Source of the DNA: Daphnia pulex
Taxonomy: Eukaryota > Arthropoda > Branchiopoda > Diplostraca > Daphniidae
Direction of reading: 5' to 3'
DNA: 64,000 nt
Assembly: GCF_021134715.1 (NCBI RefSeq)
Contig: NC_060021.1
Span: 10,696,501-10,760,500 of the forward strand
The translations under genes were made by a program, and so were the position numbers. Below are positions 1-64,000 of the stretch, piece by piece; position 1 is the first letter of the stretch, and each line of letters opens with the position of its first letter. The notes beneath the pieces are model-generated. The model had not been told where the DNA came from. It saw nothing but the letters and a program-made list of their open reading frames with translations, and searched no databases.

Positions 1-2235
1 TGCTCAGTTCAAACAATTAGGATTAGATACATTCACCCACAACTTTTCTGTCAAATATCCATTAGATGAAAATGAGGTTTTATTGGAAAATATTTATTAT
101 TTTTTTCAAAATTTAGTTACAATTACATTCTTTTTCTTAGGTTTATTCTGGCAAAAATGTTTATGGCATTTTAAGAGCTTCAAGAGGGGCTAGTACAGAA
201 TGCCTTGTAATGTCTGTTCCTTACCGACCTCCTGATTCTGTACTGACGGGAACCAACGCTGGAATTGCCGTTATGCTTTCACTGGCAGCATCTTTTCGGG
301 GTAATTATGAGTATTAGCGTTGTCTATTGAAAACCGTATTCTGTTCTCTTTTTTTTCTTTATTTATTATCATTTTTTACATTACAATATTGGGTAGGACT
401 AATCAACGTAAATTCTTTTTTAGCGGCCTCATACTGGGCTCGAGATGTTATTTTTGTTGTAACCGAGCATGAACAACTTGGTATGGAAGCTTGGTTAGAA
501 GCTTATCACTATACATCGTCTGGTTCAAATTCAATTGATTTCGGGCAGTTGGATGCCCGTGCTGGTGCCATACAAGTGCGTCATCGTATATATTGTTTTC
601 GAGTAAACCAGCTAATCCATTGAACAAATATGCATATTAGGCTGCAATCAATTTAGAAATCCCATACGAAAAGATATCTCATATCGATGTACGAATGGAA
701 GGGTTGAATGGGCAACTTCCAAATTTAGATCTCGTTAACCTTGTGCATAGACTGTTCCAGCAGGAGAGATTTACAACCACTTTGAAAGAGAGGGTGAATT
801 TTTGTATTAATTGTCGTCATCTTGTAGCTAAATCTAAATAATCGTCCTTTTATAGGAGGACTATCCGGATCCTCTTAGCATGGAAGGTTGGATATATTCC
901 GCTTCGTCATTACTGACTTTAATGGCCTCTCAAGCAACTGGAGTGCCCACTGGAAACCATGGCCTCTTCCACCGGTCTGTGATGTCCACTTGTTTGTTCT
1001 ACCATGAAAACAAATAGTGACAAATTTTTTGTTGCCTTGATATTTGTCTCCATAGGTTTGGAATTGAAGCCTTAACAGTGGCTGGCTCGTATAAGAGAGG
1101 GTGGCACGGATCAAATTTTCTGTTGATGGGAAGGTAATTTGAAAATGACTGAACGTAGCTAGCCATTCGAGTGATGTGCACTAATGTTATCATTTAAATT
1201 TTTGCTAGAGCAATCGAGGGTATCATGAGAAGTTTGAACAACCTGCAAGAAAGATTTCACCAATCTTTTTTCTTTTATCTATTACCTGCTACCAATCGCT
1301 ATGTTTCTATTGGTAGTCATATATTTTCCAACATTCTATTTCCGTAACTATTACCCTTTTTTTTATTTTTAGGTGTATATATGCCGCCATTTGGGCTTAT
1401 GATTGGCTCGATGTTATTACAAGCTGTTGCACTTTATATATCACGAAAAGAGAATCCAAATGAAAAACAAAATTGGAATTTCCTTAATTTAGGCTCGTTT
1501 GTGTTGTATAGTACGATTTGTGGTTTGCTTTTTTACTCAGCGCCCGAAAAACTTACAAGATTTAATCGTTCTATGGCATTGGGGCTAAGCACGGAAGACG
1601 TTGTTTTTGGAGGATTTTGTATGCTCAGCGTAATTCATTGCATTTTAACTTCAACTGTTGGCGTCAGGTATTATGATTTTATTTATTGAAATTGTTCTTA
1701 TTTAAAACAAACACTTTCTTTTCACATTTAGAATGCTGTCCATCCAACGATTATCTGCCAATTGTGTTCAATGCGCAATTCTTTTACTAACATCTACTCT
1801 GATGTACGCAGTTGCGATGGGCAATATTTCCCTAGCCGTGCTCACTTGTTTTATAATCAGTCCGGTATTTTCCATTGCCAAACCAGTTTCCCAAAGGTTT
1901 GCATTCGTTTGTATTAAATTCTTGAAAACCTTAATAGCAATTTTTTCATTGGTATTAGGTTCTTGAAATATTGCCGCTACGCTGTGCTAATGTTAGTACA
2001 TCCTCTATCGCTGCTCTTTATCGCTACACTTATTGATACTTACAGAGTGTTTCCGGAGGAAATAAATCAACCTTGGAAATTTTTCGGTAAAACACATACA
2101 GCTGCCCAGCGTGCTCTGATTTACGCGGTTGTTGATGGAACGTTTTATGGAAATTGGCTTTTCTTTGCTGTATCAACTCTTTACTTGCCGCTATGGTCAC
2201 TTGCCTGGGCAAATTTGGGTAATTTATCACGTTAA
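1..2235 (+). CDS. GPAA1: GPI transamidase component GAA1 (GPAA1), 5' part outside window
   Basis: GPAA1 is a multi-pass ER membrane subunit of the GPI transamidase, which swaps the C-terminal propeptide of precursors for a GPI anchor. The window opens inside a coding exon. Exons read at 1-76, 141-300, 424-575, 641-793, 856-974, 1056-1133 and from 1209 onward give the luminal domain, with landmarks [38 protein letters not shown] and [14 protein letters not shown] hydrophobic C-terminal half of several membrane spans follows (from about 1260), including [10 protein letters not shown] and VYMPPFGL. The stop codon is at 2233-2235. Introns are short and GT-AG, and the phases checked join in frame. 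The order and spacing of landmarks match human GPAA1 as I remember it. The N-terminus lies upstream. Some internal boundaries between 1300 and 1980 were not fixed exactly. The family call is firm. Confidence 0.92.
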
Positions 2236-2716
2236 TAAAATTTTGTCGCCCTTTGTTGTAAATTCCGTAAGTCAACCGATTACATTTTCATTGTTTTTTA
2301 TCACGCATTCACGTGTTTATAGTACAGTTTGCCGCAAATTTAGTAAATGCAGAATTGCAGACATATAGATATAAAATAAATGAGGTAATGAAACAATGAT
2401 TAGGCCTACTCATTACTGATAGTGGATATCATATCTGGTAGACTGAATAATGACTGATGATTGATGAAAATGTGACATTGTGATTGTAAAAGCCGTTTTT
2501 TTTTACAGAATTCTGTGTTTCTGTCTATCGGTTCTGGTTGCTGAAACTCAAAATACCTACAGGCTTTAACTTCTAACAGATTAGCGTCTGCTTATGTTCT
2601 GCCTGTCGAAAGTGAGTGTCGTTCAAGTTATATCAGTGGCAGTGGTCAGCATTTTCACACTTTCTATCTCTAAATATTGTAGAAGGAAATTTATTGCTCA
2701 GTTCTTGTAGTTTAAC
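2236..2716. other. Intergenic: GPAA1 3' end and upstream region of the PH-domain gene
   Basis: AT-rich spacer of 480 bp. It should hold the GPAA1 3' UTR and the promoter and 5' UTR of the next gene. AATAAA-like strings occur near 2378. Apart from a T-run near 2497 and general AT richness I see no repeat or RNA gene. Confidence 0.6.
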
Positions 2717-3519
2717 ATGAAAGTGAATGAAAAGAATCTCATAGCTATCGCCAATGCCTCTAATTTGGTTATCGATAAAGAAGGCTGGCTTAATAAAAAA
2801 GGAGAATCTAACAAGGGTTTCCAAAAACGCTGGTTCGTTTTGAAAGGAAACCTTTTGTACTATTTCGAAAAGAAAACTGACAGAGAGCCAGCTGGAGTGG
2901 TTATAGTTGAAGGATGTACTGTGGGTAAGTTGCAAATTTCTGACAAAGTTTAGCCCTAATTTATAACCATATGTTGAATTTGGTTACAGAGTTGTCAGAA
3001 GAGGATGAAGCATATAGCTTTAATATAACTTTCCATGGTCCAGGAGATCGCACTTTTGTTTTAAGTGCAGAGAACCAGGAACTGATGGAAGAATGGATGA
3101 AAGCAGTAACTTGTGCTAGCTATGATTATATGAAGGTTATGGTAACTGAACTACAAAAGCAAGTAGATGAACTTCAAGGTATTGTTTTTTTCAAAAATAT
3201 TTTTATTTTAACCAATATTGATTGATGCTGTGTTTGAACAGAGCTTGAGCGGTTACGGAAACTTGGATTGAATAGTGTAACAGATGGCTTGGCAGTACCA
3301 CCTGTTGTTCCAGCCAGACAACGTCATAATCCTTTTAACTTGATAGAAAGGGAAACTAGTTCCAATGTAGCCACTCGAAAAGTAATAAAAAAACAAAATT
3401 TTACCTCCATTCATAATGAGTATGGTCAACAAATTAAAACATATAGAGATGTATGGAAGAGGGAAAAGAGAGCTAATTTAACCAGTGTTATCAAAGAAGA
3501 TGTGCTGATAACTTTGTAG
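2717..3519 (+). CDS. PHETA: Sesquipedalian / PHETA-like PH-domain endosomal adaptor
   Basis: Three exons (2717-2924, 2990-3178, 3242-3519) with matching phases encode 224 residues. Residues about 18-115 form a pleckstrin-homology domain, recognisable by EGWLNKKGESNKGFQKRW, LYYFEKKTD and the Trp of EEWMKAV in its last helix. A short coiled coil (KQVDELQELERLRK) and a polar tail follow. Sesquipedalians sit on early and recycling endosomes and bind the inositol phosphatase OCRL through a C-terminal F&H motif; here NFTSIHNEYGQQ fits the F-x-x-(L/I)-H pattern. The start fits the family because the N-terminus begins right before the PH domain, as in vertebrate members. The exact vertebrate paralogue (PHETA1 or PHETA2) cannot be assigned, as an arthropod would be expected to have one gene. 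Confidence 0.88.
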
Positions 3520-4226
3520 GTCTTGTAAGTAGATGTGATTGTAATAAGATTTGACTAATGTGGAGGAGCCATATGTTGCCTTCATATATGAACTTTTTAA
3601 AAAGCATGTTTTTTCAAAATAGTGTCCCCTTTTTGATCTCCTGATGTACTGTAATCAATTTTCACTTAGTGGCCTCTGATTCATATCTTCTTATAATAGT
3701 ATTGTCATGTTTCATTCCAGGTGTTTTCAATTTAATTCTGTTTAACAATATCGGAAAAATTTACGACTCAAAATACATGATAAAACAATGTTTTCATAAA
3801 TGATAACATTTTTGGAATTCAACTTGTCCTTGACTGTGTCTCTTAGCTAGTGGCTCTATAAATATTCCTTGACTTTTACACATGTCCGTTATTTTGTCAT
3901 CGGTCTCGTTTCAATTAAAATTGCTAATTTTTTTTTTACATTTAAGAAACAATAAATTTTTGGTTTGAAATTCGATTTTTGATTTTATACAGGAATGTAG
4001 AAAGAATCTGTCCGCATTTCGACCCATTTCTTAAAATTATGCGGACATACGGGCTCGGCACGGTCGGCATCGCCGCACCTGACCCGCTGGCCGCGCCACA
4101 CGGCGGACACAGATTCGAAAAATGTAGCGTATATTTATCAAACTGTAGCGCAACTTCACTTTGGAGTTTGCATTGGCTTATCATCTTGTCAACTTTTCTT
4201 CAGAACATTGAAGTGAATGCACAGTC
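3520..4226. other. Intergenic between PHETA and PSMB5
   Basis: Holds the PHETA 3' UTR and the PSMB5 promoter. It is AT-rich except for a sharply GC-rich block at about 4003-4118, annotated separately. No open frame here resembles a known protein. Confidence 0.6.
4003..4118. repeat. Small GC-rich element with terminal inverted repeats
   Basis: The left end GAATCTGTCCGC (about 4005-4016) is mirrored by GCGGACACAGATTC at the right end (about 4103-4116), differing by a two-base insertion. A second, perfect 8-bp inverted pair lies inside: GTCCGCAT at 4010-4017 and ATGCGGAC at 4039-4046. The interior is far more GC-rich than its surroundings. The structure suggests a miniature inverted-repeat element or a stem-forming insertion about 110 bp upstream of the PSMB5 start codon. 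No target-site duplication was identified. Confidence 0.5.
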
Positions 4227-5346
4227 ATGGCTCTCTTTGAAATTTGCGGAATTAATTCTCGTTCAAACTTCAAAAGCACTGAAAATGACGAACTAGAAGG
4301 CGTTATGACGTCTCTAAACACCATTGGGAACCCTTGTCAATTAGCCTTGCCACCATTGGGTTGTGTAAGTTCACACATTGAATTTGTCAGTTTTAGCATT
4401 ACTCTCAATCTTAATGTAATGTTTTTAATTTTAGCCAAGTAACACATACAGCAAGAATCCTGTTGATGAAAATGGCAGAGAAATGAAGATAAACTATGAT
4501 CATGGTACCACAACACTTGGTTTTAAATACCAGGGAGGAATAGTCCTTGCTGTAGATTCTCGAGCAACTGGAGGACAATACATTGGTAAATATATTATTT
4601 TTCATCAGTGAGTCCATTGTTAATTGTATTTTTCTAACCCCATAGGATCTGGCTCAGTGAAAAAAATCATTGAAATCAATGACTTTTTACTTGGAACTAT
4701 GGCTGGTGGTGCTGCTGATTGCACTTATTGGGAGCGTGTCCTTTCAAAGCAGTGCAGACTTTATGAACTTCGCAACAAAGAACGTATCTCTGTGGCTGCT
4801 GCATCTAAACTGCTTGTGAACATGGTATATAACTACAAAGGCATGGGACTTAGTATGGGAGTCATGATTGCAGGGTGGGACAAAAAGGTATATATATATT
4901 TATGACATTCTTCTACTTAACCTTACCATATTTGGTTTCAACTCACACAAATTTTCTCTAATTTTGCCTTAATTGTTAGGGTCCTGGTTTGTACTATGTT
5001 GATAATGATGGAACCAGAACTCCAGGGCAGGTATTTTCTGTTGGATCAGGATCACTTTATGCATATGGTGTGCTTGATTCTGGCTACAGAAATGACCTTA
5101 CAGATGAAGAGGCTTATGAACTGGGTCGTAGGGCCATCTATCACGCAACTTATCGTGATGCTAGCAGCGGTGGTATTATTCGAGGTAATAATTAATTGTA
5201 CAAAGTTATTTATTTAAAAACAAATAATAATAGTTCTGTTGTTTTTAGTGTATCACATTAAGAGTACCGGGTGGGTCAAGATTTCTGAACAAGATTGCAC
5301 GGAGCTTCATTATCAGTACGAAGAAGCTGAGCGTAAATCCAAATAA
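4227..5346 (+). CDS. PSMB5: 20S proteasome subunit beta type-5 (chymotrypsin-like)
   Basis: Five exons (4227-4364, 4435-4585, 4646-4887, 4980-5184, 5249-5346) sum to 834 nt and encode 277 residues. The product is the precursor of the beta-5 subunit, which carries the chymotrypsin-like active site of the proteasome core. A 70-residue propeptide ends at HG, and autocleavage would expose the nucleophile Thr71 ([10 protein letters not shown]). Family residues are present: Asp and Arg in [14 protein letters not shown] and Lys in [38 protein letters not shown] and [14 protein letters not shown] follow in order. All phases agree and length is normal. The ATG at 4227 gives a propeptide of usual size. 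Nothing suggests loss of function. Confidence 0.96.
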
Positions 5347-7700
5347 TTTTTTTTTTCAATTTCATACAATCTGAACATCTTCATTAACAGATAAGAAATA
5401 CATTGAATGAAACCCTATGTTATAGCAATTATATAATTTGGAGTTAAAACGGGATTTATCCTCGGTATGTAACAGCTGAGAAGAACGATAGATTAATTAC
5501 CTGTGCTTATTGCAAGTAAACCTACTCTTGTCTGTATATCATGTGTTTATGTTAATATTTTCATGCTAAAGCTTAATGGAGTGTAAGTGCACATGAAGAA
5601 CCGAAAAAGGGTGTCAATAATTTTTATAGGGAAAAGAAGTAAATCTCTCGTTAATTTACTAATTTGTTTGTCAATATTTGAAACCTATAGGAATGTAATC
5701 CTCGTCGTCATCCACGTCATCATGCGTGTTGCAGAGGCCGAGGAATACTTAACCGCAGTTCAGCTTAAAGAACATTATTCTAAATGAGAAAAAGGTAATT
5801 AAAAAGAAACTACTTGTCGTATTGTTAAGAATTTAAGATGTGGTTCATAAAATTGAACAATGCATGCCATGTCTTATTTTATTGACACATAATCACAGTT
5901 ATATAATCGTTAGTTTAACAATGTTTTAAACATTTTGAGTTCTATTGCAGTTAGGGCTCAGGCCCAATCTTCTACTGTATGTTGCCCCGTTTTCTCCGCC
6001 GAAAGTAAGCAAATAAAAAAACATCGCGGGTTTTCTCCTGTGTTCCATTGCCACAGTCAGGAAAAATATTCTTTTCCTCAGAAAATTGTAAGTTTTATTT
6101 TTTGTCTTGAACCCCCCCCCCCCATACTACATACCTCCATAGTCCATACCCTATAATCTCATCAGATTTTTTTTATGTGATGTGTATCTTATTATTCATT
6201 TCTCGTGAGTCGTGAGCTCGTGATGTAAGCTCCGGAAACAGAGTTCGGAAAGCAATCCATCCGTTCCGTTCCGTACAGTCAAACGTATTAATCGTGGAGG
6301 AATCTTTTGGCTGCCGGTAGGTGGCTAAAATCATGTCCCCCAGCCACCAGGTGACGCGAGTGTCTTCGTTAGATTTTAGAGAATTAGATCAGAAACAATT
6401 GTTATTTGTTTCCGAGACGCTGATTGTGATTGAAAATGTACTCAAATTCAATTGCGGTGTCGATCTACATTTTCAGTCATGAAATGGTAATGCTAGTTTG
6501 GGTTTCTTAAATTTAATCAATCTTTAACGTTTTTGTCTGAATTTACAGGCAATCTTGCAAATAATTTCCACATGGCCAAATAATGTGACGACGTGGGTCG
6601 AAACTGCTGTCCATTTTACATTTTACCGAAATGTCGTACATTGTTAGCTGTACCTGTAAGGCTGTACGTCTCATCTCTTGCAGAAACACTTTAAGAGCTG
6701 GTAAAGTAATTTCGTCGATCAATTTCCCTGCAATAATGCAATATATTTCATTAGTTGATGTTCAGGTTGGAGACGGAGATCCCTTTGTTCAACTGTTGCA
6801 GAAATTGAGAATACGGCAAATTTTGAGCTTCATGGCTGTTGTATCATTAATGTGGTTTTGTTGCAGCCAATTGGTGAAAGGTGTGATTGAGTTGAGTTGA
6901 GCTGCAGCTGCTGCATGCAGTTTCTCGAGCTGGTGTTATCCCAGAGTCACTGCAGGAAGACTTCTTGAATAATTATTATGATTGATATTATTGGTTGTAA
7001 CTTGGTAAGTCTTTTGGTTTGATTTCTTTAAATTGATGATAAATGATGTGACGTAGAAAATTAGGGGTAATATTTCTTCCTTCCAAATATTTGTTACCAT
7101 TCAAAGATAGCCACATTCTAGTTAAAAATTTTCTTCCAATCAAACTAAAACAAAAATTCCCACTCTCATTAATTTTAAATTTAATGAAATGTATTTATAC
7201 CCTTTATTTCACATTTCAAAATGTTATTGGCTCGTTAAGGTTCTTTTGCTTTGTAGGAGTTCATGGTCAGTTTGATGCTGTTTGGAGTACAGACATACAG
7301 TGGTTTTGCAGTCCCTTTCCAGTTGAGAGATGCTCTGAAATGGAGCTTGTGCAGGCTTGCAGTTCAACATCACGCTTAAATGTGTCATTTGTCTATGTTG
7401 GTGTCGATGCAGTGCTGAACAGTAGCGTAAAATAGTAATTGTTGCCTGATGGCTGTCGGGCTTTTTTTATCGGCTGCGTTTTGTCGTTATGTCATCTCTT
7501 GCTACCGGCGTTGAGGTAATGCTTGATGTACAGTCTCTTTCCATTATTGACTTTTAGTTAAAATTTCCCTTCTCATTTCAGTTCAATCGTTTGCCACCGA
7601 ACCCATAGATAAGATCCATTGGTGAAACTGATGTTGCTGAAATTCAAGACTCATCAAAAATTTTGTACATGTAGGTAAATTACAAGAGCATATCTGGGCT
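5347..7700 (+). ncRNA. Candidate spliced non-coding transcript region, plus strand
   Basis: No recognisable protein is encoded. Several short blocks have plausible plus-strand acceptors or donors: a block after TTGTTGCAG near 6868, one after TTTGTAGGAG near 7258, and one after TTTCAG near 7582 that ends in GTAGGTAAAT. Within them are sequence modules that recur elsewhere: CAATTGGTGAAAGGTGTG (about 6871), CATGGTCAGTTTGATGCTG (about 7262) and ATCCATTGGTGAAA (about 7616). Reading frames in these blocks are short and change frame. A decayed gene or long non-coding RNA fits best. A C-run sits at about 6112-6123. Transcription is inferred only from splice-like signals. Confidence 0.3.
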
Positions 7701-7960
7701 CCCTTCTTCAGTGGCCCCGTTTCCCTAACTAACCACTAACCAACGCCCGCCGATGGTCACTCACTCGCTGCGACAATCAGGAGGAAGAGAGTGGACTGGT
7801 CGAACGGGGATTTGCAAGGCGCATGATTCGATGATAACTGTTCCTCGGCTCTCTTCGCTCTTTTTCCGGTTTCTCTTAACCACGGCCGGGTAATCTCCCT
7901 GGTCCAGTCAATCGAGGCAGTGTCTCCCCCTTCTTTGATTGGCTGCGTATTGAATTGGAC
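7700..7960. promoter_or_regulatory. GC-richer, promoter-like segment
   Basis: This 260-bp stretch is clearly GC-richer than its neighbours, which are strongly AT-rich after 7970. It contains TGATTGGCTGCG, an ATTGG (inverted CCAAT) box. It could be a promoter for one of the candidate non-coding transcripts nearby. This is a composition-based suggestion only. Confidence 0.25.
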
Positions 7961-9590
7961 GGTTTGTTTAGTAAAAAAACTAAATATAATTAAATATGGA
8001 ATATAAAATATAAACCATTATATTCGTTTTAATTAAATGTTTATTCATTACCATATGATAAATTTTAAATGTTTATTCATTTCTTCATTGTATGCCTAAA
8101 TGCTAGTCTATTTGTTTAAACTCGCACATGCACAATCAAGAAAGAGAAGAAACTGCATTGATTGATTGTGCAAGAGAGTTACCTGGACAAGGAAGAAGAG
8201 TGTGCAAGGGTGCAAAGCCATTTTAGCTAGGGAACAATTAGACATGGAAGATTTACAGGTTAGACACATGATGCTCCAGAAGTTTTCATCAAATTACCCA
8301 AATCCCAATGGCTGATGAGTGCTGAGTGCCCACCGGTGAGCATTGGTTAGTGCTGACAGTTTCCAAACAACTATAACGATGGTGAGAATCTCGCCCTGAA
8401 AGGCGAAAATATTTTGTTATAAATTTCAAACAATATATAGCAACAGCAATCAATAATACCTCAAATCTATCAATGTTACATTGTCCTAAATTAGAACTAA
8501 GTGGCAAAGAGATAGCAGCATTAGAGATAACAAAACAGAATTGCATCTGGGGAAGGCATCAATATCTTTAAGATTTACCACAATTTGACAGGGGAAGTTA
8601 ACCTGAAATGTTATCATAAAAATTAAATGACAGTAGAAACTATTTTGGAAGACATAGTTTGCATTATTGGATTGGATAACTTGATTTCTATTGTCACAAG
8701 CACCTAGGTCACACGAAAGTTCAGCTGAAATTTAAGCTGAAACATTAAGTCAGAAAGCAACAAGTTAGCTGTATGCTGTGTTATCTATTAATTAAAAACA
8801 GTCCAACTTACCTAAAATTCCTAATCTAAATTTGTTTAGATTTGTGTAAGTAACTTATGCTGTGTTTTGTATTGTGTAACTTAGGACCAGACGAAGCCAG
8901 GCAAGCTCTCCCATTCCAATGGTGCTCTGCAATTATCAATCCTACAGAAGAAAAGAAAGATTTATAACAGGTAAGGTTAAGTGCAGAATGACAGGAATAA
9001 AGCTAAAAAGGTGATACAAGTGATTATTAATTAAATTAGATGCCCAGTCCCTAGAGTGAGGATCGAATGAGCCAGGAACATGCTGTTGTTGTCAGATAGG
9101 GTAGTGTGGAAAGGATTTTTCACCTTCATCAACCTTCACCGCCATTTGTGATTGACTTTACATTTGCTGTTGCCTTGTAGTATGTAGCCTAGTAGAAAGC
9201 CACAATGAATAGAAACACATTATGAATAACTGGCAGGTTTACCTTACCAACACTGGGTGTTTTCACTTTCAGCAATCCATTGTCCAGCACTGTTGCCCAT
9301 CAGGTGCTGAAACGTCGGGAATCACTTGCAGACAACATGAACGGATATCTGTCTTGAGTGCCTTCTCCTAATCTCCTCAGACCTCAGTGTAGAAGTTGAA
9401 GTGGCGTTCAATATCACCTTGGGGATTTCGTCTTTTGTGATGTGTGATGCTGCGTTGGCTTTTTGATGAAATTTTGCATGGAGAATATTACGTGAGTATG
9501 AAAATTACTTGTTACCTTTTTTGTAAGTTCTTTCAATTGATTGAGAGTCAACGAGCTAGAGCGGACATTGTTTTCATGTTAACTTTTAAA
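7960..9590. other. Gene-poor AT-rich stretch with splice-like blocks
   Basis: No protein-coding gene recognised. Blocks with possible exon character occur near 8110-8270 (ending GATTTACAGGTTAGA) and 9288-9440 (with an acceptor-like CTAATCTCCTCAG at about 9368). Open frames are short. The remainder is AT-rich and without clear structure. Confidence 0.3.
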
Positions 9591-9743
9591 CGTTTCTTCT
9601 TTCTGACACTAGACGGCATAGACTTTGATAATTTTTTACCTGTCAGAATCAGTTTAGCTACGTTTACTTTGCACATCTCTGTAGCGATTTCTCAATACTA
9701 CTTCAAAAAATTTTGGGTGATAACTGTTAGTTTCTGTTTCAGC

Positions 9744-10132
9744 AACAAAGCTCACTTGTTAGATTTTTCAAAATGTGTTTTTTTTTCTACTTCCGGTTTT
9801 CTCTTTTCAATCAGTAGTTCAGTAAATATTCATTCGACGTTCAAAATAACCACATATTCGTGATCCTCGTCAAATTTGTGGTAAAGTTCATGTTTTGTTT
9901 TGTACGTTTTCGTACTTCCGGTTTTGAAAATTTTCCTGAACTATAGTTCAGGAAAATTCTCGATTTTGGCCAAAATCTGGATTTCGTTTAAATCACATCT
10001 AATCGACCCCAAATTTCACGTAGATCACGAATATTTGGTTTATTTGGTCGGCAGCTCAATGGTTGAGGCGCTATCGCTTACTTCCGGTATACTTCCGGAA
10101 AATTTGCATAACACTAGCAAGTGAGCTTTGTT
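9744..10132. repeat. Foldback (long inverted-repeat) element, about 390 bp
   Basis: The ends are inverted copies: AACAAAGCTCACTTGTTAG at the left (9744-9762) against CTAGCAAGTGAGCTTTGTT at the right (about 10114-10132), with one mismatch. Inner parts of the arms also pair, for example CATATTCGTGATCCTCGTC (about 9852) with the complement of a block near 10015-10035 reading TAGATCACGAATATTTGG. The centre is a perfect 30-bp palindrome (9929-9958). This is the architecture of a foldback element or MITE. No clear target-site duplication was seen. Related sequence lies at about 15940-16120. Confidence 0.65.
9929..9958. repeat. Perfect 30-bp palindrome at the foldback centre
   Basis: The half-site AATTTTCCTGAACTA is followed directly by its exact reverse complement, with no spacer. 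Pairing stops at 9928/9959. It lies within a few bases of the midpoint of the 9744-10132 element, as expected where two inverted arms meet. Confidence 0.85.
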
Positions 10133-10399
10133 CTCTGCACAATTCTAAAGACTCCTTGGCCAGTTTAAGCACACAGAAATTGTCTTTTTGATTACTTTTG
10201 TGACTTTTGTGACTATCTAAAGCCGGTCAGTTTTGGATGTGTCTAATAGATGGCGTAAAAGAATATTGTGTTGATATGTGCTTATGGCGGCTCGTTGTCA
10301 ACAGTTCAGCTACAGCTATTTTCTTCAAAAATTACCAATGAATTCGTTGGTAAATTGGATATATTTTGTGTGCAATTTGTTGGGTATGTGTTCTTTTCT

Positions 10400-11240
10400 G
10401 TATATGTGTTTAATAACCTTCATATTTCTCATTAATTTCCAGGAGAAAATGTGAAAGGGGCATGCAGCCTACTGTCAACTATTGTGTTGTAAATCCTGGT
10501 AGCTATCCTACTGAATGTGCCATCCAAATGACAGAGGTAACAACCAACACTAGCTAAATCAAGTATTGCTGAAATATATATTGTTCTCATTTTTTATTAG
10601 GATTCATCATAATTATCGACTGATTCTATTGGACTTGCTAGATCACCAACCCCAGCATGGACCAATCTCTCATTCCATCTTCTAGAGAACCTTGGCTAAC
10701 TGTTTGGTGGTTTCATGTGTAAGTTTACTTGTCATGTCACCAAACTTTCTTTGTTGCAGTCTAATATGTATTTAAAGTATTGATCTGCACTGGCGTCTAT
10801 ATAATAGCACATTGATGACACAAATTATAAACATAGTGACTTAATTTTATATTTTTTATTTACAGGTTCTTGGGTTTCTAATTTTGCATGACAGACTTTA
10901 TGAGAAGTCACGTCTTTGAAGAAAAAGGACAATGAGTATACATTCAACAAGGTCCTTTGTTTGGTAACCCGTTTGCTGCTACCACCCCTTTTTACTTCCT
11001 TAAACAGGCCCTCTTGATTTGAGGTATTGCTTTCTGTCGCTAAAATCTAATTTAAAATTATTGCCATCCTAATAAATGTTCATTCTGCCAACAGGGTAAC
11101 TCCTTCGCTACTTATCATGGACTTCATCCATTGGTGAAAACTGACAAGAGAAAGCTGTAATTCAAGACTGGTAGTTGTTGGATGTCTAAGCCGGAAGCCT
11201 ACTATGGTTAATCGCTGACTGTGTGTGCGAGTTTCAAAAG
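10400..11240 (+). ncRNA. Candidate spliced non-coding exons, plus strand
   Basis: Four blocks have convincing acceptor or donor contexts: one starting after ATTTCCAG (about 10442) and ending at CAGAG|GTAACA (about 10536), one after TTATTAG (about 10601), one after TTTACAG (about 10865), and one after CCAACAG (about 11094). The last contains ATCCATTGGTGAAAACTGA and AATTCAAGACT, which recur in the same order at about 7616-7655. No frame stays open across blocks. Best read as part of a non-coding or decayed repeated transcript family. Expression is unproven. Confidence 0.3.
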
Positions 11241-11389
11241 CAGTTTATCACCCAAATGAGACAAAAGGAGTTTGTTTTATTTGGGTATAAAATGCTTTAA
11301 AATTTGCACAGATCAACATTTGTCTTGTACCGGACGCTTTGTTTATTAAATTTCAAACATTTTGGCTAAAAATTCTAAAAATTAAATGA

Positions 11390-11680
11390 ATTGATCCAGT
11401 TAACTTGATTAATGTAATTAAGTTTAATTCAATTAACTTAATTTATTTAAATTAAATGTTATCTAATTAAGTTAATGTATTTGAAATAAAATTTGTTTAA
11501 TTAATTTAAATTTTATTTTGTTATTCATATATTAGAATATATAATTTTTTTTTATTTGATTAAGTTAGTTGGCAGTAGTAGTAAGTTAGTAGATTTCATA
11601 AAATTTTGGTTTTTATTTATTTTAACATTTTATACATAATTGTGAAAGTGTATAAAAAATAAATTTCAACGCACAACGAA
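11390..11680. other. Very AT-rich tract
   Basis: About 300 bp made almost only of AATT/TTAA words (AATTAACTTAATT-type repeats). No gene or RNA structure is recognisable. It separates the plus-strand module copies from the minus-strand ones. Confidence 0.7.
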
Positions 11681-11898
11681 ATGTTGCAAGTTAGCCTCAA
11701 CATCACAGGAATTATTTATAAATATGGGGTGAGGGAAAAATCAGAAATCACAACTTTTAACCCAGCATCAGTTTGCAACAAGCCATATTAGAAAACAATA
11801 TAGCATAAGGTTAATACAATCACATGTTATATGGCTATAATATTTTTATCGACACGTTGCACTGGCACAGTAAGTAGATAACACCAACATCAGTTTCT

Positions 11899-13549
11899 TC
11901 AAGAAAACTCCAACATAACACCTTCAGGATCAGCTACTTCAAAGATTCCAGCACAGTCTAGGATAGGAACAGCTTGAACAGGAGTCAGACTGCGAAACGA
12001 CTGCACATTTCCTCCGGGACCTATTAGAATAAACAGGGACATATACTAGTTAGAAAACCATGAATTTAACATTTAACTTTTTCTTAATAAAATTCCATCA
12101 CTAATTTCCTACATCAGTTTGAGTTAATTTTTTGACAGAACATTTCAATAAAAAACTAGACATTTCCCAAGTCACAAATAATATTTCAGTCAAATTACCA
12201 TTTCCTTTTCTTGCAGCTTTGCTTCTAGTCTTACTTCTCCACTTATTGAAAACAAAAACTGCATGTAGCAGATTGAAAATCACATTGTCACCAAGTCCTG
12301 TAATGAAAAAGAAAAATCATCAATTAACATATAAACTTGTATCAGCTGTAAAAAAAACATGTGATGGAGAAATAGAAAGAAAAGTCGTGTCAAGTTAAGT
12401 TTTAAATTAATCGAATCCGAGCATTATCAGAAGTTTTGGAAAAGGGAAAACAATGTTCTAGTTAGAAAGATGAAAAAGAAAATTATAATTCAGCAAAAGC
12501 TAGTGAGCAAACACCCATCTTTTTAGAAAAACTCTAAACCCACTATAATATTTGAATTAGACTTTATGAAAATTCCCCAGTTACAATAAAATATCACAAC
12601 CAAATTACCATTTCAAGATGTCTTCATTGATAGTTCACTTTAACTTTTCTTAAACACTTTCACTTTTCTTAAACACTATCATTGTTGACTGGTTCATTAA
12701 GCTTCAGCTCAACTCAACTTGAACTCCCTCTCACCAGCTGGCTGCAACACAAGCACCTGCATGACAATAATGAAGATCAGTCTTTGCCATTTACTTAAAA
12801 TCATCAAGATAATATGAAAAAGGAATCTCTTACCCAAACATGAACTGCAAACCAAAGAGCAACACACTTTCTAGCTTCTTACTGACGATGGAAACCTACA
12901 GAACAAAAGAACAGAATGACACTTTGAAATGGAAACAAAATTCCAATGAAAAATTTAAGTTCCAATTTAAGTAAGGTCCAAAACAAAAATTTCAAGTTTA
13001 ACATCAGACAACAAATATAAAATGAATGATTCAAACACTTACTAGTTGAAGCAATGATAATATTTCAGACCAACACCACAGACAACATGCAGCACTTCCC
13101 CACACCCTTCACCAGTTGGCTAACAAGTCCATGTGGACTTTTGACCACCATTAAAAGGCTCAGCCTCACCAAACCATTAATCCTACATGAAAAAAAAAAT
13201 CTCATTTATTATCAAAGACCAAGTTACTATGTAACAAATCAATAATCTACATAATTTCTTAGAGACGAAGAAACCTACTGGGATAAGCCTCTGTGACCTG
13301 GACAGATATCTATCACAGGCATGACAGATTGACAAATGTATTCTATCTTTAATCTTCTAAACCTTCTTCAGCATTTAAGCAAAGGCATCTGTTAATTGTT
13401 TGTACATTCAGAAACCCTAATGAGCTAACAACTAAATTACCTTTGAGACATTTGTGAAGAAAATGTTGAAGCTGACCGCAATAATCACGAAAAACGTGAC
13501 TGACAGTTTCCATAGCAGACGGCGTCAGGCTCGGTGATAATATTGCCAT
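11899..13549 (-). CDS. Unknown small protein (three exons, 109 residues)
   Basis: Three minus-strand segments join in frame at good splice sites: 13549-13441 (from the ATG; donor AAAG|GTAATTT), 12297-12199 (acceptor TTTTCATTACAG, donor AATG|GTAATTT) and 12020-11899 (acceptor TTCTAATAG, ending TTTTCTTGA). Joined length is 330 nt, exactly 110 codons with the stop. The product starts MAILSPSLTPSAMETVSHV, has a hydrophobic stretch (NVIFNLLHAVFVFN), a basic patch (KWRSKTRSKAARKGNG) and ends FEVADPEGVMLEFS. I do not recognise the family; the last strand vaguely recalls VOC/glyoxalase ends, which is weak. The first exon stays open upstream to an acceptor at 13577, so further 5' exons are possible. 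It lies among repeated modules and may be a decayed copy. Confidence 0.4.
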
Positions 13550-14930
13550 GTTGTCAACTTGTTGCGGCACTTTGTCCCTGAAAAGAAAAAAAAAACTCTA
13601 AAGCCGACATGACTACAACAAAACAATTATCTTTTCCCTTAAATTAAAAGTAATTCTTTTCCCATTTTAAGCAAGTCCAATCACCTTTAGAACGTATTTC
13701 TCCTGGAAAATCACTGCACACCTAACAGCCACAACAAACCAGCTCAAACATCAAGCTGACCATGGAAACCTATATTTCCAAAGTAAAACAAAAAATTAAT
13801 TTATCTTGCAATTGTAAAATAAATGGTTCAAATACCTAACAGTTGAGGCGATCATACACTTAAGATTTCCATGATTTAACTAGAAAAATATACAAAGAAG
13901 ATGGCCTAAGATCATCACATCACAACAATTTCATTTAAACTTTTAAAGAAATGAAGGGAATTTAAATTTCTGTTGTGATAAGTCAAACAATTGATAAGTC
14001 AAACAATTGAAAAATCTACCATCTGATTAAAACCTTTTCATATAAGCTGTCCTATTTATAAGCAGGATTGCCCTAGTAATTGCCATGTCATTTGAATCAA
14101 GAACTTAATGTTTAACTTCAGTAAATTCTTAACTGAAAACAACCAAAGGTAGCACACATAATTTGAAAAAAATTTCAAAAATGCTAACCCTTGATTTATC
14201 TCACTAATACTTACATTATCACTTTTTCATTTTAGATTTCCTATTTCCATCACGATGTCGTCTTGCAATGTAGTAGAGACCCTCTTGGAGAAACTTCATT
14301 AAACGGCAACGATCACGTACACGTAACGCAATAAAGAAGCTTTTAAACCCCACCAGACTGTTGATAAAAAAATAAAAACTTAATTTCAGAAATGAAGTAA
14401 TAGAATTCTAATTTAGAAACCAAGTCTTCAGATTTCAAAATTAATCAAAATTATGGCTTTTACTATTCTAAAGTACTGAATGTGACGAAACGTGCAACAT
14501 AAACCAAGAGATGACATTTTGGAGAAAATGAACAGCAGACCTCAGGACCAGAGAAATAACCATTAAAGAATCATTAGAAAATAAACCATTAGATTAAAGT
14601 AAAATTACCATTAGCAATTAACCATGCAAGTTTAAGTTACAAGCCATGATCCCTGTAAGTTCACCACACAAAATATTTAAATTAAATAACCTTAAGGAAT
14701 AAAGGCAGGAATTATTACCATATGATTACCATGTCAAGAGAGAAAGTTGCCTGCAATGGCCAAGTTTAACGGACTCTGACAGCGTCTCCATTCTCCACGT
14801 CCACAAAGACGATGATGTGAGAAGAGGCTCAGCAGCAGTTGATCATCCATCTCAAGGCATCTTTCAAGTGAACACCAGACAACACCATAAACAGCTCATA
14901 AACTGAACAAGGAAACCTATATAACAAAAA
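12600..14930 (-). ncRNA. Repeated exon-like modules on the minus strand
   Basis: Minus-strand blocks share recurring cassettes. One begins GGTTTCC and continues with TCAG plus a GAGCTG/GTTTG-like stretch; copies start near 12895, 13773 and 14916. Another reads AGCCAACTGGTGAA-GGTGTG near 13125, with a relative AGCCAGCTGGTGAGAGGGA near 12748. Repeated donors G|GTAATT occur at about 12198, 12608, 13440, 14612, 15486 and 15731. Both cassettes have plus-strand relatives at 6868-6890 and 7262-7300. Some blocks have short open frames, for example one ending QSPLNLAIAGNFLS (about 14760-14850) and one reading FKSFFIALRVRDRCR (about 14300). No continuous gene could be assembled apart from the 109-codon candidate. 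Confidence 0.35.
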
Positions 14931-15800
14931 AAAAATTAATAAACCAATGATATTTTTTAATGTTAGAAAAAAACGGAATATTCTACTTGATAAAAATTTC
15001 TCATTTCTTCACAAACTGCCTTTTTTTCACGAGGTCTTATTTAGAAGCAGAAAGTACTTTTCAACTGTCAAGTTAATATCAAGAGTTCAATGTACAACCT
15101 TAGTTAATTATAGGCAAACACATATGTGGCACAAATATGTAGACTTACATTTAAGCAAATTGCTAACCCACTCAACACAAGCTGATCAAGATTTTTCACA
15201 AAAGCTAAGCATTCAGTACTTGACAATATAAATCAAGAGTTTTATGTACTACCCAAGTTAATTCTAAGCAAAGAACAAGCATATGTAGCACACTTATGTA
15301 GACTTAAATTCAAGCAAAATTCTAATTCTGTGGTTGTGTTTAATTACTAACTAACAAAAAACTTTTCACAAAAGCGGTCTTACATGGAAAACCGAAATAA
15401 GTTGTCACTTGTCTTCCGACATCAAGAACAAAATGCTAAAATGGTACTTAATTGCCTTTCGATTTAGCTTACAAGTACTTAATTACCTTTTTAAATTTCC
15501 TCTTTTCAACGTATTATTTGTCTTGCAAAACAGTAGAGACCCTCTCCATGACGAGGCAGCGATCACGTGCACGTAATGCAATGAAGAAGCTCACACCAGA
15601 CTGTTAATAGAAAAATTAAAACTCAATTACTATCAGAAACAAAGTTTTAAACATGTAACACGTAAATTAATCACACGGCACACACAAAATTTTAATTTAG
15701 TAACCTTGTTGAAAAAAAAACAGGAATTACCATTGAAAAATGTGAGGAAAGAAAGTACCCCGCCATAACTCAATGGCTAAGGTAACCTTCTCGGACGGCG
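14085..15800. repeat. Diverged tandem duplication, period about 1.0-1.25 kb
   Basis: Blocks recur in the same order. TGCAATGTAGTAGAGACCCTC (about 14268) matches TGCAAAACAGTAGAGACCCTC (about 15516). ATCACGTACACGTAA (about 14312) matches ATCACGTGCACGTAA (about 15562). CACCAGACTGTTGATA (about 14352) matches CACCAGACTGTTAATA (about 15595). A later block with CAGGAATTATTACC (about 14707) matches CAGGAATTACC (about 15721). Unequal spacing shows indels after duplication. A separate local duplication of about 100 bp with period near 145 lies inside it (15080-15175 and 15225-15325, sharing ATGTAGACTTA). Confidence 0.75.
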
Positions 15801-15929
15801 TCTTGAAGAAAAAGAAATGTGGAATGGAATATCGTCTCAAAAATTTGATGACCCCTTACCAATCCAGGGCTAAATAGTTAAATCCCTAAACACACTGAAA
15901 TATTTAGCCACCTAGTGACATCCCTTAGC

Positions 15930-16205
15930 ATTCACAGACGAGTAGGACGGAAAATAAACCAAAGTCCAAACATTCGTCATCTCCGTGAAATATATCGAAA
16001 AATTAACTAACAAGTGAGCTTTGTTGGTGGAATAGTTATCGTCAGTCACCACCAAAAAGTTACCACAAAACAACTGCCGATACATTTTGACAGGGATGTG
16101 CAAAGTAGCTGAAACTGACTAATTTGACATGTGGTTGAAATCATATTTCTTTTTTAAAGATTTCGGGATATTGAAACTAGATGGCGTAAAACATTCCTAT
16201 CTCGG
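15930..16205. repeat. Second, decayed copy of the foldback family
   Basis: CAAGTGAGCTTTGTT occurs at about 16013, as at 10118, and its complement at 9744. Flanking blocks match too: TTTGCACATCCCTGT (on the minus strand near 16100) against TTTGCACATCTCTGT at about 9670, and TTTCACGGAGATGACGAAT (minus, near 15985) against TTTCACGTAGATCACGAAT at about 10014. AGATGGCGTAAAA occurs at about 16181 and about 10247. Homology thus runs some 100 bp beyond the inverted ends. Confidence 0.6.
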
Positions 16206-16345
16206 TTTGTTTCTGCGTATTGTGACTTATTGACTTTGTGAGTGAAGTTTTCCTCTTGAAAATGCATCAGTCTTCTATTTAAAAACTGTATAATGAAATT
16301 CTGATTCTCTAATCAAAGTTTTCTTCCATATTTCAACGTGGTTTC

Positions 16346-16376
16346 ATGGTCTATTAACTGTCAGTTAATAGACCAT
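16346..16376. repeat. 31-bp perfect hairpin upstream of 4E-BP
   Basis: ATGGTCTATTAACTG (16346-16360), a single T at 16361, then the exact reverse complement CAGTTAATAGACCAT (16362-16376). It is too short for a miRNA precursor and has no U-run, so a terminator role is unlikely. It could be a dyad protein-binding site or a transposon relic. Confidence 0.85.
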
Positions 16377-16426
16377 AGTGGTTTTTATTGAAATACAAAG
16401 ACAACGACAACATAATCTGGTATAAT

Positions 16427-16433
16427 GTAAACA
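16427..16433 (+). promoter_or_regulatory. FOXO-type core motif GTAAACA upstream of 4E-BP
   Basis: GTAAACA within ATAATGTAAACAAGCG, about 560 bp upstream of the 4E-BP start codon. Drosophila 4E-BP (Thor) is an established direct FOXO target, so the position is suggestive. A 7-mer in AT-rich DNA can easily arise by chance. Confidence 0.3.
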
Positions 16434-16987
16434 AGCGTTGTCGTCTGTCTGCTTCTTGTTTCTTCTGCTTGCCTTGGAAACTTGTTGCAGATCTGCTTGT
16501 TGTGAAACTTCAGTAATTTTCCAAATAGTATTGGCGTACATATAATTACTTCTATAAATCTTTTTATTTTATCCAAAAGAAAAATAAATAAGTCCATACA
16601 GACATATTTGTTATCATTTTATCGCTTAAAATATGTAATATGTAGTGCTCGTAAAAACTAGTAATCGATTTCCCTTGCGTAAAAAATCGAGTTATATCGT
16701 GCTGGACTTGCGACGTATTGCTCTCCAGTTTCGACGCACTTCCCAGTTGTAAATAATAGACTGAGTTTTAATTTTTCCAGATCACCTGCCATACGCCTTC
16801 TTCATTTATACGCCGTAAGTTGAGACACATGGTGTTAAGTAAGTTGTTGTCCTATGCATGACATTAAATATTTAGTTATAATGAGATTTTGGTAGTTTAT
16901 TTTCGCATAGCAACACACCATATGTTTGATCGCCACGCGGTAGTTCATTATTTTGGTTATCACTATTTTTCTTTTTAGACTGCCAAA

Positions 16988-17572
16988 ATGTCAGCGTCAC
17001 CAATTGCTCGCCAGGCCGCTCAACCCCAAGGTCAAGCCATCCCAAGACGAATTCTCATCAATGATGCCAGTCAATTACCACATGATTACTCCAGTACACC
17101 CAATGGAACTCTGTATTCAACCACTCCTGGAGGTATTTAGGAATGGGTGTTATGATGTCTGGTGTGCCCTTATGACAGGCACAGCTGTGTGGTTTCTAAA
17201 ATAACAGTTATTCTTTAGTTTTTTATTCTTGAGCTTATTCATCACACCTTTCGTTTCTTTAGGTACAAAGATTATCTATGATAGGAATTTCTTGCTGCAA
17301 ATGCGCAATTCCCCTGTCGCCAGGACTCCACCCAAAAACTTGCCTGTAATTCCTGGTGTCACATGCGATAGTCCTCACAAAGAGAAGTCCAAGTTGATCA
17401 ATGGGCAGAAAAATGTTACTGTACAGCACAAACCTGTGGAGCTTCCAACTGTTGAAATTGAAAAAGGTTTTTAAAAACTTCTTGTTTTATGAATTTATAT
17501 CTAATAATACTTAATTCTATTGCAGTTGAAGACAAGAAACAGGAAGAACCTCAATTCGAAATGGATATTTGA
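16988..17572 (+). CDS. 4E-BP: eIF4E-binding protein (4E-BP / Thor)
   Basis: Three exons (16988-17132, 17263-17466, 17526-17572) give 131 residues with consistent phases. 4E-BP is a disordered translation repressor that binds eIF4E and blocks eIF4G until TOR phosphorylates it. Key elements are all visible: [12 protein letters not shown] near the N-terminus, the TOR priming-site region [15 protein letters not shown] (equivalent to Thr37/46), the eIF4E-binding helix YDRNFLLQM (YxxxxL-phi), phospho-sites [10 protein letters not shown], the hydrophobic patch LPVIPGVT, and the C-terminal TOS motif FEMDI that recruits Raptor. The ATG follows an acceptor (TTTTTAG|ACTGCCAAA), so at least one 5' UTR exon lies upstream, perhaps ending near 16813. 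The first TP site has Asn where vertebrates have Gly (TPNGT). Single 4E-BP genes are usual in arthropods. Confidence 0.95.
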
Positions 17573-18260
17573 ATTTGTTTCAAGTACAAATCCAAATAAT
17601 CTGTAGACTTCAATATTCTTTGAACTTGGTCAGCAAACAAGTTCTAAATCAAGATAAAGTGATGCAATTTTTCTGCTTGTAAGAAGCATTGAATTTTTTT
17701 TTCCCAGTTAACATGGTTGATTTTTATGACATTTCACTAGAACATCAAATTAGAGTGAAAAAGAAGTCATGGTTTATTTTCCCTTCTTGGTTCAAGGAGA
17801 AGTTTTTTTTTATGTGGGGGATTTGTTTTGTGCTTCAAATAAATTGATGGATACAGAACAAGTGTAAACGCGAATACAGACAAGACATACATACATTTAG
17901 TAGAACATTTCAAAGTAATTTAAGGGAAATATTTGAAATTTAATCAATAGTTCATGCTCACCCTCTCCCGGTACCCGACATAGCCGACCACCTTTCTGCA
18001 GGTGCAATAGATAATGGCCATTATTTCTTGAAGATTGGTGAGGTAGATTGCACTGAACATTTCAGAACAGCTTGCCAAGATTTCACAGAAAAATGAAAAT
18101 TCCACTTCCCCTTATCCATAATACAGGAAAAAAAAGAAATACTAAATACCATCGAGAGATTTCGTCTATATACACACGCTTGAAGCTTTTAAATAGAATC
18201 CATATTGTTAACATAACAATGGTAAAAACAGAAGCTTTGTCGTTGCTTCGGAATACGTCG
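17573..18260. other. Convergent 3' region between 4E-BP and SIRT1
   Basis: Both genes end here tail to tail. A 4E-BP polyadenylation signal AATAAA sits at 17838-17843. The remainder should hold the SIRT1 3' UTR. No other gene was seen. Confidence 0.7.
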
Positions 18261-20852
18261 TCAATCCATCGCTTTCCTTTTTACTCCATGCTCCGGGAAA
18301 GGTTGAGTTGAATCTCCTCCATCAATTCCAGACGAATCGCTGGAATCAGAGGATGAGTCAGAATCGGACTCTACCTCTTCGTCTGGGTCATAGAAGAGTT
18401 CAGCACCAGGAAACAGGTATCGACCAGGTTGGACGGTGAGATAAGTGTTTTCTGAATTTTATGCAAGGAAATGCATATAGATGACATAGACAACAACCGA
18501 ACAAAAATAAATTACCTGGGAGTTGATCGGCAAGATTCACTTTGATTCGCGGCTCCCACCATCCGGTCATGTCATGAGTAACTGGTTCAACATCACCAGA
18601 CTCGGCTGATTCCATTTCTAAGCTTCCTGTAGACATCCCACTGTCCCGGCGTAAAGGATCGTCTTGATCTCTTTTGGGGAAAATGGGTGCAGGTACGGCG
18701 ACAGAAGGAGTGGGGCGTGGTGGTAGGCGACTGATCTCTGTTAGAGGTTCGCGGTAACAAATGTCATCTTTCCATTGTGTACCCAGTCTGATTGTTACAA
18801 GAAGATTGATGAGACAACAAATTTGGCTGATGAAAATTACTGTATACTAACAAATGACACAGTTGGTTGACGATAATATCGCAGTCCCCAAGCAGTTCAA
18901 CATCAAAGACCATGTGGCGGAGAGGTTCGCGATTGATAAGAATTTGCGGAACATGATTCGGTAGGGCGCCTATTTGAATCAAGAGAAACTTATTGCATAT
19001 GAACTTTAAGGTTACAAGATGACATTTAAAATAACTTACATGGGATGAGTGCGACAGGGCGGACTTTGAGCGATGACCCAATCACGATTATCAGGTCACA
19101 TTCTTCTTTATCGAGTACCATAGCGCGGTGAAATTCGTCTGGCATTCCTTCTCCAAAGAAAACAATGTCAGGCTTCATGATCGGCTGGGCCGATAATGCC
19201 ACCGACGACGATGTACTGGCCTCGTCTTCATTTTTCGACACATCCGAGCATTTCGGACAAAGTGGAATGCGTTGTTCCATTATGTCTTTTTCTATCTCGT
19301 TCGAGGGGACGCGATGTTGGCAGCGCAGGCAAGTGGCAGTAGCAAACGAGCCATGACATTGGATAACCCTTTCGATATCTGCTTGTTGTTCTAGTGTATC
19401 TATGTTTTGCGTGTAGTTGCGCAAAAGCTTGTTTTGTTTCTCTAGCAAACGAATGAACCTAAACAAAATATCGTTTCATTAGCGAAATTTCAAAATTGTC
19501 AAGAGAATTTGTTTACTTGTGGCATTTAGAAGGTGTAAACTGTCCTGGCCAAAGGTCTCGGGCGAATTTAAAGAACGGTCGGGGATCTTTTCGGAAGTAA
19601 TGGATATCAAACATAGCTTGAGGATCGGGCAAGTCAGGGAAGTCGACGGCTAAGCGAGCGTAAATTCCATCACGGCTACGAAAGTCGGGAATACCACAGG
19701 AAACAGAAACCTAAACAAAATTTGTTCAAATATAATGAGGTAAATTATTTTATAAAAAAAAAAAAAAAAATTACCCCTGCTCCTGTAAGAACTAGAATCT
19801 TTTTACAGCTACGGAGTAATCTGACGGCATCGGATATTGCATTTATGTGGCGTAAACGTTCCCGCCTTGGAGGTTCACTGACAATATTCACGATTATCTG
19901 TTTTATTCAATAATTATGATTAGTTGCCTTGACAATGCTACAAATTTATAATTTTACCTTCCAAAGGGTGACATCGTCAAGATGGGTGGGGATTTGAGCA
20001 TCATTTGGTACCAACTCATTCAGGATGGTTCGAGGATTGGTACCAAGAAGCATCTGTTGTTGCACCCAAGACATCGTCCCTGATGATGGCTCCCAGTCAT
20101 GATTGCTCAAGTCACTCAACCCACTTATGTCTGAAACATCACTATCTGAGGAGGTATCATCATCTTTCTCCAAATTGCCCATTGAATCATCAGCATCTTG
20201 AATGGCTGGCAAAGCATAGCTACAAATAAATAAATAATAAAGTTAGACCATATGTTTGTACACAATAAAAAGAAGACATTAGTCCACATTACCTGGTAGA
20301 TGGTAAATCATTAGTGAGATTTTCATCCTCGCTGCTGGCTAAAGACGTTAACTCGCTGAAGCCTGAATCCCCAGCGTTGAACATTTCACAGCTTCCTAGT
20401 TGTCCTGCATCATTTGCTGAAATTTAAAAAAAAAAAAAAAATATTTCAAGTAAGCTCACAATGGATCAACTCTACAGCCATCAAGAAATTTCAACTCAAG
20501 AAACCAAAACAGTATTTGACAAGTGTCATCACACTGTTATGACATTCAAACATGCCGCCCCAAAATTTTGGCAACGCAGCAATCGACCAAAAAGAAGGGC
20601 GTCTCCCCTCCCCCCCCCCCATCCGCCAATGGCCGCACTAACGAAGCAAAAGGCCATTTACCTCAAAACCGAATGCAATCTTTTGCTAACAATTTTGATT
20701 AGGTTCACAAGTACATTAAATGAATGAAATCGATCAAACGGGTACTTACAAAGCTGTTGGCCCTCAATAAAGGACTGTGAGATGTCAATCGGCAGCAAAG
20801 TTCTGCTTCGTTTTACGGGACTGTGAAAGTTCTCGCCTTGTTCGTCGGCCAT
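18261..20852 (-). CDS. SIRT1: NAD-dependent deacetylase SIRT1 (Sir2)
   Basis: Minus-strand gene of eight or more exons; the first is 20852-20750 (MADEQGENFHSPVKRSR...). The product is about 600 residues, with an acidic disordered N-terminus, a class I sirtuin core and a Ser/Asp-rich tail. Core motifs in order: VLTGAGVSVSCGIPDFRS (NAD binding), YTQNIDTLE, catalytic His in VIQCHGSF (about residue 304), zinc ligands CLRC and CPKC, PDIVFFGE, IVIGSSLKVRPVA and ILINREPL. The C-terminus contains NTYLTVQPGRYLFPGAE, resembling the SIRT1-specific tail segment that packs against the core. SIRT1 removes acetyl groups from histones, FOXO, p53 and others in response to NAD. The stop is at 18261-18263. It is head to head with the GPCR gene (850 bp apart). 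Small exon-boundary errors in the last third are possible. Confidence 0.95.
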
Positions 20853-21703
20853 TGCTTCGTCTTCCGTCGATCGTGGGGTAGAGGGCGCTTCTTCTTCTTC
20901 ACAAATTTCGGGCCGCCAGGTGGCAGGTCAGCGTTGCCAGTATGAATCGAATTCGTCCCGAAACCGGAAGAAAATATGCGCAAGGACATGTATACATGAA
21001 ATAGGAAGGGAATTAATTCAAGGCCTTTCCTTGTCGAGCTTTTATATCAACCTTAGTCCACTTTCCGCACGTTGCGGTTCAGATAAGGCATTGTGATTTT
21101 CGCATAAGGAGGAAAGCTGCTGATTATAATTTTTTTTTTAATAGGAGGTTTATCAGAAATGCAGTATCACCAAATTAAACTGAGAAAAAAATTAGTTCAA
21201 GATGTACTAAACATCACGAATGAGGTTACGCGATATCGGGAAAATAATTCACGTATGGCATTTGTACTAGAGAAGCGACCCCGAGGTTTGACTGACTTAT
21301 AATATTCGTGGACCATAAAACCAAATCGCATAGGGGTGAGCCGGCCCGCGGTGCGTTATACCCCCAAAAGTTGTAAAACATGGTCTAGCGATTTGACGAA
21401 CTTAATTAAATCTGATAGGCATAGCACACGGGGCCGCCCGATATGGCCGCTCTTGTTTGAAAGCGTGCGTCACAACAATTGCGCTGAGTGTGTGTGAGGA
21501 TTATTAGTGCTGCGGGATCCGGTAAGTACTTGACTCCAGTCGAGAACGATCAGGCTTGATAAACAACAGCAGAGCTCAGTTGCTGGATTTACCTTCCGAC
21601 AAGCAAGGAATTACTACTTTTTTCAATGTAAGTGAATTCATTGTTTTCCCACACGTAATAACCGAACTCAAGTCGTTCGTGCGAATTTCAGACTTTCACA
21701 GGA
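20853..21703. promoter_or_regulatory. Shared upstream region of SIRT1 (-) and GPCR (+)
   Basis: 850 bp between divergent start codons. Relatively GC-rich patches lie near 20870-20960 and 21330-21350. The GPCR probably has a 5' UTR exon here, since GGATCCGGTAAGTACTTG near 21517 has a strong donor sequence. No coding gene was seen. Confidence 0.5.
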
Positions 21704-23054
21704 ATGGATTTTTCAAACGTCAACTTCCCATTTCCTTTGTGGATTGTCCGTCCCACCTGGGAGTGCGCCTTGAAAATCGGATTCTTCGTTCCTGTCATTA
21801 TCATCAGTCTGCTTGGAAACGGTTTGGTGGTTTACCTCATGGCCACCAATCGATTTTTGCGCACTTCCATCAACATCTTCATTTGGAATTTGGCCATCGC
21901 CGATCTTTTAACTATCCTACTCATCCCGTGGATAATTTTAATCATCGATCTCTACCAGATGTTCATTCTCGGAGAGGTTTCAAAACCAGTCAGTTTTATT
22001 ATCAAATAATTATAATTTCCATTACATTTTTGGGAAGGTTATTTGTCGAACCGAGGGATTTTTAAGAGGTAATTCAAAGCTTCATTTTAAAAAAAAAACT
22101 GGCAAGTAATTCATATATTTCAAATCAAAAGTGATGCTGATGTTGGTGGACGTCTTCAGCTTGCTGGCCGTAAGCTTTGATCGTTTCTTTGCCATCGCAT
22201 TTCCATTCCGCCCGCGGATGGGCCAATCGGCAGCCTACATTATTTGCGGAGTCATCTGGATCCTTTCAGCGGCCATCGCCTCTCCACTCATCGCAGCCCG
22301 CGTCTATAAAGTACGACCAAGAAGCATTTTAAATTGATCAGAATTATTTAGGGTGTTATATCATCTGCCGCCGCCAATTTGACTCAACACACAGGAACGA
22401 CAATGGAAGGATATATTGGAGTCCTGGTGCATCGACAACACTTCCTTCTCTTTCGTGTACTACATCTCCCTCGACGCTATTCTCGTCTGGTTTCCCCTCA
22501 TCGTCATGACTGTTCTATTCATTTTCATCTTCATTATTGTATGTAATCAGCTTCTTTTACATCCTCTTGATTGGTTAAAACGGCAGCAGGTTTCAAATAC
22601 GTTTACAGATGAAATCGCGGACTTCGACCTGCTCTGCCATTCAATTGAAGCAGTTGGCCCAGCGTCAGAAAATCATTCGGATGCTTTTCTTCATTCTGAT
22701 TGGCTTCTTCATCTGCTACCTGCCTTTCACCATTTCCATCATCGTACGAAATAAAATCGTCCTGGGCAACAGCATCAATAGCGTGAGCATTGACTTTTGA
22801 TTATTCACGGAAAAAATGGCAATTGATTGAACATTTCAATAAAACAGATCCCAGATTGGTTGCGCTCCTTGTTGTACACGACGCGCTATGTCATGTGTGT
22901 AAACACAGCCATCAATCCCATCATCTACGGATTCTGCAACGATAACTTCAAGAAAGCGGCCGCCAAACAATTCCCGTCGCTCAAATGGGGCGTCACTCCG
23001 GTGGCCGCCACCATTTCCGCTGCATCAAACACAGGACGAGTCAATTCGGATTAA
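21704..23054 (+). CDS. Rhodopsin-like (class A) peptide-type GPCR, orphan
   Basis: Six exons (21704-21976, 22038-22068, 22132-22310, 22395-22538, 22609-22782, 22848-23054) sum to 1008 nt and 335 residues. Seven hydrophobic segments are visible. TM1 has GNGLVVY, TM2 LAIADLLTI and TM3 ends SFDRFFAIAFPF, where DRF stands for the usual DRY. TM6 has FFICYLPFT and TM7 NTAINPIIYG (NPxxY). Cys in VICRTEG and ESWCIDN would form the conserved TM3-ECL2 disulphide. A 31-nt micro-exon (22038-22068) encodes the residues around the first of these Cys. The motif set suggests a neuropeptide receptor, but I cannot name the ligand family. There is no signal peptide, as is common in the class. Confidence 0.85.
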
Positions 23055-23715
23055 ATCAAATTGAATTACCTTTCGCGTGTAGATTGAGTTGTAGCCCATC
23101 TAAAACAAAACAAAAAAATATTCTTGAAACAATAATTTAGTGAAACACATTGGAACGTTGACATTTGTGACTTTATCTAACGGCAATCACGTTAGATCTC
23201 TATTTGATTCAATGACGACATTCCATGAAACAAAATGTGCAGTGGAACAGAAATCATATTATATATTATTATTATGGAATCAATGAACAAAATACACGAG
23301 TCTTGAATAAGTGCAGTCATGTATCATTGAAAGAAACTTTTATTTTTTTTTTAATTTATTGATTATTATTTTTTTTTTTTTTGGTATTAGCCTTCGGTGT
23401 CTTTTGGACTTATTTATACACTTTTCTTTTTTTTTTTTTAATTCTTCTTTACCATTTTCACCGCAAACATCCGGTGACAAGGTGAGGCGTCGTTGTCGCC
23501 GTCGATTGAAGAAAAAAAAAAAGGAACGTCGTCGATCAAAAAGAATTTACTGTATACATTTCTAAGAGCGGGCAAATTGACTGGTATTTTACGAAACTTT
23601 TTTCTGTCCCCCCCCCCCCTTGTGTTTCTTTTTTTTTTTTTTCTCTTTTTAACAATTTTATGTCCTCAGACTTCCTTGGTTTCGTCTAGTAATCGACGGT
23701 TGCGGAGTAGTGAAT
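23055..23715. other. Convergent 3' region between GPCR and calpain
   Basis: Holds both 3' UTRs. T-rich homopolymer runs occur at about 23341-23382, 23428-23440 and 23630-23642, and a C-run at about 23610-23619. No gene was seen. Confidence 0.6.
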
Positions 23716-26700
23716 TCAGGAGTAAATTGTCATCAAAATCATCTGCGAGTCGAAGACGAAAATAATTTAAATTATTGTCGGTCCCCTGGAACGTAACAGC
23801 AATTTGTTGTCATTACCTCTTCCAACGACAGGGGACTGCCTTTCATTTTCGAGTCAATGCTGAGATATCGCTCTGCGGGAGGTATTCAATGGAAGAATTA
23901 ATTGATGTCTCGATAAAAATAGCAAATCTAAATGGAGCATATTCAACTTTTTTTAAAGCTAAAGGGCATCGTTGTACCCAAAATCCGGACGGGAAAAACA
24001 AATCAAACTGCCACTATTTACCGTGGGCCAAATGAAGGCGGACGAGTGCCATGACGAAAGCTTCGGCTGTGAGAACTCGGTTTTTGGCGAAGCGCAAGAC
24101 CAAACATTCGAGCACTTTGTTACTGACGGTCAATCCAGATTCCCACAGGATGGGTCTCAAATTGTAACTACTCGTCTTGCCACCGTGGGCTCGGTCGTAC
24201 TTGCCAAAGGCCACCTGGCAAAAACAAACAAACAATGTCAGCCGATAATTGGAGAAAATGATTCCAGTCAGACTAGCGCTTAAGACTTGGTTTCAAATGT
24301 TGTTACGTACCCGCCAAAAGTGTAGGGTGTGCAAGAGGGCGGGGACGTCAATCAGATTAATCTTGCCACTAATGTTGAAATCCCTGAGCATGATGAGACT
24401 TTTGCAAAGCTCCAGACTGGGCGGCTTCTCCGAGCCCATGAGTGAATTGAAACAGGGGACGTTGGCGCAGCATCCAGACGGACTGACGTTGCTGTTGACG
24501 CTGACGGGTCGGGCGAGATCGGCGCTGTTGGCCGTCGATCGAAAACAATTGTAATTTTTCAGGATTTTCATCAAAATGCCGGCGTCAATTTCCGTCGGAT
24601 ATTTGATGGCCAATTTGCTGAAATTACTCCGAACTTCCGGCTACAAAATACAAAAAAAAAAACACAGCGTGAATATTTAAAAATAAGTTTACTCCGTAAT
24701 GAAATCCAATTCCAATTCGTACGTGTTTGAAACCATCTTCAAATCCTTCTGCAGCGACGTTCCTAAAGATCATGTTGTCTTCGTTGACTTCCCTAAAAAC
24801 AAAAAATGTGAATTTTAAAAATGGCCCCATTAACATTATCAAATAAGAATTTAAACATGATTAAGTTAAACATTTACCAAATGTTGCTGTGCTCGTCGGT
24901 GAAGATGCGCAAGAGGAATTTGCCCTCGCAGTGGGCGATGCCGGTTTGCGGGACGACCACGTAGTCTCCCGGCGGCAGCGTGAAGAACGTCACCACTTCC
25001 CTGGCCACTGAGTGATTGGTTACATCCAGCGGTTTCTGGGTTCAAGAAGGAAGTCGGAGCAACCAAAAAAAACAGAAAAAAAATAAACAAACAAAAGTAT
25101 ATAAAAGTCAATGACTCGGACAAACACGTGCACTTGGCCAAGACAAACCAGACGGACCGGTTTCACCGCGAAACACAAAAACTACAGTTAGCCATTTCCA
25201 CCGAAAAAATAGAGTCGTAAACCACAATACCAAATAGGAAATAACGTCCTGTTATCAAGTCGAACAAGTAAATCAATCTAACCAAACAACAACAACAACA
25301 ACCAGGGGGCAGAAAAATAAATGGGTTCAACTTCTTTAGGGACGGAATGACAAGTTGACTAGAATGTGAACATCTCGTCCAGCGGGAGTGACACGGAATT
25401 TCAAACGAGAATAAAAGGAAAACACCCAGACCCACCCATATCGAGACCCCCAGAAAACAGTCACTGAAATGGGCCCCATTGTTGTTGTCGCCGTCGACCA
25501 AACATGGCGTGAGCGGCTCATTTGCATGCCGACCGCACCGCGTATTCACGTCGATTCAACGGTGACTTATAGCGGGAGCAACTTGTCAGATACCTGACGC
25601 TCAGTAGTGTGTGATGTGAGTAATAGCTACGAATGTGGAATGCAAATGATTATTACGTGCTCGGCGACAAAGTGAGCGGTGAGCCGGTTGACGTTGGGTG
25701 GCACTTCGTAGACGGCGAAACCGATGGCGTGCATCGAGCGGTTGAGAGTCGAGCCGGAGCTCGAGCCGCCGCCGCCACCGCCACTAGCGCATCCGCCGGC
25801 GCTGTTTTTCTTTTGTTTCCCGAGAAGGAGAAGTCCGTCACGGGTCTCGTAGTGCTGCGTCACCGACACGACGACGTGGCACTTGGAGCTGGTGGCCGCC
25901 GTCCTGGGGATCTGGACGAAGAACTGCGGGTTCATGGCCGTCGTCTCTGTCGAATTTCATCAAACATCGTAAAAGGCAATGCAACAACAACAACAAGAAG
26001 AAGAGGAAAATCAGAAAAATCAGGCGGATGGCAATATGCGATAAGTAATATCTTTCCCGATCGAAAATATAGAAACGACGTCTAAAAAAGTAAAAGAAGA
26101 AGGCGTGCTGTAACTCTCTGCAACTATTTTTGTTTTCTTTCTGGTATTAGATCCTATAAAGTCCCAAACTAGCGGCTCCTTCACCAGCCATCCGTCGGCT
26201 GTATATAATCATATAATCCCCCGGCCCCCTCCCTCTTCCACAGATATGACATACCCAAGTGATGTGGGCCTCCTCCGGCGTTGTATCCGGCTCGCCATCT
26301 TCGTCGAGCCAAAACGGCTCGCCAAGGTTTCTTAGAGTGCAGCGCTGGCTCGTTCATCCAATCATCCGGGCCGATGTGAACCAAGTCCAAATGTGTAAAT
26401 TGCTTGGAAAAGTCCTCGAAAGACATCCTGTGGCAAACAAAAACAATCCATCAAGGACAAAAGATCAACATTAACTTTATTTTTGATTGGAGGCGTACCA
26501 GAATTCTCCCTCGTTGCGGACGCGGACCGACAGGAGCTCCTTGTCGCGCTCCGAGAGCGAGTCCCACTCCCAGGAGCGCTCCGACCAGGGTCCGCTCCAC
26601 TCTCCGCGACCCCAAGGGTTCCTGAGTCGGACGAGCGGCACTTCGCCGCGGTTGCTGCTCCTGACGCGGGCCAGTCCCGTCACGCTGTAGGCCGTCTGCG

Positions 26701-29700
26701 ACATGAGACCGTTGCGTAGACGCAGAGCCCGCGGCTGCTTGCCACCGCCACCCGACGACGACGACGTCTCCTTCTCGCCAAAGCTGATGCTGGCGATGAG
26801 GAGCGTCGAGCGCGGGACGGCGCTGTTCAACACCTGGTACGTCAGGAACTTGTCCTGCTGCGACAGGCAAAAACTCTGACGGCCGACACGAAATTTAAAA
26901 AAAAAGTCAGTCATTCCAATCCAAACATGGCCGATACACGCAATTTTTGTAACATTCCCAGGTTGTTATGTTTTTATTACCTGGACAATGCCGCCGGTCA
27001 GGTCTTGTAAGGCTTTGGTCGTGAATCCGGCGTGCAAGTTTTCGTACGTCCCGTAAAGTCTAAAAATGAAGAATATCCAAGACGTGAATATTTATGCCGT
27101 CAATCCCGAAAGCAATCAATTGTTAACACATACTTGGCGTAAGCTTTCTCTAGTAGGGCGGCCCAAAACTCTTGCGGATCCGACGAGTGCAGGTAGACTA
27201 GTTTGCCGCGCACAGTGGGCAGCTTGTCGTCGATGACCACTTCGACCCAGTCGCCAAAGTGCCAGAATCGGAACCTGCATTCATTTGATTTTTGTTTTTT
27301 TTTTAATGGGAGAGAGAAAAGGTTATTATCTCGTAATTAAAGATTTCGACAAGCTCCAACTTAAACATTTCGACAAGCTCCGACGGACTGGTCGTCGTTA
27401 TTTATTCGAGAGTCCATTAAAAGATTCGTTTCATCGATTTCAACGTCATAATCATCCGCTTGAAACCCGATAACCATTGGCATCTTCCTTTTTTCTTCGT
27501 TATTTCTTATTTTTCTTTTAATGGACGCATTCAGTGGGCAGTTAAAAAAAGTGAGTTTGAAAAATAAAGCCGCGCGGCTCGTTCGTCATCAATGGCATAC
27601 GTAGACTGGCCGCCTTTTTTTTATTTCCCGACCCAGGGCCGGCCAATCAGTGAAAGAAGAATTCAACAAACGTTTCCGTTTTGGGAGTTGCCCAATAAAA
27701 AAAAAATAAGAAACTGAGAAAAATGTTGGCCCTTTTTCGGGATATTGCGGATGACTCTCAAGTTCAAAAGGGACTGGGGGGAATCTAGTGTAGCGCTGCA
27801 CTGCAGCCAAGGGTCGGCGATTATCTGAGCCCAAACTAGCGCATCTCATTATGCATATAGACTCGTAATCGTAAACCTCGATACCTTTTATATGCCACTA
27901 TAAGTGTACATCTATCTGGTATTTATCTTTTCAATCATAAAAAGAAGAGAATAAAAAGAAACGGGGGGAATGATATGGAAGATTATGCAAGAAAAAGAAG
28001 AAAAAGAAAAATAAGAAATCGCTCGGGACCTGAAGAGACCGCAGTAGTGGAGGTCGAAGGTCTGGTCGGGCGGGACGACTCGATCGAGGAAGCGCGGCGT
28101 TAGTGTCAGGGACGAAATGGCAGCCAGTAACCTGTTGTTATTTCGCCAGGCAAAACACACACACACACACAAAAAGAGAAGATGATTAGATATATAAGAG
28201 TAGCAGCAGCAGCATCATGTTTCTGCCTTCCCATGTACATTCGCTAATCATTTGGCAGTTGGAGGGGGTGAACGACAATCGTGTTAATCGTCGGGGAAAT
28301 GAATGGGTGTGAGTCAAATCGGAAATGTCCGCCAAATAAAGGTCGCCACTTCATTTCTACATGCAGCTAAGTACTAGTTGGGAGTTTGAATACCAAGGGT
28401 CGCCCAATTCGCCTTGCTCGACGTCGAACCGCGACGCTCCGTTGGCAATGAACGTCGGCCGCTGGCAAATATCCTTCAAAAAAGAAATTTTAACAAAAAT
28501 AGAAATGAGACAAAATGAATTTTAAAAAAGTTCAATAATCTCATCATCAACGAGAAAAACAAAAAAAGTCAAGTCGGTGCGGCGGGGAGATTTGAATTCG
28601 TGCCTCCCGCCGAATGAAGCAGCGGTACATATAGAAACACACATACGGTCACGGTCACGGTTTCCAATTAGGTGGAGGCCGGAACGGTGTAACAAGAGTC
28701 GCACGGCTCGGCATTTTTGCGCCAAAAGTTGTAGTGCCACAGAGAGAAACAACTGCGATTTGAAATATAATTGCCATTTCATAAGTCCAAAGATTTCCCA
28801 TGTCTATCTGACGTGAGATGCAATTGTGATATCTTCCCCCCCTCCCAAAAAAAAAAAAAAAAATTCTCCGAGGCCATTTAGAAAAAAAGATGGAACGATC
28901 AAGTTATGCGATGGAAAGGATAGACCGGCAGTTATCACGACCCAGCTCAAGCCCAGCTGATGAAATAATTGAAATAGCCTTAATTCCGCTGCCGTTCTCT
29001 CTCTCTCTCTTTGCTCATTAGTTCACTTCAACGTAACGGAACGTTGTTTCCCCCAATTTTTTTTATTTTTTTTTATTTGCCGGGTCGTCACGAACACACA
29101 GGTAGTAAGGAGAAGAATAAAAATATGCCACTCCCACTCGCCTCCCATCCCAACAATTGTATTTTTTTAAACCGGGAGATTTTGAAAAGAAAGAAAATTT
29201 TTTAAAACTATTTTTATTCTCTTTTTTAAAAAAAAAAGCCCGCGGGTGCGGGATATTCTACCAAACTGCACCGCGCGGCCCCGAAAAAGTTCACGAAGAA
29301 AAATAATAAAAGCTTCTACCGTGGTACACGTTTTACCACACCCAGTTTTTTTTTTTACTATCAGGATGGATGCAACTTATCTTATTATTTCCTTTTAAAT
29401 GTTTTTTTTTCCAGCTAGGATGATGGGTTAGAATAGAAATTGACTTAACACGGGAATTCGATTTGGTTGACTGACTGACCCCCAAAGAAAAATGTTGCGT
29501 CCTCGGTTATCTCTTGTACGTAGAGAGAGCTCTTATCTCATCCATCATTCAGACTTTTTCTTCTTCATTTTCTTTCTATTATTAATCTCAAACTGATTTC
29601 TCCACCACTTCTTTCCCCCTTCTATTCCTTATTTTCGGATAAAAAGAAATAATTTATCGAAATGTACATTTTTTTTCGAATGAAAATAATCTCAAAAAAT

Positions 29701-32109
29701 GTGTTACGTGTGGTCTGAGCCAAGTGATGGGTCCTCCCAAGTTGGCCGGCTTCTTGTTGGTGTAGAGCGATCGGGCCGTGGTGGGGAAGTCGGGATCGTC
29801 GAAGAGCAATCCCCTGTCACGGCAGACCCGTTTCAGCTGGTGGTAGTTGGACGGTAGGTGCCGGGCGCCTCCAACGCTCGTACCACCCGCTCCGCCGCTG
29901 GCCAGACCTCCTCGTCCTTGGTCCTTGGTCGTCTTTTCATTCGTCCAGTACCTTTTTTTTTTTAAAAAAAAAGGGAAAGCCATTCAACAATTATTTCAGC
30001 CTCTTTTTTTGTTGTTGTTACTCTAAAGGTATGTTGTTGTTATTTCTTTCAAAGGGGGGATGAATGACCATCAAAGTCAAAGCAATCAACAATTTAGCCT
30101 GACGTTTGGCGTGCTAACAACCGGGTTGAGAGGTGGAAACCTTGGTACCAATGGATGCTCAAGAGAAGGTCAATTCGAAATTTCATTAATCTTTTCGGAT
30201 GTTATTTTTTCTTTCTTTATTTTACGATTTTTTCAATCTGGAAAGGAATGTTTTTTTTCTTTTTTTTTCAGGTTGTGCGCCCCACAGGTGTACAACAGAA
30301 TGAATGGGCCATGTTCTTACCGCTCGCACACGAAGTTTACTACATACAACTTTTTTGTTTTTCTTTGACCAAGGGATGTTTATGTACTGGACGTGTGTAC
30401 GTTGTAAAAAAAAAATACTCTGCTTTTAGTTTCTCTCTCTTCTTAACTCTTACAAGAATATAATGAATAGCAAAAATAAAAAGACGCAAAGTCCGTCCAC
30501 CTTTTTTCGAGTTTCAGAATTTATTCCCCGAGAATAAGAGAAACCCCCGTTGAAAAAAAGAAATGTCCATTTCCACTTTATTATTGTTATTATTAGCTGA
30601 GACTGCATCTCAAAAACTACCGGCATGCAGGCGTCTAGCTCCGCAAAACGGGACATTTGCGGGACCAGCCAGTTATGGTGTGGTATGCAAGTCGACGGGC
30701 TAGACGTATGCGCGTGCATTTATCACACTTCTCATTTTTTAAAACCTCTATTTCCTTTTCTTTATTTTTTTTTAAAAAAGGTTTAAATTCTTTTTTCTTT
30801 TTTTTTTCCCCCAAAAAAGTATTCCGACTCTTAACGGTCGCTCCCGGCGCATCACGAACGGTTGATTGCAGCATGTTCCAATCAACAAGAACGGTACACA
30901 CACACACGCGTATAAGAGTCTGGGAGAAATAGATAAGGAAAAATAAAAGAAAGGAAATCTTTTTTCGGGTGAATGCAACAGCCCTGCGGTAGGGTCATTC
31001 GAAATCAGATGATTAAAAAAAGCCAACTCGGATGAAGCGCAGCAGTGGCGGGTCAAACTTCACGCAGGATCAACGTGATTGGGAAAAGGCAAGCAGGTGG
31101 AAGAGAAGGAACAAGGAGCTATACTATCACTACTGTTGAGTCTCTCAGCTCAAACCTGTTCATAATTTGTTGTACGTATCGATCGATTGTGTTGTCATCT
31201 ATTAAATGCATCGGGATAAACGACTTTCCTTTTTCCTTTTTTCCTCGTCAAGGATCAAGGATGGGCCCAGGTGTTTTCCCTTCGTCTGCCAAATGTTCAA
31301 AATGGAAGTGCTGGCACCTGGGATATGCCTGGCGCTAGAATGACGGGACCCTGTCGAATCCGCCCGCATCAAAGTTGTTGTCAAAAATGATTGCGGCGTT
31401 AAATGTTTTAGCGAGAAATTGGAGGTGAAAGTCCGACGAACGGCAACAATAAAACACAGTTGTTGGACTGGGGGAATTTTTCACCGGCCGGGAAAAAAAA
31501 TGTGAAGTGAACGACACCCACAGACATAGACACCGCCGCCCTACCACATAAAAAAAGTTCCTCACCATCTCAACACACACACACCGCCAATTACAAGACT
31601 ATTGTTTACTATTTCTTAACATTCACGCCGAAACACGGGAGAATGTGAAGAATCAAATAGGAAGGAAGGAATAATAAGGACATTAAAGAAGAAGAAGAAT
31701 TTATTCTTCCCAATGATGGAACATATGGTGGGATTGTTGTTGGGTAGGGTCATCCGAAAAGGTCACCCTGTTAACGAACCTTCTTCTTTTCTCTTACTCG
31801 TCAGTTTTTTGAAAATGTTCAAAAATGGGGGGAGACTCACCGGGATAACGTCGACTGTTTGTCTTCACGCGGAGGCGGCCATCCGTTGTTTGCCCACTGC
31901 GGTGGCGGCGGAGGTGCTGGCTGGTGCTGCTGTCGATGAACCGCTCCATCTGCTACACATTGGGAAAAAGGGAAAAAACAAAAATTCTTATTTGAGACCA
32001 CCAACAATAATATTACGGCGACAAGAAGAAGAAGAATTGGGATAAAACGTGTATAAGGAAAGATGACTCGACACCGTTCCCTCCTTTGCCGATGCCAATC
32101 ACTTGGCAC
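23716..32109 (-). CDS. Calpain-family pseudoprotease (CalpC-like), catalytic Cys and His lost
   Basis: Minus-strand gene with about 15 exons. Order of parts: proline-rich N-terminus (exon ending 31841); [10 protein letters not shown] exon (29951-29708); [12 protein letters not shown] exon (28473-28394); [10 protein letters not shown] exon (28131-28030); [12 protein letters not shown] exon (from 27274); [13 protein letters not shown]; large protease-core exon (about 26884-26500); C2-like domain III (about 26430-24890); penta-EF-hand domain, ending in exons 23872-23817 and 23742-23716 ([12 protein letters not shown]). The active-site loop reads LGDPWLLAAI, so the nucleophilic Cys is Pro (codon 28396-28398). 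The His motif reads TAYSVTG instead of HAYSVTG (codon 26693-26695). Asn is kept in RNPWG (26618-26620). It cannot be a Cys protease. Drosophila CalpC is a known inactive relative. The start is uncertain: the frame stays open to ATG 32109, adding a hydrophobic segment, but an acceptor near 31960 may instead join an upstream exon. Confidence 0.88.
28154..28170. repeat. (AC)n microsatellite in calpain intron
   Basis: Uninterrupted AC dinucleotide run of about 17 bp just upstream of the LLAAI exon (minus strand), inside the intron. Confidence 0.9.
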
Positions 32110-32472
32110 CAGAGTGTTAACTTCTTGATTCGACTGGTCGTCGGGAGCTAGTCAAGTCAACAAAAAAGGCGCGTGTCTTGGCACAATTTGAACCCCCACC
32201 AAATATTGGAAGAACAACCGAAATGTGGTTATATACCGTACCATTTAAAATAAAATAGAAAACTCGTAGCTGGCAAGAAATACAAAAGAGAGAGAAAAGA
32301 ACGGGGAATGACTCGGTGAGAAAAAGATCGCGGGAGGAATGCGCCATCCAGCCCTGAATCTTTCTACCCGTTCCCTGAATCAACCAAGGGCCTCTCAATG
32401 TAAAAACGTGTCGTCTGATAATTTCGAGATGGTCATCTTCACTATACTCGCCCAGATTAAAAAAGAAAACTG

Positions 32473-32500
32473 AAAAAAAAAAAAAAAAAAAAAAAAAAAC
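32473..32500. repeat. A28 homopolymer
   Basis: Twenty-eight consecutive A residues, the longest homopolymer I noticed in the window. There is no adjacent retroelement-like coding sequence to suggest a polyadenylated insertion tail. Confidence 0.9.
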
Positions 32501-35500
32501 AATTCACGTAACTTTGACGTTTCTCACGAACGAACCACATCTTCTTATTTCGCGGGAAATTGTTGACAACTCTTTTTTTTTTTCCAAAAAGGAAAACCCC
32601 CCTTTCCTTTTTTATTAAAAAAAAAAAAATGATATTTCCTAAACCGGAATGAGCTAAAGTGTTGGGATGAAGAAAAGTGGGGGGGAGCCGCCGCCGGGAG
32701 GATCTAGTCACGCCACGCCGAACACGTCATCCCAAAAAACTACAGACACCAGCATTTTATTTCTTATAAACCACGGCGGAGTGTTGGAATAAGAATAAGA
32801 GAGAGAGAGCTTTTGCCATCCATAAAGCACACACCTCCCTTTTCAAAAGAGAGAGAAGATTTTCCACTCAAAAACTTTTGCGTGAGAGAAGAAGTCGAAG
32901 GACGCACACACACAACCCAAAAACTTGACTCGTTCGCATAGCACCAGCCAGCCAGAGACTATAGTGTCATCCTCTATCATGTTACCCGGAAGCGAAGAAA
33001 TAAAGCCTTTCAAGAAGCACAAAAAGTAATACATTTCCCCTCCGTCTTTCAACCAAGCGAGGAGAATATTACGTGAAGAAGATGGACGAGATGTGAAATG
33101 ACGCTGCGAGTGAAAGTTTTGTCGGTTGCCAAAAGAAAAAAAAGAATAGCAGGAGTAGTTGGGAACGAGCGCCCTTTGACCGTTTCCCGAAGTTGGAGAT
33201 CAAAAGTGAGTTAGTCGCGAGAAAGAAGAGAATGAATAAATATTTAAAGGCGAGCGCCAGTTTCATTCTATTGCCCCTTTCATTTCCTCCTCATTCTTCA
33301 GTTCGAACAATGAAAACAAACGACAAGAAAAGACCTCAAATGACACCCGAACGGCAAAAGAAAATGGAACGAAATAAAACAAGCAGACAATACTCAGCTG
33401 AGACAACTCTCCGCCTGATACATAGTCGTGTATAAAATTTATTTTTCGACTAGGGCCGCACCTTGGGTTGAGCGCTGGGGGGGTCAAGTGCATCAACATG
33501 GTCCGCTTTTGACTTGTATTTATTTATTTATTATTATTTTTTCCCGACTAAAGGCAAGACGGCGGCGGTACAAATCATTTCCATTAATTCCCGTTAAAAT
33601 AAGCTTGGCTAAAATATTCACGTCTTACGTGTGTGTGTGTGCACAATGGAAAGTTGGGGCGCCGTACCGGAGAGAGAGAAGAGAAATCGACGACATTGGC
33701 GCGATTGATCGTTTGTAAATTATCCCTTCGTTTTCTTCTTTTCCTATACGGATCCCACCCAAAAATAAAAGCTAAAAAAAAAGAAAAAGAAACAAATTTT
33801 CTTTTGTTCTATTGTTAGGGTCTTCCTACTCTCTCCTCATTACGATGATGATGATCTTGTTACCAACGGCTCCCCATTATCATTAGGGCCGCCAAATAAC
33901 TCAAACACCGAAGAGATGGATAACATCCAGCTAGAGAGACAATTCAAAAATGGGCCGACGCCCTGACTGGATCTCCGATGGATCCAGTGGGGGGATTTGG
34001 GTTATTTTATTGGCACGATCGTGGCCAAAAATGTTGAACGGCAAATGAGTTTTTCGACCACCACACGACGAGTGGTGTGTGGCGTTTTAAAACAAAAAAA
34101 AGGTGGAAAATGATTTACCGATGGCGGCCGATCTCCACCTGTGCGGCATGGCAGGTCTGATGATGAGGAGTAGGTTAAGGACAAGAAGAAGGTGGAGGCG
34201 TCAGCCGAAAGAGGAGGAGGAGGAGGACGTGGCGAATGACTGGTGGTGGACGACAAGGGTAAGATGATGATGAAGAGACTGTCAGCAGATCTCATGATGA
34301 CGATGTCGGCCGCATCGGAGAGAAGTTCATCCTCTCCGTTTCGTGATGTGGCACTAGGTCAAAACCAAACTCAAACAACCCCCCAAAATGAAAAACCTTC
34401 GCTGCGACTCTTCGTAACGAGCCAACGTAATAATCTCTTTCGCCCAATTCACAACGCACACACAAACACACACACAGAGAAATGGAAGGAACTCAAATGC
34501 AGGGGAGAGGCCTTGACAGTTGGATGTGAGGATAACCCCTTCACTCTCACGATTTTTCACTCTCTCTCTCTTTCGGATGCGGATGATTCGTGATGATGAT
34601 GACGATGATTATATCCACAACCCAAAATAACAGTCGAAGAGAATTCTCTGTAGGGGGAGGAATGGTTCAAAGGTTTTGTGTGAGGTTAAGTTACGAGCAG
34701 CCCGAGAGACACACAACACAACACCAACTCACGTCGACGAACCGACAACGACTGTGTGCCCAGCCAGTCAGAGCGAACCTCTGACTCGTGTAGAAAAGGA
34801 AAGAGAGAGAGAGAGACCTGTTGGGCTCACCACTCCCGGCGGGTTCAGCTATACGTCTATTTTTTCTTCTTTCTTTTAAAAAATAGTCAGAAGAAGAGTT
34901 GAGAAAACGACTATAAAGATGCTCTTTTCTCTGGTGTGTGTGTGTTTGTGTAGAGTGTGTGTGTAGTGTACTGTAAGCCCCTCTGGGCCTCTTCTTCTTC
35001 TTGCAGCTCTTTGGCATGGGCACGATCGAGAGCCAGCAAAACTCGTCAATGGCAGACTCTAGGCACTAAACAATTAGCATAGACTATCTCGGCAGATTAT
35101 TCGACGTTCCTTTCTTTATGACGCAAGATCCTTACTTGGGATTTGCGGGGGGGTTTGAGAGGAAAGACGATAGCCGGGGCCCATCTTGACCAGCAGCAGC
35201 AGCGAGCGCGTCCGCATTCGACGGATAAAATGGCACAAGACACAAAGTGCGTTCAAACCCTCTAAAGCTCACCTCGGATCCATCTTCTCACCTGACATTT
35301 CACGACCGGTTACCCATCAACGCGCTTTTTTTAAATTTCTCCCGACGTGACGTCAGAAATTCACGCTAGATTTTGATTTAAAAAAAAAATCCGCGTGCGC
35401 AACTTGTTCCGCCGCGTTGTACTCTACGGCGATGGTCAGTGAACGAGTCCAGTGAACACAAAACAAAAATGAAACGTCGTCTGACTGGATCAAAAAAGAA

Positions 35501-37158
35501 GAGTGTCGACGTCATTTTTCATCTGTTTAAAGCGAACAAAAGAAACGCGACGAATGTTGTCCATTCTTTCATCTTCTTTCTATTCTGAAATCTTCTTTTC
35601 TTCCAAGACATTCCTCGAGAATGCCAACGTAAAATGCACGGGAAGAGGCCAATGGAAAGTGTACAGCAGCAACAGCAACAACAACGAGAGAGAGAAAAAG
35701 AACAAATTTGTTGCTGGTTGTTGTCGAGACTCAACATTTTCCCGCAGGGCGTCGGATATTACTGTTGTTGTTTTTGCTGCTCCGTCTGCTCAACAACCCC
35801 TCCAGTGCTCCCGGTTGTTGTTGTTGTTGTGTCCATCAAACGCTGGAAATAAATTAAAACAAGCGCACACGGCCGAAAAGAATGCTGAAGACCCCAGCAG
35901 AATGTTAATAAATGTCAAACGGGAAATTTTTAAAAATCAACCGACTGAGAGCACCTGTCCAACTTTCGATTTCATCTTCAGGTGTTTCCCGATAATCCAA
36001 AGGGGGTAGTAGGAGGTGTGAAGAAAGGGTCAAGTCCCGAGAAAAAAAAAAAAAGAAAAGATGAACCGTAATTGGTTTTTACTGCCTTTCTTCAACTAAT
36101 TAAATGCGTATAATACACGGCGGCGTCGGTGTAAATGACTAACGAGGCTCACAGTGTGAATGTTGGCTCTCCCCTGTCATCATCACCTGCGCCACCCGCC
36201 GGTGTGTAGGGAACGAAAAATAAAACGGGGCGAAGAGGAGCAACAACAAAGTCGTCGCATCTCTTAAAATAAAACCCGACTAGCAATTAAATGTAAAAAT
36301 TCTCCGCGCCATTTTCTATGTGTAGCCGCCACCCCGCCGTGATGAGCTCACACAGTCGAGCAGCAGCAGCAGCAACACAATTCAGTGCGCAAAATATCAA
36401 AAAAATGTTTTTAAGGGCGAAGGAATAACGGAATCGGCGACGACGCCGAATGACGCTGGTGGATGGCGTCGTGTAATTGGACGATAGCGGGACGATCTCC
36501 AATTGCAGCAGACGCAACCCAAACGGGAAAGTCACAACCGACAACAACAACAAAAAGAAAGAGGAGAAGGACCTCTGAGCTAAAGCTCCCACGTCATTCA
36601 CACAGCTATAGGCTCATCTCATCCGCTACAATTCCGCCGCCCGGACGAACCACAGCAGAGTGTGGTACCGACGCGGATGTGGTTCAACCAGTTTCCTTTT
36701 GACAAGCGCCTCAAAGAGAACGGAGGGGGAGAAGACCTGCGGTCTCAATTATTTCTGATTTCCCATCACTTGAAAAATCGTTATCCCTCAACATTCCTAT
36801 CATCTGTGTATGGAAAATATACAAAAACATAAACAAGGTCTCTTTTTTTCCCTTCTATCAATCTAAGCATTTGTTACATCACAAAAAAGTTCGTTCAACT
36901 ACTAAAGATAATATGTTCGACTGTTTTTCGACCGCAGGGAATGCGAATCCGAATCTTTCGAAAAAAATATTCTTGTCTGAGACAACAACAAAGTTGCACG
37001 AGACAATCAAATGAGATTCTCCGGCTCATCTCACGACATTCGTGTGTCGTTCCAACCAATTCGAGATCATGAAAAGAGTCGCTCTTGTGTGAGATTTGAT
37101 TATTCTTCTCCTCTCCCGTTGACGATATGGGAATGAATGAACGGCATTTACCAAACTG

Positions 37159-37176
37159 GTGTGTGTGTGTGTGTGT
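37159..37176. repeat. (GT)n microsatellite
   Basis: Uninterrupted run of nine GT units. Confidence 0.9.
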
Positions 37177-38035
37177 CGAGGCTGGCTGTATAAGCCATGC
37201 CAACAAAAAGACGATGGAATCACACGAACGCACAAAAAGAGAAGAATAATTTTAAAAGGAATACAAAAATATCAAAATGGAGAATGAAATAGAGAAAGAG
37301 AAAGAGAGAGAGAACAATGCTGCTGGGTGATTGAGCAGAAAAATGGCCGAGAGAAGCAGAGAGCGTGACTGGACAAGAATGTTTCACGTGCACAGGATAG
37401 ATGGTCGTGGTGGTGGTAGTACCACGAATTTCGCTCGTCAATTATTCTTTTGCCTACCATTTCGTGATTAGCGCACAGCATTTTTACCTTTTTTTCTTTC
37501 TCCCGTGTGTTTTTGTTCTCCTCGAAAGATCAAAACGGCTGACCAATTGGTGACTCACACCAAAAACTCTCTCAAGTGTCATCATCAAAAACTAAAAAAA
37601 CTAAAAAAAAAAAAAGTAAAAGTCGTTCCATTTCTGATGGGCCGCACCCCTCAGCCATTTAGTCGGTGGCAGCTGACGCTCGGCGTGACCTATGAAAAAA
37701 AAAAGATCACGGACCTTCTTCCCAAAAAAACAAATTTTTTCGTCGGATGGAATTCCCTCCCTTTCGCCATGTTCCTATAGAGCGCCCGTGTGTGTGTGCC
37801 CATATGATGGATGATTTTGTCGAGTATTCGATGGCATAGACTACTTTCTTTCAACCCGTCGAGATTTCTTCTTCTTCCTTGTATTTATTTTAACAGCGGA
37901 TTCATCATCCTGGACGAAGCGAAAAAACACCTCGTGCCACGCACGCGGGACTCACGGCTGCGTGTTTCATTTTTTTATTTTTATTTTCCGGGGATGTTGG
38001 AGCAGGAAAAAAAAAAGTTTTCACTTTTTTTTGGG

Positions 38036-38055
38036 TTGTTGTTGTTGTTGTTGTT
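38036..38055. repeat. (GTT)n microsatellite
   Basis: Triplet run of GTT units adjoining T-runs on both sides. Confidence 0.85.
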
Positions 38056-41000
38056 TGGTTAAAGAAAAAATTCTTTTGATCTCGAGATCTTTTGGTGTTG
38101 AACGAATTTTGTCTTTTGTTTTTGTTTTCCAGCATCACTCTCTCGTCTTTTTTTTTTCATATCAAATTTCCATTTGATTGATCATCTTCGGCGGAGGAGA
38201 CGCGGGAGAGAGATGGAGCAACTCGAGTCGGGAGGTGGTGCGGCCGTGCATTCAATCCCGAAAGGAAATCTTTTTTTCGGGGGGGTTTGACGGTTGATGA
38301 TTGGAGGCGCGTGGTACGAGAATAATAAGAAGAAGAGGCTGAAAATAACAATTCCGACCATGTGATAATTAAATAAAGAAAATAAAAAACAAAAAAACGG
38401 GAGAAAGTTCCGAATAACCAAGTATAGTTATTTCTCTCATGTGAGCTCGGCTCGTCATTATTGACGTCCAAAATCGGACGGTGCGCAGAAAAATTTCTCT
38501 CTCGTCGAAGAACCAAAATAAAGAGCCCACGTCGACAATGAAAATGAGCTTGTGCCCAAAGAGAGAGAAAAAAGGCGAAGAAGGGGGCACACCGGCACAC
38601 ACACAAAACCTGCCTCTCTGATGGGCTCTCTAGCGCAGCTGCAGAAAACCTATAAAACAACAATTCATGTGTTTTGGCTATGCCCGTCTCACGTCTCCCC
38701 CCAACCTCTCTACAACTGGAAACGTTTTGAGCGAATCCCACCGCAAGGTTTTCGGAATCTAATTAACCCATTTTCTTCTCTTCTCCAGCAGCAGAGGGGG
38801 GCCCAATGTCAGAATGACGTCAGCGGAATGCAGGTATATACATTTTAAGAAATATCGGGGAAAAAAAAAAGGTTTGGCGCGCACGGCGAAACGGTCCGGT
38901 GGCGGCGGCGGCGATTTCCCGATGGGGAATAGAATATCAGAAAAAAGAAAAAAGAGTTATACATAATATACCTGTACAAACTACCTTATACTATAGAGCC
39001 GGTGAAAGATCTATCTGTTAACCATATAAGGCCAAGCCCTCGTTTCCCCACCAGCCAGAAAAAAAGAAGCTTTGAACATCGTCCCGATTCTCTTTTTCAT
39101 TTCCAAATAATAAGACACACACACGGATAGTTGGACACATCGTTTTTTTTCTGCTGGCTCACGCTTGAATTCACGTTTTTTAATATGGTGGAAAGAAGAA
39201 GCCCAACGTCCCACGGATCGATGAGCTTCTTATTTCCTCACACGAGAGGATTTCCAACAGTTTGACAGCCATTTTCAACTCAATCGTCTCTGCTCCGACT
39301 TTCCATCTTTTCTAAAAAAATTCTGAATGGAGAGAGAGAGAGACCCGTGTATAATTATATACAACGGGGGGAAAAATAAAAGGGATACGCGGGATAAATA
39401 CAAGCTGAGGTACAACATGAGCAACGAGATTATTTTCCCTTTCCGAGAGATGTTGGGGTTTTTCGAGTTTTGGCCTCTAACCTTTTTGAACTTATTCCGA
39501 AATGTCTTCCATCCGCTGCTCCCCGCACCAGACAAAATGTCGAGCCTGGTACAATGAAAACGTGAGCACAACCAGCACCCGACCGTACCGAGTGTTGTTT
39601 GACTTTGTGCTCCTGCGCTTGTCTGACCTCTTCTTCCCTGCCGACATGTACACAACACACAAGGTTTTTTTTTTCTTTTTCTTTCTGGTCATTGTCTACA
39701 CCACGACAGGCAGCAGCAGCAGACAGTGTGTCTATACTCGTCACGCAACGATCTTTAAACGCTCAATCATTCGACTACATTCGTTCAAACTCTCCTTGTA
39801 GTTTCTTTCTCTCTTGTGCGGGGTGATGACCTTTAATGAGTGAGTCTTCCATTTCCACCTCGATTATGAGTCATTAGCCACCAGGTGTAATAGTAATGAC
39901 TCGAAAAATATCTTCTTCTTTTCTGTGTTTTCAATTGATTTGATCGATGATGATGGCCCATTGACTCAATTGCTTTGTGACAGTACGTTGCCCTCGCACG
40001 ACGACAATTGCTCGGTTCAACTCGGAACTCAGCCAACAGCGTTGATTGGTTTCGTCTGATTGCTTATTGTTATTGTTTTGCGCCAGGGATCACAGATAAA
40101 ACAGGTAAGAAAAAGGGGGCAGGTAGCAGCGCGTGCGACGGTCGGATATCACGCTGTGCCCGTTCGTTCTACAAAAGCCAACGAATTATTTTGTTTCGTT
40201 GAAAACGACACACAGAAAATGGTAAGAAAAAAGGGAAAAAAAAATTACGAGCAACAGGCGCCAAGAAGGGCCAGAGTTCCAGTCATTGACTTTTGTTGTC
40301 TGATTGCACATACCGATAGTTTTATTTTACCTTACAACAGTTGGTAGAGGGGACCCCGAAAACAAAAAACAAAAAAACAAATTCTGAAACTTTTATTCCA
40401 TCGTCGCCGCGGCCGCTGTCCGGGAGAAATAGGGCCGATTTAATGGAGTCGTTTATTGTGAGGCCGGTGTGTGTAACCAAGACAAAAAGATGGAGGAACG
40501 TGCGCCCAGCCAGCCAGCGCTGGATGGGGGCGAGGCAGGAAATGGGGCGAAAATTAATTTTCTTGTGGTTCCCCCCTCCATTTTCTTCTGAAAATTATTT
40601 TGTTGGTTTTTTGTTTTGTTTTTTTAAAGGGATCTTTCTCTAAATATTCCCGTCTTTATTGTCCAATATCATGGCCTAAGTGCAAGCGTGTGCCTTTGTC
40701 TATTTCTATTATCAACTCGACGGGCGGATTTGAGAGCAGTTTACGACCCTGAACGAGTGTTCAAATGGCTGTCGTCGCCGGTCAACGAGCCTCGTTTAAT
40801 GACGGCCAGCGCGGATTGACCGCGGACGGCCATCCTTGTCGTGACTGCAAACCGATAAAATTGGCGATAAAATTCTAACAGAGACTAACCAAAAAATAAT
40901 ACCAGATTGGAGAAAAGAAAAAAGAAACAGGAAGAAGAAGAAAAAAGGGAATAGCAACAGAAAGAATAGTGTTACGATTATCCGCATCATTTTATACGAG

Positions 41001-44000
41001 ACACACACACACAAAAAAACCCACCACATTCCAGATGGAACGATACGAGTCTTAATTTTCTTCTTCTTCTTCTTTTTAAACTTTGCGGAACTGATAAACA
41101 AAAAAGAAAAAAACCGGACTGATGGGAAAACATTCGACCGATGAGATTTCAGTTTTTGATTTATGATTTTGTTTACTTGGCTTTGCGACTTTTTTCTTCT
41201 TTCTTGTATTGGCTACTGTTCGTGAGCGGTTTGGTGGTCAGACAAGGACGCCGAACCGAGGCCGCATAGGAACAGAAGGCGTCAAACACATATACCCGTC
41301 TGTCCACCCACCCATCCGTCCGTCAAATTCTAAATCACGTCCGTATAGTTTGTTGGCCATCAGCAACGGGACCGTCGGGGGAGAATCCCAAAAGGAAATG
41401 CCATCAACCTCTCTGGCTGTGCTAGCTGTTCTTTAATTTTCTGTTACAAATTTCTGTTTCTTCAAGCTAACGACTTCATCATTTCATTTACCAGTTTTTT
41501 TTAGTGCGATTCGTTAGCAAAGTGGGCGCGAGAGAGGATGTCGTCGCCGCCCGGCAATTATTGACAAACAACAACAACAACACGTTCGACAGGTTCGGGA
41601 GGTTTTTTCTCGTTTCTCTTTCTCCGCCAGTGGAGCAGGAAATGTGTGCCATGTCATTAAAAAAAGCCAAACAAACAAACAAAACAAACCCCCCGCCGTG
41701 ACGTCAAGTCCAAATTGAAGAAGAAAAGAAAACGAGAAACAAAACATCAAATATAGTTAGATATGCAATGCGCGTGCATAGACGATGCAGTTCCAGTTAT
41801 GTTAGTGTGTATAGTACCTTTTCGACCTTTTTATTCCCTCCCGCAAAGTGTGTCGAGACGGAACAACGTTCCACTCGGTCGACGACTTTCCCCCCCTCAT
41901 CCACAGAAAAAGAAAAAAAAAAGGAATAAACAAGCAAACATAATCATAACATTACATTACGTGCATTCACGTAGTGTACGAATAAAAATAGACATTCAAG
42001 TCTACCGGTAGCGCGTCATTTTCTTTTTTCGTTTGACGGGAAGAAGAAGAAAAGAAATAAAACCAAACGATCCATACCAAAGAAAACACACACACGGAGG
42101 ACTTGGCAATTTAATGAGAGACACCGTCAGGATTGTTTTTTGTTTTTGTTTTTTCTTTGGTGGTATCTCATTTCCCGCCTGACGGGGGTGGATGGGAGGG
42201 AAAGTTACTGTTGTTTCATTTCTTTCTTTTTTTCGGACAGGTGACACGACCGGAGTTGATGGGTACGCGCATGGCAGAGTCGCGTGAAAAAAACTGAGAA
42301 CCGCGACAAGAGACGGAAGAAGAAAGAAAAAAGAGATTTGTTTTTTCTTTCCCTTTTTTGAAGGATTGCATGTGAAATTTTTGGTGAAAATATAAAAAAA
42401 ACATCGGACAATGTTCTCACGGAAGGAGTATACACATATATATAATATAATATAATCAACAACGACAACCCAAAAGTATATGGTTGTTGTAATATAGGGA
42501 CGTGATGTGTGTTGTACACCCGAGTCCACAAAAATCCATCAGCCGGTTGTGTTTCGTTATGCCATTGTCTCTCTCATTTGTTTTTTGTTTTTGTTTTTTT
42601 TTTGTTATACCTCTACTTAGCCGATCCCAGAGAAATGACAATAAAACTGACTCGACTGCAACTACTTAACAAGAAAGTGGGAAAGGGATGGAACACACAA
42701 TAGCCGACCAAAAACAACATCTGTACACACACACACACAGAATCTTGAAAGGCTTTTTTTTCCTTTTCTTTTGCTGGAGAAAAGAGAGAGATGGGCGGTC
42801 CCTGTCGCTAATAGCCTGGTGCTGGAACATAAAAAAAAACTTTAATGGCATAGCACAAAGTCTACAACTACACTTCTCCGTGTCTATCTGATGACAACCT
42901 GTTGAGCGTGTTATCTTTGTGACTTTGGCGAGCGAATGTTTCCGATTCGATTCCCTTTGAAATGTTTCAAGATAATACGAAAGTAAAATTCCAAAAGATA
43001 TATTCAGGCGTGGAGTTAATCATATGTAAAAGTCGTATACAGAGGTGTATATTGAATGCTGGGCCAGGGGAATGTGAAATACTAATAAGCCGTGAAAACT
43101 GATACCGGCACCTCAGCAGAACGTTGCCCATCAACGTTTCGCTTCAGCACCGCAACAATAGAGCAACAGGGAAAACGGGAAAAAGAGTCGCCCGTCTGCT
43201 TTTCATACCGTGTCAAACCACCACCACCACCAGTGTTGAGATCGAGAAAAGATAAAGAAAAAAAGTCACGCGGAATGGACGACAAGAATATTTCGCGCTG
43301 TCATATTTGACTCGAAAATATTTAAAAAACCTGTCGGTTCGATGCCGAGGAATTCCGGATCGGCAAGGAAGCGCGTAAATTCAATTTGAATTGTTGTGTT
43401 TAAAAAAACAAAGGAATTTTTTTTTTCTCTCTCCTCGAGTTCGGGAAAATAAATTCCATGTATCCCGCGTGTGTGTGTAACGTGACCCTCTTCCATTCTT
43501 TCTCCCTTTCCATCACTCAACTGAGTGTGTTTTTTGTTTTGTTTTTTTATTATTTTGTGTTCGTTTGTTTGTTTGTTGTTTCATCACGTCTCGTCAATAA
43601 AATTATTTATGGAACTCTTTGCACGGCCAGGGAGTCATAAGTGTACGGTACATTTGCCGAGGTAAAAAAAAAAAGAAGTTTGAAAAAAAAAAGAATTGCT
43701 TTTACCTGCTGGTGGTGTTGGATGGACGGCCGGCTCGGTCGAATTTTTATACAACATCCTATATCTCTCTTATACTTGTACTATAACGGCCACAACGGGT
43801 CACGAACGGACGAAGCTCAGAAAAAGCCCAAAACAAAAAAATCGAGAAAAAGAGATTTATCTATCAAAAGTTGCCTTTTTGCAGCGGCAGCAGCAGCAGT
43901 TGATGGAGAGGTAGGATGGCGTGTGTGGCCGCGGGCGGCTGATCGTCGTCGGCTCAAGAGACTGAACGAACGCACACCCAAACCGGCAGACAGACAAGAC

Positions 44001-46004
44001 AGACACACGGCAATAAATATCGAGAGAAAAAAAAACGCCAGCCCCTTCACAACAAAACAAAACTCAATTCTCCTTGCGATGATTTGCCACCCAAAAGGAG
44101 AACGGCACTCACATAGTCGACCGGGTCGAAAGTTAAAAACAAAAATAAACACACCAAATTTACACTCGAGCGAGACGAGCGCACAGAGCTTTTTTTTTAA
44201 AGTTTGGGCCTCCCGATGGGTATGTAACCGACCACCACCGCCGGTCGACGCACGAAAACAAACACACAAAGTCCCGACCGTCCGTTAATACAAAATGTTT
44301 GAACGAAAAAAAAAAGAAGAACAGGTGCGCGACTGCACTGCTTCTAAACTGTTGGTGGAGGAATTTTATTTCGGAAAAAGAATAAAATAAAATAATACAA
44401 GTTCTTGTTGCTTGTTACTCTCAAGGTGGATGGTAACCAACTGACGACTAGCCCGTTGCAACCTGCCGGACACTACTACTATAACGACAAACCCCCAAAA
44501 ATATAACGAACCTAACTAACCGACCAACTGGTCAGTTCTCTTGTTGCTCCCGTTTTCTTATTGTTGAACAAGAAAAAGCGCCGATAGCGCTATGTAGAGA
44601 GAGAGAGAGACAATCAGCAGTTGTGGAACAGAGGAGCGAAATCCTTGGTCGGTTCCGCGTCAATTCAACGCCAAAGAAAACGAAAGGGAAAATATAAGAA
44701 AAAAAAAAAAAAAAAGACTACATTGGCCTTTTCGGTCGGCAGTCGGAGCGTGATCAATTGCCGACTGTGGGAAAATCTCCCCTCCCACATACAGAAAATG
44801 ATGATGGAAAGAGAGGGAAACAATAACCGACGCTGCCGACGTCGTCGACGTCACGAAGGAGAAAACGACGACGACGAGTGCAGAGAAATGCCCCACCACC
44901 ACCAGTGATTTATTAGCCGTCCGTCCGGCGTTCCGATGGCCGTAAAGATTATTTCTACGGGGCAACCAGAGAGGAGCCAAAAGGAGAGGAGAGAGATGAA
45001 AGGCAAAACGGATGGACGTTGATGGCCATCATCCTTCGTGTTTGGCTTCACGTCTGATGCGCCCTCCCATCTACGGCCATCATATTCAATCTCCATGTAC
45101 GGCCCATCGCATTCCAGCGAAAAAAGGGGGCCATGACTCGAAAACCTATTCTCCCGACACGGGTCTCTCCTCAAAACTGACCGAACGACCTCTGATTGTC
45201 TCCTATCGACAACTGGTCAGTGGGGACCCACCACAAAAGAAAAGACAAACAAGAAAAACAACAGCACAATTCAAATAAGAAGAAGCTATAACCAAACATC
45301 CCAAAATGCCATCACCAGCCAAGCATTATGATTATTAAATCGTTGGCCTTATGTGTGAGAGTGCCTTTCGGGGTTAGCTTCCCCGCTTCTTATTACCTAT
45401 ACACGACTGCACATTGTATGGGAGCTACTACTACAACTACACAGCCAGTCGTGTTGGTTCGGTGTACAGGTTAAGAGATTTTTCCCAACCACACAAAACA
45501 AAAGAACAGTTGGTTTCTCCCCCTCCCTATTCATTTACTTATCTCGATATTTTATGGTAATTTTCTTTTTTAACGTCAACATTTCAAGTGATCAAGTATC
45601 GATTGTTTTTTGTTTTTTTCCAAGACTTTTTATTCTTCTTTTAATTTCTTGTCTTTTTTCATGCCTGAAATCCCGTTGACGCTGCCCCGGCTACCAGCAG
45701 GATTTGTAGCGATACCGATGAAATAAACGGGAAACACTACAAGAGGTGAGGTCCGCCATTGCGCTGGGCCAGGTGGACTAGGCAGGCCGGACAAACGAGA
45801 AAGAAATACAAGGCGATTGGACAGGTTCCGTTAGTGGCCAGGGCCAGCAGGGATGCGCGAGAGAGCGGAAAAAGAAACAAGAAAAAATATATATACATAC
45901 GCGCCAATTGTGTAATCTAGTCCAACTGTTCTTAACTACTATCTTACTGCTGTATCTCGCCCACCTTAAAAGAAGAGTAATGTATATACCCATTGTTTTT
46001 CTTC

Positions 46005-46032
46005 CTTCTTCTTCTTCTTCTTCTTCTTCTTC
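46005..46032. repeat. (TTC)n microsatellite
   Basis: About nine TTC units within a longer pyrimidine tract. Confidence 0.9.
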
Positions 46033-47273
46033 GTTACAAGACTTATCTCATCTCATTCGAGTCTTGTTGCTTGGCAAAGTCGTCCGGTTCTTTTATTTCT
46101 TTTCCTTGTCGGTATAAATCACAGTCACGAACCGCAAACGGATCCGACCCGTTTAAGAGAGAGAAAAACGAACCAAATGAATTCGGAGAAACAAATAAAA
46201 ACTATTACTCGATTTCCCGCTGATAATATATAATTCACGGCGTGATGTTATCCCGTCAAACGAGTAGGAGCGAGATTTCCTGGGACGGGATTGAAAATGC
46301 CAAAATGGGGCAAACAGAGCAGTCAGGCGAAATGGGCGACTTTCAAACAAAATTTAGCGATGCGCCCGAATGATAATCATCCATCAGCGAGTTCCATCAG
46401 TTGTTGTTGATTTCCATGATTACGATTAAGGTCAGAAAATCACGACCAACCCGTTTCCAGTGAGGCAACCGTCGGGCTGCGGGATCTGCCGAAATCATTC
46501 CTTGTCACACATCGTGACTCCCGCGTCGCCCTTCGTCTCCCACGCCTGCGCCATTATTACAGTCATCAATCGAATATCGAAACGCAATCGAACAAGCCCA
46601 AACAGCAACCGAAAAGTGCGTGCAATCACGGTCTGGCTATATAGAATCTCGCGTTTCGGGACGAATGTTTCTCACAGCAGTGACTTTCCATTTTATCGAT
46701 TACGGTCGAATCACGACGACGGCGACGTAATGATACAACAACAACAAGTTCGGTTTTCGCTCCGTGTCGCGCGTCACATGGTTAAGGCGCTGGGTGAATC
46801 TGGTCTCGGTAGTCGAGCGGAAAGATTTATTAGCCCGGCTCCCTCCCACCTCTATATCGCGCCATTGTTTCCTTTTTTACTTTGCTGCCTATAGGTGTAC
46901 GCATCGGAGAGTGAACTAAATCGGCAGGGCCATGTGAAAACGTCGCCACAGTGGGAAACGAGAATCGGAAATTTGTTTTCCTCCATTTTTTTTCTTTTCT
47001 TTTTCATTTTGTCTCAAATACTTTACTGTGGTTCTGCTCGGTAATTTTTTGGCTTAACGAAAAGGAATAGGTCGTGCGTAAGAGTTGCGCATCAGGATCA
47101 CCAACAAACAGTCTACGATCTGTCACTCTACGGGACGTCTGTTTACATCGGTTGTTCACCTGGCAACGGTGTGTGTGTTGAGTGTGGGGCTCTTTTTTTG
47201 TAGTAGAGACAAATGTGACGTTTCAAAGAAAAAACTTAAACAAATCTTTATTGACATTTACGTCACTTAAAAA

Positions 47274-48666
47274 ATGATTGGAATGGGGGGCCTGGGACTG
47301 GATCTAGATTCTCTCAACGAATCGGTTGCTTCGAGCATGTCAGTTAGAGACATGTATTCCAACAGTAACCTGAACTCGGCTAGCAGTCTTTCTTGGGCCG
47401 ACGACGTGAGTTTGCTTGGGTCTCAGAACAACAGAGCACCGCTATTTTGTGTCTCTCCCTAACGACTTGACGAGTAAACTTACTTTAGACTCTTTTTTGT
47501 TTTCACAGGAAGTAGAAAATTATGCCACCATGAAAGTGCAGCACTATCTTGACAATCTGGAAGACTTTCTTCACACAGGCGATCCACCTAGTGAAAGATG
47601 TTTCAACCAGTCTGAAGCCGAACAGTGGATGCAGCTAGTCAATCATTTCAAGTAACGATGAGATCAAAAGTTTCAATACAACCCCTGACTTCAATTTGAA
47701 AATTTGTGAAAAAGGTTCCACGGTCTGTTGAAGGAATCTCAGAGACAAGTCAACGAAGAGCAGTGGAGGATGAACCCCATCAAGAAAGAATTGGAAATAC
47801 AAGGGCACAGGTATGCGAAAGAAAATGAGAAAGTGAGAATGTTTGATTCTAATCCTCTTTTCGTCTGAAAAAACAGTTTTGTCAATTTGCCATCAAACAA
47901 CAAGTATGGGATGAGCAGCACATCTATGGGCTACAGCCATTTTCAGACACCGAGAGTCAGGAGTGCCTACCCTACCAAAAAAGAAGTGCAACCAATCAGG
48001 ATTAGAAGTGCTCATCCGCTCAAATCACCACCTCTGCCAGTCATCGGTCTGCGAACGGGTGCGAGATCCGGCAACGCCAACGAGCGTTCCTACTATCGTC
48101 CGCGGAGCCCGTCCAAAAACGCCGATTACATGAAAATTCTAGATGAAACAGCCCGCCTATCCATCCAAAGAAACATGAGTGTAACAGCTGGCGAGGTTCC
48201 AGCCTTTAGCCACAAGAGCATATCGCCCAGCAAGAACTACACTCAACTGAAAAGGATAAAATTGCAGCCGTCTGCCCTTCCGAAGTTCACGGATAGCGTT
48301 ACAGAGACCACCACCACCATTTTGCCTCCACTGGCCGAAGCCAAAAATTCTCATCCGCTCAGAAGCAAAGTCAAGCCCAAAACGAATCCTGCCGCGCTTG
48401 TGACGAATCTCAAATCGGCCAATGGCAAAATGAATGGAAGCGAGAACCTTGTTGGCAGGAAGCCCACCAGTGCCGTGCAGCCAAATCGGAGCATAGCGTC
48501 GCAATCAAAACTTGGACAGCAGCACCGCCAAATGTATAACATTCCTCCATCCACTTACCGTACTGGAAATAGTATCGAATTGGTTGGAACGAGCTTGTCG
48601 CTTTTCGATCCTATCGCCAGGTGTGTTCGCCCCATTTCAATACCAAAACTGCGCACAAATTTTTGA
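47274..48666 (+). CDS. FAM149-like protein (DUF3719), putative ciliary protein
   Basis: Four exons (47274-47405, 47509-47651, 47715-47810, 47877-48666) join in frame. Near residues 35-100 is the only recognisable domain: SSLSWADD, then NYATMKVQHYLDNLEDFLH, then SEAEQWMQLVNHFK and FHGLL. From memory this aligns with FAM149B1, where SW, ATEKVQ, a DELLYE-like segment, an ECxxW motif and HLRILG occur at similar spacing. FAM149B1 is tied to primary-cilium assembly in mammals. The rest is basic and low-complexity, with repeated RSAYP/RSAHP motifs and ILPPLAEA. The last exon can read to the stop at 48666. Alternatively, donor GCCAG|GTGTGT (48622) could splice to an acceptor at 48843 and end at 48919. 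The protein is shorter than vertebrate FAM149B1. The family assignment is moderate. Confidence 0.65.
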
Positions 48667-49174
48667 TCCCCCCGTGGCATATCTCTTCTGTATTACCTTC
48701 GAAAATATCTGGTTTTTAAAACTGTCTAGTCATGAAAAAATTGCGATAGAGCAAAAAAAGTTGAACCTGTTACTTGCCGGCTCCTACCTCCCTTAATAAT
48801 TGGTTTTGAATAGTTTAATTATTCAACGCTGAAATCCCCTCAGACAAACATGTCGGGCGCCGACGTGTCTAACTACTACTACTACTACTCTGTACAGTGT
48901 GACGATGAATATAATCTAATCTATCTGCAGTCCATGGCTAAACACATTCATTTCGAGAACCGAAATAGAAGGGGGCCGCCGTGGATCACACATAGACGGG
49001 CTAATTATACGACGGTCGGATGCGACGCTGTGCACAGCAGTTTGACGAGGGACGTCGATCGCGTTGCTAGTCGTTTGTAAACCCGCTGTGACCCGAATTT
49101 TTGCCCAGTTGGAAACTTGCGAGAAAAAAAGGGAAAAAAATAATTAAAAAACACCTTTTTCGTCGTGACTAAAC

Positions 49175-50689
49175 ATGGATTGCAGTGAAAGTTCCTCTTG
49201 CTGGACCATCTTTCTGCAGAACGTGGAGCTCGTAACGAGGATATGGGGTGTGTTCACTTCAATCGGTAAATGCTTACACTGGCTAGCTAGCTACTCATTT
49301 CTTCTTTTGTCTTTTCATTACGAAATGGGAAATCTTTCAACGTGTTGCGGATGCGGAATGATCCAGTGCACACACACACATCTTTTCTCTTTTTTCGCCA
49401 AGGAAAAGGAGGGAAGAAAAAACACGGTTACGACAGACGAAAGAACGTGATCAGCTTAGGATTGGGCTTGTGGCCAAAATACTTGGGCCTTTTTTCCTTT
49501 CATGTTGTGTCTCATTTGGCTGTTCTTTTTTTTTCAAAAACCCATCGGCTCTGAAAATAGACACGAAAGCTTCTTAAAAATCTAGTACGCAAGACGGGTG
49601 ACGTTAACGGGATATATGAGTTACAGTCATCACAAGTGTAGTTTCACTTGATTGTTGGCTGCATCGATTTCTCAAAGAAAAAAAAAGCCCAGCATTAATT
49701 GTAATAATAATTACTTGTTTCTTTTCGGTTGTGATATTAACAGTCCTGGTTGGCGTCGGCGTGGACCTTTGTTTCATCCACCAGCTGGCGGGCGGATTCG
49801 CCATGTAAGCATTAAGACAAATCACCATCATTTATCCATTTCCCCTCGTTTCCTTCTATCTGAAATCGATTACGATCTGACCACTTACAAAAGAGCTAGA
49901 GAGAGAAGAAAAAAATGAAAGTTGAAAATGAACGTCTCCTATTTCGTTGCGCCGCATAAATTCAAATCGTTTAGTATGCTAGCTACAAAGTGGAAAGACC
50001 GTGAATGACTTGATAATTTATGCCGCAGAGCAGCTGCCGTGATCACCCTATTCCTCGAGACGTCGTGGGCCGTGACTGTTCTCCTTCAAGTATGTCTCAG
50101 GTATTATCAAGTATTCAAAGAGAAAATAACAAGTGCGCTCTCGGTCGTTCGGTTCACTAATTGGACAAACGAAAAAAAAATTGGGAAAAACGTGAAATTT
50201 TAAAAAAAGAAAATAAACGAATGTCAGGTATGAACACCATCCCATTTTTAACTGCTGGGACGCTGTCTTATGGTTGGATCATTGGAAACGGACTGTCATC
50301 TACACAATTTTGGCTGTCCTGCTCTTTGCACAGCCTCACAGGGCATGGTTTACCACCGTGGGAGGCCTGATGCTAATCGCATTAGGACTCTTGCACGCTG
50401 CCAGATGGTATCGCAAGCTCAAATCCGTCCCAATGTCATTAATCGAGCAACAAGAAGATGGGTATGAAATGTCAAAAGTTGAGCTTTCATACGCAATTTC
50501 TGATTTTTAACGCTTTGAATTGATTTCGAAAGCAGTTTTGATGACGACGCCGAAATCGACTTGACTTTACCAGACCCCGTTCAACATTTGGACAACTATT
50601 CAACCTCAGCAACATTGGAGCAGCAGCAACAAAATAGTTACAACATTGGCGATAATCCGGAGAACGGGCATTTACGGGTCGTCGCGTGA
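49175..50689 (+). CDS. TMEM72: TMEM72-like four-pass membrane protein
   Basis: Five exons (49175-49265, 49744-49804, 50029-50100, 50228-50461, 50536-50689) sum to 612 nt and 203 residues with consistent phases. Four hydrophobic segments are seen: around VTRIWGVFTSIVLVGVGVD, AIAAAVITLFLETSWAVTV, VIYTILAVLLFAQP and AWFTTVGGLMLIALGLLHA. The order, the VGVGVD/IGVGTE-like motif after TM1, the HW dipeptide before TM3 and the HP/QP turn between TM3 and TM4 match vertebrate TMEM72 from memory. The cytosolic tail is acidic and Gln-rich (FDDDAEIDLTLPDP, then QQQQ). The molecular function of TMEM72 is unknown. The exon 3 donor is the second of two GT sites (50101, not 50090), because only it keeps the frame. 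Confidence 0.75.
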
Positions 50690-52182
50690 TAAACCGAATT
50701 ACCGAACAGCAACAAAAAACGTCCTTTTAGATCATAAAAGAAAAGTACCGAAAAGAATGTGGTCAACACTGCCGTCACGGATGCAAAACCAAATCTCAAC
50801 GGGTCTCGCTCGCTAGCACTTCCAACACCGCATTCTGTGCCAGTATACATAATATATATAATAATGAAATGAAAATTTTCGACTCGTTAGCTGCAGTTGG
50901 ATTATTAAATTAACCGTTGGCGACACTACGAAGCTAATGACAAATAACAGAGAACTGTCAAGAGATTTTTCCTTTGACGGCAAGCAATCGGGCATTGAAC
51001 TGAACAAGTTTCCTCCATAAAAATAACGAGTCACCTTATTACAATAAGTGGGCAAAACAAAAGTGGGAACTGTGAACCACGTGTTACAGTATCTTCAAGT
51101 ATGCAAAATATGCAGAAATGCTGTTGGAACTGACAAGACAGGGGAAAAAAAGGCATTTTACAGAGTTTCATGTCAACCGTCACTCAGCCATTTAGTATTT
51201 GCCTACAATCTTTGACAATAAATCTAGTCAAAAGTCTGTGTCAATGACACATTAGTTTAGAGAATCCAGACCGGTCAAGACTCAAGAGAGAACACAGACT
51301 TAGTCCTCATGGCCACTCATGGCACACCGAGAAATCAAAATGAATTTGCTGCTAGCTGAGTGCAGTCAACAACTCTTCTAGAAAAACTGGGTGACCCAAA
51401 GATACAAAAAACCTCACAGCTCAATAGACCACACAAAAGTAAAATTTTGCCAAGAGACACATACTTTAGAACTTCGTACAACAAGTTTCATCAAGCAGAT
51501 TCAAGCATGCAACTCGACCGGCAGACGAGACATTGAAAATAGTTATTTGTATATTTTCACTTACTTTACGATGTTCCTCGATGAAATACGTCTTCAGAAA
51601 TCTTGTAGTATAGGCCTAAAAAGTAAAATCACTTATTTGTCCAACATTTTGACTGTGCTTACAGTCACATGTTGGACACGAGGAGTAAGTCTTTCTCGTC
51701 TTTCTCTTGCCGCCTTTTTGTCGTGTGTGAATAGTTCATGATCAGACCACAGGGCGGCATTATTGTATGGAACACCATACTCATATGACTTCGTAAAAAT
51801 TGATATTTAGGCTAAACAAAAGTATACAGCAAATTCAATGAAAGCTTCAATTTTATGCTTTTAATAAACATAAACTATTTACAACGACATTACAGCAATG
51901 TCTGACGAGGCAATTTTAAATTAGGTTAATCTGTTTTCGTAAATGGAATTCCTTTTGCATATTGCCCATAAAATAAGCATGACATCAGGTAACAATCCAC
52001 TAAACATCAAACGATCGAGCGGGAAAAAGCGATCCATTTTCGTATTACTAGACGTCACGTCTTACACCCATCAAATACCAAACACAGCGACTCGCCGCAT
52101 AAAAGTGCAGTATAAAAAGCGTTTCTTGTTCGCTTTGCTCACAATAGCTAATGTATCCGTTGACTGCCTCAGACACGCAAAC
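50690..52182. other. Intergenic, 1.5 kb, no gene seen
   Basis: AT-rich spacer after the TMEM72-like gene. One open frame at 51391-51741 has no recognisable motif and atypical composition. The last 250 bp form the promoter of the secreted orphan, with a TATA box annotated separately. Confidence 0.5.
52111..52119 (+). promoter_or_regulatory. TATA box of the secreted orphan gene
   Basis: TATAAAAAG at 52111-52119, about 70 bp upstream of the ATG at 52183. With the usual 25-30 bp spacing, transcription would start near 52140, leaving a 5' UTR of about 40 nt. The context is good, but start-site data are absent. Confidence 0.5.
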
Positions 52183-52715
52183 ATGAACTGTCCCTTGAAC
52201 ATGCTTGTGTTTCCAATCACCATCTTTTTGGTCGTGAGTATTTTTTTTCTCTTTTACCTGTTCCTTATTCCTATTTTGGTTTTAATGAATTGTTTATTTC
52301 GATTTAGGTTATTAGCGATACTCACGCAGCTTCTCTAAATACTGGAAAAGCATTTCAAAGTTATGTTCAAACTAACAATATTCCGATACAAGTTAATGAA
52401 GCGATTACTGAAAGAGCAAAACCACGAACTGTTGCCGACGCCATGCTTATTACAACAGAACCGATTCAAAAACCTCTTAAAGACCCACGTCTGTTTGTTC
52501 TATGGTGGTCTACTTTAACACAATCTATTCTGCAATTGTTACGACAACGTACTTCGACCACTACTTCAAATCCCAACCAAACTTTCATCGCTACTACTCC
52601 TTTTTCAGTTTTCCAAACGGATGACCCCACTCATAACGTAAATGACGTTGCAGCTGGACTAGATACGATAATTGTTGATGCACCACCTGTATTTGATTCA
52701 ATGCCATTGGAATAG
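52183..52715 (+). CDS. Small secreted protein of unknown family
   Basis: Two exons (52183-52233, 52308-52715) encode about 152 residues. The N-terminus MNCPLNMLVFPITIFLVVIS then DTHA is a good signal peptide: short polar start, long hydrophobic core, small residue at the likely cleavage site after THA. The mature protein has no cysteines in the portion I could read, is Thr- and Pro-rich (RTSTTTSNPNQTF, TTPFSVFQTDDP), includes NQT as a potential N-glycosylation site, and ends VDAPPVFDSMPLE. The hydrophobic patch RLFVLWWSTLTQSILQLL is too broken for a confident membrane span. I do not recognise the family. The intron splits the signal peptide, a common arrangement. The TATA promoter suggests regulated expression. 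Confidence 0.65.
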
Positions 52716-53028
52716 TAAATGGGAATAACTTGGAACTGCATTTAATATACTGTTTAACCAATCGCAATCCAGAATCTGATTAGAATATTTTTCATATGCA
52801 AGCACTGCAGTCGTTCATTGCAATTAACTTTTAGGGACTTACAAAAATAGTGTAAATAAGTCATGGGTAAAGTGACTAATGCTGACTATAAATCAGTACC
52901 CTAGGCTGTCTCAAAAGGATGGCTTTTTAAAAAGAATACTGGAATTAAGAAAATTAGAAAAAGGGAAGCAGTAACTAGATAAGGTGTTTGCAAATAGAAG
53001 AATTTGCAATTCAAAATACAAGTTTCTC
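52716..53028. other. Convergent 3' region, secreted orphan / S1P lyase
   Basis: About 310 bp of AT-rich sequence containing both 3' UTRs. Nothing else was recognised. Confidence 0.6.
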
Positions 53029-55446
53029 CTACTTGGCGTGGCCGTTGGATACGACGTCACTTTTCAGGTTGTATATGGAATCCAAGAAAACGCTTGCAAT
53101 TTCCGTCACCATTGAACGGTCAGGAATACTTTGTGCCATGCCATAGATAACAGCCTAACCAAGCAATAAATACAGTTATTGAAAAATATCAAAGAAATAT
53201 TGAAGAGAAACTAACCGCGCCCTCAGCTTCAGCTTTTGGGGTCTTCATAATCTCATCCACAGTAGCGCGCATATCTTCAACGAAGCGCTCGGCGACTCCA
53301 TCACGAGTGTGAAGGTAAGTCACTGTCAAATGAATGCTGAAAGGACGTAAATATTATTTAGATAGTTCGCATAACTTGCTCAATGATTGAAACATTACCT
53401 AGAAGGAAATTGGAGAGGAGAAAGACTCCAGCCTTTTTTGGTCATGGCATCTGATACACGGTAAATGTTGAAGTCGATTGAGTCCACGGCAACACAGCAT
53501 GCTTCGGGATGTCCCATGACGCGGATGCCTTTAATCTGGCGCAAACTAAATAAAGAAAAACATAAAAAATGTTGAAGAAGAAGAATATACAGGTTATCAA
53601 ATATTGCTTGCCCTCTTTCAATAAAGCGATGAGTTTCCACAATCTTTTTAGTAGCTTCTACATAACCGCTTCGACCATAGTACATCATAGACGCCCAGCA
53701 GGCAGCAATTAAGCCTTAACAAAATCAAATGGGCAATTAATATAAATTTAAATAAGATAAGTCCACAAGTGTAAATTTACCTCCTGGTCGAGAACCGGCT
53801 AAAGTTGGTGATGCGTAAATACCACCAGGCCATTCAGTAGCAACAAAGAATTGTTGCTGGCGATATTTCGGATGGGAGTACAAAATAACGGAAGTTCCCT
53901 TGGGCGCATAGCCATACTGTAAGTGTATCGCATACAAAAATTATAGTGGAAAATCAAATTGAAAGCAAGCACTGTATATTACCTTGTGCGTATCGGCCGA
54001 AATACTGGTGACTCCTTTTACTCTGAAGTCAAACGGCGGCAAGCTGTAGCCAGCTTCTTCCATAAACGCGATTACGAACCCTCCCAAACAGGCATCAACG
54101 TGCACAGGGATGTCATATTTAAGACCGAGTTGGGCAATCTTTTCGACTGGGTCAATCACTCCATGAGGAAAACCAGGTGCTGATGCCAAAAGCTGAAAAC
54201 GAAACATGTAAAACATCAAAGTGGTGACCTGACAAATCCCAATAATATTCCAAAATATACCAAGCAAGTATTTTTATTGATGGCTTTTTCCATCGCTTTA
54301 ATGTCTGCCTTCTGGGTTTTTGGATCTATTGGTATTCGAACAAGGCGCATCCTGGTCGTAGCAAGATTGGTATCAATATGTTAAAACACTTTAAAATAAA
54401 TAAAACCTGTAAAGTTGGGAAGCTTTATCAAAAGCCGCGTGGCCAGTTGCAGGAATTAGGATTTCAGGATTTCTTATGCCTTTTACGTTTCGCGCATAGT
54501 CTCGGTATGCTTTTACGGCCAGTAAGAGCGATTCGGAACCTCCAGAAGTCATCTATATTATAAACGCATTGGATAGCGAAAGGTTAGACAGTTACATAAT
54601 AGTTGAATATCGACATTTTTTATCTCACAGTGCCGCAAGCATCTTTCCCCCCGTTAAACATATGGATAGCCATTTGGACGATTTCAGCTTCCATTTTTCG
54701 AATTCCAGGGAATACTTCTGGATGAAGCGGGTTAGTCCAGGCAGACATTCCATAAACTTGCGTAACAAGAGTAGTAACTTCTGGATCAACATTGTAAACA
54801 CATCCTGAAAGTCCTCCAGCTTTCCAGTCACAGTCCCCTATGGTTAAAAAAACAAACAAACAGCTTAATCCAATCTATTTTCATGCATTAAGATAAAATT
54901 ATTTACCTAGGTCTAGATATTCACTAGCTTCTTTAGTAATCTCTTCAACTGATTTTCCATTACTAGGCAATTGATAATAGACACTAAGGGATTTTGTGCA
55001 TTTATTCATGTCTTCTTCCATCATATGTTTAGCCTTAAGTCTTTCCTCTGCTACCTTTTTTTTCACAAAAGGAATCATACGAATCCATGAGAAAATATAT
55101 CTCTTTGTTCTTTCAGCCACAGCTTCAATAAAAGAAAAAAATAAATTATTATTGCATGAGGCTCTTAATTCTTACATAGACTTGTGAAATATTTACACAA
55201 TTCTGGATCTGTCAGAAAGTTCTGTAGTCGAGCAATGGAATATGCTGCTCCAGCCGATATCAAAATTATTTTAAAAGAAAACTTCTCATTTAAACGGTAG
55301 TCTATATATATTTTTATAAATCTAGCAACTTCTAATATGCTCGGCTGTAATTAAGAAAAATAATTAGAATACTTTATCTTGAATTTCTTCATGGGTAAAT
55401 TTAGTTTCAATAAATTGACACAATGTATGTATCTTACCATAGACAT
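53029..55446 (-). CDS. Sply: Sphingosine-1-phosphate lyase
   Basis: Minus-strand gene of about nine short-intron exons encoding the PLP-dependent ER enzyme that irreversibly cleaves sphingosine-1-phosphate to hexadecenal and phosphoethanolamine. The first exon is tiny (MSM, from ATG 55446), followed by [16 protein letters not shown] and a hydrophobic segment ([19 protein letters not shown]) as membrane anchor. Catalytic landmarks in order: [62 protein letters not shown] (Asp contacts the PLP ring), [15 protein letters not shown] (Lys forms the Schiff base) and [16 protein letters not shown]. The C-terminal part has [36 protein letters not shown] and ends NGHAK. All match the eukaryotic S1P lyase family. 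It is head to head with LIN37. Confidence 0.95.
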
Positions 55447-56168
55447 GGTTATGAAAAATAACCAAGTTTCCTTTGTGGCTTCAAATGAGGAGCTGACTGA
55501 TTTCCAAATGAGGAATATTTCAACCTTGGATCAGCAGCTCAGTGCATATACCACATTTACCCTATCAGTCAGGTAGAGTTTAGATAAAGTAAACAAGATA
55601 AAAAAACAAAAAAACACCAGCAATATCACAACATGTCAAGATTGATACCTCTTCTACACCCTTGGACTGCAAACAAACATCCAGACAGCAGACACATAGG
55701 ATTGTTGCATAAGAAAGTAAAAATTAATAATAAAATATTAAGATTAATGAATGTTTAGAAATGTACACTGTATATAACTAAATAAATAAAATTGAATTTT
55801 AGGTGTTTACAAATACAAATGTGACATTTAACTAATTAACTTAGATAATTTGTTTATACTTCGTAAATTCAGAAAGATACGTCTCAAATTTGGTTTTCTG
55901 CATAATCATTTTATTTTGCGGTTTGAGTCATCATCACTCGGGCATATTTCATATTTGAATAGCGGATCAGCTCAAATTTACAGTTCCTCACGGCCGATCG
56001 AAATCCGCTTTATGAAGTCCGCAATTCGTCTGCTTCTTCCGATATCCTTGTTTTATTTTGTAAAATCTGACAACCATTAAAGAAGAGAAAGTGGCAATGC
56101 TGTGTTTGTTTGGAACTCGGTCGAATTTTTAATTTCTTTTGTGAAATTCTTTATTTTCAAATCTAGAA
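55447..56168. promoter_or_regulatory. Bidirectional upstream region of S1P lyase (-) and LIN37 (+)
   Basis: 720 bp between divergent start codons, AT-rich. The string TTTGAATAGCGG occurs near 55953; TTTGAA is the CHR core bound by the MuvB complex of which LIN37 is part, but this hexamer is expected by chance in such DNA. No third gene was seen. Confidence 0.4.
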
Positions 56169-57256
56169 ATGAGAAAGGATAAAGAGAAATATGGTATGCA
56201 ACTTTAATGTTTACATGTTTTGCTGAATGGCATTTGTACATCACACGAATTGTTTATTTTATAGATCATGGGCATGAAGTTAGCACTGCCCGTGGACGAT
56301 TGGAAGGAGCTCTGCAAATTTTGATCGAAAAAACTGAATCTGAAGATAGCGATGAATCTGACGTAGATGTAACTGATTTAATCCATGAAGGCAGAAGGTA
56401 TTTACTGAATAGTTACATTAAGAATTTAAAAAATTATGTTTTTATTTATCAATTTGGCTATGATTGTATAGTCAATCAGCATCTCCTAGGAAATCAGGAA
56501 CAATTAAAACTCCATTGAGAAAGAGAAGACGCTTAAATGTGGATAAACATTACAAAAATGACCAAAATTCCTATGTGCTTAAGCTTTATGATCGTAGTGT
56601 TGATCTTGCAAAATTTTCTCCTCAAACTCCCCTATATCCTGTTTGCCGTGCTTGGATAAAAAATCAACCAAACAACCAACAATTTGGAGCTGCAAAGTAA
56701 TTTGACATTTAATTTCCAGCCTTAAAGAAATATTATATAGTGTTTGATTTCAGTGCAAATTCCCCTAAGAAACTGGAGGATAAAGGAGCTGAGGTTAAAG
56801 AGGATTTAAAACTTGAAGAAAATGGTGAAGCTTTTGTAAATAGCTTGCCATTACCTGAAGCGATGCCTCTGGATGAAGAAGGAAACATTGTAGATACTAG
56901 GATTCCCTTTGATCTGAAGCCCAGTGGAAAATCTAAATCACTAGATTTGCTGCTAAATGTGTGTGTAAGTGAATTTGGAACTTCAGTGTAGAATTTTTAC
57001 TAACTGTTGACTTCGGAAAAACTCATGTAAAACAGGAAGATGAGGCGGCTCCATCAGTATCATCGCTATTGCAGGAGGTGGGTAGAAACATTTGGTCAAA
57101 TGAATGCAGTTTAACTAATTTTTTCTCTTTTTCATTTAACAGCATTGTTCTCATTGGGGTCGAGTACGAGAGCAATGGAGACGGGCGGCTAATGTCAATG
57201 AAGTCCGTTATGTTGAAAGTACCAAGATTCTTAAGAATATTTTAGTTCGCCCTTAA
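56169..57256 (+). CDS. LIN37: LIN37, MuvB/DREAM complex subunit
   Basis: The first exon is 56169-56193 (MRKDKEKY), then an acceptor near 56264 leads to [18 protein letters not shown]. The family core is unmistakable: [16 protein letters not shown] followed by [17 protein letters not shown], matching the LIN37 signature (LFDRSVDLAQF, TPLYPICRAW). The C-terminus reads [20 protein letters not shown] then [14 protein letters not shown], equivalent to the helical tail that packs into MuvB. Between them is an acidic, Glu-rich linker. LIN37 is a scaffold subunit of the DREAM complex, which represses cell-cycle genes in quiescence. A small exon ([14 protein letters not shown], about 57036-57075) links core and tail. 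Stop at 57254-57256. Length, near 270 residues, is normal. Confidence 0.93.
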
Positions 57257-58678
57257 ATTTGATGTGATCATCATATTTTTGTACTACTTGACAAAAATTC
57301 AACAACCATCAGCGTTTGTTTTGTGGGACGTGTGCTTCAATATTATCTTAAAACAAAAACATTAACTTGCTTTTTAACTATTCAGTTATAGTATATTATT
57401 GTCCAGTCATACCGTTTCCAATCCGATACAAAACAAAAAAAAAAAGAAACAATCAAACAACCTAACAATCGAACAAACAAAAAAGAAACAAATGAGATAT
57501 TTGAGACAAACACGCACATGGTTCTCGTCAGTTAAATGTAATCAAGAGAAATCTCTTAACAGTTTGTCACACGCCAGGTCACAAATAGGTCGATTCCCCT
57601 GTAAGATAAATAAGTGCTCAATTGATCTTTCATTTCTTGGCCAAAAAATAAAAAAAGGTAGGTAAGTTTAAAGATTGGAGTTCAAAGAGATTTCATGTAT
57701 AAGAAACTGTAATTGAATGGAAAAGGGTGCGAATCTAACAAGAAAATGCAGTGACGACAGAGTACCAATGGAACTAATCAATAACGAAGTGTGGGGAAAA
57801 TGTCGAACTTCGGACGCCAATTTTTGCATGGTGTCTCTTATATAAAGGGAGATCCAGGTCACATGTTTATTTCAACAATGAAAAAAGATTAAACAAGAAC
57901 TGGGAGGATTTGTTGCGTAACACGAGAAAATTAATGAGGGATCAGAGATAATGTGAAGAGGAGCATGATGATATTGCTCTATACCCTTAGCCGATCCGAT
58001 TTTGTAAAGGAAAAAGAAACTATTAAAATAACTAGAACCATAGAAACAAAGATGATACGCAAGGGAACAATAAACGTGACCTATAACCCGCAACAGCCAT
58101 CGCTCACGTCCAACTGCATAATTGCAACGAACCGAGTACAAACTTTAAAATGCAAAATTTAGTTTTTTTTTTACGCATATTTCGGAAGTGCTGTTTTCTC
58201 TAAAGAAGCCGACATCGGGTAGAATCGCAAAACGTCAGCAGTAACTGATTGATTCTGTCTGGAGAAGGGGACAAAAAAAAGGCGTAAAAGGCAGGAGAGT
58301 AATACAGAAGTGTGCCAACAAAGAGATAGAAGACGGAGAAAAAAGGGAACCAAATCAGCATGCTGCTATTCAGGTGGAAGGCCAACCTTTCAGCGTAAGG
58401 TCAACAGACGATGGACTCAGACGAACTATTTCTTGAGTACCCCCAGAGGTGCAAGCCGAAAAGGAGAGTAACCGATAGCGACCAACAGGATCCGAAGAGG
58501 TGCAAGTATCATCTACCCAAGAACATACATAGAAACGCTTCAGATAAGGAAGAAAAGAGGAAAAGATGTAGACAATTTGGGGGGGAAAGAATCGAGTGAT
58601 GAAAAGAGAAGATAATAATTTAAAGAGGTACGAGAGTTGCTTGTTCATCACCGTGGATTCTAACAATCAATCCAGAGA
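57257..58678. other. Convergent 3' region between LIN37 and PTEN
   Basis: 1.4 kb containing the LIN37 3' UTR and probably a long PTEN 3' UTR. A-rich runs lie near 57428-57490. Open frames here are short, overlap on both strands and resemble nothing known. Confidence 0.5.
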
Positions 58679-61115
<2,437 letters not shown>

Positions 61116-63228
61116 TCTTTAAATGAGTTTCACAAACCAATAATCACCATCACTTATAATTTTAATTAATTGTCAACAATATCACACCCATAAAATTGGA
61201 AAAAGGCAAACAAGGGACAATTGCACAAACCGACGCACTTTCTTCTTTCAGACGGCACTTTTCTCCCCTTTTAACTCTCACTTGACAACAACTGACGACA
61301 TGTAAAATTCTCTAAAGCAATCTACAGTCGACTAGTTTGACACATTTGACAGGTGCTTTGTTTCTCGTCTTTCACAAGAGATTATCGTCATTTCCAACCA
61401 AATAAAGTTTAAAAAGAGCAAACGGATACGATACAACAGCTTTGCCTCGACTTGCTTTGTTAGCTTGAAGAACAGTAGTGTTGATACACGAGATAAGGCC
61501 AGACTAAAAATTAGTAGGTCGAGATTAGTACACAAAGCATCCGAAAAGGCGCTGCTAGACCGCCGCTTTTCACCGTCTTTAAGACTTACCTAACATTTCC
61601 CAAGCAGTTGACTGTTTGAATTGTTTGACGACGAAGTCAAGTTATATATTCAAACTAGCATTTGCAAAACAAGTAAAATGTATGTTTAATGCTCGTCTCC
61701 TTGAATTTCAGACTTTTAGACTTCCAGATGTCATCAATTCAACCTTTATTTTTTAAGTTAACACATTATCACCACAGTTTACAAAGAGTTTTTAACGGAT
61801 GCTGCTATCTTCTCCGTAAAAGCACACATTATGTAAGTTATGCAACCAACTAATTCAAGCGGTACTGACGGTACTGAGCGGCATGTTTGATAAGCGGTAA
61901 ACAGTTTACTCCTAAAAGATAGTACAATTTAGTACATTTATTGTGCATATGGATTGTAATACACAGTGAAGCTCGAATGTATAAAAAAAGATGAATTACA
62001 ATTACAAAATATTTTAGATAAGAAAATGATGATATTTTCGACTTGTCACTTCTTCTACTTTAGATTGGAGATGGGAGGCGCGCAGTTGAGAATGTCAATG
62101 AGACGCACCTTAACTTTTTGTATGAGATTCATGTTCGGTGTAGCATGCCGTGTGAATGTCTGGTAAAAGCGGATTAATATTACAAATCCCTCCCCCCCCC
62201 CCCTCCGAGCTTATACTTCAGTATCCTATCAAGATTCATGTATACATCAGCTTATATCGCTTGAATAGGTCAAAGCATTTCATGTTAATGGAAAATCCAC
62301 CGTCAATTGATGTTGTTTATTCTCTTAAATCCTATATGTTTTCTCACCCCATGCGGTTAAGAATGGCCAATAAAGTTCCCTTGTTAGAAAATTAAGAGGA
62401 GTTTTTCCCACTTTCTTTCCTGAGTTTTCGTCGAATGATGCTAAAATGTGCACAGGGGAAATACTATACGTGGAGAAATGAAGAGTGCCTGTGGCATAAT
62501 TGAGTAGTAAATCATTTAAAAATATGGCTTCATGACTAGGTAATAACGGAATATTTCAGTAGCATCAACTTTTCTTTCGAGCATACAATCATTTGAAATT
62601 CCGGACAACACAGACTTACTCCGGCAAACTCAGTTACCGGCTCCGTGCGGTTAAACTTACCTGATTGAATAATGTAATAGCTCTCCTACAATTTCAAGAT
62701 TTAAAAACGGGCGTAAAATGTCATCGTTACTGTTTCAATGAATTGCACGTCAATTACTTGATTGAGTTGAATATTTATGCTGAGGAAAACCAATGTGGAA
62801 TAGGTCGACAATTTGTTTTGCATTTGCGCGATCCTTTCATCACCGTTGACATGCCTGGAATTCAAATTGGTTAAAGGACACCTTATCTCTTATGCCGTAT
62901 CGACCTTAGAAATCTCTTACACTCTATACCTGCCTTCTCTGTATGATCAACGCCACGTTTTTTGAGAGACGCATCCGAAGAAAGTTCAAAATCAAATTTC
63001 ACATACGACGATTAACTTTGCACAACATGTCCACTGTGCTGGAGTAAACTAGCCGGAACGAGATCGACTCGAAGGAAAAACGGCCAAGAAAATAAATCGA
63101 ACGCAGAGAGATTCGACGCAGACGTTGGCAAGCTATTCAGATCGACAGTTGAGTGTTTTATAAGCCTCTCGTATCCAACTGTTAGGCTGCACCTACAAGT
63201 TTCCTTTCCATCCATCTAAAAATCCGAA
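61116..63228. other. Intergenic between PTEN and the Ly6-like gene
   Basis: 2.1 kb containing both divergent promoters. A C-run lies at about 62192-62203. One plus-strand open frame (62665-62874) has fairly natural composition, with CHRYCFNELHVNY and FVLHLRDPFITVDMPG, but no recognised motif and no clear splice partners; I do not call it a gene. The remainder is AT-rich. Confidence 0.5.
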
Positions 63229-63806
63229 ATGAATTCTCTGATCTTGTGCTCGATTGTCTTGTCCGCCTTCTTCATTTCCACTGGCAAGTTGCGGCATTCG
63301 TCCCTCAATTTAAAGTCAATCTAACGAATATTTTCAATTTTTGAATCTTGTTCCATAGGCGATGCCATTAAATGCTACGTATGCAACTCTGCAACAAACA
63401 AGACGGGATGTTCCGACACTCACACGTTAAACCCCAATTTCTTGAGGGACTGCAACGAACTGTCCGGAGGAGCTAAGCAGCACACTGTTTGCAGGAAAAT
63501 TGACCAAGACGCACCAGATATCGCTGGAAGTAAGTCGTTTTACTTAAACTTGTTACTGACTGATTCCAACGATTTTTCGATCTTCTCATATTTTCAGTCG
63601 AGTCCAACGTCAGGGTAATTCGCGAATGTGGTCAAGATGATGTGGCTACCAATGCTTGCACCCAGAAAACTGGAATGGGTGGTCGCCAATTTATTTGCAC
63701 TTGCGATCACGACGGCTGCAACGCTGGCGCTAACGTTAAGATGGTTTTGTCCACTTTGTTTTCGTTCGCCGTTGTGGCTCTACTAGGTCCAAAATTCCTG
63801 TTGTAA
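63229..63806 (+). CDS. Ly6/uPAR (three-finger) GPI-anchored protein
   Basis: Three exons (63229-63283, 63359-63529, 63598-63806) sum to 435 nt and 144 residues. A signal peptide (MNSLILCSIVLSAFFISTG) is followed by IKCYVCNSATNKTGC, the classic first-finger opening of the Ly6/uPAR domain. Further cysteines are spaced as in the fold, and it closes with FICTCDHDGCN, the diagnostic CDxxxCN ending. The C-terminus is a hydrophobic tail (VVALLGPKFLL) after a small-residue stretch, as expected for GPI anchoring. One N-glycosylation site (NKT) is seen. Arthropod members include Boudin, Coiled and Quiver/Sleepless; I cannot assign orthology. The first intron begins GC (63284-63285, GCAAGT) and ends AG. 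Only this GC-AG splice keeps the frame and the cysteine pattern. Confidence 0.88.
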
Positions 63807-64000
63807 ATTATTAGATTATTTTAAAGAAATATCGAGCATAATGAAAAACAAACAAAACAAAAATTAGAGCTAAATTAATCAGACACCGCACTGTTATAAC
63901 ATTTCAAACAATTTTGGTTTAAGGACGCAATGGATTTCTGACTATCTTGCTAAAAGAATAAAACGATACATGAGAAAACAGGACAGAGGTCGTCTAGTTG
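63807..64000. other. 3' flank of the Ly6-like gene
   Basis: AT-rich; contains AATAAAACG near 63957 as a possible polyadenylation signal. Nothing else was seen. Confidence 0.5.

Follow-up and report, generated by a model that had tools for sequence, protein, structure and literature searches.

We identified a real classical calpain that has probably lost its protease activity (a pseudoprotease) in a 64,000-nucleotide stretch of Daphnia pulex DNA (the window; contig NC_060021.1, positions 10,696,501 to 10,760,500), and, judging from its sequence, we give this reading a probability of roughly 85%. The gene has lost two of the three catalytic residues: Pro118 (codon CCT) stands at the place of the catalytic Cys and Thr287 (ACG) at that of the catalytic His, while Asn312 (AAC) and the oxyanion Gln of EQGELGD are retained. 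A first-pass annotation of this DNA had described the Cys-to-Pro and His-to-Thr changes with Asn kept, and the gene model and the three codons bear this out.

The window gene lies on the minus strand (29983-23716) and is composed of 14 coding exons encoding a protein of 783 aa, with GT-AG boundaries at 13 of 13 introns. The first-pass annotation had found the locus at 26614..28473, an extent that falls far short of the gene. A spliced alignment guided by CAPN1, with the letters of the human protein as sole input, reproduced seven junctions of this model across the protease domain, among them 28394/28131, which stands as first annotated and gives a spliced text of 18 residues. Exon 1 (29708..29983; donor GT) encodes domain I and the start of the CysPc protease core, the Pfam C2 match beginning at residue 61; its putative start codon is the ATG that comes first in the open frame. 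Exon 2 (28394..28473) ends in GELGDPW and carries the Pro118 codon at 28398-28396, and the following intron splits the codon of Trp119 (phase 2) ahead of exon 3 (28030..28131), which was noted for a 10-residue stretch. The remainder of CysPc is encoded by exon 4 (27134..27274), which contains the site 1 calcium-binding Glu (CAPN1 E185), exon 5 (26981..27059), exon 6 (26499..26875), which holds Thr287 (26695-26693), Asn312 (26620-26618) and the acids of calcium site 2, and the first part of exon 7 (26255..26427), where domain III also starts (PF01067 from residue 393). Domain III continues through exon 8 (25657..25946), with PRTAATSSK in place of the acidic loop and a Gly/Ser-rich insert, and exon 9 (24878..25035). 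Exon 10 (24723..24792) encodes the linker to the penta-EF-hand (PEF) region, which spans exon 11 (24311..24640; a 12-residue EF2 loop with most ligands remaining), exon 12 (24022..24214; a 12-residue EF3 loop with its ligands gone), exon 13 (23817..23872) and exon 14 (23716..23742), whose C-terminal ...MTIYS and stop align with the C terminus of the calpain small subunit. In-frame stops, which the first-pass annotation had named as a sign of a dying gene, number 0 across the 783 codons, whereas the two shifted frames contain 26 and 16, and GC3 is 0.719 against an intron GC of 0.388. The window gene is an intact coding gene.

The calpain scaffold was recovered by profile searches with PF00648 Peptidase_C2 (CysPc; 349 bits, E 2.3e-104, positions 1-295 of 297) and PF01067 Calpain_III (93.5 bits, E 1.7e-26); NCBIfam profiles gave no match to the protein. 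Domain III had been called intact, and its presence holds while its intactness does not, the acidic loop having been replaced. Family-invariant residues, defined by CAPN1, rat CAPN2 (engineered Ser taken as Cys) and three triad-intact calpains of the D. pulex genome, are retained at 37 of 42 positions, and the five that are lost include the Cys and the His. On alignment, both calcium sites in the protease core appear mostly retained: G101, D106, E185, E302 and E333 are retained, D309 and D331 are changed to Glu, V99 to Ala and M329 to Val. The large subunits of calpain-1 and calpain-2 (PDB 7x79, 1df0) share the order of CysPc, domain III and PEF and the core calcium sites with the window gene, at 42-45% identity over the protease core; the window gene differs from them in the Cys-to-Pro and His-to-Thr changes, the missing acidic loop and the lack of an EF-hand profile match.

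A C-terminal penta-EF-hand region is present by homology. Searching the last 127 residues against solved structures with phmmer gave the calpain-3 PEF domain (E 1.9e-11), calpain-1 (3.1e-9) and the small subunit (4.8e-6), and the similarity to the small subunit reaches the last residue of the window protein. Pfam EF-hand profiles gave no match in the PEF stretch at E-values up to 1, a range in which most matches weaker than 0.1 are discarded by the HMMER filters; the controls C4, the triad-intact classical calpain of this genome (1.3e-13), and CAPN1 (1.4e-11) did match, and C9, a second dead classical calpain of the genome, matched weakly (1.4e-5). In the alignment, which concerns EF2 and EF3 only, EF2 retains D, N, S and D, and EF3 has D-A-G-N at the ligand places. 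The first-pass view that the EF hands are intact thus has to be given up, with no EF-hand profile match, EF3 without ligands and EF2 with most of them, and calcium sensing by these hands is unsupported.

The scaffold had also seemed to be under selection, which the open frame, the GC3 and the 37 of 42 invariants favor and the number of unique changes favors less. Unique changes in the window gene and C4 number 71 vs 31 with CAPN1 as outgroup and 79 vs 27 with CAPN2 (a ratio of 2.3-2.9); with a distant SOL gene as outgroup there is no excess (20 vs 16). The excess could also reflect weakened constraint. One unlikely alternative is that the gene is on its way out, with catalysis gone and the remainder drifting without present function: besides the excess of unique changes over active C4 seen with the CAPN1 and CAPN2 outgroups, the loss of the EF-hand profile match and of the acidic loop and the presence of low-complexity Gly/Ser inserts point this way. 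Decay is opposed by 783 codons with neither stop nor frameshift, canonical splice sites, a strong codon-position bias and the retention of those invariants despite a protease-domain identity to C4 of 41.9%. Moreover, if the window gene and C9 separated after catalysis had been lost, as we infer below, there would have been time enough for decay to appear. A search for relatives using a 279-residue piece against prokaryote and virus contig collections gave 35 and 2 pattern matches, respectively, none of them confirmed.

Three classical calpains were found in the genome, and the triad is complete in C4 alone. C9 (G000 C9, 9169282 to about 9173100) is a second dead member with Arg/Ile/Cys at the triad places, the Ile being assigned by MAFFT where a scripted comparison with an earlier C9 model gave Asn. 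It resembles the window gene in the context GGC GAC CxT TGG and groups with it in three trees (97/97, 90/92 and 97/96); this grouping may be long-branch attraction, and the AU test gives p = 0.057 for the window gene with C4. The two differ in that C9 has its oxyanion Gln changed to Pro, a Gln/Asn-rich insert and 30 of 42 invariants. By plain identity, the window gene is nearer to CAPN1 (43.5%) and C4 (41.9%) than to C9 (37.7%). Since the C9 codon CGT (Arg) is one base from the codon CCT of the window gene, the simplest path leads from Cys through Arg to Pro. We infer that inactivation preceded the split from C9, with Cys first changed to Arg and Arg then to Pro in the window gene. The Pro at the nucleophile place is thus probably drift after inactivation. 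It had been flagged as unusual and as perhaps pointing to a structural or calcium-sensing role; the Pro itself is there, but it is less puzzling given that the dead paralog grouping with this gene carries an Arg codon one base away.

An unlikely alternative to this history holds that the catalytic Cys was lost not by point changes but in the same event that shifted the adjoining intron by 10 nt. In C4 an intron breaks the sequence before the motif, at QGEL|GDCW (phase 1), the break of the window gene lies 10 nt downstream, past the catalytic codon, and three other intron breaks are common to the window gene, C4 and C9. The start of exon 3 of human CAPN3 at c.380 would fall at the same place as the C4 break if the catalytic residue of that enzyme is Cys129, as we take it to be. 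That exon 3 begins at c.380 follows from the splice-acceptor variant c.380-2A>G (PMC7674836). Against such coupling, C9 has no intron at the catalytic site (GGC GAC CGT TGG lies within one exon) and its codon is one base off; uncoupled point changes would suffice, with the intron either lost and regained or moved by a slide. An intron start gtatt in both C4 and the window gene was considered as a relic and ruled out, because two of the nine introns in C4 begin with gtatt, as does one of the 13 in the window gene.

An assembly or sequencing error is very improbable: one assembly only was examined, yet two separate codons are affected, the frame is correct throughout, and a one-base error cannot account for Pro because TGY (Cys) to CCT takes at least two changes. 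An active enzyme made through an alternative exon or junction giving Cys (and His) has next to no probability. The gene is known here from DNA and the enumeration covers single introns, which would leave room for a micro-exon between two introns. Yet the single-intron readings around exons 2 and 3 (GT-AG, GC-AG and AT-AC; donors placed 40 nt or more inside exon 2 and acceptors 20 nt or more before 28031) include 0 open-frame pairs that restore Cys, as the first-pass annotation had thought a different junction might, no GDCW-, DCW-, CWLL-, HAYS- or HxY-like peptide occurs between 22001 and 33000 in any of the three frames of the minus strand, and the His place sits inside a single long exon (26875-26499).

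Dead calpains are known from other animals. Family C calpains of Drosophila and Daphnia were called likely inactive in 2017 for their lost catalytic residues, and family C members of molluscs and annelids are described as retaining the triad (PMC5650170). Family C as given there (Drosophila CalpC; Daphnia, Branchiostoma) resembles the window gene as a classical arthropod calpain with lost catalytic residues, which makes the window gene a candidate member; in our trees it groups with the second dead calpain of its own genome. CalpC is described as having its His replaced and Asp for Asn (PMC4631099), unlike the window gene, which keeps Asn, and has been speculated to be an equivalent of calpastatin (PMC3157467). 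CAPN6/calpamodulin is likewise a non-proteolytic calpain with a replaced nucleophile, Lys in humans, and a role without proteolysis (PMC3731218, PMC4631099). The CAPN6 loss is independent of that in the window gene. CAPN6 has a TRA-type architecture without a PEF region. A reading of Drosophila CalpC with Arg at the Cys position is at odds with the account in PMC4631099 and is not relied on here. Neither the window gene nor Pro at the catalytic site appeared among the literature matches listed (open-licence articles, supplements apart).

As a non-proteolytic calpain, the window protein would now act by binding. It may pair, through its C-terminal PEF fold, with the triad-intact C4 or its substrates, or its protease-core fold may compete with C4 or for C4 substrates; the outcome would be a tuned C4 enzyme or scaffolded cytoskeletal partners, in line with what is speculated for the calpastatin-like CalpC of Drosophila and reported for CAPN6 of mammals. 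This partner mechanism is tentative, short of an even chance, and even pairing is uncertain because the EF-hand profiles fail. Any calcium response would come from the protease core and not from the PEF domain. A more elaborate form, improbable at present, is a calcium-gated decoy in which the core moves via its two kept sites and blocks or steers the active calpain as a stand-in for calpastatin, the dead core having taken over the sensing role of the EF hands.

Dead calpains have already been reported from water fleas and flies, and the window gene, while real, is therefore not very surprising; it mostly extends a published picture in which non-peptidases make up 337 of 3795 calpain homologues (PMC4631099). 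Among arthropods it is a well-preserved example of catalytic residues being lost while the core calcium sites appear to have stayed, and, with the triad in one of three classical calpains of its genome, a small, lab-tractable animal could be used to test the roles of dead calpains.

The calpain gene in the window was modelled as 14 coding exons on the minus strand, running from 29983 to 23716 and encoding 783 residues, with GT-AG borders at 13 of 13 introns; its start codon is predicted, and a further exon upstream is possible. The gene is coding and without visible breakage: none of the stop codons that the first-pass annotation had named as a sign of decay occurs in frame (26 and 16 occur in the two shifted frames), and GC by codon position is 0.548, 0.449 and 0.719, against 0.388 in the introns. 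In a Pfam search of the protein, the only domains matched at E up to 0.1 were Peptidase_C2 (349 bits) and Calpain_III (93.5 bits). The Cys-to-Pro and His-to-Thr replacements proposed in that annotation were borne out by the triad codons, CCT for Pro118 and ACG for Thr287, with Asn312 (AAC) kept. With human CAPN1 as its sole guide (letters taken from a PDB search), a spliced alignment reproduced the seven junctions of the gene model across the protease domain, the annotation's 28394/28131 among them. No reading that restores Cys was found among the single-intron alternatives enumerated between exon 2 and exon 3. The minus-strand frames of 22001-33000 were also free of peptides resembling GDCW or HAYS. 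By its sequence, the gene is a real dead calpain.

Matches to other protein families were also observed in the window. A Sir2-family exon lies at 19026-19475 (minus; PF02146, E 3.2e-40), with more exons by eye at about 18.3-20.9 kb. Between the sirtuin and the calpain is a rhodopsin-type GPCR exon at 21662-22009 (plus; 7tm_1, E 7.5e-9), with further open stretches on the plus strand up to about 23054, of which 22383-22754, scanned in one frame, gave no domain match. An open stretch at 59262-60080 (minus) matches PTEN_C2 (E 9.8e-17).

A search with the C2 family found at least five calpain loci in the same genome (G000), the window gene included; further searches of this genome gave no extra locus with a protease domain. 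Paralog models were built from spliced alignment: C4 is a classical calpain with Cys/His/Asn intact and a penta-EF-hand (PEF) region, while C3 and C6 have intact triads and are, in our reading of the sequences, of SOL and PalB type, respectively. C9 (locus L011, G000 C9:9169282 to about 9173120) is a second dead classical calpain, whose triad positions hold Arg, Ile and Cys in place of Cys, His and Asn, respectively; its oxyanion Gln is replaced by Pro, and a long insert rich in Gln, Asn and Ser sits within the protease core. Dead genes thus make up two of the three classical calpains found. A further PEF-type protein at G000 C2:8102280-8102606 (minus) resembles the C-terminal part of calpain at 26% identity (E 3e-5) and could be PDCD6/sorcin-like or a small subunit.

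The protease-core scaffold of the window gene is well preserved. At 42 columns identical in CAPN1, rat CAPN2 (engineered Ser taken as Cys), C4, C3 and C6, it retains 37 residues (C9 retains 30); the five lost are the Cys (now Pro), the His (now Thr), an Ala (now Ser) and two Glu (now Gln and Arg). Agreement with C4 is 37/42 at these columns versus 90/219 elsewhere (Fisher p 1.4e-8); because the columns were chosen as slow, with C4 among the sequences choosing them, this contrast shows constraint at some point on the branch, which may have preceded inactivation. The proposal of a scaffold selected without proteolysis is supported in part. In CAPN1 numbers, calcium site 1 retains Gly101, Asp106 and Glu185 and has Ala for Val99. 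In site 2, Glu302 and Glu333 are retained, Glu stands for Asp309 and Asp331 (the latter our addition to the site) and Val for Met329, and one residue is inserted inside the last stretch compared. With Asp331 excepted, these sites match the list in PMC4631099 after an offset of 10.

Outside the core, the calcium parts have not been kept. The EF hands had been described as looking intact, but no EF-hand profile of Pfam matches the PEF stretch at E up to 1, whereas the controls C4 (1.3e-13) and CAPN1 (1.4e-11) match and C9 does so weakly (1.4e-5); EF2 and EF3 of the five loops were read residue by residue from the alignment. The PEF fold is recognisable (calpain-3 PEF, 1.9e-11; small subunit, 4.8e-6, through to the last residue). 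Domain III, described in the same way, is supported by its Calpain_III score but not in its acidic loop, for which hand-chosen stretches count 0 acidic residues in the window gene, 8 in C4 and 3 in C9.

The active-site codons of the two dead genes are one base apart, GGC GAC CGT TGG in C9 and GGC GAC CCT TGG in the window gene. Cys may have changed to Arg in one step and Arg to Pro in another in the window gene, a path that fits a shared loss. Since one-base steps via Arg suffice, the structural or calcium-sensing role suggested for the proline is not needed. The central helix of papain-like folds begins at the nucleophile, and proline is tolerated there.

Intron positions were compared as well. 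Three breaks are at identical places in the window gene, C4 and C9, and the remaining compared breaks are not common to them. The active-site intron of the window gene (28393-28132) lies 10 nt downstream of the C4 position, and the adjoining one (28029-27275) is 6 nt off that of C4. Because C9 has no intron at the active-site position, a slide of this intron is indistinguishable from loss and regain. If exon 3 of human CAPN3 starts at c.380 and its catalytic residue is Cys129, as we take it to be, the human intron is at the same place as that of C4. The CAPN3 variant c.380-2A>G is listed in PMC7674836.

Unique changes number 71 in the window gene versus 31 in C4 with CAPN1 as outgroup (p 7e-5) and 79 versus 27 with CAPN2 (p 4e-7), with no difference (20 versus 16) when the distant SOL gene is the outgroup. 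The window gene groups with C9 at 97/97 in a seven-row tree and at 90/92 in a five-row tree restricted to gap-free columns and leaving out the three triad columns; a simpler model gives 97/96. Plain identities speak against this grouping, CAPN1 (156/359) and C4 (156/372) both lying above C9 (143/379), and long-branch attraction is a possible source of it. In the AU test, the window gene with C4 was not firmly rejected (p 0.057), and C9 with C4 gave p 0.047; shared-change patterns are close (window gene and C9, 7; C9 and C4, 6; window gene and C4, 4).

Dead calpains are a known kind, non-peptidases making up 337 of 3795 calpain homologues according to PMC4631099, and the window gene is a further one, new or newly described. 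Its protein probably works by binding; by analogy, the mechanism may involve a partner.
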